Under the pieces are notes generated by a model. It saw only the letters and a program-made list of their open reading frames with translations. It ran no database searches and had not been told where the DNA came from. Shown here in pieces: positions 1 through 41,662 of a stretch of 41,662 nucleotides of DNA (the stretch's first letter is position 1; each line of letters opens with the position of its first letter). The DNA comes from Candidatus Shapirobacteria bacterium CG_4_10_14_0_8_um_filter_39_15 (GTDB lineage: Bacteria > Patescibacteriota > Microgenomatia > UM-FILTER-39-15): positions 1 to 41,662 of the forward strand of contig PFLE01000017.1 in assembly GCA_002784465.1 (NCBI GenBank), read 5' to 3'. The position numbers and the translations under genes are program-made.

Positions 1-2
1 GC

Positions 3-308
3 GAAGTGTGGTGTATCAGTAAGCATTTACTGGCTGCGTCTATGCGATTTATGGAGGTAGGCACGAAGGCTCTTACTAAGGGTGACAAGGGTGATGCCGA
101 GGATATGTTCCAGAAGTCTTACCAGCTTTACAGTTTATTTTGGGGACTTAATCTTGGTGTGGTGCAAACAAAGGACATCAAACACACCGAGTCAGCTAAG
201 ATTGAGTTTATCAGCGAAGATCCTAAACCAGTCGTCAGGGGGTCGGTGGGTGTCTTTGAGAAATTAGGGCAGCTGGTTCAGAAAGCGATTGATTGTTGCA
301 AAGAATAA
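3..308 (+). CDS. Hypothetical protein, 5' end cut by window edge
   Basis: The frame is open from base 3 to the stop at 306-308, so the gene probably begins outside the window; the first internal start is GTG at 6. About 101 residues are visible, with a charged helical segment (GDKGDAEDMFQKSYQLY) and a C-terminal helix ending in two cysteines (AIDCCKE). No signal peptide, membrane segment or motif is visible in this part and I do not recognise a family. It is followed closely by the first copy of a long direct repeat. Confidence 0.5.
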   Translation, partial: EVWCISKHLLAASMRFMEVGTKALTKGDKGDAEDMFQKSYQLYSLFWGLNLGVVQTKDIKHTESAKIEFISEDPKPVVRGSVGVFEKLGQLVQKAIDCCKE

Positions 309-317
309 AAGGATACC

Positions 318-407
318 AGCCTAAAATCTTCAAATGTCTTGAAGATACAAGCTAATTGCGTGGTTATTGCGAAGCAGGTTCTTATATTAGAGTTACGATT
401 CTCGAGC
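318..407. repeat. Long direct repeat, copy 1
   Basis: About 90 bp recur almost exactly at 1323-1436, on the other side of the exported-protein gene. The unit contains a perfect 8-bp hairpin (ATCTTCAA / TTGAAGAT) and ends in CTCGAGC. Copy 2 differs by 24 extra bases that duplicate the TTATTGCGAAGC part. On the minus strand both copies keep one reading frame open, and 24 bases is a multiple of three, so the unit may come from coding sequence. Confidence 0.85.
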
Positions 408-442
408 CTTGTTATTATTTGATATAGTTAATAGCCTCAAGT

Positions 443-471
443 TTGATAACCTCTTTAATTTGTATTATAGT
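443..471 (+). promoter_or_regulatory. Promoter of the Gln-rich exported protein
   Basis: TTGATA at 443-448, a 17-base spacer and TATAGT at 466-471 give a good sigma70-type promoter. The expected start, near 478, leaves a leader of about 30 bases that contains the strong Shine-Dalgarno AAGGGGGTG (492-500) before the ATG at 509. Confidence 0.65.
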
Positions 472-508
472 TATTAAATAGCACAAAAGATAAGGGGGTG
501 AATAACAC

Positions 509-1207
509 ATGAAGAAAATAATACCAATAGTTTCCGTTTTTGCTTTGTTGCTCGTTGCCTTACCGGTTCTTGCGGTTAATAATGGTGCCGGAACACAAAC
601 ACAACAGAAATTACAGGTTTCTCCATCTCCTACTGGTAATCAGGTACAAAACCAAAATAAGGTAAAGACGCAGAATGAGGGTGAAGACTCTCAGATTCAG
701 ACCAACACCCAAGAACAAGAAAATCTTGGTGAAAATCAAGAAACTCAAGGTCAGGGTATGCCCAAAGAAATTTCACCTCGAAGTGAAACAGCAACTCAAA
801 ACATGAGTAATGTAGCTCAAAAGGTTGAGGAACTGCTAACAACCGAAACTTTGCAAGGCGGTATTGGCCAACAAGTTAAAACGATTGCCCAAGAGCAAAA
901 AACTGCTCAAGAACAAATTAGGACCGAACTTGGAAAAGTTGATAGCCGAGGTGGACTACTTAAATCCATTATTGGTCCCGACTTTAACGCTCTTAAAAAT
1001 ATGCAGAAACAGATGGAACAAAATCAGCTGCGTATTCAACAACTGGTACAGTTGCAGAATCAATTAGTCAATAAGGGTGATATTACCCAAGTACAGGAAA
1101 TGGCCCAATCTTTAACCGATCAGAATATTGCCCTTCAAGATAGAATTAATCTCGAAGAGCAATCCGGTAGTTTGTTTGGGTGGTTATTTAAGCTGTTTGC
1201 AAAATAA
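509..1207 (+). CDS. Gln/Asn-rich exported coiled-coil protein
   Basis: This 232-residue protein has a clear Sec signal peptide: MKK, a hydrophobic core over residues 4-20, and a likely cleavage after VLA near residue 22. The next ~75 residues are rich in Q, N, E, S and T (for example NQVQNQNKVKTQNEGEDSQ), as in a disordered linker. From about residue 95 to 215 it is predicted helical with heptad-like spacing (LRIQQLVQLQNQLVNKGD), suggesting a coiled coil. The C-terminus is amphipathic (SLFGWLFKLFAK) and could touch the membrane. The start is fixed by AAGGGGGTG at 492-500. Function unknown; a secreted or surface protein is inferred. It lies between two copies of a long direct repeat. Confidence 0.8.
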   Translation: MKKIIPIVSVFALLLVALPVLAVNNGAGTQTQQKLQVSPSPTGNQVQNQNKVKTQNEGEDSQIQTNTQEQENLGENQETQGQGMPKEISPRSETATQNMSNVAQKVEELLTTETLQGGIGQQVKTIAQEQKTAQEQIRTELGKVDSRGGLLKSIIGPDFNALKNMQKQMEQNQLRIQQLVQLQNQLVNKGDITQVQEMAQSLTDQNIALQDRINLEEQSGSLFGWLFKLFAK

Positions 1208-1322
1208 TATAGATGGTTTATTCACAGCAACCCACTGGATTCGAAGCAGGAGTTGTTTGTTTTTAGGCTAAAAAACCATACAAGGTTTAACTTTTTCTAT
1301 TTCCTCTCTGATTTGCTGAACA

Positions 1323-1436
1323 AGCCTAAAATCTTCAAATGTCTTGAAGATACAAGCTAATTGCGTGGTTATTGCGAAGCAACAAGCTTTGCTTATTGCG
1401 AAGCAGGTTCTTATATTAGAGTTACGATTCTCGAGC
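1323..1436. repeat. Long direct repeat, copy 2
   Basis: Second copy of the unit at 318-407, same orientation, near-identical except for a 24-base tandem-type insertion (1381-1404) that duplicates the TTATTGCGAAGC segment. With copy 1 it brackets a ~0.9-kb segment whose only gene is the Gln-rich exported protein. Confidence 0.85.
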
Positions 1437-1559
1437 ACTAAAAATTTGTGCGCAAATTTTCAGCGTAAACCAGTTGGCACTTAATAGACCAAGATTAGCC
1501 TCTAATATAGTCTAAATGGCTTTGTTTTCATCACGATACTGTCACAAATAGCCCTTCTA

Positions 1560-1588
1560 TTGACAAAAGCAGTAATGTTTGATAGCAT
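1560..1588 (+). promoter_or_regulatory. Promoter placing the ATPase start at the mRNA 5' end
   Basis: A consensus TTGACA (1560-1565), exactly 17 bases, then TAGCAT (1583-1588, four of six). The ATG at 1595 lies 6 bases after the -10 box, which is where transcription should start. The mRNA is therefore probably leaderless, and no Shine-Dalgarno is present. Confidence 0.6.
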
Positions 1589-1594
1589 GAATTA

Positions 1595-2731
1595 ATGAGA
1601 ATCGAACGGAAATTACTTTCTACGCTTAAAAGCCAACTGTTAAGCACAAATAAAGGGTTGGTAGTTTATGGTCCAAGACAAGTTGGAAAAACCACTTTGA
1701 TTAACGACTTGCTTAAAGAGTTTGAATGGCACACCTTGATTTTAAATGGTGACCAAAGAGGGTCTTGGTGGGAATTATTGACCAGTAGAGATCTGTCTAA
1801 ATTGACCCTTTTGGTCTCTGGATATGACGCAATATTTATTGACGAGGCGCAACGTATACCGGAGATAGGGTTAAGTTTAAAAATTCTTCTGGATAATTTT
1901 CCAAAACTAAAAATTATTGTTACTGGATCATCATCTCTTGATTTGGCAAGTAAAATTAGTGAGCCCCTTACGGGGCGAATTTATAGTTATAAATTATTCC
2001 CAGTATCTTGCGGTGAGCTGCTCAAAACAAAAACTCCTTATGAAATAGAGACTCAAGTTGAGGAAAGATTAATTTATGGTTCGTATCCTGAAATCTTCTC
2101 TCTTGGTGGTGCCGTAGAAAAATCAAAATATATGCAAAATCTGGTCGACACCTATCTTTACAAAGATTTATTGGAATTCGGAGATATAAGAAATTCTTCA
2201 AAAATTCTGGATCTATTAAAATTGCTAGCTTTCCAAGTTGGAAGCCAGATTTCCCTAAACGAATTGGGCAACTCTCTAGAATTGAACAGAATAACAGTAG
2301 AAAGATATATTGATTTATTGGAAAAATCATTTATTATTTTTCGATTATCTGGCTTTAGCCGGAATTTACGTAAAGAAGTTACCAAAATGGATAAAATTTA
2401 CTTTTACGATCTTGGAGTGAGAAACGCCATCATTGGGAACCTAAATTTACTTATCAATCGAGATGATGCGGGAAAGCTGTGGGAGAATTTTTTAATAGTT
2501 GAACGAATGAAAAAACTACAATATGAACAAAAATTATTCTCTCTATATTTTTGGCGTTTATCAAGCGGGGCGGAGATGGACTTGATTGAGGAAGAGAATG
2601 GTGAATTACATGGCTTTGAATTTAAGTATGGAAAAAAGACTGTTAAAACTCCGGGTTCATGGATAGCGACTTATTCAAAAGCAACTGCCACATTAATAAA
2701 TCAGGAAAATTGGCAAAAATTCGCAATTTAA
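1595..2731 (+). CDS. AAA-family ATPase with DUF4143 C-terminus (copy 1)
   Basis: This 378-residue protein has a Walker A motif GPRQVGKTT at residues 26-34, a Walker B motif IFIDEAQ ending at 86, and a sensor-like TGSSS about 30 residues later, typical of the AAA_14 ATPase domain. A winged-helix-like middle (LNELGNSLELNRITVERYIDLL) and a C-terminal DUF4143 part follow. Near the end GAEMDL and FEFKYGKK resemble a PD-(D/E)XK nuclease core. Members of this family are common in CPR and archaea; their role is not firmly known, and defence or DNA-related work is often suspected. A paralogue of nearly equal length is encoded at 4716-5849. Confidence 0.9.
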   Translation: MRIERKLLSTLKSQLLSTNKGLVVYGPRQVGKTTLINDLLKEFEWHTLILNGDQRGSWWELLTSRDLSKLTLLVSGYDAIFIDEAQRIPEIGLSLKILLDNFPKLKIIVTGSSSLDLASKISEPLTGRIYSYKLFPVSCGELLKTKTPYEIETQVEERLIYGSYPEIFSLGGAVEKSKYMQNLVDTYLYKDLLEFGDIRNSSKILDLLKLLAFQVGSQISLNELGNSLELNRITVERYIDLLEKSFIIFRLSGFSRNLRKEVTKMDKIYFYDLGVRNAIIGNLNLLINRDDAGKLWENFLIVERMKKLQYEQKLFSLYFWRLSSGAEMDLIEEENGELHGFEFKYGKKTVKTPGSWIATYSKATATLINQENWQKFAI

Positions 2732-2757
2732 ATTTGAGCTTAAAAGGTTCAATAGAT

Positions 2758-2904
2758 ATGAAGAAAAACTGGAAATTGGGGTTCTTGGGATTGTTTGGTT
2801 TTTGTGGTTTTTATACTTTTTACCAACAAGAAAATCTTAAATTAATACGAGAAAGAAACTTTCTATTAATTATTAAGAAAGGGGGTAATAATAGTGAAAA
2901 ATAA
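2758..2904 (+). CDS. Small membrane protein, 48 residues
   Basis: Starting at the ATG at 2758 the product is MKKNWKLGFLGLFGFCGF followed by YTFY and a basic tail. The first ~22 residues form one glycine/phenylalanine-rich membrane segment; this 'KLGFLGFLGF' style recurs in small bacterial membrane proteins of unknown function. The longer frame reaching back to 2659 lies inside the ATPase gene and is rejected. A weak AAAAGG precedes the start. Its 3' end overlaps the next start by 11 bases, suggesting one transcript. Function unknown. Confidence 0.55.
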   Translation: MKKNWKLGFLGLFGFCGFYTFYQQENLKLIRERNFLLIIKKGGNNSEK

Positions 2905-3287
2905 TAAAATTTTGTTGGTTATTATTGAGGTGATCGTTTTGGGTGGAGGATTGTTTTTGTTAAAGGGAGAATCAACATCTCCAGTAGTACCGAAAACTGA
3001 TGACGTAATGAAAAAGGTTGAGGAAACCAATAAACTGGTTGAGAAAAAAGTTCCCACTGGCTTGAAGTCCTGCACAACCGAAATTCTTGCCAACTCCGGA
3101 AACTGCACCACGTTACCCAAAGAATATGTTTGACCATACGGTTTATGGGAATGGTAAAGAGGCCGATCACGGCTTGACTTATAATAATACCTGTTCTTAT
3201 TGTCAATTCTTTGGCAAGGAGGGCGTGATGGAAATTGTCGATACCGAAGTTACGGCTTTGGGTTATAAAGAGGGAGAATGTGATTAA
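2894..3287 (+). pseudogene. Kazal-like exported protein, split by a frameshift
   Basis: Frame one (2894-3133) starts at GTG behind a strong AAAGGGGGT. It encodes a signal or anchor helix (ILLVIIEVIVLGGGLFLL), a Lys/Glu linker and two cysteines (LKSC, SGNC). Frame two, one base further on and open to 3287, gives HTVYGNGKEADHGLTYNNTC and SYCQFF then YKEGEC. Together the pattern C...C...VxG...TYNNxCxxC...GEC resembles a Kazal-type protease-inhibitor domain. The shift falls near CCCAAAGAA (3116-3124). The usual third cysteine (PVCG) is Tyr here. It could be a decayed gene, a +1 recoding site or a sequencing indel. Extracytoplasmic location is inferred. Confidence 0.5.
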
Positions 3288-3290
3288 CCT

Positions 3291-3593
3291 ATGCGGATTT
3301 CTTTGCTTCTAAATATAATGGATATTGACAAGTCATTATATCTGCAAATATATAATATATTAATGTTTCATACAAAAGTAAAAGAAAGCAATCTGATTAT
3401 TGTAGAGCCGAAAAAAGATTTTTGGACATTGGAAGGATCTTTGGCTTCAGAGGTTAAATTATCTGATAATGAATTACGGCAAGCACGAGAGTCGTTTTCT
3501 AAGAATTGGCCAAAAGGAGGAGGGGCGAAGAATAATAATTCATCAATTGTGTCTTTTGACAAACAACTAAGTAAACAAGCTAAAATTGATTAA
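3291..3593 (+). CDS. Hypothetical protein with AbrB-antitoxin-like tail
   Basis: This 100-residue frame begins at ATG 3291, with an alternative ATG at 3318. Residues ~38-80 (NLIIVEPKKDFWTLEGSL, then KLSDNELRQARESFSKNW) look like the tail that follows the swapped-hairpin AbrB/MazE domain in some CPR antitoxins. The N-terminal half lacks a clear AbrB 'KGQ..IP' strand, so the DNA-binding part may be divergent or lost. No toxin gene follows on this strand. The family assignment is a guess from pattern memory. The 3' end overlaps the convergent gene by 4 bases. Confidence 0.4.
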   Translation: MRISLLLNIMDIDKSLYLQIYNILMFHTKVKESNLIIVEPKKDFWTLEGSLASEVKLSDNELRQARESFSKNWPKGGGAKNNNSSIVSFDKQLSKQAKID

Positions 3594-4063
3594 TTCCCGC
3601 ACGATTCGCTTTTCTTTTCTACTTCCTTAATGTGATCAACGCTGACATATTTTGTAAGATCAATTCCGGAACTGTCACCAACAATAATAATGACGCTGTC
3701 ATAAGGCTTAATCAGGGAGGAGGGGATATTGTCAACCTGTTTGCCATTTATATATCCCGTAATTGGTTTGCCCTCGGAAAAAGTAAATTTAATATTTTTG
3801 AACAAATCTTCCTAAGTTGCGCCGGGTTGATGAACATGAACCACATCGCCAACATTGTCATGTAAATGAGCTTTTTCAATTTGGTAAGCACTGATTTCTA
3901 TATACTTTTGGGCGGAAAAATCCTGCAAAATTCCGTCAATATATATCAAAAAGCCAGTATGATAATGAATTGATTGTTGAGCTTGGTTTTTATTTATAAG
4001 AACCAGAAAAAACCCCGCCAATAAAACTATCGCTAAAAGAAAAACCAATAATTTTTTCTTCAT
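3590..4063 (-). pseudogene. Membrane-anchored HxH protein with in-frame TAG
   Basis: Read from ATG 4063, the product starts with a signal-anchor (KKLLVFLLAIVLLAGFFLVL) and a histidine-rich region (SIHYHTGFLIYIDG, EKAHLHDNVGDVVHVHQPGAT). A TAG follows at 3812-3814. The same frame then continues EDLFKNIKFTFSEGKPITGY to a natural stop at 3590. The two halves read as one ~157-codon protein of a recurrent CPR type of unknown function, in which I would expect Trp (GATWxDLF) at the TAG position, so a TGG to TAG change is likely. The downstream half alone would need a TTG start at 3805. HxH motifs suggest metal binding, but this is unproven. Confidence 0.6.
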
Positions 4064-4094
4064 TCTTAATTATTAATTATAATTCTATGTTAAT

Positions 4095-4331
4095 ATGATG
4101 AATATGGTTAATTTAATTTTTTTTGTATTACCATTAATTTTATTTAGTTTTTTTACCCCGGCGGGTTTTGCGGTTGGTTTGATTTGGTGTTTATGCTGGA
4201 GTATTTGGGCTTTGGCAACTAAGCATTTTAATAATAAAGCGATTGTGTTGTTAATTTCCGCTTTCTGGTTTTTGCTTTCTGGACTATTTTTCCTGATGAT
4301 TGCTCTGGGGGCAGCAGGGAAAGAGATTTAG
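4095..4331 (+). CDS. Small two-helix membrane protein
   Basis: The 78-residue product is almost wholly hydrophobic. One segment spans about residues 4-40 (LIFFVLPLILFSFFTPAGFAV), with a possible break at the Pro-Ala-Gly, and a second spans about 48-72 (AIVLLISAFWFLLSGLFFL). A short charged tail (GKEI) ends it. Start ATG 4095; ATG 4104 is an alternative. No Shine-Dalgarno is visible. It is divergent from the HxH pseudogene, 31 bases away. I recognise no family; only membrane location can be inferred. Confidence 0.5.
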   Translation: MMNMVNLIFFVLPLILFSFFTPAGFAVGLIWCLCWSIWALATKHFNNKAIVLLISAFWFLLSGLFFLMIALGAAGKEI

Positions 4332-4376
4332 AGAACAATGATTGGCAACTCTTTATTCAAACAACAATAAAACACG

Positions 4377-4514
4377 ATGAACATAGAAGATTATTTAGAT
4401 CGAATGGTAATTAAGAAAACCAATTTTAGAAAAGGGGAAGATTTTGAAAAAGTGGTTAAAGAATTGAAGATTTTCAGATCGCCTACAAAAAAATTATTTA
4501 GGAAGCCAAGATAA
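4377..4514 (+). CDS. Possible small basic protein, 45 residues
   Basis: A short frame from ATG 4377 to TAA 4514 encodes MNIEDYLDRMVIKKTNFRKG and a Lys/Arg-rich remainder ending LFRKPR. The alternating charge and lack of hydrophobic stretches look protein-like. No Shine-Dalgarno or family is recognisable. It is the last frame before the boundary of the inserted segment at 4678. Confidence 0.3.
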   Translation: MNIEDYLDRMVIKKTNFRKGEDFEKVVKELKIFRSPTKKLFRKPR

Positions 4515-4533
4515 TTCCCGACGTGTCAACCTA

Positions 4534-4552
4534 TTCCACATCCGATGTGGAA
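4534..4552. promoter_or_regulatory. 19-bp perfect palindrome, operator-like
   Basis: TTCCACATC-C-GATGTGGAA is a perfect 9-bp inverted repeat with a one-base centre, in a 160-base gene-free stretch. It lacks a T-run, so it is not an intrinsic terminator; an operator or a repeat remnant is possible. The regulator is unknown. Confidence 0.35.
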
Positions 4553-4677
4553 AGTGTTCTGTCTCTAGTATCCGATACGATATTAATCTCATGAGATGCG
4601 ATTTTCTAACGGTTTTACCGGAATGCGAACCTAATCCATTCCCGGAATGTCTGATTGGAATATCTGATTTTATTGAA

Positions 4678-4716
4678 TTTGTTTTTTAATATAATCCTGA
4701 ATTTCGGACCAATTAT
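4678..4716. repeat. 39-bp direct repeat, left copy (lytR 3' end)
   Basis: These 39 bases equal 7171-7209 exactly. On the minus strand they encode the last codons of the LytR-type protein (NWSEIQDYIKKQ) and are followed by Ile-Gln and a TAA at 4670-4672. This copy therefore looks like the displaced original 3' end of that gene. It abuts the stop codon of the ATPase gene at 4716. Confidence 0.9.
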
Positions 4717-5849
4717 TATAAAATAAATTCCTGATAATTATTTCTTGAGATAAGATTAACTTTAGTTTGATAGGCTTTCCAAAAAGCCTTGGGGGTGTGC
4801 GTTCTCGGTTTTTTCCATTTAAATTCATAAGCAGAGATTTTTCCACCAGCGGTTTCAAGCCAGTCTATTTCAGCCTGATCATAAGTCCGCCAGAAATAAT
4901 ATTGTTTAAGTTGTTTTTGGTACTCGTGTTTCTTTATCCGTTCTACTGCCAAAAAATTTTCCCATAATTGACCGGTATCTATTCTTTGATCAAGAGGCAA
5001 AAACTGATCTATTAAAGCATTGCGAATTCCCAAATCCCAAAAATAATACTTTTTACTCTTATTGATTTCCTTTCTCAAATTTTTAGAAAAAGCAGTTAAT
5101 TCAAAAATGATAAAACTTTGTTTGAGTAAAGATAAATAACGCCTGACGGTTTTAACATCAATGTTTAAATTAGTGGCGAGTTCATTTTGAGAAACCTCCT
5201 GGCCGATTTGAAAAGCCAAAAGAGTCGTAAGTTTTCTAAGGTTTTCTGGTAAGGCAACATCTTTTAACTCCAAAACATCCATAAAAAGATAATCTTGAAT
5301 TAGTGATTTTAAATATTCCTGTTTTTCTGTTGGTTGAGTTAATTGTAGAAGATAGGGATAGCTACCAAAACGTAGTTGATCTTCTATCAAGGCTGATTTC
5401 TGGTGCGGTTGTAATTTGGATGAGAGTTCTTTTAAAGAAAGAGGGAACAGTCGATAAATGGTTGTTCTGCCGGTGAGCGGTTCTTGCAGGCCCCTAGAGA
5501 GAAGTAGAGAAGACGAACCACTGACATAAAAAACTTTTTTGGGAAACTGATCAATCAATATTTTCAAAGAAAGACCAATATTAGGAATTCGTTGGGCTTC
5601 ATCAACAACAATATATTTATATTTATCTACCAGTTTCGATAAATGGACTTGTGAAGTATTGCTTAATGCTTCTTGGGTTTCTCTGGTGTCTCCATTAAAC
5701 CAGACCAGATTACGGGAAAGAATTTTTTCCGTTAATTGTTTCAAAAGCACGGTTTTACCAACCCGTCTAGGTCCATAAATCAAATTAATAAACCCATTCT
5801 TCTGATTTTTTCTGATCGTTTTTACTAGAATTCTTGGAATCATATCCAT
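4716..5849 (-). CDS. AAA-family ATPase with DUF4143 C-terminus (copy 2)
   Basis: This 377-residue paralogue of the protein at 1595-2731 has Walker A GPRRVGKTV at residues 26-34, Walker B IVVDEAQ, sensor-like SGSSSLL, and a winged-helix-like segment (NELATNLNIDVKTVRRYLSLL). Its C-terminal DUF4143 part contains QAEIDWL and YEFKWKK, resembling a PD-(D/E)XK core. ATG 5849 gives MDMIPRIL; the -10 box only 3 bases upstream makes the second ATG (5843) the likelier real start. Its stop touches the left 39-bp repeat. It is divergent from the radical SAM gene, which may be its functional partner. Cellular role unknown. Confidence 0.88.
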   Translation of the reverse strand: MDMIPRILVKTIRKNQKNGFINLIYGPRRVGKTVLLKQLTEKILSRNLVWFNGDTRETQEALSNTSQVHLSKLVDKYKYIVVDEAQRIPNIGLSLKILIDQFPKKVFYVSGSSSLLLSRGLQEPLTGRTTIYRLFPLSLKELSSKLQPHQKSALIEDQLRFGSYPYLLQLTQPTEKQEYLKSLIQDYLFMDVLELKDVALPENLRKLTTLLAFQIGQEVSQNELATNLNIDVKTVRRYLSLLKQSFIIFELTAFSKNLRKEINKSKKYYFWDLGIRNALIDQFLPLDQRIDTGQLWENFLAVERIKKHEYQKQLKQYYFWRTYDQAEIDWLETAGGKISAYEFKWKKPRTHTPKAFWKAYQTKVNLISRNNYQEFIL

Positions 5850-5852
5850 AAA

Positions 5853-5881
5853 ATAATACTAAATTTACGGACTCTTGTCAA
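5853..5881 (-). promoter_or_regulatory. Promoter of ATPase copy 2
   Basis: On the minus strand TTGACA (5881-5876), exactly 17 bases, then TATTAT (5858-5853). Transcription should begin near 5846, just after the first ATG (5849) and just before the second (5843). A near-leaderless message starting translation at 5843 fits best. Confidence 0.65.
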
Positions 5882-5995
5882 GAGATAAAATATCGGATAG
5901 GTGACATATTTGACTTGTCCGATACGATTTTTTGATCGATGCTTATTGCTATTTTTCGCTTCTTCTGGCAGTATCTTTAATGAAGATATTTATTT

Positions 5996-7114
5996 ATGAA
6001 GAAATCAATAAAAAAAGGTACGCTCTGGGGAAAACAAGTCCAGATTTTTATCACTGATATCTGTAATCTTAATTGTGACGGTTGTCCTTATCCTTTTATC
6101 CCTAAAGAAAAATACACAACCATGCGTCAGCAGGAATTAAATCCCCGTGAATGGAAAAAAATTACTGATTATCTCTACGAGCAAGGAATAAGGTTGTTTT
6201 GCTTAATTGGCGGTGAGCCTGCTTCTTACAGCGGACTTGATAAAGTAATTGAGAAGATCACAGATCATCCTGACGCTTTTGCTTTACTCTCCACAAGCGG
6301 AATCCACCCATTACACGATTTGATCTTAAGAAAAAAATTAGCCCAAATTTTGTCCAGACCTCGATCCAATAAATTTAAAAATGGAGTTGCTATTAGCTTT
6401 GACGCAATTCCGGCCTTACCAGGACCTAAGAATTCTAGAGAATTAAAGGCAAAACAAGGATTAGATTTTATCAAATGTTTACAAGAGGAATATGGAGATA
6501 AAATTACCTATACCGCTAACGTTATGGTTAATCCTGGTAATATCAATAGTGTTTTGGCGATCCAAACATTTCTTGAAAAAAGAGGTATTTTTACCAATAT
6601 TTGTACACAACAAATGAAATGTTTTAATCGAATCCCTGTTTTTGACCAGACACATTTATCTCAATTAACCAAAGCAGCTCTAGAATTGATAAAACGCAAG
6701 ATTAACAGAGGAATGGTCGTCAATTCGGCAATTTATTTAAGCCAATTACCCGGAATTGTTGGTCTAGAAAATTATCAATGCTGGAAAGAACCCCAAGGTT
6801 CACCGGTTCTTGATTTTGCTCCCAACGGCAATCTCCGATATTGCAATTGGATTGGTCAGGATGGACCAGACGGAACTCCATCGGTTGACATTTCTAAACA
6901 GATAAAAGATAACCTGGTTTTGGGTTCTGAAATCTGGGAACAATCAAAAAAAATAACCAAGCAATTATGTCAGGGTTGCAGTTGGAGTAGAAGAGATAGA
7001 AATATCGAACCAATAGCGGAATTTAATCATGAAATTTTTAATAATGAGTTTTTTCAACTCGATCCGACTCTTTTTAAACTGCAAAATATTTGGGTTCAAG
7101 CCCAACATTCTTGA
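5996..7114 (+). CDS. Radical SAM protein with SPASM/twitch-like C-terminus
   Basis: This 372-residue protein carries the radical SAM 4Fe-4S motif C23-x3-C27-x2-C30 (CNLNCDGC), followed by a LIGGEPASYS SAM-contact strand. Cysteines in the C-terminal third (QCWKEP, LRYCNWIG, LCQGCSW) resemble an auxiliary-cluster SPASM/twitch domain, seen in enzymes that modify peptides or other macromolecules. No precursor-peptide gene is evident next to it, so the substrate is unknown. It starts at ATG 5996 without a Shine-Dalgarno. It is divergent from the AAA-DUF4143 ATPase, and both lie inside the 39-bp repeats, which suggests a cargo unit. Confidence 0.85.
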   Translation: MKKSIKKGTLWGKQVQIFITDICNLNCDGCPYPFIPKEKYTTMRQQELNPREWKKITDYLYEQGIRLFCLIGGEPASYSGLDKVIEKITDHPDAFALLSTSGIHPLHDLILRKKLAQILSRPRSNKFKNGVAISFDAIPALPGPKNSRELKAKQGLDFIKCLQEEYGDKITYTANVMVNPGNINSVLAIQTFLEKRGIFTNICTQQMKCFNRIPVFDQTHLSQLTKAALELIKRKINRGMVVNSAIYLSQLPGIVGLENYQCWKEPQGSPVLDFAPNGNLRYCNWIGQDGPDGTPSVDISKQIKDNLVLGSEIWEQSKKITKQLCQGCSWSRRDRNIEPIAEFNHEIFNNEFFQLDPTLFKLQNIWVQAQHS

Positions 7115-7121
7115 TGTAGTC

Positions 7122-7160
7122 TCGCAAGGGGACGTCCTGACGGGGGTGAACGCCTTGCGA
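7122..7160. repeat. Hairpin after the radical SAM gene
   Basis: TCGCAAGG (7122-7129) pairs with CCTTGCGA (7153-7160) around a GC-rich loop holding the palindrome GGACGTCC. It lies between two convergent genes and may end transcription, but has no T-run. GC content is higher than in the flanks, as in the other short hairpin repeats of this window. Confidence 0.5.
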
Positions 7161-7162
7161 AG

Positions 7163-8185
7163 CTAATTTATTTGTTTTTTAATATAATCCTGAATTTCGG
7201 ACCAATTATCGTTTCCTGATTTAGGAAGCAGTATATATTGGTGATCAGCACTGGTTGATTCTTTTAAAACATTGGTAATCGAAAGCCTGACCTGGGAAAT
7301 TTGATAATCTTTGGGGTTGATAATTAAATTGGCAATTGCCACGGCGGTTTGTTTATCCAAATCGGTTCTCACCAAGCGGATAAATTTATCAAAGAAAGCG
7401 GGAGCCTTCTTCAAGCCGTCTAAAGAGAGCAATTTATTTTTAATGCCGATTAAAACCGCCTGTTGTCTTAAAGTCCGAGCGAAATCATTGCCGTCCTGAT
7501 TCGAGTGCCGCGAGCGGACAAATTTCAAAACCGTTTCACCGGTCATTTTGTTTGGGCCGGCATCAAAATGGAGGTGTTCATACCGGCAGGAATATTGTTT
7601 TTCCAGCTGAAAACCGGACATCGTGGCATTAATTGCCGCCAGCTGGTCATTGCTCATTCCGCAGGTTTCCAGTTCCTTGCCGGCAACCGGATAAAAATAA
7701 TCATCAAAAGTTTTCAGGACATTAACTTCAATCCCGCCCAAACCGTTAATTATCTGGGTAAGGCCGTTAAAGTCAACCAAAATTGTTTTTGAGACAGACA
7801 GACCGGTAATGGTGCTAATAGTTTGCTCAACTAACGGAAAGCCGCCGGAGACATAAACCTTATTGATCTTTTGGGAGGAAACCCAAAGATCGCGGGGGAT
7901 AGAGATAAGGGCAACCTTTTTATTGGGAATATCAAGATGGATAATTATCATAGAATCTGTTAAACCAACGCCTTCATGGCCTGGGTTCCCGGTACCAAGC
8001 AGGAGGAGGTTGAAAACATTTTCTGCGGCCGTGGGAATCGGTTGGAGATTAAAATTACTTTTTTGAGTTTGATCAACCGCCGGATTGGTTAAAGTTGCCG
8101 GTTTGGACCGGAAAGAGAGAACAAGGAAAATAAAAGCCGCCAAAACCAAAAGAATTATACCGCCAAGCAGATCAACTCTTTTCAT
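7163..8185 (-). CDS. LytR-CpsA-Psr family protein
   Basis: Residues ~5-25 form one membrane anchor; the rest is the extracytoplasmic LCP domain. Family signatures are LLLLGTGNPG, LTDSMIIIHLD, ISIPRDLWV, GGIEVNV and LKFVRSRHS, with the arginines and aspartates that bind a polyprenyl-pyrophosphate substrate in this family. LCP proteins transfer undecaprenyl-linked glycans to peptidoglycan or surface proteins. Its length, 340 residues, is normal. The start is leaderless, 7 bases after TATAAT. Its last 13 codons lie in the 39-bp repeat copied at 4678-4716, so the 3' end may have been supplied by the inserted segment. Confidence 0.9.
   Translation of the reverse strand: MKRVDLLGGIILLVLAAFIFLVLSFRSKPATLTNPAVDQTQKSNFNLQPIPTAAENVFNLLLLGTGNPGHEGVGLTDSMIIIHLDIPNKKVALISIPRDLWVSSQKINKVYVSGGFPLVEQTISTITGLSVSKTILVDFNGLTQIINGLGGIEVNVLKTFDDYFYPVAGKELETCGMSNDQLAAINATMSGFQLEKQYSCRYEHLHFDAGPNKMTGETVLKFVRSRHSNQDGNDFARTLRQQAVLIGIKNKLLSLDGLKKAPAFFDKFIRLVRTDLDKQTAVAIANLIINPKDYQISQVRLSITNVLKESTSADHQYILLPKSGNDNWSEIQDYIKKQIN
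7171..7209. repeat. 39-bp direct repeat, right copy
   Basis: Identical to 4678-4716 and part of the intact LytR-type gene (codons for NWSEIQDYIKKQ). The two copies diverge immediately outside the 39 bases, which defines the edges of the proposed insertion. Confidence 0.9.
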
Positions 8186-8192
8186 TTATCAA

Positions 8193-8220
8193 ATTATATA
8201 CTTGACAAATTGTTTGGAAA
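8193..8220 (-). promoter_or_regulatory. Promoter of the LytR-type gene
   Basis: On the minus strand TTTCCA (8220-8215), 16 bases, then a perfect TATAAT (8198-8193). The ATG at 8185 follows after 7 bases, so the transcript is probably leaderless. The box overlaps the opposing promoter at 8202-8230. Confidence 0.55.
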
Positions 8221-8230
8221 AGCATTAGAT
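8202..8230 (+). promoter_or_regulatory. Promoter of the 14-codon peptide gene
   Basis: TTGACA at 8202-8207 followed after 17 or 18 bases by TTAGAT/TAGATT (8225-8231). The -10 is imperfect. The predicted start near 8237 would give a short leader containing AAAGGAGGTGAT before GTG 8260. Confidence 0.5.
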
Positions 8231-8259
8231 TAATTTAATCGTAAAGGAGGTGATAATCT

Positions 8260-8304
8260 GTGCCTGCCAAAAAGAAAGCAAAGAAAGCAAAAAAAAGAAG
8301 ATAA
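8260..8304 (+). CDS. 14-residue Lys/Arg-rich peptide
   Basis: GTG 8260 opens a 14-codon frame, MPAKKKAKKAKKRR, ending in TAA at 8302-8304. It is preceded at the right distance by AAAGGAGGTGAT (8243-8254), a 12-base complement to the 3' end of 16S rRNA and the strongest ribosome site in the window. It has its own promoter and is closed by two intrinsic terminators, so it forms an independent transcription unit. Nine of 14 residues are Lys or Arg; nucleic-acid or ribosome binding is a natural guess. No family can be claimed at this length. The alternative is a non-coding RNA with a chance frame, but the ideal Shine-Dalgarno argues for translation. Confidence 0.6.
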   Translation: MPAKKKAKKAKKRR

Positions 8305-8317
8305 ATTTATCTTTTTT
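8298..8317 (+). terminator. Intrinsic terminator 1
   Basis: The perfect 16-bp palindrome AAGATAAATTTATCTT overlaps the stop codon of the 14-codon gene and runs into further T residues. The stem is AT-rich and therefore weak. Confidence 0.5.
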
Positions 8318-8319
8318 AT

Positions 8320-8365
8320 AAAAAAATGAAGCCGCATGTATATTTTTTGTTGGCTTCATTTTTTT
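8320..8365. terminator. Intrinsic terminator 2, bidirectional
   Basis: A 14-bp stem (A7-TGAAGCC at 8320-8333 with GGCTTCA-T7 at 8352-8365), loop of 18 bases, with A-run and T-run on either side. This is a strong rho-independent terminator that could act in both directions. Confidence 0.8.
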
Positions 8366-8381
8366 GTGGGAATATTACCTC

Positions 8382-8420
8382 TTGACAAGGGGCTAATCTA
8401 CTACTAAACTAATATTAGTT
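8382..8420 (+). promoter_or_regulatory. Promoter and palindromic operator of the Rrf2 gene
   Basis: TTGACA (8382-8387), 17 bases, TAAACT (8405-8410). The perfect 14-bp palindrome AACTAATATTAGTT (8407-8420) covers the -10 region and the predicted start point. Rrf2/IscR-type regulators often repress their own operon from such a site; the link is inferred from position. Confidence 0.6.
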
Positions 8421-8425
8421 ATCGA

Positions 8426-8860
8426 ATGAGGGACGAAAGCAATGCTCGAAATAAGCAAAGCTTGATTCTCGCTATGCTCGAAATTAGTAAAAAAACCGAT
8501 TATGGTTTGGAATTGGCAAGGATACTGGCGGAAAATTATGACAAAGGTCCGGTATCTTTAAAACAATTGGCTAAAAAAGAGAATTTACCATATCGATTCT
8601 TGGGACAGGTAGTGATTCCTTTAAAAGAAGCGGGTATTATTGAAGCCAAAGAGGGGACAAACGGCGGATATTTCTTAAAAAGGAAACCTAAAGATATTTC
8701 GCTGGCCGATTTAATAAAAGCTTTGGAAGGATCGGTTAATCTTTGTGATTGTGTTGATTGCCAGCGAACTGTTGGCTGCCGGTCAAAGAATTTCTGGAAA
8801 GAGATTGAAAAAAATTTTATAATCCAAATGGAGAGAAAAAGTTTGGCGGATTTAATATAA
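8426..8860 (+). CDS. Rrf2/IscR-family Fe-S regulator
   Basis: A winged-helix Rrf2 protein: ISKKTDYGLELARILAENY, SLKQLAKKENLPYRFLGQV (recognition helix) and NGGYFLKRKPKDISLADLIKAL. Four cysteines at 107, 109, 112 and 118 (CDCVDC, GC) form the cluster-binding loop expected of Fe-S-sensing members. Counting from ATG 8426 gives 144 residues; the conserved domain begins at MLEISKK (ATG 8474), which may be the true start. An imperfect copy of that start region sits 32 bases upstream, out of frame. It heads the Fe-S assembly operon and probably represses it when clusters are plentiful. Confidence 0.88.
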   Translation: MRDESNARNKQSLILAMLEISKKTDYGLELARILAENYDKGPVSLKQLAKKENLPYRFLGQVVIPLKEAGIIEAKEGTNGGYFLKRKPKDISLADLIKALEGSVNLCDCVDCQRTVGCRSKNFWKEIEKNFIIQMERKSLADLI

Positions 8861-8864
8861 CGCG

Positions 8865-8935
8865 TCATTCTGAGGCGTTGCGACTAGATCCTTCACGCAG
8901 TTTACACTGAGCTTGTCGAATGTGTTCAGGATGAC
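8865..8935. repeat. Double-hairpin repeat, copy A
   Basis: Begins TCATTC, contains CTAGATCCTTC and ends GTTCAGGATGAC. It matches the layout of the elements at 11713-11790, 13435-13490 and 17366-17455: two hairpins joined by a CTA/TAGA linker. It fills the gap between the Rrf2 and MIP18 genes. Confidence 0.6.
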
Positions 8936-8945
8936 TGTAAATAAA

Positions 8946-9242
8946 ATGATAGATAAAAATGATGTTTTGAAAAAATTACAGTCAGTAATGGATCCGGAAA
9001 TCGGTTATAGTATTGTAGATTTGGGATTGATTTATGGAATTAAGATTGATCAAGGACGGGTGGAAATTAGAATGACTTTAACGGCGCCGGCATGTCCATT
9101 GGCGCAAATAATTGGGGATGATATTGAAAAAGCCGTTAAGAAAGTCAATGGAGTTAAGGAGGTTAAAGTGAATATTGTTTCCAATCCGCCCTGGAGTCCG
9201 GAAAAGATGACGCCATCCTTAAGAAAGAAAATGGGATTTTGA
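8946..9242 (+). CDS. MIP18/SufT-like Fe-S assembly protein
   Basis: The product from ATG 8946 is 98 residues: MDPEIGYSIVDLGLIYGI, MTLTAPACPLAQ and NPPWSPEKMTPSLRKKMGF are hallmarks of the MIP18/PaaD/SufT (former DUF59) family, which helps mature Fe-S proteins. The frame extends upstream to 8913, but that part lies in a repeat. The family Cys is in TAPACPL. The gene ends one base before iscS, indicating translational coupling. Placement between the Rrf2 regulator and the cysteine desulfurase supports an Fe-S role. Confidence 0.88.
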   Translation: MIDKNDVLKKLQSVMDPEIGYSIVDLGLIYGIKIDQGRVEIRMTLTAPACPLAQIIGDDIEKAVKKVNGVKEVKVNIVSNPPWSPEKMTPSLRKKMGF

Positions 9243-9243
9243 T

Positions 9244-10467
9244 ATGATCAAAAGAGTATATTTTGATAACGCAGCGACCACTCAAGTTTCTCCGGAAGTT
9301 CTTTCGGAAATGACTCCGTATTTTTCTCAAATTTATGGTAATGCATCTGAACCGCATTCTTGGGGAGACGAAGCAAAAAAGGGGATAAATCAAGCACGGG
9401 AACAAGTTGCAGATGTTTTAGGAGCTAAGCCAAGTGAAATCTTTTTTACTTCCTGCGCGACAGAATCGATCAATTTAGCACACAAGGGATTAATAGAAGC
9501 GGCTAGGGGCGAGGGGCGAGGGGCGAGTGAGAAACCACACATAATTACGACACAGATAGAGCACAAAGCCGTTTTGGAAACCTGCAAGCATTTGGAAAAA
9601 TTAGGATTAGCAGAAGTGACTTATTTACCGGTTGATCAGTATGGGTTGGTTAGTATTGGCGATGTTGAAAAGGCAATAAAGGAAAATACTGTCTTGGTAT
9701 CCGTTATGTATGTAAATAATGAAGTGGGAACGATTGAGCCAATTGTAGAAATTGGAAAAATGATTAAAGAAGTAAATATTACGCGTCTCGCTTCTCGTTT
9801 ACCCTGTAAGGGCCTCCCGCTTCTCAAATTTCATACGGATGCGACCCAGGCAATTCAATATATGGATTGTAATGTTGATACTTTGGGAGTTGATATGCTT
9901 TCCATGACCGGTCATAAACTTCACGCGCCCAAGGGAATCGGGGCCTTGTATATTAGAAAAGGAATGTCGATGGTTAGACAGCAGGATGGAGGGGCTCAAG
10001 AATTAGGTTTACGGGCGGGGACGGAAAATGTACCATACATTGTTGGACTGGGTAAGGCTATCGAGCTGGCGAGAAGTGGGAAGTGGGAAGATAGAAGCGA
10101 GAAGATAGAAAGATTGCGGGATAAATTGATTGCCGGAATATTAAAAATAACAGGAACCAAACTGACTGGACATTCGGAAAAAAGAGCTCCCCATATTGCT
10201 TCGTTCGTGTTCGAGGGAATTGAAGGGGAAGCCATGCTTTTATATTTATCAGAAGAAGGAATTGCGGTTTCTTCCGGATCGGCTTGCACCAGCGGCAGCT
10301 TAGAACCAAGTCATGTTTTGACCGCCATGGGAATTCCGCCGGAAATTGCTCACGGATCGGTAAGGTTTTCATTAAGCAAATACACAACTGAAGATGAGAT
10401 AGAATATACTTTAAAAGTATTGCCGGGAGTGGTTAAAAGAATTAGGAAAATGGCACCCAAGCTATGA
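9244..10467 (+). CDS. iscS: Cysteine desulfurase (IscS/NifS type)
   Basis: A 407-residue PLP enzyme that removes sulfur from cysteine and passes it to the IscU scaffold. Signatures: YFDNAATTQVSPEVL at the N-terminus, the EHKAVLET segment, HTDATQA, the PLP lysine in MTGHKLHAPKG (K225), and the catalytic loop SSGSACTSGS with Cys348. Start ATG 9244 directly follows the MIP18 gene. Three stretches not expected in the family (AARGEGRGASEK near residue 90; TRLASRLPCKGLPLLKF near 182; ARSGKWEDRSEK near 278) come from GC-rich or purine-rich repeat DNA that entered in frame. Length is normal in spite of them. Confidence 0.95.
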   Translation: MIKRVYFDNAATTQVSPEVLSEMTPYFSQIYGNASEPHSWGDEAKKGINQAREQVADVLGAKPSEIFFTSCATESINLAHKGLIEAARGEGRGASEKPHIITTQIEHKAVLETCKHLEKLGLAEVTYLPVDQYGLVSIGDVEKAIKENTVLVSVMYVNNEVGTIEPIVEIGKMIKEVNITRLASRLPCKGLPLLKFHTDATQAIQYMDCNVDTLGVDMLSMTGHKLHAPKGIGALYIRKGMSMVRQQDGGAQELGLRAGTENVPYIVGLGKAIELARSGKWEDRSEKIERLRDKLIAGILKITGTKLTGHSEKRAPHIASFVFEGIEGEAMLLYLSEEGIAVSSGSACTSGSLEPSHVLTAMGIPPEIAHGSVRFSLSKYTTEDEIEYTLKVLPGVVKRIRKMAPKL

Positions 10468-10484
10468 AAATCCGAAATCCGAAG

Positions 10485-10612
10485 CACGAAAATAATAGTA
10501 AATCAGTAAATCGGAAGATCAGGACAAGATAACAGAAAACAGAATACCAGTAATTTTAACTGGTTTCTGATCTCCGGTTTCTTTACCTGATATTCTGATC
10601 AACCGATAATCT
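10485..10612. repeat. Intergenic hairpin element, CTGAT/ATCAG type, copy 1
   Basis: About 125 bases between iscS and iscU made of purine-rich left-arm units (AGTAAATCAG, AACAGAAAACAG) and a complementary right arm (CTGGTTTCTGATCTCC, CTGATATTCTGATC). It resembles the elements at 32225-32350 and 35393-35510. The RNA could fold into a long imperfect hairpin. Confidence 0.5.
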
Positions 10613-10649
10613 ACTTAATTTGATATTCGAATTTAATTATTCAAAGTAT

Positions 10650-11093
10650 ATGGATTTTACCAATTTGTATTCAAAAAAAGTACTAGAGCATGTAAAAAAC
10701 CCGCAAAATGTCGGGGAAATGAAAAATCCTGACGGGGTGGCAATGGTGGGGAATAAAGTTTGCGGAGACATTATGAGATTGTATATAAAAGTTGGAAATA
10801 GAACAAACAACCTGCCTCGCGGCAAGGCGGGTAAACAACAAAGTGAGGAAATTATTGAGGATGCCAAATTCCAGACGCTCGGATGTGGTGCGGCAATTGC
10901 GACTTCGAGCATGGTAACGACAATGGTTAAAGGAAAAACTTTGGAAGAGGCGGAACAGGTAACCAATAAAGCCGTTGCCGAAGCACTTGACGGTTTGCCA
11001 AGTTCCAAAATGCATTGTTCCAATCTGGCAGCGGAAGCGTTACTAAAGGCAATAGAAAATTACAAGCAGTCTAAGTCTAAAAAAACAGTCTAA
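10650..11093 (+). CDS. iscU: Fe-S scaffold protein IscU
   Basis: The product starting at ATG 10650 is 147 residues: MDFTNLYSKKVLEHVKNP is the usual IscU start. The three cluster-ligand cysteines are present: C38 in NKVCGD, C79 in LGCGAAIA and C123 in MHCSNLA. The extra codons back to 10620 are not conserved-looking. Residues ~51-65 (RTNNLPRGKAGKQQ) interrupt a normally short loop and come from a CCTGCC..GGCAAGGCGG repeat inserted in frame. It ends the Fe-S operon, after iscS. Confidence 0.93.
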   Translation: MDFTNLYSKKVLEHVKNPQNVGEMKNPDGVAMVGNKVCGDIMRLYIKVGNRTNNLPRGKAGKQQSEEIIEDAKFQTLGCGAAIATSSMVTTMVKGKTLEEAEQVTNKAVAEALDGLPSSKMHCSNLAAEALLKAIENYKQSKSKKTV

Positions 11094-11102
11094 ACAAGAA
11101 CA

Positions 11103-11463
11103 TTATTTTAATCTTTTTGGTAAATAGTTGGATTTACTGATTACTTTATTATTGTTATCCCCGATCAAATCGGGGATCCAAGTATCAGACAAATCGTTCC
11201 ATCCGGGATTTAATTTTTCTATTAGTTCGAGTTTCCATTTTCTATTCCACTTTTTAAGATGTTTTTCTCTTTGTAAGGCTTCTTGGATATCGTTGGTTTG
11301 TTCGTAGTAAACGAGTACATTTACATTATATTTTTCAGTAAAACCTTTAATCAAATGATTTCTGTGTTCATAAATTCGTCTTTCCAGATCGGTTAGTAAC
11401 TCCTATATACAAAGTGCCATTTCTTTTGCTTGCAAGGATATATACATAATAAGTTTTAGGCAT
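11103..11463 (-). pseudogene. GIY-YIG endonuclease, frameshifted
   Basis: From ATG 11463 the product reads MPKTYYVYILASKRNGTLYI and GVTN, the GIY-YIG core of a small UvrC-like nuclease, then leaves frame. One frame over, the expected continuation is intact: DLERRIYEHRNHLIKGFTEK, then ALQREKHLKKWNRKWK and LIEKLNPGWNDLS to the stop at 11103. Removing one C near 11388-11394 would join them, so a single-base insertion (or a read error) broke a ~120-residue gene. Such genes are common and often mobile in CPR genomes; function in the cell is unknown. Confidence 0.8.
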
Positions 11464-11668
11464 ACAAAACACTGGATTCCCACTTTCGTGGGAATGACAA
11501 AGAATTAATTTCTCGTTCATAGCCCACTCGGGCAAGCCACAATTTGAATGGTTCGGCATTGGGAGAGGGGATTGATTGAATAATCCTCAAATTTTCCTTT
11601 TTTCCATTCCACTGCCGTCTGATTTTCTTTCCTTCAAAAATGGCTAATTTGGTTTTGGTGGGTTTCAT
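11456..11668 (-). pseudogene. Bro-N family remnant with internal deletion
   Basis: From ATG 11668 the product begins TKTKLAIFEGKKIRRQWNG, the start of a Bro-N (phage antirepressor-like) domain, then jumps to LRIIQSIPSPNAEPFKLWLA and RVGYER, the end of that domain. The ~60 residues normally between are missing. The C-terminus (SFPRKWESSVLYA) comes from a hairpin repeat with TTCCCAC/GTGGGAA arms (11477-11494). The DNA-binding fold cannot be complete, so this is a remnant. Confidence 0.7.
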
Positions 11669-11712
11669 ATTCGGGTTTTCTTCTTTAATTCTACTACAAA
11701 ATTGAAACAATT

Positions 11713-11790
11713 GTCATTCCGCGAACAATGTCATCCCGGTCTTGACCCGGGATCTATACTAATAGATTCCGGCTCGTTGGCCGGAATGAC
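11713..11790. repeat. Double-hairpin repeat, copy B
   Basis: Two adjacent hairpins, ATCCCGG/CCGGGAT and ATTCCGG/CCGGAAT, joined by CTATACTAATAG, enclosed by GTCATTCCG and CGGAATGAC. Same architecture as 13435-13490. Confidence 0.75.
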
Positions 11791-11799
11791 AGATTAGAC

Positions 11800-12738
11800 T
11801 TACTGATTAATCAATTTAGGTTGACTGTAATCAATGATATAAATTGGTATTTCTTGCCAGGATTTAATCTGTTTTCCCTCAAAAACAATTTTTGCAATCT
11901 TGCCTTTTTTGGTTTCTTCACTCCAAGGTTGGTCAAAAACAAAATTCCCTAGAGAATAAAAGATTAAGCCGTTGTTATATTCCTCGGTCGGTTGGGTAAC
12001 ATGAGGATGATGGCCAATGATAACTTTAGCGCCAGAATCAATGATTTGATGTGCTAATTCGGTCTGCCAAGTTTGGGGTATTTTCTCATATTCTTGGCCC
12101 CAATGGTGGGAAATAACCAAAATACCTGCTTGAGATGTGTATCTTGTTACCATATCAAGAATCTGCTGATTTGAGCGAGTTTTGGTTAGATCAAAGGACA
12201 AGAAACCGATTGTTAGATTGTTATATTGTTTTATTGCTATATTGTTTTCTGCGGAAGAAAGAATGCCGTTTTGCTGGAGAAGATTAATCGTATATTGTTT
12301 TCCTTGAGAACCATAATTCAGAATATGATTGTTGGCAATTGACAAAATATCAAATCCAGAAAAAGTTAAACCTTGAATTGCTTTTGGATCGGCACAGAAA
12401 ACCATACCCGTATTGGTGGTTGGGCAGTCTTTCCAGAATGGGGATTCCAGATTTCCAAAAGTGAGATCTGTGGATCTTAAAATATCGGCTGTTTTCTGAA
12501 ACGGATATGTAAAATCATTTAAAGAACGCATCTTTGCATTGACTGACCGGCCCAGCATTATGTCGCCAACTGCGATCAAGGTGAGGGCAGGGCTTGCCCT
12601 GAGCGAAGTCGAAGGGTGGGGAGTTTGGTTGGGAGTTAAAGGGGAGATGGGGGGATTTTTAGAAAATAGAAAATAAAAGATAAAAGATAAAAAACACAGA
12701 GTAAAAATTAAAAAGATAAGAAATTTTATCTTGCGCAT
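11800..12738 (-). CDS. CapA-like metallophosphatase-fold protein
   Basis: From ATG 12738 the product is 312 residues. Residues ~5-25 are a membrane anchor, followed by a Pro/Thr-rich linker (PPISPLTPNQTPHPSTS) and a CapA/PGA_cap domain with AVGDIMLGRSV, FGNLESPF, ANNHILNYG, ISHHWGQEYE, IGHHPHVTQP and YSLGNFVFDQ. The family has a metallophosphoesterase-like fold and is linked to poly-gamma-glutamate or capsule handling outside the membrane; the substrate here is unknown. Upstream codons to 12822 overlap tpiA and are rejected. The linker includes a repeat-derived stretch (STSLRASPAL, 12583-12617). Confidence 0.85.
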   Translation of the reverse strand: MRKIKFLIFLIFTLCFLSFIFYFLFSKNPPISPLTPNQTPHPSTSLRASPALTLIAVGDIMLGRSVNAKMRSLNDFTYPFQKTADILRSTDLTFGNLESPFWKDCPTTNTGMVFCADPKAIQGLTFSGFDILSIANNHILNYGSQGKQYTINLLQQNGILSSAENNIAIKQYNNLTIGFLSFDLTKTRSNQQILDMVTRYTSQAGILVISHHWGQEYEKIPQTWQTELAHQIIDSGAKVIIGHHPHVTQPTEEYNNGLIFYSLGNFVFDQPWSEETKKGKIAKIVFEGKQIKSWQEIPIYIIDYSQPKLINQ

Positions 12739-12744
12739 ACGAAT

Positions 12745-12750
12745 ATTATA
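12745..12750 (-). promoter_or_regulatory. -10 box of the CapA-like gene
   Basis: A perfect TATAAT on the minus strand ends 6 bases before ATG 12738, implying a leaderless transcript. No convincing -35 is seen at 16-18 bases. Confidence 0.5.
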
Positions 12751-12777
12751 TAATTTCTGATACAATATATTTGAAAA

Positions 12778-13443
12778 ATGATTTTTGTAAACTTCAAAAC
12801 CTATCCTCAAGGAACCGGGCAAAAGGCAGTTGAACTGGTTAAAATTTGCGAATCGGTTTCAAAAGAATCCGGGGTAGAAATTATTCCGGTTGTACAGGCG
12901 GTTGACCTCTGGCGAGTGACGCAGGCCGTAAAGATTCCGGTTTGGGTCCAACACGTTGATTGGTTTGAACCAGGGCAGCACACGGGCTGGATAAATCTGG
13001 AATCAGTTATTGAGTCAGGTGCCTCTGGAACTTTGTTAAATCATTCAGAACACCAGTTGGCCCCCGGGACAATTAATCAGGTAATAAAGAGAAGCGAGAA
13101 GCGGGATGCGGGAAGCGGGAAGAAGTTCCAGATTATGGTGTGTTGCAAGACTACGGGTCAGGCGGAAAGACTCTTAAAACTAAAACCAGACTTTTTAGCT
13201 TATGAACCGCCGGAATTGATTGGCAACAAAATGAAATCGGTGACGACAGAAAAACCAAAAGTAATCAAAAAGATTGTCGAGCTCAGCTCGATTTCCGTAA
13301 TTGTTGGGGCTGGGATTCATTCCAAACAGGATATTGAAACCAGTCTAAAAATGGGAGCGAAAGGAATCCTGGTATCGAGCGATATTGTTTTAGCAGATAA
13401 TCCAGAACAAGAGTTGAGAAAATTGACCGGCGGGTCATCCTGA
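12778..13443 (+). CDS. tpiA: Triosephosphate isomerase, archaeal type
   Basis: Interconverts dihydroxyacetone phosphate and glyceraldehyde 3-phosphate. The 221-residue length and VNFKTYPQGTG start fit the short archaeal-like TIM group, not the ~250-residue bacterial one. Candidate active residues are K7, H89 (LNHSE) and E143 (AYEPPELIG); the phosphate loop is VGAGIHS and VSSDIV. A purine-rich in-frame insert (KRSEKRDAGSGKK, 13089-13125) sits in a surface position. The last two serines and the TGA come from the double-hairpin repeat at 13435. First gene of the carbon-metabolism run; a TACAAT (12761-12766) lies 11 bases upstream. Confidence 0.9.
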   Translation: MIFVNFKTYPQGTGQKAVELVKICESVSKESGVEIIPVVQAVDLWRVTQAVKIPVWVQHVDWFEPGQHTGWINLESVIESGASGTLLNHSEHQLAPGTINQVIKRSEKRDAGSGKKFQIMVCCKTTGQAERLLKLKPDFLAYEPPELIGNKMKSVTTEKPKVIKKIVELSSISVIVGAGIHSKQDIETSLKMGAKGILVSSDIVLADNPEQELRKLTGGSS

Positions 13444-13490
13444 ACTTGATTCAGGATCTATATAGATTCCGGATCAAGTCCGGAATGACA
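13435..13490. repeat. Double-hairpin repeat, copy C
   Basis: ATCCTGAA-CTTGA-TTCAGGAT, then CTATATAG, then ATTCCGG-ATCAAGT-CCGGAAT and GACA. It supplies the stop codon of tpiA and most of the tpiA-rpiB spacer. Confidence 0.8.
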
Positions 13491-13502
13491 ACAAAAACAA
13501 AT

Positions 13503-13943
13503 ATGATATATCTAGGTGCTGATCACAGAGGATTTCAGCTTAAGGGAAAAATAAAAGCTTATTTAGGTGAGCAGGGATTAGAGTATCAAGATTTTGGGAA
13601 TGATCATTTAGACGAGGAAGATGATTATCCGGATTTTGCGAAAGAGGTTGCGATGAGGGTAATGGGGGAAATAAGGGAGATGAGGGAAAATCGTGGAATA
13701 GTTATTTGTGGGTCGGGAGTTGGGGTAAGTATCACTGCTAATAAAGTTCCAGGGATTCGGTGTGGATTGGGATTTAATATGGATCAGGTTAAACAAGCAA
13801 GGGAACACGATGATATTAATTGTTTGGCCTTGCCGGCGGACTTTATCGGTGAAGAAGAAGCGCTGGACATAGTTGATGTTTTTTTAAAAACCCCTTTTGA
13901 CAATCAAGAAAAACACCGGAGGAGAATTGAGAAGATTGAATAG
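13503..13943 (+). CDS. rpiB: Ribose 5-phosphate isomerase B
   Basis: From ATG 13503 (MIYLGADHRGFQLK) the product is 146 residues, usual for RpiB/LacAB. It converts ribose 5-phosphate to ribulose 5-phosphate in the pentose phosphate pathway. Signatures are GADHRGF, the catalytic-Cys strand IVICGSGVGVSITANKVPGI and the C-terminal CLALPADF. The 19 upstream codons lie in a repeat and are rejected. It sits between tpiA and pgk. Confidence 0.93.
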   Translation: MIYLGADHRGFQLKGKIKAYLGEQGLEYQDFGNDHLDEEDDYPDFAKEVAMRVMGEIREMRENRGIVICGSGVGVSITANKVPGIRCGLGFNMDQVKQAREHDDINCLALPADFIGEEEALDIVDVFLKTPFDNQEKHRRRIEKIE

Positions 13944-13994
13944 AAAACGATTGTTATATTGCTATATTGTTAAATTGTTATTCTGCGGAAAGAT

Positions 13995-15041
13995 ATGAAC
14001 TTACCTGACCTTAGAATCTTCAAACTAACCGGTAAAACGGTTCTTCTTAGGGTGAATTATGACGTTCCCATTCGTCGCTCCGCTCCTCAGGGCAAGCCCT
14101 TTGTTGAGGATGATTCGAGAATTGTGGAATCGCTGCCGACAATAAATTATCTTCTGGAACAAAAGGCCAAAGTCATTTTACTGTCGCATCTCGGACGACC
14201 GGAGGGGAAAATAGTCCAAGAATACAGTCTAAGACCGTGTGCCGATTATTTGAATTCAAAATTCAAAAGTCAAAATGCAAAATTACAATTCAAAATGCAA
14301 AATTTTGACGCCTTTCAAATTACCGACAATCTTATTTTATTGGAAAATTTGAGATTTTATCTGGGGGAAGAAGCGAATGATCCGGAATTTGCGAAAAAAT
14401 TGGCGTCACTGGGGGATTTTTACATAAATGATGCCTTTGCGGTTTGTCATCGGGCGCATGCTTCGGTAGTGAGCTTGCCGAATCTACTTCCGCACGCTGC
14501 TGGATTCGATTTATTGGAAGAAGTGAACGTGCTGTCCGGAATTTTGGAAAATCCGAAAAGACCAGTGGTTGTCATTTTAGGAGGAGCTAAGGCAGACAAA
14601 CTTGATGCTGTTTTTGGATTACTGAAGTGGGTAGACAAGATATTGATTGGTGGAAGATTACCAGTAGAGGCGAGACGCGAGAAATGGGAAGCGGGAAGTG
14701 ACGAAAAAATAATCATTGCAAACTTGGATGATACCGGAAAGGATATCACAAAAGAATCGACAGAGAAATTTGTTCTAGAAGTTAAGTCTGCCGGAACTAT
14801 TATTTGGGCTGGGCCAATGGGGCAATATGAAGAAGCAACTTCGCAAGCTGGGACCGAAGAAATTATTCAGGCGATTGTAGAAAGTTCTGCTTTTAAAGTT
14901 GCCGGCGGCGGTGATACGGAATCGGCAATCAGTAAGTTTGGATATGACGGTAAATTTGATTTTATTTCTTCCGGCGGCGGGGCAATGTTGGAATTTCTGG
15001 CAAACGGCGACCTTCCTGGTTTAAAAGCACTAAGAGAATAA
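13995..15041 (+). CDS. pgk: Phosphoglycerate kinase, shortened
   Basis: Makes ATP from 1,3-bisphosphoglycerate. Signatures: LLRVNYDVP, LSHLGRP, LLENLRFY, NDAFAVCHRAHAS, ILGGAKADKLD, WAGPMGQYE and the nucleotide loop VAGGGDTESAI. At 348 residues it is shorter than the usual 385-415, trimmed mainly in the C-domain. Two or three segments look repeat-derived: RRSAPQGKPF (residues ~27-36), KFKSQNAKLQFKMQN (~89-103, from AAAATTCAAAA-type DNA) and EARREKWEAGS. Key substrate residues remain, so activity is likely. Confidence 0.93.
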   Translation: MNLPDLRIFKLTGKTVLLRVNYDVPIRRSAPQGKPFVEDDSRIVESLPTINYLLEQKAKVILLSHLGRPEGKIVQEYSLRPCADYLNSKFKSQNAKLQFKMQNFDAFQITDNLILLENLRFYLGEEANDPEFAKKLASLGDFYINDAFAVCHRAHASVVSLPNLLPHAAGFDLLEEVNVLSGILENPKRPVVVILGGAKADKLDAVFGLLKWVDKILIGGRLPVEARREKWEAGSDEKIIIANLDDTGKDITKESTEKFVLEVKSAGTIIWAGPMGQYEEATSQAGTEEIIQAIVESSAFKVAGGGDTESAISKFGYDGKFDFISSGGGAMLEFLANGDLPGLKALRE

Positions 15042-15049
15042 GTTATACT
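15021..15049 (+). promoter_or_regulatory. Possible internal promoter before gap
   Basis: TTAAAA (15021-15026), 17 bases, TATACT (15044-15049), and ATG 15057 after 7 bases. It would give a leaderless gap message separate from the upstream read-through. Confidence 0.4.
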
Positions 15050-15056
15050 AATTAAT

Positions 15057-16085
15057 ATGGTAAAAATTGCAATAAACGGATTTGGAAGAATCGGGAGAGT
15101 TGCTTTTCGAGCAGCGCTGGAGAGGTATGCTGACAAAGTTGAAATTGTAGCAATAAATACTTCCGGATCAATGGATATTAAGGGTTGGGCGCATCTTCTA
15201 AAATACGATACTGTCTACGGAAGATTTGATGGGGAAATTGGGGAAATTGGGGGTGATGAGGGGGAATTGGGGAAACTATTGATCGGTGGAAAAGTTTATC
15301 CGGTTTTGGGTCAAAGGGATCCGGAAAAACTGCCATGGGAAAAGTATGGCGTTGATGTAGTTTTAGAATCAACCGGAGTTTTCCGGAATTTAAAAGATTG
15401 TCAAGCTCACTTAAAGGCTGGCGCTAAAAAAGTGATAATTTCCGCACCGGCAAAAGACGAAACGCCAATCTATGTTCTAGGGGTTAATGCCGATCAGTAT
15501 AAAGGCGAAAAAATTATTTCCAATGCTTCCTGTACCACTAATTGCATTGCCCCAGTGGCCAAAATAATGAAGGACAATTTCAACGTCGTTAAGGCGTCAA
15601 TGACGACGATTCACGCTTATACGGCTGACCAGGAATTGGTTGACGGTTCTCATAAAGATTTGCGCCGGGCGCGTTCTGCCACTCAAAATATTATTCCGAC
15701 GACAACCGGAGCAGCCGAGGCAATGGCGAAAGTGCTTCCGAGTTTTAGGGGAAAATTTGATGGTTTGGCGATTCGGGTGCCGGTCGCTTGCGGTTCCTTG
15801 GCCGATTTCACTTTTGTTTTAGATAAATCGGTTAGAGTTGAAAAAATCAACCAGGTTTTTGAAGCGGCCAGCGGCGATTCGCGTTATCAGGGGATTGTGG
15901 CGGTAACAAAAGACCCAATTGTCTCGAGTGATATTATTGGTAATAGCGCGTCGGCGATTGTTGATTTAGGATTAACAAAGGTGATTGATGGCAACCTGGT
16001 AAAAATTATTGCCTGGTATGATAATGAATGGGGCTATTCCTGCCGGCTGGTGGAAATGGCAAATATAATTTCCCAAAATGAGTGA
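15057..16085 (+). CDS. gap: Glyceraldehyde-3-phosphate dehydrogenase, type I
   Basis: Phosphorylating GAPDH of 342 residues. NAD-binding start KIAINGFGRIGRVAFR, catalytic SNASCTTNC with Cys159, the histidine strand TTIHAYTADQ, and C-terminal AWYDNEWGYSCRLVEM. The stretch GEIGGDEGELGK (near 65) is G-rich repeat DNA translated in frame. The final codons overlap the next gene by 8 bases (ATG at 16078 inside the gap end), so the two are translationally coupled. Confidence 0.96.
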   Translation: MVKIAINGFGRIGRVAFRAALERYADKVEIVAINTSGSMDIKGWAHLLKYDTVYGRFDGEIGEIGGDEGELGKLLIGGKVYPVLGQRDPEKLPWEKYGVDVVLESTGVFRNLKDCQAHLKAGAKKVIISAPAKDETPIYVLGVNADQYKGEKIISNASCTTNCIAPVAKIMKDNFNVVKASMTTIHAYTADQELVDGSHKDLRRARSATQNIIPTTTGAAEAMAKVLPSFRGKFDGLAIRVPVACGSLADFTFVLDKSVRVEKINQVFEAASGDSRYQGIVAVTKDPIVSSDIIGNSASAIVDLGLTKVIDGNLVKIIAWYDNEWGYSCRLVEMANIISQNE

Positions 16086-16725
16086 GATTATTCCGACGAT
16101 ATTAACGAACGACCCGGTTGATTTAGAAAACAAAATCCAGAAGCTATCCGGATTGGTTAATCGAGTGCAAATTGATATCATTGATGGGTTGTTTTTACCG
16201 GAGAAAACGATTTTATTGGAAGATTTAAAACCAATTGAAACTTTTTTAAAGCTGGATATTCACTTAATGGTTAAAGATCCCCAGAGCTGGCTTGATCGGT
16301 GTGTTGATGCTTTAGCTGATCAGGTCATCGGCCAGGTGGAAATGATGGAAAATCAGGAGGATTTTATTACTCATGCGGCTGAAACAGCCGGCTTAAGAAT
16401 TGGTTTGGGTTTGGATATAGAAACGCCAGTTTCAATAATTGCCAAAGATACTTTAATGAAATTGGATTCGGTTTTAATTATGACCAGGAAAGCGGGGTTT
16501 GGAGAATTTCCTTTTGAGGAAAAAACTTTGGAAAAGGTAAGGGAATTAAGAAAAATGGGTTTTACAAAAGAGATTTGTGTTGATGGGGGAATAAATTCTG
16601 AAAATATTAAAAAATGTTTAGAAGTAGGAGCGGATTTGTTGGCTGTTGGCGGAGCGATTTGGAATTCTGAAGATATAGCTTTTGAAATTCAAAAGTTAAA
16701 AGTTAAAAGTCAAAATTTCAAGTAA
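16078..16725 (+). CDS. rpe: Ribulose-phosphate 3-epimerase-like protein
   Basis: A 215-residue TIM-barrel protein. VQIDIIDGLFLP, LDIHLMVKDP, GFGEFPF and ICVDGGINSENI match the order of Rpe motifs (metal Asp, His, flexible phosphate loop, second Asp). They are more divergent than in typical Rpe, for example RKAGFGEF where VNPGFGGQ is usual. Epimerisation of ribulose 5-phosphate to xylulose 5-phosphate fits its neighbours rpiB and transketolase. The C-terminus (LKVKSQNFK) runs into AAAAGTCAAAA repeat DNA. Confidence 0.85.
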   Translation: MSEIIPTILTNDPVDLENKIQKLSGLVNRVQIDIIDGLFLPEKTILLEDLKPIETFLKLDIHLMVKDPQSWLDRCVDALADQVIGQVEMMENQEDFITHAAETAGLRIGLGLDIETPVSIIAKDTLMKLDSVLIMTRKAGFGEFPFEEKTLEKVRELRKMGFTKEICVDGGINSENIKKCLEVGADLLAVGGAIWNSEDIAFEIQKLKVKSQNFK

Positions 16726-16805
16726 AAAATCAAAAGTTTAGATATTAATTTTAAATTTTGAATTGTAATTTTGCATTTTGCCTTTTGAATTTTGACTTAT
16801 AATAT

Positions 16806-17360
16806 ATGTTAATCCGAAATGTCACATTTTTAGGTTTTTCCGAAGCCGAACCGGGCGGGGAATTATATGAAAGCGCTTTTAATACGGCTAAATTATTGGT
16901 AGAAATGGGATATATGGTTGTTAACGGGGGCGGACCCGGAGTGATGCGGGCGGCAACCGAAGGCGCGCATGCGGCGAAAGGCCGGGCAATCGGGATTTAT
17001 TTTTCCCCCAAAGGGATGACTAATTTTGAAGGCAAAGATCCTCAAAACAAAGTTGATCAAGAAATATTATGTCCTGATTATGTCCAAAGAACTTTGAAAC
17101 TTCTGGATTATGGTGATTGTTATCTTATTTTTGCCGGCGGGACCGGAACAATTTCGGAATTTGGTATGGCTTGGGGATTGGCTCGATTATATTTCGGCCA
17201 CCATAAACCCTTGCTTTTATATGGCTCTTTTTGGTATCCGATTATGGAAATATTGGCGGAGAAACTGCCTTTAAGAAAGGAAGAATTGGAAGTTTACCGG
17301 ATTGTTAATAATCCCAAAGAAGCACTGTTGGCGATTAGAGAATTTGAAGATAAAATGTGA
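16806..17360 (+). CDS. LOG-family (lysine decarboxylase-like) protein
   Basis: A 184-residue Rossmann protein of the LOG/TIGR00730 group. Signatures: VNGGGPGVMRAATEGAHAAKG and FAGGTGTISEFGMAW (the family PGGxGTxxE, with Ala for Pro). Studied LOG proteins cleave nucleoside 5'-monophosphates to base plus ribose 5-phosphate. Release of ribose 5-phosphate would suit its place among pentose phosphate genes, but the substrate here is inferred. A TATAAT (16798-16803) ends only 2 bases before ATG 16806. Confidence 0.88.
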   Translation: MLIRNVTFLGFSEAEPGGELYESAFNTAKLLVEMGYMVVNGGGPGVMRAATEGAHAAKGRAIGIYFSPKGMTNFEGKDPQNKVDQEILCPDYVQRTLKLLDYGDCYLIFAGGTGTISEFGMAWGLARLYFGHHKPLLLYGSFWYPIMEILAEKLPLRKEELEVYRIVNNPKEALLAIREFEDKM

Positions 17361-17365
17361 CGAAG

Positions 17366-17455
17366 TCATCCTGAGCAAAGCGAAGGATCTAGTCGCAACG
17401 CTTCGCCCGCCTTGCCGCGAGGCATGCTAGATTCCTCACTGCGTTCGGAATGACA
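17366..17455. repeat. Double-hairpin repeat, copy D, with nested insert
   Basis: TCATCCT...AGGAT-CTA at the left and TAGATTCC...GGAATGACA at the right match copies B and C. Between them lies GC-rich CGCCCGCCTTGCCGCGAGGC, the reverse of the sequence inserted in iscU. It reaches into the 5' end of the transketolase frame. Confidence 0.75.
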
Positions 17456-17464
17456 ATTACTTAT

Positions 17465-18238
17465 ATGGATTCCAATGACCTGCCTCAAATTTCAAAAAAA
17501 GTCCGCCGCCAGATTCTTGAAATGATTTACCAAGCCGGATCTGGTCATCTTGCCGGTTCGTTATCTTCAACCGATCTTTTAGTTTCTTTGTATTTTGGGG
17601 GCATTCTAAATAAAAACGACAAATTTGTTTTGTCTTGCGGCCATTACGCCCCGGCTTTATATGCGGTTTTGGCTAATGCCGGAAAATTTCCGGAAAAAGA
17701 ACTGAAAACTTTTGGTCAACTGGGAACCAGACTCCAAACTCACCCTCACAATTTATCATTACCGGGAATTGAGACTTCGTCCGGTCCTTTAGGATTGGGA
17801 TTGGCACAAGCAGCGGGAATGGCCATGGGTATTAAGCCGAACAGAATTTATTGCTTAATGTCAGACGGGGAACAGGACGAAGGCGGGGTTTGGGAAACAG
17901 TGATGTTTGCGGCTAAATATAAATTGGATAATCTGGTGGCGATTATTGACAAAAATGGAATTCAGATTGATGGCAAAACATCAGAAATTATGCCGACCGA
18001 AGATTTGGCCGCAAAATATATTTCTTTTGGTTGGGAAGTTTTTGAAATTGACGGTCATGTCTTTGGTCAGGTTTTGAATGCTTTGGAATTTGCCAAGACA
18101 GTTAAGGATAAACCGGTGGTAATTATTGCCCGAACAATTGCCGGTAAGGGCGTATCTTTTATGGAAGGAAAATGGGAATGGCACTATGCTAGCCTGAGTA
18201 AAGAGTTATTTAATAAAGCTCTCAAAGAATTAAGATAA
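17465..18238 (+). CDS. Transketolase, N-terminal subunit
   Basis: The TPP-binding half of a split transketolase: GSGHLAGSLSSTDLLVSLYF, SCGHYAPALYAVL, TSSGPLGLGLAQAAGMAMG, the Mg-TPP motif SDGEQDEGGVWE and IDKNGIQIDG. ATG 17465 (MDSNDLPQ) is preferred over ATG 17450, which lies in a repeat. At ~257 residues it matches the N-terminal subunit used by archaea and CPR. With the next gene it moves two-carbon units between sugar phosphates. Confidence 0.93.
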   Translation: MDSNDLPQISKKVRRQILEMIYQAGSGHLAGSLSSTDLLVSLYFGGILNKNDKFVLSCGHYAPALYAVLANAGKFPEKELKTFGQLGTRLQTHPHNLSLPGIETSSGPLGLGLAQAAGMAMGIKPNRIYCLMSDGEQDEGGVWETVMFAAKYKLDNLVAIIDKNGIQIDGKTSEIMPTEDLAAKYISFGWEVFEIDGHVFGQVLNALEFAKTVKDKPVVIIARTIAGKGVSFMEGKWEWHYASLSKELFNKALKELR

Positions 18239-18254
18239 GCTAATAACAGGACAA

Positions 18255-18350
18255 GACGATTGTTAGATTGCTATATTGCTATATTGTTAAATTGATAAAC
18301 CGAAAAATCTGCCCGCAGGCTAACAATATAACAATCGTAACAATATAACA
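18255..18350. repeat. AT-rich hairpin between transketolase halves
   Basis: Left arm ATTGTTAGATTGCTATATTG and right arm AACAATATAACAATCGTAAC are complementary. The same ATTGCTATATTG-type units occur at about 13950-13980, 31250-31330 and inside the CapA-like gene (12215-12250). Confidence 0.6.
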
Positions 18351-19277
18351 ATGATTATCAAATCTACCCGTGATGGTTTTGGGGAAGCATTATTAAAACT
18401 TGGTAAAACAAGGAAGGATATTTTTGTGGTGGATGCGGATTTAAAAGAATCTCTGCGTATTTCTGAATTTGCCCAAAAATACCCCGATCAATTTATAGAA
18501 TGTGGGGTAGCGGAACAAAATATGATTGGGGTAGCGGCCGGTTTGGCTTTAACCGGTAAAACCGTTTTTGCCACCTCGTTTGCTTGCTTTTCGCCGGTGA
18601 TTTCCTGGAATCAAATCAGAATTGCGGTTTGCTATTCAAAAGCCAATGTCAAAATCGTCGGTTCTCATGCGGGATTAGCGACCGGAATGGACGGTGCCAG
18701 TCATCAATCCCTGGAGGATATTGCTTTGATGCAGGTTTTACCAAATATGGTGATTTTGGTGCCGGCAGATTACGAACAAGCAAAACAATTAACAAAATTG
18801 GCTGCAGAACATGTTGGACCAGTATACCTGCGGTTGGCAAGACCGGAAACAGAAGCGGTTAGCGGCAAGCGGCTAGCGGTTAGGGTTGGAGGATCAGAGA
18901 TATTAAGAAAAGGAAACAAGATAACAATAATTGGTTGCGGAATTGTTTTAGGAGAAGCGATGAAAGCGGCGGAAAAATTGGATGCGGAAGTGATAAATTG
19001 TTATTCGGTTAAACCGTTGGACGAAAAAACAATTTTGGAATCGGTAAAAAAAACTGGTCGGGTGATAACAATTGAAGATCACAACGTTATCGGGGGATTG
19101 GGAAGCGCCGTGGCAGAACTACTGGGCCAGAAATATCCGGTGCCCTTAAAAATTTTGGGGATCAAAGATAAATTTGGTGAATCAGCCAGAGATTATAAAG
19201 AATTGTGGCATAAATATGGCTTGGATTCTGATACAATAATAGATGCGGCCGAGGAAGTTGATCAGGAGATCAGATAA
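18351..19277 (+). CDS. Transketolase, C-terminal subunit
   Basis: Pyrimidine-binding and C-terminal domains of the split enzyme, 308 residues. FVVDADLKESLR, the catalytic-Glu strand IECGVAEQNMIGVAAGLA, SHAGLATGMDGASHQSLEDI, PADYEQAK and the C-terminal IEDHNVIGGLGSAVAE are typical. A repeat-like stretch (SGKRLAVRVG) lies near residue 170. It is separated from its partner by a 112-base AT-rich hairpin, but both are needed for activity. Confidence 0.94.
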   Translation: MIIKSTRDGFGEALLKLGKTRKDIFVVDADLKESLRISEFAQKYPDQFIECGVAEQNMIGVAAGLALTGKTVFATSFACFSPVISWNQIRIAVCYSKANVKIVGSHAGLATGMDGASHQSLEDIALMQVLPNMVILVPADYEQAKQLTKLAAEHVGPVYLRLARPETEAVSGKRLAVRVGGSEILRKGNKITIIGCGIVLGEAMKAAEKLDAEVINCYSVKPLDEKTILESVKKTGRVITIEDHNVIGGLGSAVAELLGQKYPVPLKILGIKDKFGESARDYKELWHKYGLDSDTIIDAAEEVDQEIR

Positions 19278-19321
19278 TCAGGTAAAATAAAACAGAGATC
19301 GGCTATCAGATATTAAAACAG

Positions 19322-20110
19322 ATGCAAGAAACTAATATAAACAACATTACCAAGAACGGACGGGCACTTTTTCTTGCTTATGATCACGGAATGGAACACG
19401 GACCGGCGGATTTTGATGATGAAACAGTTGATCCGGCAAAAATAATGGAGATTGCGGATTCTGGGTATTTCACTGGAGTTATTTTTCAAAAAGGAGTGGC
19501 GGAAAAATATTACCTGCCTGCCGGCAGGCAAGGCGACAAAAATAAAAACAAAGTGCCGTTGATTGTAAAATTAAACGGCAAAACAAATCTTTTAAACGAT
19601 GTTGTTGAACCATATTCACCACCGCTTTGTTCAGTTGATGAGGCCTTAAGTTTGGGAGCCAGCGCGGCGGGATACACGGTTTATATCGGTTCGGAAAATG
19701 AAGCAAAAATGATTGCCGAGTTTGCTAAAATCGAGGAAGAATGCCAAAAAAAAGGTTTGCCATTAATCGGCTGGATGTATCCGCGGGGAAAAGCGGTGGC
19801 CGGTAGAGAACATTCCAAAGAAATATTAGCTTACGCGGCCAGAGTTGGACTGGAAACCGGGGCGGAAATGGTAAAGTTGCCATATACCGGTGATCCGGAA
19901 TCGTTTAAATGGGTAGTGGAAGCGGCCGGCAGAACAAAAGTGGTGGTAATGGGCGGACAAAAAATGGAAGAAGCGGAATTTTTGAAATATACGGAAGAAG
20001 TAATGTCTACTGGCGCGATCGGTTTAGCGGTCGGACGGAATGTCTGGCAGGCAGAAAAGCCGTTAGATATAAGCAAGAAGTTGGCAGAAATAATTCTAAA
20101 TAAAAAATAA
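19322..20110 (+). CDS. Class I fructose-bisphosphate aldolase, archaeal (DhnA/FbaB) type
   Basis: A 262-residue Schiff-base aldolase: LAYDHGMEHGPADF at the N-terminus, GWMYPRGKAV, the Schiff-base lysine in EMVKLPYTG (K185), and the phosphate site VVMGGQK plus GLAVGRNVWQ. This is the archaeal-like class I family, not the metal-dependent bacterial class II. Residues LPAGRQG (~64-70) are encoded by the palindrome TGCCTGCCGGCAGGCA (19515-19530), inserted in frame in a loop. Cleaves fructose 1,6-bisphosphate, or works in reverse. Confidence 0.93.
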   Translation: MQETNINNITKNGRALFLAYDHGMEHGPADFDDETVDPAKIMEIADSGYFTGVIFQKGVAEKYYLPAGRQGDKNKNKVPLIVKLNGKTNLLNDVVEPYSPPLCSVDEALSLGASAAGYTVYIGSENEAKMIAEFAKIEEECQKKGLPLIGWMYPRGKAVAGREHSKEILAYAARVGLETGAEMVKLPYTGDPESFKWVVEAAGRTKVVVMGGQKMEEAEFLKYTEEVMSTGAIGLAVGRNVWQAEKPLDISKKLAEIILNKK

Positions 20111-20203
20111 AAGATAAAAGATAAAAAACACAGATTAAAGAGAAAAAATTTTTGATTTTTGATTTGTATTTTTTATATTATATTTTTAATCTTTAATTTT
20201 CTT

Positions 20204-21139
20204 ATGTACGACATAATTAGTATCGGTTCCGCCACTTTTGATGTTTTTATAAAATCCAAAAAATTTCCCTTGGATAAAATGATGGTGGGAGAAAAAATTG
20301 AAGCCGAGGAATTTTTATGTGCGTCTGGCGGGGGAGGAAGCAATACGGCCGCCGGTTTTTCCCGCATGGGGTTAAATACGGCTTGCATTGCCCGGTTTGG
20401 CGACGATTTATTTGGTCAATTTGTAAGAGCTGATTTGGAAAAAGAAAGTTTTGATAAAAAATATTTGCTGCAAAAAAAAGGCGACGTGACTGATTATTCA
20501 ACGATTTTAGTCAATCCCGACGGTTCCCGGATTATTCTGGTTTCGCGGGGTAAAACCAGAATTGAGCAATCAGATTTTCCCTGGGAAGCCTTGAAAGAAA
20601 CCAAATATTTATACATTGCTTCTTTGGAGGGTAATGTTGATTTACTGGAAAAGGTGGTTAATCTGGCAATTGAGCAGTCAGTAAAAGTGATTTTAAATCC
20701 CGGCAGCCGGGAATTGAAAGAAAAAGAAAAATTGACCAAAATTTTTCCAAAGCTATTTGGTTTGATTCTAAACCGGGAAGAAGCGGACAGTTTAGGTTTG
20801 AAGGTAGGTCCCGCCTTCGCTGAAGCTTCGGCGGGCAGGCCGGAAATGGTGATTATTACCAGTGGTCGGCAAGGAGCCAAACTTTTTTCCAAAGAGAAGA
20901 ATTTATTGGTTGAAAGTTTTCAAGTCAAGGCTATTGATGAAACCGGAGCGGGGGATGCTTTTTCTTCCGGGTTTGTTTCCGGTCTGGTTAAGGGTTGGAA
21001 TTTGGAAAAATCTCTTAAGTTGGGAATGGCTGACGGATGTTCAGTGGTAACCAAAATTGGCGCAAAACCCGGGCTTTTGAACGAATCGGAATGCAAAGAT
21101 TGGTTAAGTAAAAATCTTAGAATAGAACAAATAAATTAA
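20204..21139 (+). CDS. PfkB-family carbohydrate kinase
   Basis: From ATG 20204 (MYDIISIGSATFDVFIKSKK) the product is 311 residues; the hydrophobic codons upstream are AT-rich spacer. GGGGSNTAAGFSRMGL is the first PfkB signature and DETGAGDAFSSGFVSGLV the second, with the catalytic Asp251. The substrate is not evident: a ribokinase or adenosine-kinase role is usual for such sequences, and a phosphofructokinase role is possible given the neighbouring aldolase. An in-frame repeat gives FAEASAGRP (20815-20841). It ends 2 bases before the next gene. Confidence 0.9.
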   Translation: MYDIISIGSATFDVFIKSKKFPLDKMMVGEKIEAEEFLCASGGGGSNTAAGFSRMGLNTACIARFGDDLFGQFVRADLEKESFDKKYLLQKKGDVTDYSTILVNPDGSRIILVSRGKTRIEQSDFPWEALKETKYLYIASLEGNVDLLEKVVNLAIEQSVKVILNPGSRELKEKEKLTKIFPKLFGLILNREEADSLGLKVGPAFAEASAGRPEMVIITSGRQGAKLFSKEKNLLVESFQVKAIDETGAGDAFSSGFVSGLVKGWNLEKSLKLGMADGCSVVTKIGAKPGLLNESECKDWLSKNLRIEQIN

Positions 21140-21141
21140 CC

Positions 21142-22098
21142 ATGGATAATTTTCTCCCGCGCGAACTTCCTAAGCGATCCGACAACAAACTTAATAAAAA
21201 TAAAAACCGAAAATCGGCTCCTTTTATTTTAGGATTAACGATTCTTCTTAGTTTGGGATTATGGTTTTTGGGAAATCATCCTTCGGATCAAATTCCACCG
21301 CCATCTTTTTTTAATCAAGCGACGCCAACAATTTCTCCGACGCCAACCCCGTTTGATCAGACAAAAGAAATAATTAAACAAGTTAATAATTTAACAGCTA
21401 ACCTGACTGGAGATTATGGATTATATGTTTTTAATTTAACCACAAAGATTTCTTTCGGAATTTCCGAAAATCAGGTTTTTAAGGCGGCTTCATTAATGAA
21501 ATTACCTCTGATTTTAACGCTATATAAAAATGTTGAAGCAGGGAAAATCGATCTGCAGACAAAATACACTTTGAAAGCCGCTGATAAACGCCCAGGCGCT
21601 GGCTCCATGTATTACAAACCCGCCGGAACCGTTTATACCTACCAAAAAATGGTGGAATTAATGGGTCAGCAATCAGACAACACGGCTTTTAATGTTTTTC
21701 GAAATCTTTTAGGCGATGAACAGATTCAAAAAACGATTGACGATTTAGGAATGACCAAAACTAATTTTACGGATTTTGAAACCGCGCCGGCGGAGATTGG
21801 TTTATTTTTCCGGAAATTCTACTCTGGATCGATATTAACAAGAGCACACAGGGACGAGATTCTGGGATACATAACAAAAATTTTTGACGAAAGCCGGATT
21901 CCGGCGGGGATACCGGCTGGTGTCAGAGTGACTCATAAGGTTGGTACCGATACGGGGGTGGCCTCGGACGGAGGAATTGTTTTTGGAACCAAGCCCTATA
22001 TTATCGTGATAATGTCTGACAAAAACTTAAAGGTTGAAGCCGACGCCGTTCTTCCCAAAATCTCTTCAGCGGTTTGGGAATTTGAAACAAAGCCTTGA
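21142..22098 (+). CDS. Membrane-anchored serine hydrolase, class A beta-lactamase fold
   Basis: 318 residues: basic cytoplasmic tail, one membrane helix (~27-44, FILGLTILLSLGLWFLG), Pro/Thr linker (TPTISPTPTPF), then a penicillin-binding/beta-lactamase-2 domain. Catalytic motifs are SLMK (S117-K120), SDN (S178) and HKVGT as the KTG equivalent. All three are present, so an active D,D-peptidase, esterase or beta-lactamase is possible; which one cannot be told. It lies outside the membrane. ATG 21142 follows the PfkB gene by 2 bases, so it probably shares its transcript. Confidence 0.88.
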   Translation: MDNFLPRELPKRSDNKLNKNKNRKSAPFILGLTILLSLGLWFLGNHPSDQIPPPSFFNQATPTISPTPTPFDQTKEIIKQVNNLTANLTGDYGLYVFNLTTKISFGISENQVFKAASLMKLPLILTLYKNVEAGKIDLQTKYTLKAADKRPGAGSMYYKPAGTVYTYQKMVELMGQQSDNTAFNVFRNLLGDEQIQKTIDDLGMTKTNFTDFETAPAEIGLFFRKFYSGSILTRAHRDEILGYITKIFDESRIPAGIPAGVRVTHKVGTDTGVASDGGIVFGTKPYIIVIMSDKNLKVEADAVLPKISSAVWEFETKP

Positions 22099-22123
22099 CA
22101 AGATAAATGTCTGGCGTTACAAT
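22095..22123 (+). promoter_or_regulatory. Promoter of the first toxin-antitoxin module
   Basis: TTGACA (22095-22100), exactly 17 bases, TACAAT (22118-22123). The leader folds AAGAAT (22130-22135) onto ATTCTT (22145-22150) with the Shine-Dalgarno-like AGAAGGG in the loop, which could modulate translation of the antitoxin. Confidence 0.65.
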
Positions 22124-22154
22124 AACGTTAAGAATTCAGAAGGGATTCTTAAAG

Positions 22155-22457
22155 ATGGATACGCTTGAAATTCCCTTTGTGGGGACTTATGAACTGAGAA
22201 AAAACCTGCCCCTCCTTTTAGCTCAACTTCAAAGAAAAGGGGAGGGTGTCGTGGTAACGCAAAAAGGCAAACCAACAGCGATACTTTTGTCGGTTAAAAG
22301 ATACTTGGAAATGAAAATGTTGGTCGAAGAGCTTGAGGAGGCGCTAAAAGAATTGGCGGATAAAAATTATATGGCCGAGCTCAGCTCGGCCGAAAAAGAA
22401 ATCCGAGCCGGAAAAGGAACGCCTGCCGAAGAAGTCTTTAAGAAACTGGGAATTTAA
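22155..22457 (+). CDS. Phd/YefM-type antitoxin
   Basis: From ATG 22155 the product is 100 residues. TYELRKNLPLLLAQLQRKGE, VVVTQKGKPTAILLSVKRYLEM is the Phd/YefM DNA-binding fold; the C-terminal helix (ALKELADKNYMAEL, SAEKEIRAGKG) would wrap the toxin. Earlier codons to 22107 fall before the predicted transcript start. ELSSAE is encoded by the palindrome CGAGCTCAGCTCG (22376-22388), also found inside tpiA. Its TAA overlaps the toxin ATG by one base. Confidence 0.9.
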   Translation: MDTLEIPFVGTYELRKNLPLLLAQLQRKGEGVVVTQKGKPTAILLSVKRYLEMKMLVEELEEALKELADKNYMAELSSAEKEIRAGKGTPAEEVFKKLGI

Positions 22458-22714
22458 TGTACAAAGCTATTTTAGGCCGTAAAGCCGAAAAATCACTCAA
22501 AAAAATTCCTGGGAATTTTCAGAAGAAAATTAAAATCGCCATTTTGGCCTTAGAAGAAAACCCATTTTGCTTCGGGACAATTAAATTAATTGATTATCCA
22601 GCCGCTCCATATCGTCACCGTGTTGGCGATTATCGAATTTTATTTCAGATTTGGGAAGAAAAGAAGGTTTTGTTGATTTCGGATATCAAAAGAAGAACGA
22701 GTACGACTTATTAA
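22457..22714 (+). CDS. RelE/ParE-family toxin
   Basis: 85 residues: YKAILGRKAEKSLKKIPGNF, ALEENPFCFGTIKLI and HRVGDYRILFQIWEEKKVLL then IKRRTSTTY. This is the RelE/ParE fold with the usual basic residues and GDYRI strand. RelE members cut mRNA on the ribosome while ParE members poison gyrase; the C-terminal RRTSTTY fits RelE better, without certainty. It is coupled to the antitoxin by a TAATG overlap. Confidence 0.9.
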   Translation: MYKAILGRKAEKSLKKIPGNFQKKIKIAILALEENPFCFGTIKLIDYPAAPYRHRVGDYRILFQIWEEKKVLLISDIKRRTSTTY

Positions 22715-22721
22715 ATTTTTA

Positions 22722-23364
22722 ATGATTAAATATATTTGGGAGGATTTTGAGAACGAAAACCTTAAAACATTAAGGGATGAATATAAGCTGGAACAGGTCG
22801 TTGAATCTGGTAAAGACGAATACGAGAAACAACTTCTTTTAAAAAATTGGGTTAATAAAAAACTTTCCTTAGGATATAATCCCAAAAAAGAATATCAAAA
22901 CGCTTTGGAGATATTAGAAGATTCCCAAAGAGGCGAATTTTATTGCAGTCATTATTCCTTGGTATTTATCCAATGCGCCACAGTCTTGGGATGGTATTCA
23001 AGAAAACTGGGGATAGATTACGATCATGAATTTGGTGAGGAAGAAAAACATCACGGTATCGCGGATATTTGGTCAAATCAATTTAACAAATTGAAGGAAT
23101 AATTGGTGATTATCAGAAACGGTTGCGGTATGGTAAAGATACTTTTGGTTTTTTATTATTTTAAGAAATAATTTTTTTGAAGACCCCAATATTTATGATG
23201 GTAAATCATTGCTTTGGATTGATAAATATAATCAGGATAAAATCTGGTATAAGGGCGGGGGAACGAAAGGAAAATCCTATTCGCATCCACAATATAACAA
23301 CCAATTTATAAAAACGAATGATCTTAATTTATGTTTTCCCAGAATGGATAATTTAAGTTCTTGA
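22722..23364 (+). pseudogene. Transglutaminase-like protein, broken by two deletions
   Basis: The intact first part (22722-23102) has GEFYCSHYSLVFIQCATVLG with the putative nucleophile Cys and KHHGIADIWS with the putative His, as in transglutaminase-like Cys proteases. A TAA follows. The sequence continues one frame back (IIGDYQKRLRYGKDTFGF) and, after a T6 run near 23150, one further frame back (RNNFFEDPNIYDGKSLLWID, then CFPRMDN) to a TGA at 23362. Two single-base deletions explain this. The original protein was ~210 residues. The N-terminal part may still be made, without its C-terminal lobe. Confidence 0.7.
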
Positions 23365-23389
23365 CATTTTGTACAAAATATTGTACATT
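23361..23389 (+). promoter_or_regulatory. Promoter and operator of the second toxin-antitoxin module
   Basis: TTGACA (23361-23366), 17 bases, TACATT (23384-23389), then ATG 23396 after 6 bases: a leaderless antitoxin. The spacer holds TGTACAA-AATA-TTGTACA (inverted repeat) and the palindrome TTTTGTACAAAA. Binding there would block RNA polymerase, as expected for autorepression. Confidence 0.75.
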
Positions 23390-23395
23390 TGAATT

Positions 23396-23689
23396 ATGAA
23401 TTATATTGCTATATCTGAATTAAGAGCTAATTTACCGGATTTAATTGATCAAGTCAGTGATAAACTAGACCGATTAATTGTGACTGTTTCAGGAAAACCA
23501 AAAGCGGTAGTATTAAGTTTGGAAGAATTGGAGTCTATAGAAGAAACAGCCGAAATTCTTTCTGTTACCGGAATTTTGGAGTCAATAAAAGAAAGCAAGA
23601 AACAAATCTCCCAAGGGGAATATATTACTTTGGATAATTTGGAAAAGAAGTATGCCCGAACTAATACTGTCAAAAAATGCCGAGGATAA
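23396..23689 (+). CDS. Phd/YefM-type antitoxin (second)
   Basis: 97 residues: YIAISELRANLPDLIDQVSD, RLIVTVSGKPKAVVLSLEEL is the Phd/YefM domain; the C-terminal part (ILESIKESKKQISQGEYITL) would hold the toxin. It starts at the predicted mRNA 5' end and overlaps the toxin frame by 38 bases. It lies directly after the broken transglutaminase-like gene. Confidence 0.9.
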   Translation: MNYIAISELRANLPDLIDQVSDKLDRLIVTVSGKPKAVVLSLEELESIEETAEILSVTGILESIKESKKQISQGEYITLDNLEKKYARTNTVKKCRG

Positions 23690-23903
23690 TTTCTGCCGCA
23701 TTCCCAAATCGGAACAGAAAAAAATAAATACCAAGCTTCATCTTCTAAGAGAAAATCCGTTAAGTGATAAACCTTTAACTGGGGAATTGCAAGGACTTTG
23801 GTCTTTACGCGCTTGGCCTTACCGAATCCTTTATGAATTTAAACAAAAAGAAAAAGTTATTATAATCCATCGGATTCTTCATCGCCAAGGCGCCTACAAA
23901 TAA
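23652..23903 (+). CDS. RelE/ParE-family toxin (second)
   Basis: 83 residues: PELILSKNAEDNFCRIPKSE, RENPLSDKPLTGELQGLWSL and WPYRILYEFKQKEKVIIIHR then ILHRQGAYK. The RAWPYRILYEF strand and HRILHRQGAY end are typical of the RelE superfamily (mRNA interferase-like members end in HR..AY). ATG 23652 lies inside the antitoxin gene. The gene is convergent with the penicillin-binding protein gene, 2 bases away. Confidence 0.9.
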   Translation: MPELILSKNAEDNFCRIPKSEQKKINTKLHLLRENPLSDKPLTGELQGLWSLRAWPYRILYEFKQKEKVIIIHRILHRQGAYK

Positions 23904-23905
23904 TT

Positions 23906-26218
23906 TTAATTGTGGATAGCTGGTAAAAGCTGGCCTGGTTTACTGGTTTTCTGGTTATCTGGTATGCTGGTAGGCGTTAATTGTTTCGGAGTGCAGTGAT
24001 TTTTTGGTTCAGTGCCCGGTAAAAAATACTCCCATTTTCCGCCGCAACCTTCGCAGGGAAGAGTATTGGTAATCGGACAGATTTCAATTTTTAATAGGTT
24101 TTCCGGTTTGGCAAATTCCTTATCGGGGATGTCTTTCAATAAATTCGTCATTATTTTATTCCAAATCGGGGAGGCGCCGGTAATTCCGGAGGCAACATAG
24201 CTCATGGGAGTATTATCGTTGTTGCCGACCCAAACGACAGCAACATAATTTTGGGTATAACCAACCGTCCAGTTGTCCCGTAAATTTTGAGTTGTTCCGG
24301 TTTTTACTGCCACATGCGGGTGATTGGCAATATTCAGATATGATGAGGGGCCGAAAGCCGGCGTTCTGGCAGAATTATCTGATAGAATATCAGTTAAAAT
24401 ATAAGCAACTTGGGGATTAAGTACTTGAATTGGTTGACAAGGTACGCTGAGGTCGGATGTCGCATTCACATCGCGCACTAACGCAAGCGTCCTGCCGGAT
24501 ACGCCCCGCCTATCGGTTGGGGCTAGAGTTTGCTCGTTCAGCGACATCTCTCCCCGCGTACCGCATTCACTCTTAAAGATAATTTTTCCCTTACTGTCTT
24601 TAATTTCCAGAATTGGTTGTAAATCAACTCGGATGCCTGAATTTGCCAAAGTTCCATAAACAACGGCCATGTCTGTCATTTTGACTTCGCCCCCGCCCAA
24701 CGTTAAGGATAAACCAAAACGGGAGCGGTCGGCCCAGGTGGTGATGCCCATTTTTTCACCCTGATCAATCATTTGGTTAACGCCCATGGCGGAAAGAACT
24801 TTTACGGCCGGGACATTATAAGAGGAACCAAGAGCCGTTCTTAAAGGAACATTACCGTGGAAACGATGGTCATAATTGATTGGTGAATAAGGTTCCTGGC
24901 CGGGAATATGATAAGTGATTGGAGTATCGGAAAGAATTGTTGCCGGCGTGAAGCCGTTTTGCAGAGCAACGGCATAATTAACGGGTTTAATTGACGAACC
25001 CGGTTGGCGCAGGGCGGTGGTGACATTGTAATTACCGCTGTTTCCCAAATCAAAGTAATCTTTTGATCCAATCATCGCCAGAATCTCGCCAGTTTGCGGG
25101 TTAGTAACTAAAGCAGCGCCATTGGTAATATGCAATCTTTTTAAGCTGTCAATTTCATTGGTAACAATTTTTTGGGCCATTTCCTGAAGATTAAGATCGA
25201 GACTGGTGGTGACTTCCAGTCCGCCCTGCTCTACCATCGTTTCCCCATACTTTTGAACCAAGAGATCTTTTATATACATGACAAAATGGGGGGCATGAAT
25301 ATCAATTTTTTGCGGCTTAAAAACAATTTCTTCTTTTGAGGCTGATTGAAAATCAGCGTTGGTGATATATTTTTCCTCAAGCATTCTTTTTAAAACCAGT
25401 TGTTGTCTTTCGGTTGCCTTTTGGGGGTTTGAGCCAAAAGGTGAATAAGTAGTTGGTGATGCTGGCAGGCCCGCCAAAAAAGCTGACTGTGCCAGATCCA
25501 ATTGCCCAACCGGTTTGCCAAAATAGAGCTGGGAAGCTTCTTCAACTCCGTAGGCGGCGCCGCCGAAACCAACTTCATTGAGATACATTTGTAAAATCTG
25601 GTCTTTGGAAAATCTTTTTTCAACGGCCAGGGATAAAATCACCTCTTTAATTTTTCTTTTCAAAGTTTTTTCCGGAGTTAACAAGGTATTTTTTACCAAT
25701 TGCTGGGTAATTGTTGATCCGCCCTCGATTTTGCCTTGAGTTAAATCCGCTTGAGCCGCCCGAAATATTCCCCGGAAAGAAAGTCCATTATGTTGGTAAA
25801 ATTCGGCATCCTCAATTGCCAATGTCGCCAGAATTAATTCTTTGGGAATGTCTTGAAGTTTGACCAACGTCCGATTTTGATTAAGATAGATTTTGTAAAG
25901 CAGATTATTGTTACGGTCAAAGATTTTGGTTGTCAGAATTTGATTTCGGGTGATCAGTTTTTCGGGATTGGGAAGATCTTTAATTATCTGGTTGTAAAAT
26001 ACGAAGAGAAGCAAGAAGCAAGAAGCGAGAAGCGAGAATAAGAATAATAATTTTCGGGAAAGAGAAAATTTAGGCAAGGATAAATGGGGGAGTTGGGGGA
26101 TGTGAGGACGTTGGGGAAGACGGATATATAAATGGCTGGAAAGAAAAAGTAAAAAATAGACAGAATGAAATATTAGCCAAGAAATAGGCTTTCCCAAAGA
26201 CTGCAAAAACCTCACCAT
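23906..26218 (-). CDS. Class A penicillin-binding protein (PBP1A-like), copy 1
   Basis: From ATG 26218 (MVRFLQSLGKPISW) the product is ~770 residues. A hydrophobic N-terminus and one main membrane helix (LLFLFSLLASCFLLLFVFY) are followed by the glycosyltransferase domain (IEDAEFYQHNG with its catalytic Glu, GGSTITQQLVKN, YLNEVGFGG) and the transpeptidase domain (PGSSIKP nucleophile, SSYN, VKTGTT). The tail is Cys-rich and Thr/Pro-rich. It builds peptidoglycan outside the membrane. Between DSKGKIIFKSEC and QPIQVLNPQVAY lies a foreign ~40-residue loop encoded by a palindromic insert at 24441-24562. A paralogue lies at 27062-29281. Confidence 0.93.
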   Translation of the reverse strand: MVRFLQSLGKPISWLIFHSVYFLLFLSSHLYIRLPQRPHIPQLPHLSLPKFSLSRKLLFLFSLLASCFLLLFVFYNQIIKDLPNPEKLITRNQILTTKIFDRNNNLLYKIYLNQNRTLVKLQDIPKELILATLAIEDAEFYQHNGLSFRGIFRAAQADLTQGKIEGGSTITQQLVKNTLLTPEKTLKRKIKEVILSLAVEKRFSKDQILQMYLNEVGFGGAAYGVEEASQLYFGKPVGQLDLAQSAFLAGLPASPTTYSPFGSNPQKATERQQLVLKRMLEEKYITNADFQSASKEEIVFKPQKIDIHAPHFVMYIKDLLVQKYGETMVEQGGLEVTTSLDLNLQEMAQKIVTNEIDSLKRLHITNGAALVTNPQTGEILAMIGSKDYFDLGNSGNYNVTTALRQPGSSIKPVNYAVALQNGFTPATILSDTPITYHIPGQEPYSPINYDHRFHGNVPLRTALGSSYNVPAVKVLSAMGVNQMIDQGEKMGITTWADRSRFGLSLTLGGGEVKMTDMAVVYGTLANSGIRVDLQPILEIKDSKGKIIFKSECGTRGEMSLNEQTLAPTDRRGVSGRTLALVRDVNATSDLSVPCQPIQVLNPQVAYILTDILSDNSARTPAFGPSSYLNIANHPHVAVKTGTTQNLRDNWTVGYTQNYVAVVWVGNNDNTPMSYVASGITGASPIWNKIMTNLLKDIPDKEFAKPENLLKIEICPITNTLPCEGCGGKWEYFLPGTEPKNHCTPKQLTPTSIPDNQKTSKPGQLLPAIHN
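24441..24562. repeat. 122-bp palindromic insert inside PBP copy 1
   Basis: GGTACGC (24441-24447) and GATGTCGC (24456-24463) on the left mirror GCGACATC (24541-24548) and GCGTACC (24556-24562) on the right. GC content is well above that of the gene. It is read in frame (GTRGEMSLNEQTLAPTDRRG and onward) without breaking the protein. It resembles a miniature inverted-repeat element. Confidence 0.7.
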
Positions 26219-26347
26219 AAGTTTGATAATCTTGGGTCTTTTTGAGCAGGAATAGATCACGCCTGTCCAACGTGTTCCCATTGGCCAGTATTTTAGATCA
26301 TTTTATGGCTGAATGAAAGAGGGAACTATTTGGTTGCAGAATTGACA

Positions 26348-26806
26348 CTAAGAAAAAACCGTGCCAATCACGATTTTCTTAGGATAAATAAAAGTTACCA
26401 TAAGGTTACTGAAAAAATCAATCGTTCCAAAAATCGCCGTTTGTTGAGGATAAGAATTTGGAAAGATATTTTTAGTGAAGGCCGCACAGCCGAGATATTT
26501 GATATTGTTTTTAGGACTATCTGGATCTTCAATAAGATAACCTACTTTATGGAAATAGCCCAAAATTGTTCCTCCGCCTAAACCTTTTAGTTCTGTTTCT
26601 TGACCGTTTTCAATAGTGTAATCCAAATTTTCCCCAATTTCCCTGTTAATCATGGTTAAATCTGCCCCAGAATTAATGAGCCCCAATAGATAAATAACTT
26701 TTTCTGGATTTTTGGGATTATATATCCCGATTCTTGCCCACGGCAATAATCGAGATTCTTTTTGATGTTTGAGAAAATATAAAACTTTGGTATAGGGAAA
26801 TTCCAT
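26348..26806 (-). CDS. Retropepsin-like protein with Asn for the catalytic Asp
   Basis: 152 residues. GLINSGADLTMINREIGENL corresponds to the flap-side LxDSGAxxTxx motif of single-domain retropepsin-like aspartic proteases, and IFGTIDFFSNLMVTF to the ILGxxxFFDxFxVxF strand near their end. The catalytic Asp is Asn45 (codon AAT), so proteolysis is doubtful unless Asn deamidates or the base is miscalled. ATG 26806 directly follows the stop of the DUF5678-like gene. The pair recurs in CPR genomes as far as I recall; its purpose is unknown. Confidence 0.75.
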   Translation of the reverse strand: MEFPYTKVLYFLKHQKESRLLPWARIGIYNPKNPEKVIYLLGLINSGADLTMINREIGENLDYTIENGQETELKGLGGGTILGYFHKVGYLIEDPDSPKNNIKYLGCAAFTKNIFPNSYPQQTAIFGTIDFFSNLMVTFIYPKKIVIGTVFS

Positions 26807-26998
26807 TTAACCGACGGCCAAATAAGTGGGATTAACAGATTTAAAAACAGTTGGATTGGAAACTCCAAGCCTGTTTGTTTTTATCATGACTGCTTTTAGG
26901 GTTTTTGCAGAGGCCAGGAATTTTGTATTATCGGGAGTTAAAGCAATCCAACCGCTTTTTTTCCTGCCTAATAATTTACTTAAATCTAGAAGTTTCAT
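26807..26998 (-). CDS. DUF5678-like small protein
   Basis: 63 residues: LGRKKSGWIALTPDNTKFLA, SAKTLKAVMIKTNRLG, NPTVFKSVNP. The order 'GxWIAL..D...ASAKTLK.V...G..NP..FKV' matches the DUF5678 pattern, whose function is unknown. No Shine-Dalgarno. It lies immediately upstream of the retropepsin-like gene with no gap, so the two are co-translated. Confidence 0.65.
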   Translation of the reverse strand: MKLLDLSKLLGRKKSGWIALTPDNTKFLASAKTLKAVMIKTNRLGVSNPTVFKSVNPTYLAVG

Positions 26999-27061
26999 AA
27001 AATTATTATATTTTTTAATATCAAAGATGTCAATATTATTCCCTATCCAAATCCAAATGTT

Positions 27062-29281
27062 TTATTGGGTTGGTTGGGGAGTCAAAGCCAGTTGGTTCTG
27101 GAGTTTTTGGTAATCAATCATAATCGGGTCAGTTTGGGCGGTGCAATCAAGGCATAATTGGGTCCCAAGCGGATCAGTAATAATTGAGTGTTCCTGATTA
27201 ACTTTATTCTCCGGAAGGGTTTTGTCGGTTGCCAATTGGTTGGTAGTTTTATCAATCTCCACATTCATTTTTAAATTTTCTATTTCCGTCGGCATGGTTC
27301 CCTCTAAGAAATATTCGAATCTGGTATCGCAGGGACTGGCGGGATTGGGTAATTTTCCCGAGATTGAACAAATTGAAGTTCCGATAATGTTGTCTGGTTT
27401 TAACGGCCATTCCTGTTTAGAATCTTTCAAGATGGATGAAATAATCTTATTCCAGATTGGGGAGGCGCCGGTAACCCCGGAAGCAATGGCAGACATGGCT
27501 TGGTTATTATTATTGCCAACCCAAACCGTAACCAAATGCGACGGATTATAGCCAATCGTCCAATTGTCTCGCTTGTCATTGGTTGTTCCGGTTTTTACCG
27601 AGACTTCCGGATGGTTTTTGACATTTAAATATGAGGAAGAACCAAAAGCCATTGATCGGGCATTATTGTCCAAAAGAGCATGGGAAATTAAATAGGCCAC
27701 TTCAGCCGGAATAATCCGGTCGCCATCCTGAATTTTTCCCTGCCTGCCGGCAGGCAGGGTTTCTTCCAAAGTTTTTCCTGAAGAATCTTCAACTTTAAGA
27801 ACATAAATCAAGTTTTGTTTTATGCCTTGATTGGCAAAAACGCCAAAGGCGGTGGCCATATCCGTCATTTTTACCTCGCCGCCGCCTAAAGTTAAAGATA
27901 AACCATATTTTTTCGGATCAGTCAAAGTGGTTAAACCCATTTGTTGGGCAAAGGGAATAAAATTTTCTAAAGAATTTAAAGCCAATACTTTAACGGCCGG
28001 AATATTAATTGAATTACCCAAAGCAAACCTGACCTGAATCGGGCCGTGGAAAGAATTATCATAATTTCCGGGACAATAATTTGGTTGACCGGTAACCTGG
28101 AAACAAGTCGGTTCGTCATTAAAAGCGGTTGCCAAAGTAATTTTTTTGTTCATTAAACCAAGAGCATAATTAATTGGTTTGATTGATGAACCCGGTTGGC
28201 GCAGGGCGGTGGTGACATTAAAATTGCCTTCAATATCTTTGGCAAAATAATCTTTTGAGCCAATCATGGCCAAAATCTCCCCGGTTTTGGGATTGGTAAC
28301 CAAAGCCGCGCCATTGCTGACATTGGCCGATTTTAATTTCGCTACTTCGCTGGCAACGGTTTGCTGGGCAAAATTTTGAACATCAAGATCTAAAGTGGTG
28401 GTGACTTTTAATCCTCCTTGCTCCACCGTCAGTTGGCCGTATTTTTCCACTAATTGTTCTTTAACCAATAAAACAAAATGGGGCGCCTGCAGCCGGTTTC
28501 CTTGGGGAGCAAAAACAACCTCTTGGTCTTTGGCTTTTTGTCTTTCGTCTTTGGTTAAATGCTTATCTTCTACCATTTGATCTAATACCCAAATCTCTCT
28601 TTCTTTTGCTAATTCCGGATGGGCGCCGAAAGGGGAATAACGGGTTGGTGAAGCAGTTAAACCGGCCAATAGGGCGGCTTCCGGCAAAGTGAGATCTTTG
28701 GCAGACTTATTGAAATATGTTCGTGATGCACTTTCAATTCCCCAGGCAGTTCCTCCATAAGGAATTTGATTAAGATACATTTCTAAAATTTTGTCTTTGG
28801 GATATTTCATTTCGACGACTAAAGTTAAAACCGACTCCCGGATTTTTCTTTTGATGGTTCTTTCTTGGGTCAATAGGGCATTTTTAACTAATTGCTGGGT
28901 AATAGTAGAGCCGCCTTGAAGTTTTTGGCGGAAAGCGATATTAAAAGTAGCTCGAATCATACCAGTGATTGAAAAACCATGATGATTATAAAAATCTTTA
29001 TCTTCAGCGGAAATGGTGGCCCATTTAACATATTCGGGAAGATCGGAAATTTTAATCGGCGTCCGATTTTGATCCGCATAAATTTCATAAAGAATTTTAC
29101 CGTTTCGGTCTAAAATTTTAGTAGAAATAGGATATTGTGAAGATGATAATTTATCAGGGGAGGGAAGACCCCAGAAAAGATAGAAAATAGAAGCGAGAAT
29201 AAACAACAAACAGCATACAACAAAGTATTTTTTCCTGGCAGGAAATTTTTTAGTTTTTCTGAATTTTGATTTCTTTGGCAT
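27062..29281 (-). CDS. Class A penicillin-binding protein (PBP1A-like), copy 2
   Basis: From ATG 29281 (MPKKSKFRKTKKF) the product is ~739 residues: basic tail, one membrane helix (YFVVCCLLFILASIFYLFW), glycosyltransferase domain (SAEDKDFYNHHG, GGSTITQQLVKN, YLNQIPYGG), transpeptidase domain (PGSSIKP, SINIP region, VKTGTT) and a C-terminal tail with two Cys pairs. All catalytic motifs are intact. In the loop before IIPAEVAYLIS it carries LPAGRQG, encoded by a 22-bp palindrome. That is the same loop that is invaded in copy 1. Start is leaderless, 6 bases after TATAAT. Confidence 0.94.
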   Translation of the reverse strand: MPKKSKFRKTKKFPARKKYFVVCCLLFILASIFYLFWGLPSPDKLSSSQYPISTKILDRNGKILYEIYADQNRTPIKISDLPEYVKWATISAEDKDFYNHHGFSITGMIRATFNIAFRQKLQGGSTITQQLVKNALLTQERTIKRKIRESVLTLVVEMKYPKDKILEMYLNQIPYGGTAWGIESASRTYFNKSAKDLTLPEAALLAGLTASPTRYSPFGAHPELAKEREIWVLDQMVEDKHLTKDERQKAKDQEVVFAPQGNRLQAPHFVLLVKEQLVEKYGQLTVEQGGLKVTTTLDLDVQNFAQQTVASEVAKLKSANVSNGAALVTNPKTGEILAMIGSKDYFAKDIEGNFNVTTALRQPGSSIKPINYALGLMNKKITLATAFNDEPTCFQVTGQPNYCPGNYDNSFHGPIQVRFALGNSINIPAVKVLALNSLENFIPFAQQMGLTTLTDPKKYGLSLTLGGGEVKMTDMATAFGVFANQGIKQNLIYVLKVEDSSGKTLEETLPAGRQGKIQDGDRIIPAEVAYLISHALLDNNARSMAFGSSSYLNVKNHPEVSVKTGTTNDKRDNWTIGYNPSHLVTVWVGNNNNQAMSAIASGVTGASPIWNKIISSILKDSKQEWPLKPDNIIGTSICSISGKLPNPASPCDTRFEYFLEGTMPTEIENLKMNVEIDKTTNQLATDKTLPENKVNQEHSIITDPLGTQLCLDCTAQTDPIMIDYQKLQNQLALTPQPTQ
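27738..27759. repeat. 22-bp palindromic insert inside PBP copy 2
   Basis: Perfect palindrome with the core TGCCTGCCGGCAGGCA, read as LPAGRQG. The same core lies in the aldolase gene at 19515-19530 and is also read as LPAGRQG. Confidence 0.85.
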
Positions 29282-29287
29282 CACAAT

Positions 29288-29293
29288 ATTATA
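29288..29293 (-). promoter_or_regulatory. -10 box of PBP copy 2
   Basis: A perfect TATAAT on the minus strand, 6 bases before ATG 29281, implying a leaderless transcript. A hairpin CAGCCGAAGGCTG overlaps it upstream. Confidence 0.5.
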
Positions 29294-29389
29294 GCAGCCG
29301 AAGGCTGATATATCGAATTTCATTCGTTATACCTGCTTTAGACAAATCGTGCATTTTTTAACAAGAAAAATGCTAGAATTTAATTATAA

Positions 29390-29945
29390 ATGAAAAAGCA
29401 ACCGAAAAAGCCAACAGTTTATGCCTTCATTGACAGTCAGAATTTGAATCTGGGAACGAGTAAAGATATCTATCGTCACAAAAAAATTAATTTATAAGGG
29501 TTGGAGGTTGGATTTTAGGAAGTTTAGGAAATATTTATCTGATAAATTTCGAGTCAGAAAAGCATTTCTTTTTATTGGTTACATAAAACAAAATGAAAAA
29601 CTTTATACAAGTCTTAAATCTTTTGGTTATCAGGTGGTTTTCAAACCGACTGTCAGTGATAGTGAGGGAAAATCGAAAGGAAACGTTGATGCTGAATTGG
29701 TTTTATACTCGTCAGCGATTGAATATTCTAATTATGACCAAGCGATAATTGTTTCCGGTGATGGAGATTTTTTCTGCTTAGTTGATTTTTTGAGAAAAAG
29801 AAGAAAACTTAAAGGAATTATTATTCCGAATCGTTATTCAGAATCGAGCATGTTAAAAGATTTTGGAGAATACAAGACTTTTATAAATCGGGAGAAAGAA
29901 AAACTGGAATTTAAGCCAACAAAAATGGGAGGCGTTGCAATATGA
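29390..29945 (+). pseudogene. NYN-domain (LabA/DUF88-like) nuclease, frameshift at A7
   Basis: From ATG 29390: KKPTVYAFIDSQNLNLGTSK, the first Asp strand of an NYN/PIN-like RNase. This frame stops at 29497. Skipping one A of the A7 run (29480-29486) gives YKGWRLDFRKFRKYLSDKF, then KGNVDAELVLYS and AIIVSGDGDFFCLVDFL, the remaining acidic motifs, to the stop at 29945. The whole would be ~184 residues. A one-base insertion, a sequencing error, or polymerase slippage on A7 could all be responsible. The downstream part alone would need TTG 29508 and lacks the first catalytic Asp. Confidence 0.75.
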
Positions 29946-30145
29946 CACGTAGTCATATGGTCGTATTCTCCCTCGTGATTAATAAATTATAGCAAATTTT
30001 TTTGGATTTACAACCCCTAATTCTGAATTCTTTTCAAAACACCAATATCTTGTTGTTCTAAAAAGAACCGGCCCGGGGATACTTCACAAATTTCCAGCTT
30101 GCGCCAGATTTCTGTTTTCACCCCGGACCGTTTACTTACTGCCAC

Positions 30146-30173
30146 TTGACAAATCGTCTCAAGATGATACGAT
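30146..30173 (+). promoter_or_regulatory. Promoter of the Fic-like gene
   Basis: TTGACA (30146-30151), 16 bases, TACGAT (30168-30173), and ATG 30181 after 7 bases: leaderless. Confidence 0.55.
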
Positions 30174-30180
30174 AATATGT

Positions 30181-31236
30181 ATGAATGAGACGATTCTTAC
30201 TCAACGGCAAAAATACCTTCTTAATCTTATAAACCAATCAGAAGGTTTATCGCGTGAAGAAATTCAAGAGAGGACATCTCTATTATATTCTATTTCCAAA
30301 CCAACCATTATCAGAGACCTTAATATATTATTGAAGGAACGATTTATCGAAGTATTAGGTGAGGCAAGGGCGACCAGATATTTACCTAAGGTTCAAAATC
30401 CGCTTCTTCGCCGGTTTGATCTTGAGCGATATTTTGCCGATGATCCGGACGACAGAATCAACGCCAGGAAATCATTTGATCTGAAAATATTTGAAAATTT
30501 GCACGGTTTATTTTTGCCGGAAGAAACAGACACTCTGGGGAAAATTGCCCTAAGTTTTAAGAAACAAACGACTAATCTAAGCCCCGATCTTTTAAAGAGA
30601 GAACTGGAAAGATTTATGATTGAACTATCCTGGAAATCTTCCAAAATAGAAGGCAATACTTATACCCTTCTTGAGACAGAGTCTTTGATTAAAGAGCAAA
30701 AAGAGGCAGTTGGTAAAAGCAAAGACGAGACGACAATGATTCTTAATCATAAAAACGCCTTTGAACAAATATTGAAAAATAAAGAGAGTTTTAAGACAAT
30801 TTCTATTTCGGAAATTAATCAATTGCACAATCTTTTAACTAAAGGCTTGGGGATTTCTTTTGGCATTAGGAAACAGGCAGTAGGAATTACCGGTACAACT
30901 TATCGTCCGTTTGATAACGAGCATCAGATAAAGGAAGTGTTTGAAAAAACAGTTAATGCTATCAATAAAGCTACCGATCCTTTCGAAAAAGCGTTGATTG
31001 TTCATTTTATGATTCCTTATATTCAACCATATGGCGATGGTAACAAAAGAACCGCCAGAATGTTGACGAATGCGATTTTATTGGCTTATGATTTGTACCC
31101 GCTTTCATACCGGAGTGTTGATGAAGATGAATTTAAGAAAACTTTAATTTTGTTTTACGAACAGGAAAGTATTTGTGAGATAAAAAGATTGTTTATTGAG
31201 CAGGTAAAATTCGCTAACGAAACTTATTTTAGATGA
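30181..31236 (+). CDS. Fic-domain protein with N-terminal winged helix, catalytic His replaced
   Basis: 351 residues. Residues ~1-70 form a DeoR-like winged helix (LLNLINQSEGLSREEIQERT, SKPTIIRDLNILLKERFIEV). A class II inhibitory helix SSKIEGN (153-159, matching [S/T]xxxE[G/N]) precedes the Fic core. The Fic motif reads IQPYGDGNKRTAR where HPFxxGNGRxxR is canonical: the catalytic His is Gln282, and Gly is Lys289. AMP transfer by the usual mechanism is therefore unlikely, though related 'QPF.DGNKR' forms exist. A regulator-like role is possible. The leaderless start is supported by its promoter. Confidence 0.85.
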   Translation: MNETILTQRQKYLLNLINQSEGLSREEIQERTSLLYSISKPTIIRDLNILLKERFIEVLGEARATRYLPKVQNPLLRRFDLERYFADDPDDRINARKSFDLKIFENLHGLFLPEETDTLGKIALSFKKQTTNLSPDLLKRELERFMIELSWKSSKIEGNTYTLLETESLIKEQKEAVGKSKDETTMILNHKNAFEQILKNKESFKTISISEINQLHNLLTKGLGISFGIRKQAVGITGTTYRPFDNEHQIKEVFEKTVNAINKATDPFEKALIVHFMIPYIQPYGDGNKRTARMLTNAILLAYDLYPLSYRSVDEDEFKKTLILFYEQESICEIKRLFIEQVKFANETYFR

Positions 31237-31435
31237 TTCTAATTAATGCAATTGCTACAATTGTTACGATTGCTATATTGCTTGCCCTGAGCGTGGCGAA
31301 GGGTTATATTGCTATATTGCTAGAATGATAGATTGTTAAGGGAGATTGGGAAAATAAGGGAGATAAAGGAATATAAGGGAAAGAAGAGATAGAGATCTTG
31401 ACCAAAGGATTGAAGAAAGTTGTATAATGTTACCA

Positions 31436-31564
31436 GTGTCGGAGAAGAATCAAAATAAAATTATCTTTTTACTCTTGGTAAGCGTGATCAGTTTTGCCGG
31501 CGGATTTTTAGGATTAGCGATTATTGCCATTATTCTGTCAAGTTTAGGAATTCTGTCCAGATGA
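31436..31564 (+). CDS. Small single-helix membrane protein
   Basis: A short frame ending in TGA 31562-31564 and overlapping the next ATG (31561) as ATGA, a sign of coupling. TATAAT (31423-31428) overlaps an in-frame ATG at 31427, so the GTG at 31436, 7 bases after the box, is the better (leaderless) start: about 42 residues, SEKNQNKIIFLLLVSVISFA and a second hydrophobic stretch LGLAIIAIILSSLGIL. Probably one or two membrane helices. Function unknown; perhaps a partner of the CPBP protease. Confidence 0.5.
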   Translation: MSEKNQNKIIFLLLVSVISFAGGFLGLAIIAIILSSLGILSR

Positions 31565-32211
31565 CCAAATCAAAAACATTGAAACAGGTCTTGGGTCTTT
31601 ATCTTTTTATCTTTCTGGTGTGGGGGATATATCGGTATTTCTTTCAATTGCCCCCAATAATCGAACAAACAATTTTAAAACCCTTAATTTGGCTGCTGCC
31701 GTTATTTTGGCTGATTAAAAGCGAGAAGAAGTTCTTTACCTCGATTGGTTGGTCTCTAAAAAATCTTTTTAAAAGCCTGTATTTAGGAATTGGTTTGGGA
31801 ATTGTTTTTGCGTTTGAAGGTTTACTGATAAACAATTTGAAGTATGGCGAATTTCATTTTACCAAGCTGCCGTTTTCGACTCCGGATTTGTTGTTGCTGG
31901 CTTTAGGATTGGCTTTTGTTGGCGCAATATCCGAAGAAACGGTCTTCCGAGGTTTTATCTTCACGCGGCTCCAGATTGTTTTTAAAAATGAGTGGCTGGC
32001 CAACATTTTAAGTTCTGTAGCCTGGACTTTAATCCATTTACCCGTGGCGCTTATAATTCTTCAGTATCCGCTTGAGCAAATGGCGGTTTATTTACTGCTG
32101 GTTTTTATTTTCGGGTTTGCTTCCTGTTTAGTTTATGGCCGGACCGGGACGATTGCCGCCTCAATTTTATTGAATGTTTTTTGGAGTTGGCCGATTAACC
32201 TGTTTAGATAA
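31561..32211 (+). CDS. CPBP-family intramembrane metalloprotease
   Basis: 216 residues with six or more hydrophobic segments. The CPBP (CAAX protease and bacteriocin-processing) motifs are present: AISEETVFRGFIF (EExxxR), SVAWTLIHLPVAL (FxxxH-like His motif) and SILLNVFWS (final Asn motif). Such enzymes cut within or near the membrane; substrates are rarely known. ATG 31561 overlaps the preceding small membrane protein. Confidence 0.88.
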   Translation: MTKSKTLKQVLGLYLFIFLVWGIYRYFFQLPPIIEQTILKPLIWLLPLFWLIKSEKKFFTSIGWSLKNLFKSLYLGIGLGIVFAFEGLLINNLKYGEFHFTKLPFSTPDLLLLALGLAFVGAISEETVFRGFIFTRLQIVFKNEWLANILSSVAWTLIHLPVALIILQYPLEQMAVYLLLVFIFGFASCLVYGRTGTIAASILLNVFWSWPINLFR

Positions 32212-32224
32212 ATTTGCATTTTTA

Positions 32225-32350
32225 TAAGTAAAACAGTAGAATCGGAATATCGGGAAAAGTAAAACAGAGAACAGAACATCAGAAGTAAAAACTGATCTCT
32301 AATTTTCTGATATCTTATCCTGATGATCTGATTAACTGATATTCTACTAA
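32225..32350. repeat. Intergenic hairpin element, CTGAT/ATCAG type, copy 2
   Basis: Left arm AGTAAAACAGTAGAATCGG and AACAGAGAACAG; right arm ACTGATCTCTAATTTTCTG and AACTGATATTCTAC. Same kind as 10485-10612 and 35393-35510; GTAGAAT/ATTCTAC closes the hairpin. Confidence 0.55.
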
Positions 32351-32352
32351 TC

Positions 32353-32922
32353 ATGAATAAAATAAACTTTTTATTCGGGATTTTGGTTTTAACCTTTGCT
32401 TTTGGAATTTTAGGCAGTTCGGTTTGGGGAGCGATCAGACTAGTGGTTAATCTTTCTCCAACCCCGATGCCGTTGCCAACGCCCACCCCAACAATTGATT
32501 ATGTTCTTCCATACCCGGGGGTTTTGCCGGATAGTCCATTCTATACCATAAAAATGATTCGAGATCGAATCGTTTTGCTTTTGACCACTGATCCGATAAA
32601 TAAAACCGAAAAACTGCTTTTATACGCCGATAAAAGATTGGGGGCCGCTCAAGCGTTATTTGAAGGGAATAAGGCCAACCTAGGGGCATCAACAGTGACG
32701 AAGGCGGAAAAATACTTGGAGCAAGCGGCCACCGAATATCAACAAGCTAAAAAAACCAATAAAGACGTTTCCCTGTTGTTTCAGAAATTAAATTTAGCGA
32801 CTTTGAAACACGAAGAAGTTTTAAACGGATTGGCAAACAAATCAACCGGAGAATTGAAATCGGTTTTGGACGAAGCTTTAAAAACTACACTTAACAGCAA
32901 GAGTCTTTTGCTCAAAGAGTAA
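32353..32922 (+). CDS. DUF5667-domain exported protein
   Basis: 189 residues. Residues ~5-30 are a signal-anchor (FLFGILVLTFAFGILGSSVW), followed by a Pro/Thr linker (SPTPMPLPTPTPTIDYVLP). The DUF5667 signature PGVLPDSPFYTIKMIRDRI then leads into a helical domain (LLLYADKRLGAAQALFEGNK). The domain is frequent on the surface of CPR bacteria; its function is unknown. ATG 32353 has no Shine-Dalgarno. Confidence 0.85.
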   Translation: MNKINFLFGILVLTFAFGILGSSVWGAIRLVVNLSPTPMPLPTPTPTIDYVLPYPGVLPDSPFYTIKMIRDRIVLLLTTDPINKTEKLLLYADKRLGAAQALFEGNKANLGASTVTKAEKYLEQAATEYQQAKKTNKDVSLLFQKLNLATLKHEEVLNGLANKSTGELKSVLDEALKTTLNSKSLLLKE

Positions 32923-33031
32923 TTTAATTATTCACCGGGCAAGTTGACGGAAAACACTTCGAAAATTTTACTAGGCTTCAATCAACTTCGAGCAGGCAGA
33001 AACTGATCGGTTTTGATCCATTTATTTCCAG

Positions 33032-33061
33032 TTGACAGGCTACTGGTGGTGTCTATATATT
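33032..33061 (+). promoter_or_regulatory. Promoter of the nrdR-nrdD genes
   Basis: TTGACA (33032-33037) with TATATA (33054-33059, spacer 16) or TATATT (33056-33061, spacer 18). CTATATATTTG resembles half of a NrdR box but is one base too long, so NrdR control is only a possibility. Confidence 0.55.
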
Positions 33062-33068
33062 TGTAGGT

Positions 33069-33090
33069 GCGCTAAATGTAGCGCTTTTTT
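33069..33090 (+). terminator. Terminator-like hairpin in the nrdR leader
   Basis: GCGCT-AAATGT-AGCGC followed by six T, beginning about at the predicted transcription start and ending 6 bases before nrdR. It looks like an attenuator; the stem is short (5 bp, all but one pair GC). Confidence 0.55.
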
Positions 33091-33096
33091 AAACCA

Positions 33097-33540
33097 ATGA
33101 AATGTCCGTTTTGCGGCCACTTGGAAACTCAAGTTTTGGAATCAAGAATTGCGGATGATGGCAGTTCTTTCAGAAGAAGAAGAGAGTGCGAAAAATGCCG
33201 GAAGCGGTTTACGACTTATGAGCGGGCGGAAAAGACATTGCTGGTTGTTAAAAAGGACGGACGGCGGGAATCGTTTGATCGGGACAAAATTAAAAAGGGA
33301 ATTCTGCTGGCTTGTCACAAAAGACCGGTCTCGGCAGAACTAATTGACAGTATGGTTGATGAAGTAGAGCAGGAGCTTTTACGGAAAGACAGCGCGGAAA
33401 TCCCGACCAGAACGGTTGGCAACGCGGTTTTAAAAAGGCTGAAAAAAGTTGATAAAGTGGCCTGGTTAAGATTTGCCAGCGTTTATTTGGAATTTGAAAA
33501 TCTGGAAGATTTTGAAAAAGCGATAGAGAGGAATTCCTGA
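33097..33540 (+). CDS. nrdR: Ribonucleotide reductase repressor NrdR
   Basis: 147 residues, the normal length. N-terminal zinc ribbon with C3, C6, C31 and C34 (MKCPFCGH, ECEKCRKRF) and the ESRIADDGSSFRRRRE segment, then an ATP-cone (VVKKDGRRESFDRDKIKKGI). It senses ATP/dATP and represses ribonucleotide reductase genes. It lies 9 bases before nrdD, so it probably controls its own operon. No Shine-Dalgarno. Confidence 0.96.
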   Translation: MKCPFCGHLETQVLESRIADDGSSFRRRRECEKCRKRFTTYERAEKTLLVVKKDGRRESFDRDKIKKGILLACHKRPVSAELIDSMVDEVEQELLRKDSAEIPTRTVGNAVLKRLKKVDKVAWLRFASVYLEFENLEDFEKAIERNS

Positions 33541-33549
33541 AAAAAATAT

Positions 33550-35391
33550 ATGGGAAGACCAAAAACAGTACAAAATCAAAACGGCAACAAGAATTTAACA
33601 GTCAATAATCTGGATACGGTTAAACTGGTTGACGATTACGTTGATATGGTCGATTGGCGGGTTTCGGAAAATGCCAACATCGGCTATTCTTTCGGCGGGT
33701 TAATGCTCCATGTTACAGGGACGGTTAATGCCCGATATGCTTTAAGCAAGATCTATCCGGAAAAAATTTCTAAGGCGCATATTGAAGGCGATCTTCATCT
33801 TCATGATTTATTTATGGGACTAAACGGCTATTGCGCCGGCTGGTCTTTAAAACAGTTGCTGATGGACGGGTTTAATGGTGTTCCCGGAAAAATTTATTCC
33901 AAACCCCCGAAACATCTAGCGGTCGTGATTGGTCAGCTGGTAAATTTTCTAGGCACTTTACAAAATGAGTGGGCCGGGGCTCAAGCCGTTTCTTCGTTCG
34001 ATACATATCTGGCACCATTCGTTGCTTATGACAAGCTGACTTACGAAGAAGTAAAGCAGGAGATTCAACAGTTTGTTTTTTATATGAATGTACCTTCCCG
34101 CTGGGGAACCCAAACGCCTTTTACCAACATCACTTTGGATTGGATTGTGTCTGAAGATTTGGCTAAACAGCCGGTGATTATCGGCGGTAAACTTCAAAAG
34201 GAGACCTACGCCGATTTTCCCAAAGAAATGGCGATGATTAATAAAGCGTTTATTGAAGTGATGATGGAAGGGGATGGCGCCGGCCAGCCTTTCACTTTCC
34301 CGATTCCCACCTACAACATTACCAAGGATTTTGACTGGAATTCGGAAAATGCCAAACTGCTTTTTGAATTGACCGCGAAGTATGGTACACCCTACTTCCA
34401 AAACTTTGTCAATTCCGATTTAAGTCCGTCGGATACCCGTTCCATGTGCTGCCGGTTAAGATTGGAACTAAAACAGCTAACCAAAAAAACCGGCGGCTTG
34501 TTTGGTTTTGGGGAGTCAACCGGTTCGGTCGGGGTCGTGACCATTAATTTGCCTCGAATTGGCTATTTGGCTAAAAGCAAAAAAGAATTCTTTAAAAAAT
34601 TGGGACACTCAATGGATTTGGCTTATCAATCTTTGGAAATCAAAAGGAAAGTGGTTCAGGAAAACATGGATCGGGGATTACTTCCTTATTCCAAAAGATA
34701 CTTAGGCAGTTTAAAACACCATTTTTCCACCATCGGTTTATTGGGGGGTAATGAAGCTTGTCTTAATTTCTTAGGCAAGGATATTTCAACTCCGGAGGGA
34801 AGAGAATTCATGATTGAAGTTTTGAATTTTATGAGAAAAAAACTGGAAGGTTTTCAAAAAAAATCCGGGGAAATCTATAATTTGGAAGCGACCCCGGCCG
34901 AGGGCACTTCATATCGGTTTGCCAAAATTGATAAAAAGAAATTCGGTGACAAAATTGTTACTGCCGGAACCGCTGACTCGCCATATTATACCAATTCTAC
35001 TCAATTGCCGGTTGGGGCGACTGATGATTTATTTACCGCCCTGGAGCACCAGGATGCTTTGCAAACTCTTTATACCGGCGGAACGGTTTTGCATGGATTT
35101 TTAGGCGAGAAGGTTTCCAGTGGAGAAGCCTGCGCGGCTTTGGTCAAAAAAATTGCTTATAATTTCCGGCTGCCGTATTACACAATTACCCCTACTTTCA
35201 GTATTTGTCCTGACCATGGTTATCTTAAAGATGAGATAAAAACTTGTCCAAAATGCGGAAAAGAAACCTTAATCTATTCCCGAGTCGTAGGTTATCTGCG
35301 GCCGGTTCAGAGTTGGAATAAAGGTAAAAAGCAGGAGTTTGCGGATAGGCTTGAGTATAGTGAAACAAAGTCTTTGTCGCATAAACTTTAA
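33550..35391 (+). CDS. nrdD: Anaerobic (class III) ribonucleoside-triphosphate reductase
   Basis: 613 residues. HIEGDLHLHDL, GYCAGWSLKQLL, AVSSFDTYLAPFV, FPIPTYNIT and NLPRIGYLAKS are class III signatures. Near the C-terminus a zinc site (SICPDHGYLKDEIK, CPKCGKET) precedes the glycyl-radical segment RVVGYLRPVQSWNKG with Gly581. No N-terminal ATP-cone is seen, so allosteric activity control may be absent or different. It makes deoxyribonucleotides without oxygen and needs the radical SAM activase encoded downstream, pointing to an anaerobic lifestyle. Confidence 0.96.
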   Translation: MGRPKTVQNQNGNKNLTVNNLDTVKLVDDYVDMVDWRVSENANIGYSFGGLMLHVTGTVNARYALSKIYPEKISKAHIEGDLHLHDLFMGLNGYCAGWSLKQLLMDGFNGVPGKIYSKPPKHLAVVIGQLVNFLGTLQNEWAGAQAVSSFDTYLAPFVAYDKLTYEEVKQEIQQFVFYMNVPSRWGTQTPFTNITLDWIVSEDLAKQPVIIGGKLQKETYADFPKEMAMINKAFIEVMMEGDGAGQPFTFPIPTYNITKDFDWNSENAKLLFELTAKYGTPYFQNFVNSDLSPSDTRSMCCRLRLELKQLTKKTGGLFGFGESTGSVGVVTINLPRIGYLAKSKKEFFKKLGHSMDLAYQSLEIKRKVVQENMDRGLLPYSKRYLGSLKHHFSTIGLLGGNEACLNFLGKDISTPEGREFMIEVLNFMRKKLEGFQKKSGEIYNLEATPAEGTSYRFAKIDKKKFGDKIVTAGTADSPYYTNSTQLPVGATDDLFTALEHQDALQTLYTGGTVLHGFLGEKVSSGEACAALVKKIAYNFRLPYYTITPTFSICPDHGYLKDEIKTCPKCGKETLIYSRVVGYLRPVQSWNKGKKQEFADRLEYSETKSLSHKL

Positions 35392-35392
35392 C

Positions 35393-35510
35393 AGTAAAAC
35401 AGTAAATCAGATTTATCAGGTTAAGTTAATCAGAGAACTGATTATCAGTTTTACTGATTTTTCTTATCCAGATAATCCGCTCTACTGATATTCTTGATTA
35501 GTATTACAGA
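35393..35510. repeat. Intergenic hairpin element, CTGAT/ATCAG type, copy 3
   Basis: AGTAAAACAGTAAATCAG, TCAGAGAACTGATTATCAG and CTCTACTGATATTCTTG repeat the theme of copies 1 and 2. It lies between nrdD and its activase and is followed by half of a double-hairpin element (AGATTCTGA / TCAGAATGACA, 35509-35533). Confidence 0.55.
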
Positions 35511-35549
35511 TTCTGACTTTCATCAGAATGACAGTCTTCAAAATAATAT

Positions 35550-36329
35550 ATGCAGATTAAGGGATATTTACAAACTTCCGTTATCGAATGGCCCGGAAAA
35601 ATAGCATCAGTTATTTTTACTTTTGGTTGTAATTTCAGATGCGGGTTTTGCCATAATGCAGGTTTGGTAGATCCTTCGACTTCCCTTCGGCTTCGCTCAG
35701 GGCGAGCGTTCAGGATGACAAGATTACAAGATTATAGTGAACAGTCAATCATTGACGATCTGGAAAAGAGGAAAAAATGGGTGGATGCCCTTGTTGTTAC
35801 GGGGGGTGAACCATGTCTGCAACCGGATTTACCAGAATTCTTGAGTAAAGTAAAAGAGCTTGGTTTGCTGACAATGATTGAGACAAACGGGAGCAGGCCG
35901 GAAATTCTGGAACTGCTGTTTAAGAAAAAACTACTTGACCGGATTGCGATGGATATCAAAGGACCGTTGGATGAAAGATATGAAGAAATAATTCAAAATT
36001 CAAAAATCCCCACTTCGCTAAAGCTTCGCGGGGCAGGCAAAATTCAAAACGAAATTAAGAAATCAATAGAGATAATTTTGAAAAGTGAGGTGGAGTATGA
36101 GTTTAGAACAACGGTCGTGCCAGGAATTCACAATAAAAAGGTTTTACAGGAAATACTAGGGCAATTGAAGGTTCTTTGCTCGAATATCGAATATCCAGTA
36201 TCCAGTATTTCGTGGAAACTCCAAAACTTCCAACCCAACAATTGTTTGGACCCAAAATTTAATAATCTAAAGCCTTTTACGGAAGAAGAATTTGAAGAAA
36301 TGAAAAAGATCGGTTTACTTGTCAGCTAG
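35550..36329 (+). CDS. nrdG: Anaerobic ribonucleotide reductase activating protein
   Basis: 259 residues, radical SAM. Cluster motif C27-x3-C31-x2-C34 in FGCNFRCGFCHN, SAM strand VVTGGEPCLQPDL, and MDIKGPLDERY. The length and IKGYLQTSVIEWPGK start fit the longer NrdG/PflA-like activases. It should install the glycyl radical on NrdD. Two in-frame repeat insertions are visible: STSLRLRSGRAFRMTRLQDY near residues 44-63 (35672-35722), directly after the Fe-S loop, and TSLKLRGAGKIQ (36011-36045). Confidence 0.9.
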   Translation: MQIKGYLQTSVIEWPGKIASVIFTFGCNFRCGFCHNAGLVDPSTSLRLRSGRAFRMTRLQDYSEQSIIDDLEKRKKWVDALVVTGGEPCLQPDLPEFLSKVKELGLLTMIETNGSRPEILELLFKKKLLDRIAMDIKGPLDERYEEIIQNSKIPTSLKLRGAGKIQNEIKKSIEIILKSEVEYEFRTTVVPGIHNKKVLQEILGQLKVLCSNIEYPVSSISWKLQNFQPNNCLDPKFNNLKPFTEEEFEEMKKIGLLVS

Positions 36330-36478
36330 TTATCTAGTTTACTGGTATAAGTTTTACTTCAGTATTTCAGGCCTGGCCTGACGAGGCTAATATTTAAAAA
36401 TTAAATATTAAAAATTTGATATTGATTTCAAATTTAAAATTTAAAATTTCAAATTGAATTCTGTTATACTATTCATAT

Positions 36479-36817
36479 ATGCCCATTCTGCCTGAAAGAG
36501 AACATCGGCCAATACCTTCGGAATCTGTTCTGGTGGTTGAAGCTGGCGGAACAATTTCGGAAACTCAAGCGGAAAAAGAAGGTTTAGTTCAAAGAGTCGA
36601 AGAACCAGTATTGGAAAAGCCGGTCATCGGACAAGGCGGCCAAGTATTAGTTCAGCCTGCTCCTTCACCAACATCCCAAATTGTTTTACCGATCAGCCGG
36701 CAGACTTATTTAAACCCAAAAAATTGGCACAAACCGGTGAAGTTAGCTTTAACTTGGCTTTTAAGATGGATTGAACGATTAAGAAAAATTTATCCGGGAA
36801 CAACCTTCCAGGAATAA
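36479..36817 (+). CDS. Hypothetical protein upstream of the VirD4-like ATPase
   Basis: 112 residues. The first ~75 are Pro/Glu/Val-rich and look disordered (MPILPEREHRPIPSESVLVV; GQVLVQPAPSPTSQIVLP). The last ~35 are basic and helical (KLALTWLLRWIERLRKIYPG) and may lie along the membrane. TATACT (36465-36470) ends 8 bases before ATG 36479. It stops 4 bases before the ATPase gene, so it is probably its operon partner. No family recognised. Confidence 0.65.
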   Translation: MPILPEREHRPIPSESVLVVEAGGTISETQAEKEGLVQRVEEPVLEKPVIGQGGQVLVQPAPSPTSQIVLPISRQTYLNPKNWHKPVKLALTWLLRWIERLRKIYPGTTFQE

Positions 36818-36821
36818 AAAT

Positions 36822-39146
36822 ATGGATCAGCTAACTAATTTATTAACCACTTTGTTTTTAGTCCTAACGATTTTGGTTTTATTGATTTTTCTCTTGACTG
36901 GTTTGTTTTACGGAATCTTTCTTTGGTATAAATACCGCAATCGGGAAAAACAATCTTTGTCTTTTGTTTTACTTCAGGTGGCAATGCCGCGGGGAAATGA
37001 AATAAAAATTGACGTCGCCGAGCAAATGTTTGCTTCTTTATATTCCTTAAGAAAAGGCGGTCGGTTGTCGTTTTTAAAACCCCAGGAACATCTTACTTTT
37101 GAAATTGTTGCCCGTCCGGAAGATATCCGTTTTTATGTTTCCGTGCCCAAAAAGCTCCAAGATTTGGTGGAAAAACAAATCAACGGGGCTTATCCCGACG
37201 CCGAAATTAAGGAGGTACCGGAATATAATATTTTTTCCGAGAACGGCCGGGTGGCTTTCGCGGCGCTCAAATTAAGAAGCGCGGCGTTTTTCCCGACTAA
37301 AGTTTATAAAGACCTGCCCACCGATCCGTTATCCTTGCTGACCTCAACTTTGGCCAAGATGGGACCCGAGGAGGGGGCGGCGGTGCAGATTTTAATTTCC
37401 CCGGCGTCGGGAAAATGGCGGTCGGCCGGCAAAAAATACCTTTCTCGGACGAAAAAATCCGAATCCGATCCGGAAAAAGCCAAGTACAGCATTGATGCCA
37501 AGACAATGGAAGCAATTGAAAATAAATGTTCCAAGCCGGGTTTTGAAACCGAAATAAGGATTGTTGTCTGTTCACCCGATCAGGAAACAGCCGACGCCCA
37601 TTTGAGCAATTTAAAAAGTGTTTTTGAACAATTTTCATCGGATCACAATGGTTTTAAAAAGAAAAGAATTTATTTAAAAGCGGCCTTCATGCAAGATTTT
37701 ATTTACCGCTATCAATCGATTTTAAAGTTTGGTGAGCAATCGATTCTAAGTTCAGAAGAATTAGGAACCATTCTCCATTTTCCCAATAAAACGATTGAGA
37801 CGCCCCATATTTTTTGGTTGAATGCCAAACGGGCGCCGTCGCCGGCCAAAATTGCTCAAACCGGAATGTATATTGGTAAAAGCGTGTACCGGGGAATAAG
37901 CCGGCCGGTTTATTTAGCCGACGAAGACCGGCAAAAACACATATATATTATTGGAAAAACCGGTACCGGAAAATCACAAATGCAAAAAGACATGATTCTT
38001 CAGGATATCAGGGCGGGAAACGGGGTTTGTTTTATTGATCCCCACGACACGATTGATCAAATTCTACCTCTAATTCCACCGGAAAGAGTCGATGATGTGA
38101 TTTATTTTAATCCTATGGATTATGATCGGCCAATGGGGTTGAATTTAATGGAAGCGACTTCAGAGCAGGAAAAGCACTTGGTGGCCAATTCAATTATCGG
38201 ATTGATGTACAAACTTTACGATCCTTACAAAACCGGAATTGTCGGGCCGCGGTTTGAGAATGCGATCAGAAACGCGATGCTGACGGTCATGTCCGAACCG
38301 GGCGGAACTTTTATTGAGGTTCATCGGGTTTTGACCGATCCAACATTTGTCCAAGAGTTATTACCCAAGGTTGACGATCCGATTGTCCGGCGGTATTGGA
38401 CTGACCAGATTGCCCAAACTACTGACTTTCATAAATCAGAAGTTTTGGATTATATTTCTTCTAAATTCGGCCGGTTTGTCACCAATAAAATGATCCGCAA
38501 TATTGTCGGTCAGTCAAAATCAGCTTTTAATTTCCGAGACGTGATGGACAATCGAAAAATTCTGCTTATCAGTTTGGCTAAAGGATCAATTGGGGAGGAA
38601 AATTCCAGCTTTTTGGGGTTGGTCTTGATCCCAAAGATTTTGGCGGCGGCCATGAGCCGCCAGGAAATTCCCGAAGACCAAAGACAACCGTTTTATTTAT
38701 ATGTTGATGAATTTCAAAATTTTGCGACTCCGGATTTTGCCACCATGTTATCTGAAGCCCGAAAGTTTAAATTAAGTATTTGCGTGGCCAATCAATTTAT
38801 CGGTCAGTTGGAAGAAGAAATTAAAAATGCGATTTTTGGTAATACCGGGACGATTGTCAGTTTTAGGATTGGGGTTCAGGATGCTTCCTACTTGCAAAGA
38901 GAATTTCAACCGGTTTTTACCGAGGCGGATTTAATTAATGTTGAAAGATATAATGCCTATGTTAAAACGATTATCAATAATGAACCGGTACCGCCGTTTT
39001 CGATTGATTTAACAAAAAATATGGAAGAAGAAAAGAAAATGACCAACCCGAGAATAGCCCAGATTATTAAAGAAATGTCGAGATTGAAATATGGGAGGGA
39101 TAGGGTGGAGGTAGAACAGGAAATGACAGTTAGAGCAAGGTTATAA
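36822..39146 (+). CDS. VirD4/TraG-like membrane ATPase
   Basis: 774 residues. One strong membrane helix (LFLVLTILVLLIFLLTGLFY) is followed by a ~330-residue region (LQVAMPRGNEIKIDVAEQMF, RPEDIRFYVSVPKKLQDLVE) common to CPR homologues. The ATPase domain has Walker A IGKTGTGKSQ near residue 380, Walker B FYLYVDEFQNF near 630, and FGNTGTIVSFRIG. Such DUF87/type IV coupling ATPases move DNA or proteins across the membrane. No other type IV secretion genes are in the window, so a pilus or conjugation role is unproven. Confidence 0.9.
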   Translation: MDQLTNLLTTLFLVLTILVLLIFLLTGLFYGIFLWYKYRNREKQSLSFVLLQVAMPRGNEIKIDVAEQMFASLYSLRKGGRLSFLKPQEHLTFEIVARPEDIRFYVSVPKKLQDLVEKQINGAYPDAEIKEVPEYNIFSENGRVAFAALKLRSAAFFPTKVYKDLPTDPLSLLTSTLAKMGPEEGAAVQILISPASGKWRSAGKKYLSRTKKSESDPEKAKYSIDAKTMEAIENKCSKPGFETEIRIVVCSPDQETADAHLSNLKSVFEQFSSDHNGFKKKRIYLKAAFMQDFIYRYQSILKFGEQSILSSEELGTILHFPNKTIETPHIFWLNAKRAPSPAKIAQTGMYIGKSVYRGISRPVYLADEDRQKHIYIIGKTGTGKSQMQKDMILQDIRAGNGVCFIDPHDTIDQILPLIPPERVDDVIYFNPMDYDRPMGLNLMEATSEQEKHLVANSIIGLMYKLYDPYKTGIVGPRFENAIRNAMLTVMSEPGGTFIEVHRVLTDPTFVQELLPKVDDPIVRRYWTDQIAQTTDFHKSEVLDYISSKFGRFVTNKMIRNIVGQSKSAFNFRDVMDNRKILLISLAKGSIGEENSSFLGLVLIPKILAAAMSRQEIPEDQRQPFYLYVDEFQNFATPDFATMLSEARKFKLSICVANQFIGQLEEEIKNAIFGNTGTIVSFRIGVQDASYLQREFQPVFTEADLINVERYNAYVKTIINNEPVPPFSIDLTKNMEEEKKMTNPRIAQIIKEMSRLKYGRDRVEVEQEMTVRARL

Positions 39147-39147
39147 A

Positions 39148-39174
39148 AGTACCACGGGTAGCACAAGTATCACG
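39148..39174. repeat. Left inverted repeat of the S23 cassette
   Basis: AGTACCAC, a 9-base insert (GGGTAGCAC), then AAGTATCACG. Without the insert it is the exact reverse complement of 39541-39558. It ends 5 bases before the S23 start codon. Confidence 0.75.
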
Positions 39175-39179
39175 AGTAT

Positions 39180-39545
39180 ATGGATAAAAGTGAAAAAGGT
39201 TATCATAAATTACTGGTGTGGCAGAAGATGAGAGAGTTAATAGGATTAACTTACGATCTGACAGGAAAACTGCCGAAATCTGAAGAATTTGGTTTAAGAT
39301 CGCAAATGAGAAGAGCTATGGTTTCTGTTATTTCTAACTTTGTCGAAGGATATCTTAAAAGAAGCATTAAGGAAAAATTAAATTTCTTAAGTATAAGTGA
39401 AACTTCTCTGTTGGAGTTAGAAGCACAAAGTGAAATTTGTTTAATCTTAAATTATTGGAAAGAAGAGGAGTATTTAGAATTCGACAAGAAACGTTCTGAA
39501 GTGGGTTATTTTCTTTATCGTTATAAATCCAAAATTAACCCGTGA
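39180..39545 (+). CDS. S23 / four-helix-bundle protein
   Basis: 121 residues. YHKLLVWQKMRELIGLTYDL, FGLRSQMRRAMVSVISNFVEG, LKRSIKEKLNFLSISETSLLE and ICLILNYW are the four helices of the S23 (23S rRNA intervening sequence protein) family. In some bacteria these are encoded by inserts within 23S rRNA genes; stand-alone copies are very common in CPR and of unknown role. It is tightly bracketed by inverted repeats, the right one overlapping its stop codon, which suggests a small mobile cassette. Confidence 0.9.
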   Translation: MDKSEKGYHKLLVWQKMRELIGLTYDLTGKLPKSEEFGLRSQMRRAMVSVISNFVEGYLKRSIKEKLNFLSISETSLLELEAQSEICLILNYWKEEEYLEFDKKRSEVGYFLYRYKSKINP

Positions 39546-39558
39546 TACTTGTGGTACT
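39541..39558. repeat. Right inverted repeat of the S23 cassette
   Basis: CGTGATACTTGTGGTACT, reverse complement of the left arm at 39148-39174 apart from the 9-base insert there. It overlaps the last codons of the S23 gene. Confidence 0.75.
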
Positions 39559-39600
39559 CATTCTTCCTGTGATGCTTTCCAGTTGGTACCTTTCCTTCTT

Positions 39601-39629
39601 TTGATACTTTAGGTTCATACTGGTATAAT
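39601..39629 (+). promoter_or_regulatory. Promoter of the tRNA gene
   Basis: TTGATA (39601-39606), exactly 17 bases, perfect TATAAT (39624-39629). The tRNA begins 9 bases after the box. Confidence 0.75.
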
Positions 39630-39637
39630 TTATCCAT

Positions 39638-39712
39638 GGAGCCGTAGTTCACCGGTAGAACGCGATTCTTATAAAATCGATGTACTTGGTTCGACTCCAA
39701 GCGGCTCCACCA
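39638..39712 (+). tRNA. tRNA-Ile, anticodon UAU, with encoded CCA
   Basis: A full cloverleaf: acceptor GGAGCCG/CGGCTCC, D arm GTTC/GAAC with a short 7-base loop containing GG, anticodon stem CGATT/AATCG with loop CTTATAA (anticodon TAT at 34-36), variable loop ATGTA, T arm CTTGG-TTCGACT-CCAAG, discriminator A and CCA. The anticodon reads AUA as isoleucine directly, instead of the common tRNA-Ile(CAU) that needs lysidine. The gene stands alone with its own promoter. Confidence 0.9.
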
Positions 39713-39740
39713 AACTTTCGATATATCGAGTTTTACTCGC

Positions 39741-39783
39741 TATAAGTTGGATGCCCTTGGTTCGACCCCAAATTGTCTATTCC
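39741..39783 (+). pseudogene. 3' half of a tRNA, partial copy
   Basis: TATAAGTTGGATG, CTTGGTTCGACCCCAA, and a CTATTCCA end align with the 3' half of the tRNA-Ile gene just upstream (ATAA..T.GATG..CTTGGTTCGAC.CCAA). No 5' half or acceptor pairing exists. Such 3'-half copies often mark past integration at a tRNA gene, and a toxin-antitoxin pair follows directly; this link is an inference. Confidence 0.55.
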
Positions 39784-40196
39784 ATTTGAAACCCTGCTTT
39801 GGAGAAATGGTGGTCAAAAGTGGCGGCGCGTCTCAATTCCAACCTTTCCATCACGGCAAACGAAACGCAGTCGGTAAAAGAAAGATTGCTCCACTTTTTT
39901 AAGAACCAATTCCAGGCTTTTCCTTCATCGGTCGCGGTCACCCGAATAATTTTTATATTGGCGGCGTTATTTATCAGGAGTCTGCGGAATTCCTCTGTTT
40001 TGTTAATACCTCGTCTTTTGCGAATTAGCGTGAATGTTTCGTCAAGAATATAATTGGAGGTAGCCAGGGAAGCATGTTCTCTTCGTAATTTATCCCAGAC
40101 TTTTATCGCTTCTTTGTAGAAATCGTCTTTCTCATCGAGAATGGCCTTGAAAAAGCTGGTGTCGATAAAAACAGGAGACACTGGTAATTTAGCCAT
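39777..40196 (-). CDS. PIN-domain toxin (VapC-like)
   Basis: 139 residues with the PIN-domain acidic residues: VFIDTSFFKAIL (D12), SNYILDETFTLIRKRRG (Glu in DET), FTDCVSFAVMERLELRRAAT (Asp) and FDHHFSKAGF (Asp). VapC-type toxins cut tRNA or rRNA with Mg. It overlaps the upstream antitoxin gene by 8 bases, and its 3' end runs into the partial tRNA copy. Confidence 0.9.
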   Translation of the reverse strand: MAKLPVSPVFIDTSFFKAILDEKDDFYKEAIKVWDKLRREHASLATSNYILDETFTLIRKRRGINKTEEFRRLLINNAANIKIIRVTATDEGKAWNWFLKKWSNLSFTDCVSFAVMERLELRRAATFDHHFSKAGFQME

Positions 40197-40452
40197 AGAT
40201 TAATTCATCATCTGCGGAGATACCCAAGGGTTTATTTTCCCCCTTAGATAATTTTGGCAAATCCCAGATGGTTAACGCCCCTTTTTTGGGATTGACCCAG
40301 TGTCCGACTAAACTTCGGATATTCGATAATCCCTGTACGGTTAACCGGATATATTCATTAACGCTCATGCCGGACTCGGCCGCCATGGTTTTAATTTGTA
40401 TCCAGTCAGAATAGGGGATGCGCAAATTTGTTGTTACCATTATTTGGTTCAT
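40189..40452 (-). CDS. Ribbon-helix-helix antitoxin of the PIN toxin
   Basis: TTNLRIPYSDWIQIKTMAAE, SGMSVNEYIRLTVQG is a ribbon-helix-helix DNA-binding domain; the rest (KGALTIWDLPKLSKGENKPL) would thread into the toxin. Starts at ATG 40458, 40452 and 40440 are possible; 40452 is chosen because the promoter places the mRNA start near 40456. It precedes and overlaps the toxin gene, the usual antitoxin-first order. Confidence 0.85.
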   Translation of the reverse strand: MNQIMVTTNLRIPYSDWIQIKTMAAESGMSVNEYIRLTVQGLSNIRSLVGHWVNPKKGALTIWDLPKLSKGENKPLGISADDELIYG

Positions 40453-40462
40453 AATCATACTA

Positions 40463-40491
40463 AAGATACCATAGTATGGATGGTATGTCAA
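40463..40491 (-). promoter_or_regulatory. Promoter and operator of the PIN toxin-antitoxin pair
   Basis: On the minus strand TTGACA (40491-40486), 17 bases, TATCTT (40468-40463). The inverted repeat ATACCAT-AGTATGG-ATGGTAT (40466-40486) fills the spacer and is a likely site for the antitoxin. Confidence 0.7.
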
Positions 40492-40554
40492 TGGCGAGTG
40501 GGCAAGCTCCGAAGTTACAGTTCTTCCAGCCTGGCCTTGCCTGTGTTTTCCGGG

Positions 40555-40815
40555 TTAAGAGGTCGTAAAACGATGAAGAATTGAGGCGGCCAATGTTTGG
40601 TAGGGAATACCAGCTTAAGCAGCCTTTGCTTTAAGCCGGGATAAAACCCTTTCCGAAAGACGAATATTGATATTTCTGTTTTTATCAAGAGTATTTTTGG
40701 CGGCCAAGATTATTTCCTTCTTTGTTTTTTGAGAATTTTTTACCGGTACTAAGTTTCCCGCCTCAATTTCCTTAAGGAGTTTTTCTTCTTCTTTGGTTAG
40801 TTCAAAATATTTCAT
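40555..40815 (-). pseudogene. CopG/BrnA-like antitoxin with in-frame TAA
   Basis: From ATG 40815 (MKYFELTKEEEKLLKEIEAG) through KNRNINIRLSERVLSRLKAK, the start of a ribbon-helix-helix domain, to a TAA at 40615-40617. The same frame continues AGIPYQTLAASILHRFTTS to a natural TAA at 40555, completing the domain ('EEGIPYQTLISSILHKY' is typical). A GAA to TAA change fits. The short product would lack the second helix. No partner toxin is beside it. Upstream codons to 40923 are not family-like. Confidence 0.7.
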
Positions 40816-40882
40816 ATTATTTTTTTGGGTTGGGATGCTCAAGAACCTCCAGCAAACCGCCCCAAAGCCGATTCTAATCTGG

Positions 40883-40953
40883 TTGTTACCAACTCGATTG
40901 CTCAAGCTGTCCAAAGCGGCCATTAAAAAAGTAATCGATTAAGTTGGTAACAA
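40883..40953. repeat. 12-bp inverted repeat pair
   Basis: TTGTTACCAACT (40883-40894) and AGTTGGTAACAA (40942-40953) are perfect reverse complements 47 bases apart, upstream of the CopG-like gene. They could be an operator pair or ends of a lost element. Confidence 0.45.
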
Positions 40954-41034
40954 ATAAAATATACCAGAAACACTAGTTCGAATACAAGTCAAATTTTGGA
41001 TACTTGAAATTAAAAAATATGGTATAGTTTGTTT

Positions 41035-41662
41035 ATGGAAAATCAAATTAATGTTGGAGACCAAAATACCCAGCAAATAGGGCAAAATCCTGTCAACCAT
41101 CAAGCGCTCACCCCGGAAAAGCCGAAAACTAATTTTTTGATGATCGGTAGTATCGTTTTGGCCTGTTTTGTTGTTTTTGGTTTTGGTGGGTATTTTTTAG
41201 GTAAACAACAATGGGTTACTAAAAATTCCGTACAGACAACTGGCATTACGCCAAGCATTTCCCCAATACCGAGCGAAACACCTTACCTAGCAGGAGATTG
41301 GAAAACTTACAACATTACTACAGAGCCCACTTTGGGATTAGCAAACTATACGGTTAAGATGCCTGTATCATGGAAGCAAATTGAACATTCATCGAATTTT
41401 CAAGATACTGAAACATTCCAAGATCAATATGGACAATTCACGTATCAACTTGTTATTCATCAGCAGAAAAACTATAACGAGCAAACGGGTAAACAGTATG
41501 TCACCTTAAAGGAAGTAATAGGGTTCCCTTATGATGTGACAACGCTTGTTGTTGGTGGACAGCAGGCCGCTCAAGTTTTGCCAAGAGCAGGATCGGAATC
41601 TGATTATAAAGTATTGTTTTTTTCTAAAGATACAAAATTAGTTTTCAGCATTGAACTTGATA
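41035..41662 (+). CDS. Membrane-anchored exported protein, 3' end beyond window
   Basis: Open from ATG 41035 to the edge (209 codons). MENQINVGDQNTQQIGQNPV is a cytoplasmic start seen in many CPR membrane proteins; a membrane helix follows (FLMIGSIVLACFVVFGFGGYF), then a Thr/Ser/Pro linker (GITPSISPIPSETPYL) and an extracytoplasmic domain (YTVKMPVSWKQIEHS) of PsbP-like or unknown type. TATAGT (41023-41028) ends 6 bases before the ATG, so the message is probably leaderless. Function unknown. Confidence 0.75.
   Translation, partial: MENQINVGDQNTQQIGQNPVNHQALTPEKPKTNFLMIGSIVLACFVVFGFGGYFLGKQQWVTKNSVQTTGITPSISPIPSETPYLAGDWKTYNITTEPTLGLANYTVKMPVSWKQIEHSSNFQDTETFQDQYGQFTYQLVIHQQKNYNEQTGKQYVTLKEVIGFPYDVTTLVVGGQQAAQVLPRAGSESDYKVLFFSKDTKLVFSIELD

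Follow-up and report, generated by a model that had tools for sequence, protein, structure and literature searches.

The question raised by this locus is how the 3′ end of a gene came to stand twice in a genome, once attached to its gene and once detached from it, with two other genes between the copies. The gene is of the LytR type, and the window, i.e., the whole stretch of 41,662 nucleotides that was analysed, belongs to Candidatus Shapirobacteria bacterium CG_4_10_14_0_8_um_filter_39_15 (contig PFLE01000017.1). The features concerned are the following:

4513..4556, REP-like repeat R1, left of the displaced tail
4613..4656, REP-like repeat R2, immediately beyond that tail
4677..4716, minus strand, displaced 40-bp lytR tail, in frame to a stop at 4670-4672; left edge of the insertion
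4716..5849, minus strand, AAA_14-DUF4143 ATPase gene, 377 aa, PADLOC PDC-S01 (domain and model matches)
5850..5995, divergent intergenic region with the start regions of the ATPase and radical SAM genes
5996..7114, plus strand, radical SAM protein gene, 372 aa, passenger (PF04055, E=5e-10)
7115..7162, intergenic region from the radical SAM gene to lytR, right edge of the insertion (read from sequence)
7163..8185, minus strand, LytR_cpsA_psr-family gene, the target, intact, 340 aa (PF03816, E=6e-31)
7170..7209, minus strand, attached copy of the 40-bp tail, in frame, 7 bases short of the stop-codon end

Pairs of both REP-like repeats are associated with transposase genes: an R2 pair elsewhere in the genome flanks a gene for a Y1 (RAYT-like) transposase, and an R1 pair flanks a different gene of this type.

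Sequence comparison within the window showed that the two copies (4677-4716 and 7170-7209) form an exact direct repeat of 40 bp, consisting of the final 13-14 codons of the LytR-family gene. A preliminary description had reported identical repeats of 39 bp; the identity held, and the repeat proved to be one base longer. The longest exact repeat in 30 Markov-shuffled windows was 15-18 bp, and no third copy was found in a search of the host genome. As had been described, the right copy forms the end of the intact gene, in frame, and reads ...NWSEIQDYIKKQIN before the stop, and the left copy is a detached C-terminal coding sequence with its own stop and no LytR gene ahead of it, reading ...NWSEIQDYIKKQIQ before the stop on the same strand as the attached tail. 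A LytR relative that is 50% identical ends with MPKAGENDWSKFQEFIKKEL and a stop, which confirms the tail form, and has no second copy downstream. The displaced tail shares one base with the ATPase gene, the last of its stop codon (4716-4718), and the intergenic stretch 7115..7162, as read from the sequence, holds the inverted repeat TCGCAAGG...CCTTGCGA.

The copies enclose two genes only, those for the ATPase and the radical SAM protein. The ATPase has AAA_14 and DUF4143 domains by profile matches, with conserved Walker motifs, and is matched over its full length by the PADLOC model PDC-S01 (residues 3-376 of 377, E=3e-135). The nuclease-like C-terminus attributed to it earlier was confirmed in that the residues of a putative PD-(D/E)XK catalytic site are intact (E297, E327/D329 and E342/K344); these residues are kept in 87-99% of 138 homologs, and the predicted structure has a pLDDT of 92. 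A sequence search of the PDB with the single protein as query found no relative, a search with the ATPase profile returned general AAA matches only, and a fold search gave weak whole-protein matches to clamp-loader, ORC and STAND-type (Apaf-1, NLR) ATPases. AAA_14-DUF4143 (PDC-S01) reportedly ranks fourth in frequency among prokaryotic defence families, and it is common in archaea. PDC-S01 has so far been linked to defence only by association, validation being pending for most such candidates (PMC12988326). The window ATPase is, from its match to the PDC-S01 model, a predicted candidate phage-defence gene.

The radical SAM gene, correctly recognized in the preliminary description, encodes a CNLNCDGC motif and a protein weakly resembling MoaA and prokaryotic viperins. 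Its pairing with the ATPase had been thought a possible functional unit, which the distribution of the two genes speaks against: one weak relative (30%) of the radical SAM protein was found among 374 genomes of the class and one marginal match in ~85,000 species genomes, while the ATPase is usually the sole gene, or the common gene, between tails. ATPase relatives do stand beside other gene ends; the pairing is not conserved. This rarity rules out the radical SAM protein as a conserved partner of the ATPase; it is a passenger gene in the window segment.

Whether the layout recurs was followed by scoring direct repeats in the flanks of 126 DUF4143 genes of the class, with 1071 other ORFs as control. 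A score of at least 16 was reached by 27 of the former (21%) and by 27 of the latter (2.5%; p=5e-14), and the enrichment was replicated in two separate locus sets. About 79% of the DUF4143 genes have no detectable repeat, which suggests age or another route. The genes whose displaced tails were found near DUF4143 genes include those for FtsH, EF-P, RpoD, HepT, L15, an ABC-2 permease, FPG/MutM and others (loci L128 and L166, being ambiguous, were excluded from the tail set). Similarity within a tail pair usually stops at the stop codon, and the recoding is often synonymous. In seven tail pairs, 49 of 76 differences fall on third codon positions (p=3e-8), pairs having been found partly via protein similarity, which biases toward synonymous differences; this third-position bias indicates that both copies were functional gene ends as they diverged and are not decayed duplicates. 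The lytR tails, identical through 40 bp, give no recoding signal in the window. No convincing displaced tail was found in 383 kb of the host genome picked irrespective of DUF4143. Some tail-marked insertions carry VapBC, AbiEii or BrnTA instead, and the ATPase is not the sole traveller among them. The recurrence of the layout suggests that DUF4143 genes move together with a substitute gene tail and have no integrase of their own. An assembly error at 4678-4716, which had been named as a possible undoing of the island, is unlikely, since the layout was found independently at other loci.

Empty and occupied versions of the same site were found for three target genes, mutM, ftsH and scpB. In genus g58, an MFS gene directly follows mutM in seven congeners; between these two genes, G301 has a pair of ATPases, two other genes and three stacked tails. 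The tail adjoining the native neighbour there is of the genus type, FCPHCQK, and the tail attached to mutM in the occupied species reads FCERCQV and is foreign. When MutM was compared along its length, the congeners proved too divergent for the donor boundary to be located. The ftsH site is empty in G067 and G190 and occupied in G264 and G114. Outside the phylum, 16 plasmid loci yielded one clear case, a plasmid of Sulfitobacter DSM 110093 with a displaced scpB tail of 55 codons that is contiguous with scpB in S. indolifex, the attached tail being unlike the native one in kind. Thermus plasmids had no flanking repeat at the examined loci, and no tRNA was found at an Agrobacterium plasmid locus for which a tRNA-end target was considered. 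In viral contigs, a single-protein search gave nothing and a profile search gave 44 loci, one of them with flanking repeats. The displaced tail, the lack of a recombinase between the copies and the empty sites for ATPase relatives support the earlier proposal of a small recombinase-less island at the lytR 3′ end.

The reading favored here, with a probability of roughly 0.6, is that the 2.5-kb segment belongs to a recurring kind of cargo cassette that lacks a recombinase, and that it brought a substitute lytR tail with it. The incoming DNA would have carried the ATPase-nuclease gene, the radical SAM passenger and a lytR tail of its own, and would have recombined at the lytR 3′ end within a short stretch that both DNAs had in common, leaving lytR closed by the incoming tail and followed by the cargo and then by the displaced original tail. 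Because the target gene stays functional with its new tail, conserved genes could be used as insertion sites. The lytR case probably shares its history and polarity with the mutM and scpB sites, by analogy with them. The strand exchange was probably homology-directed, most likely by recombination of the RecA type acting on imported DNA, in line with the natural competence that has been reported for Patescibacteria (PMC10633639); for RecA, the shared stretches of 17-40 bp are on the short side. Such a swap of tails would explain how defence and toxin-antitoxin genes enter such compact genomes at conserved genes that stay unbroken.

Several other routes to the same layout have to be weighed. That the ATPase-nuclease drives its own insertion in a homing-like manner, its PD-(D/E)XK domain cutting the uninterrupted tail and repair copying in the cassette with a recoded, uncuttable tail, is a tentative possibility. 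It would account for DUF4143 genes being the cargo most tied to displaced tails, often alone between them, for the empty result in the 383 kb taken without regard to DUF4143, for the retention of the nuclease residues, for the stacking of insertions at a single tail, and for new tails that hold the protein motif in altered DNA (e.g., CERCQV for CPHCQK in MutM). VapBC, AbiEii and BrnTA, however, are inserted with no ATPase between the tails, the target genes are very diverse, and elsewhere the family has been described as a candidate for defence; to our knowledge, no cleavage specificity is known for it. It is doubtful that PDC-S01 genes are a one-gene mobile class homing into gene 3′ ends without transposase or integrase. 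A classical integrative element, with the 40 bp as attL and attR and a tyrosine or serine recombinase lost or acting in trans, is unlikely, although the flanking repeats are made of the target's 3′ end and the layout, repeat length and stacking match 3′-end integration. No recombinase or integrase is encoded in the segment, and none was recognized between tails at the tabulated loci. The host genome (97% complete), searched for tyrosine recombinases, has a single one, XerC-like and outside the segment; it or a helper element could serve in trans, and a tyrosine recombinase gene lies two genes from the Sulfitobacter scpB locus, but one enzyme would face three unrelated tail targets in the host genome (lytR, hepT and rpoD), and the target sequences have no common core.

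Two further routes involve duplication. An insertion that itself duplicates the gene end over a long stretch, as proposed for restriction-modification genes of Helicobacter pylori, is improbable here: the exact 40-bp copies in the window agree with it, as do direct repeats that are long, vary in length and have no transposase (PMC1643837, PMC3031569), but elsewhere the two tails are homologs that have diverged, mostly through synonymous differences. At mutM, scpB and several other sites the copies do not come from one target, and duplication would not yield attached tails unlike the native ones in kind, as at mutM and scpB. Still harder to credit is that lytR was once duplicated in tandem and left this remnant, the repeat then having nothing to do with the ATPase and radical SAM genes. 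Genes of the LytR family often occur in several copies, and the host genome has a second one, but that copy is 40% identical against 100% for the tail, no LytR homology was seen upstream of the left 40 bp, and rpoD, ftsH and EF-P show the same pattern. A REP/RAYT origin of the 40-bp repeat was rejected: both R1 and R2 are found to the left of the segment, REP copies being absent from its other end, and the other displaced tails are gene-specific. An integron cassette, with a shared attC and IntI, does not describe the segment either, the repeats being target-specific and the tyrosine recombinase lying elsewhere.

PDC-S01 is among the commonest candidate defence genes, and displaced tails bear on its spread. 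They are a simple, searchable mark of insertion that names the target and orders successive events, and they give a testable prediction on mobility without an integrase.

Among known systems, integrative elements and cis-mobilizable islands likewise have cargo between copies of a gene 3′ end, a tail supplied by the element and stacking at one site; the units of the window type differ in having no recombinase, one or two cargo genes and many unrelated targets. Minimal mobile elements are known from Neisseria (e.g., PMC3082526). Such elements, in which variable cargo lies between conserved genes of naturally transformable hosts and is exchanged homologously without mobility genes, share the variable cargo, the conserved neighbours and the absence of mobility genes. 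In contrast to them, the insertions described here are marked by a displaced tail, and most of their cargo comes from a single ATPase family. PDC-S01 itself, a PADLOC candidate combining AAA and PD-(D/E)XK domains, shares its model with the window ATPase along the full length, the tail-marked layout being absent from the description in the available portion of PMC12988326. The restriction-modification insertion with long target duplication in H. pylori (Nobusato et al. 2000, via PMC1643837 and PMC3031569) likewise involves selfish or defence genes and long variable repeats without a transposase, whereas the repeat here is a gene tail and several sites have diverged homologs of different origin. 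Finally, homology-facilitated illegitimate recombination (PMC3240628) would yield a donor tail and a leftover recipient tail, but the recurrent stacking and the one prevalent cargo family suggest greater regularity here.

The comparison of the window with itself revealed two direct copies that are identical over 40 bp, where the preliminary description had given 39 bp; in shuffled windows of equal composition, the longest exact repeat did not exceed 18 bp, and no third copy was found in the host genome (815 kb, 97%-complete). The copies are placed as follows:

4677-4716, left copy: the same coding tail, closed by a stop of its own but not preceded by a gene, starting at the final base of the ATPase stop codon
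4716-5849 (-), ATPase, 377 aa
5996-7114 (+), radical SAM gene, 372 aa
7163-8185 (-), lytR, an intact LytR_cpsA_psr gene
7170-7209, right copy: the 3′ end of lytR

The right copy was thus correctly described as the end of an intact LytR-type gene and the left one as its detached tail, and the 2.5-kb segment between them indeed holds no recombinase gene. A similar tail, ENDWSKFQEFIKKEL*, ends the nearest lytR relative found, which shares 50% identity and lacks a further copy downstream. Left of the displaced tail, 4513-4556 and 4613-4656 represent two REP-like families of the structure X-(G/C)AA(G/C)CTA-X′-X, single copies of which are scattered in the genome and each of which forms a pair enclosing a separate Y1 (RAYT-like) transposase gene (G000:C7:7148-7920 and G000:C19:75572-76359 of the host genome). 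The near-identical direct repeats at 315-407 and 1320-1436 (62 and 47 bp, 98%), ~1 kb apart, hold REP-like hairpins of another family, and the 232-aa ORF between them (509-1207) had no Pfam match.

Flanking repeats recur around DUF4143 genes elsewhere. At a flank repeat score of ≥25 they were found around 8/58 DUF4143 genes versus 7/537 other ORFs in a first locus set, and at ≥16 around 12/70 versus 10/557 (p = 4e-7) in a second, separate set. When the sets were combined, with a slightly wider flank and with loci mostly picked for holding DUF4143, the counts were 27/126 versus 27/1071 at ≥16 (p = 5e-14) and 14/126 versus 10/1071 at ≥25. Toxin-antitoxin-like genes were intermediate (4/40), the high-scoring controls include AbiEii genes and Y1 transposases within REP pairs, and 79% of the DUF4143 genes show no detectable repeat. 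No convincing displaced tail was seen in 383 kb of host genome sampled irrespective of DUF4143. In one array (L181 8079-11356, G312:C1), a single 22-45-bp repeat is copied between an AbiEii gene and two DUF4143 ATPases.

Scanning for C-terminal codons that recur, with a stop codon, downstream of their gene showed such repeats to be gene tails and extended the pattern to other targets:

RpoD: displaced tail, two copies, with VapBC and an ATPase between
HepT-like gene: displaced tail, two copies, with two ATPases
FtsH and ABC-2 permease: displaced tails, from the tail scan
DnaK, EF-Ts and pyridine nucleotide-disulphide oxidoreductase: displaced tails, cargo other than the ATPase
L15 (rplO), L168 1-3703 (G065:C19): displaced L15 tail, with a DUF4143 ATPase, a staphylococcal-nuclease homologue and AbiEii between rplO and secY, splitting the ribosomal-protein operon
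EF-P, L189 7558-9998 (G141:C42): last 13 codons repeated in recoded form and fused in frame to the adjacent ATPase, as its C-terminus

In most cases the copies cease to be alike after the stop codon, and third codon positions hold 49 of the 76 differences in seven tail pairs (p = 3e-8), a count to be read with the caveat that the pairs were partly found through protein similarity. A thioredoxin-reductase-like gene tail is displaced past a BrnT/BrnA-like pair, with no ATPase between the tails (L201 13955-17227, G129:C14). No prior description of such displaced tails in Patescibacteria was found in the open-licence literature.

Empty sites were found for several targets. In genus g58, an MFS gene directly follows mutM in seven genomes (G158, G109, G207, G059, G330, G200 and G318), and in G301 the two are separated by four genes, two of them DUF4143 ATPases, with the tails FCERCQV* on mutM, FCHHCQV* in the middle and FCPHCQKSI* adjoining the MFS gene; AGGGGAACATACTTTTG is a 17-bp stretch common to the mutM tails. 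Because mutM of the congeners ends in FCPKCQK, LCPHCQKAV and similar sequences, the tail beside the native neighbour is the old one, and that attached to mutM is the newcomer. G283 has a small antitoxin/toxin-like pair at this position. At ftsH in genus g51, a convergent gene adjoins directly in G067 and G190, a DUF559 gene occupies the site in G251 and G051, and G264 has an ATPase and a displaced FtsH tail there. Outside the phylum, one clear case was obtained among 16 plasmid loci examined: on plasmid pDSM110093_a of Sulfitobacter sp. DSM 110093 (L316 2238-4496), scpB is followed by a DUF4143 ATPase and then by a 55-codon scpB tail of the other type, and plasmid b of S. indolifex has an empty site, where the corresponding parts of scpB adjoin without a gap at 3015/3016. 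Two types of scpB tail exist in Roseobacter plasmids; the ATPase goes with one, and the other is displaced. Since the Sulfitobacter plasmid is complete, a metagenome assembly artefact is excluded for scpB. In related plasmids, the position is taken by Fic or other genes.

The window ATPase consists of AAA_14 and DUF4143 domains and gives a full-length match (E = 3e-135) to the PADLOC phage-defence candidate PDC-S01, a system that PMC12988326 ranks fourth commonest among prokaryotic defence systems, with ATPase and PD-(D/E)XK domains, adding that most such candidates await experimental validation. The Walker motifs and the nuclease residues E297, E327/D329 and E342/K344 are conserved in 138 homologs. 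Structure prediction gave a high-confidence model (pLDDT 92), which in a fold search partially matched STAND-type, clamp-loader and ORC ATPases. A DUF4143 gene is present at E ≤ 1e-25 in 123/374 genomes of the class Microgenomatia, and in none of the other genomes at that cut-off; the host genome has 11. One of these (window 1595-2731, also PDC-S01, 43% identity to the first) lies 2 kb from the displaced tail and has no detectable flanking tails. The radical SAM gene is rare: searches with its protein yielded a single weak relative among the 374 class genomes and a single marginal match in the species-level collection. We take it to be a passenger.

How the segments arrive is best explained, in our view, by imported DNA that would recombine by homology at the shared tail. 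This is favored because the segment carries no recombinase, because only one tyrosine recombinase, an XerC-like protein, is encoded in the host genome, versus three unrelated tail targets, and because the com genes for DNA uptake are conserved in Patescibacteria, with transformation via ComEC demonstrated in Saccharibacteria (PMC10633639). The same mismatch of one recombinase to three targets makes an integrase acting in trans less likely. The ATPase-nuclease might itself home into gene tails, since no other cargo is so closely associated with the displaced tails and its nuclease residues are conserved; we consider this unlikely, though more probable than the integrase. Directly observed here are the arrangement itself, its enrichment around DUF4143 genes, empty sites, and the polarity at mutM and scpB. 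The enzyme, most likely of the RecA type, is inferred, and lytR may have taken the path seen at mutM and scpB.

Integration at gene 3′ ends produces a layout that works alike, but its defining integrase is missing here. Insertion with long target duplication (PMC1643837, PMC3031569) is similar, but the copies outside the window are diverged homologs rather than duplicates. Minimal mobile elements offer a further parallel: they too lack mobility genes, and their cargo at conserved genes varies.
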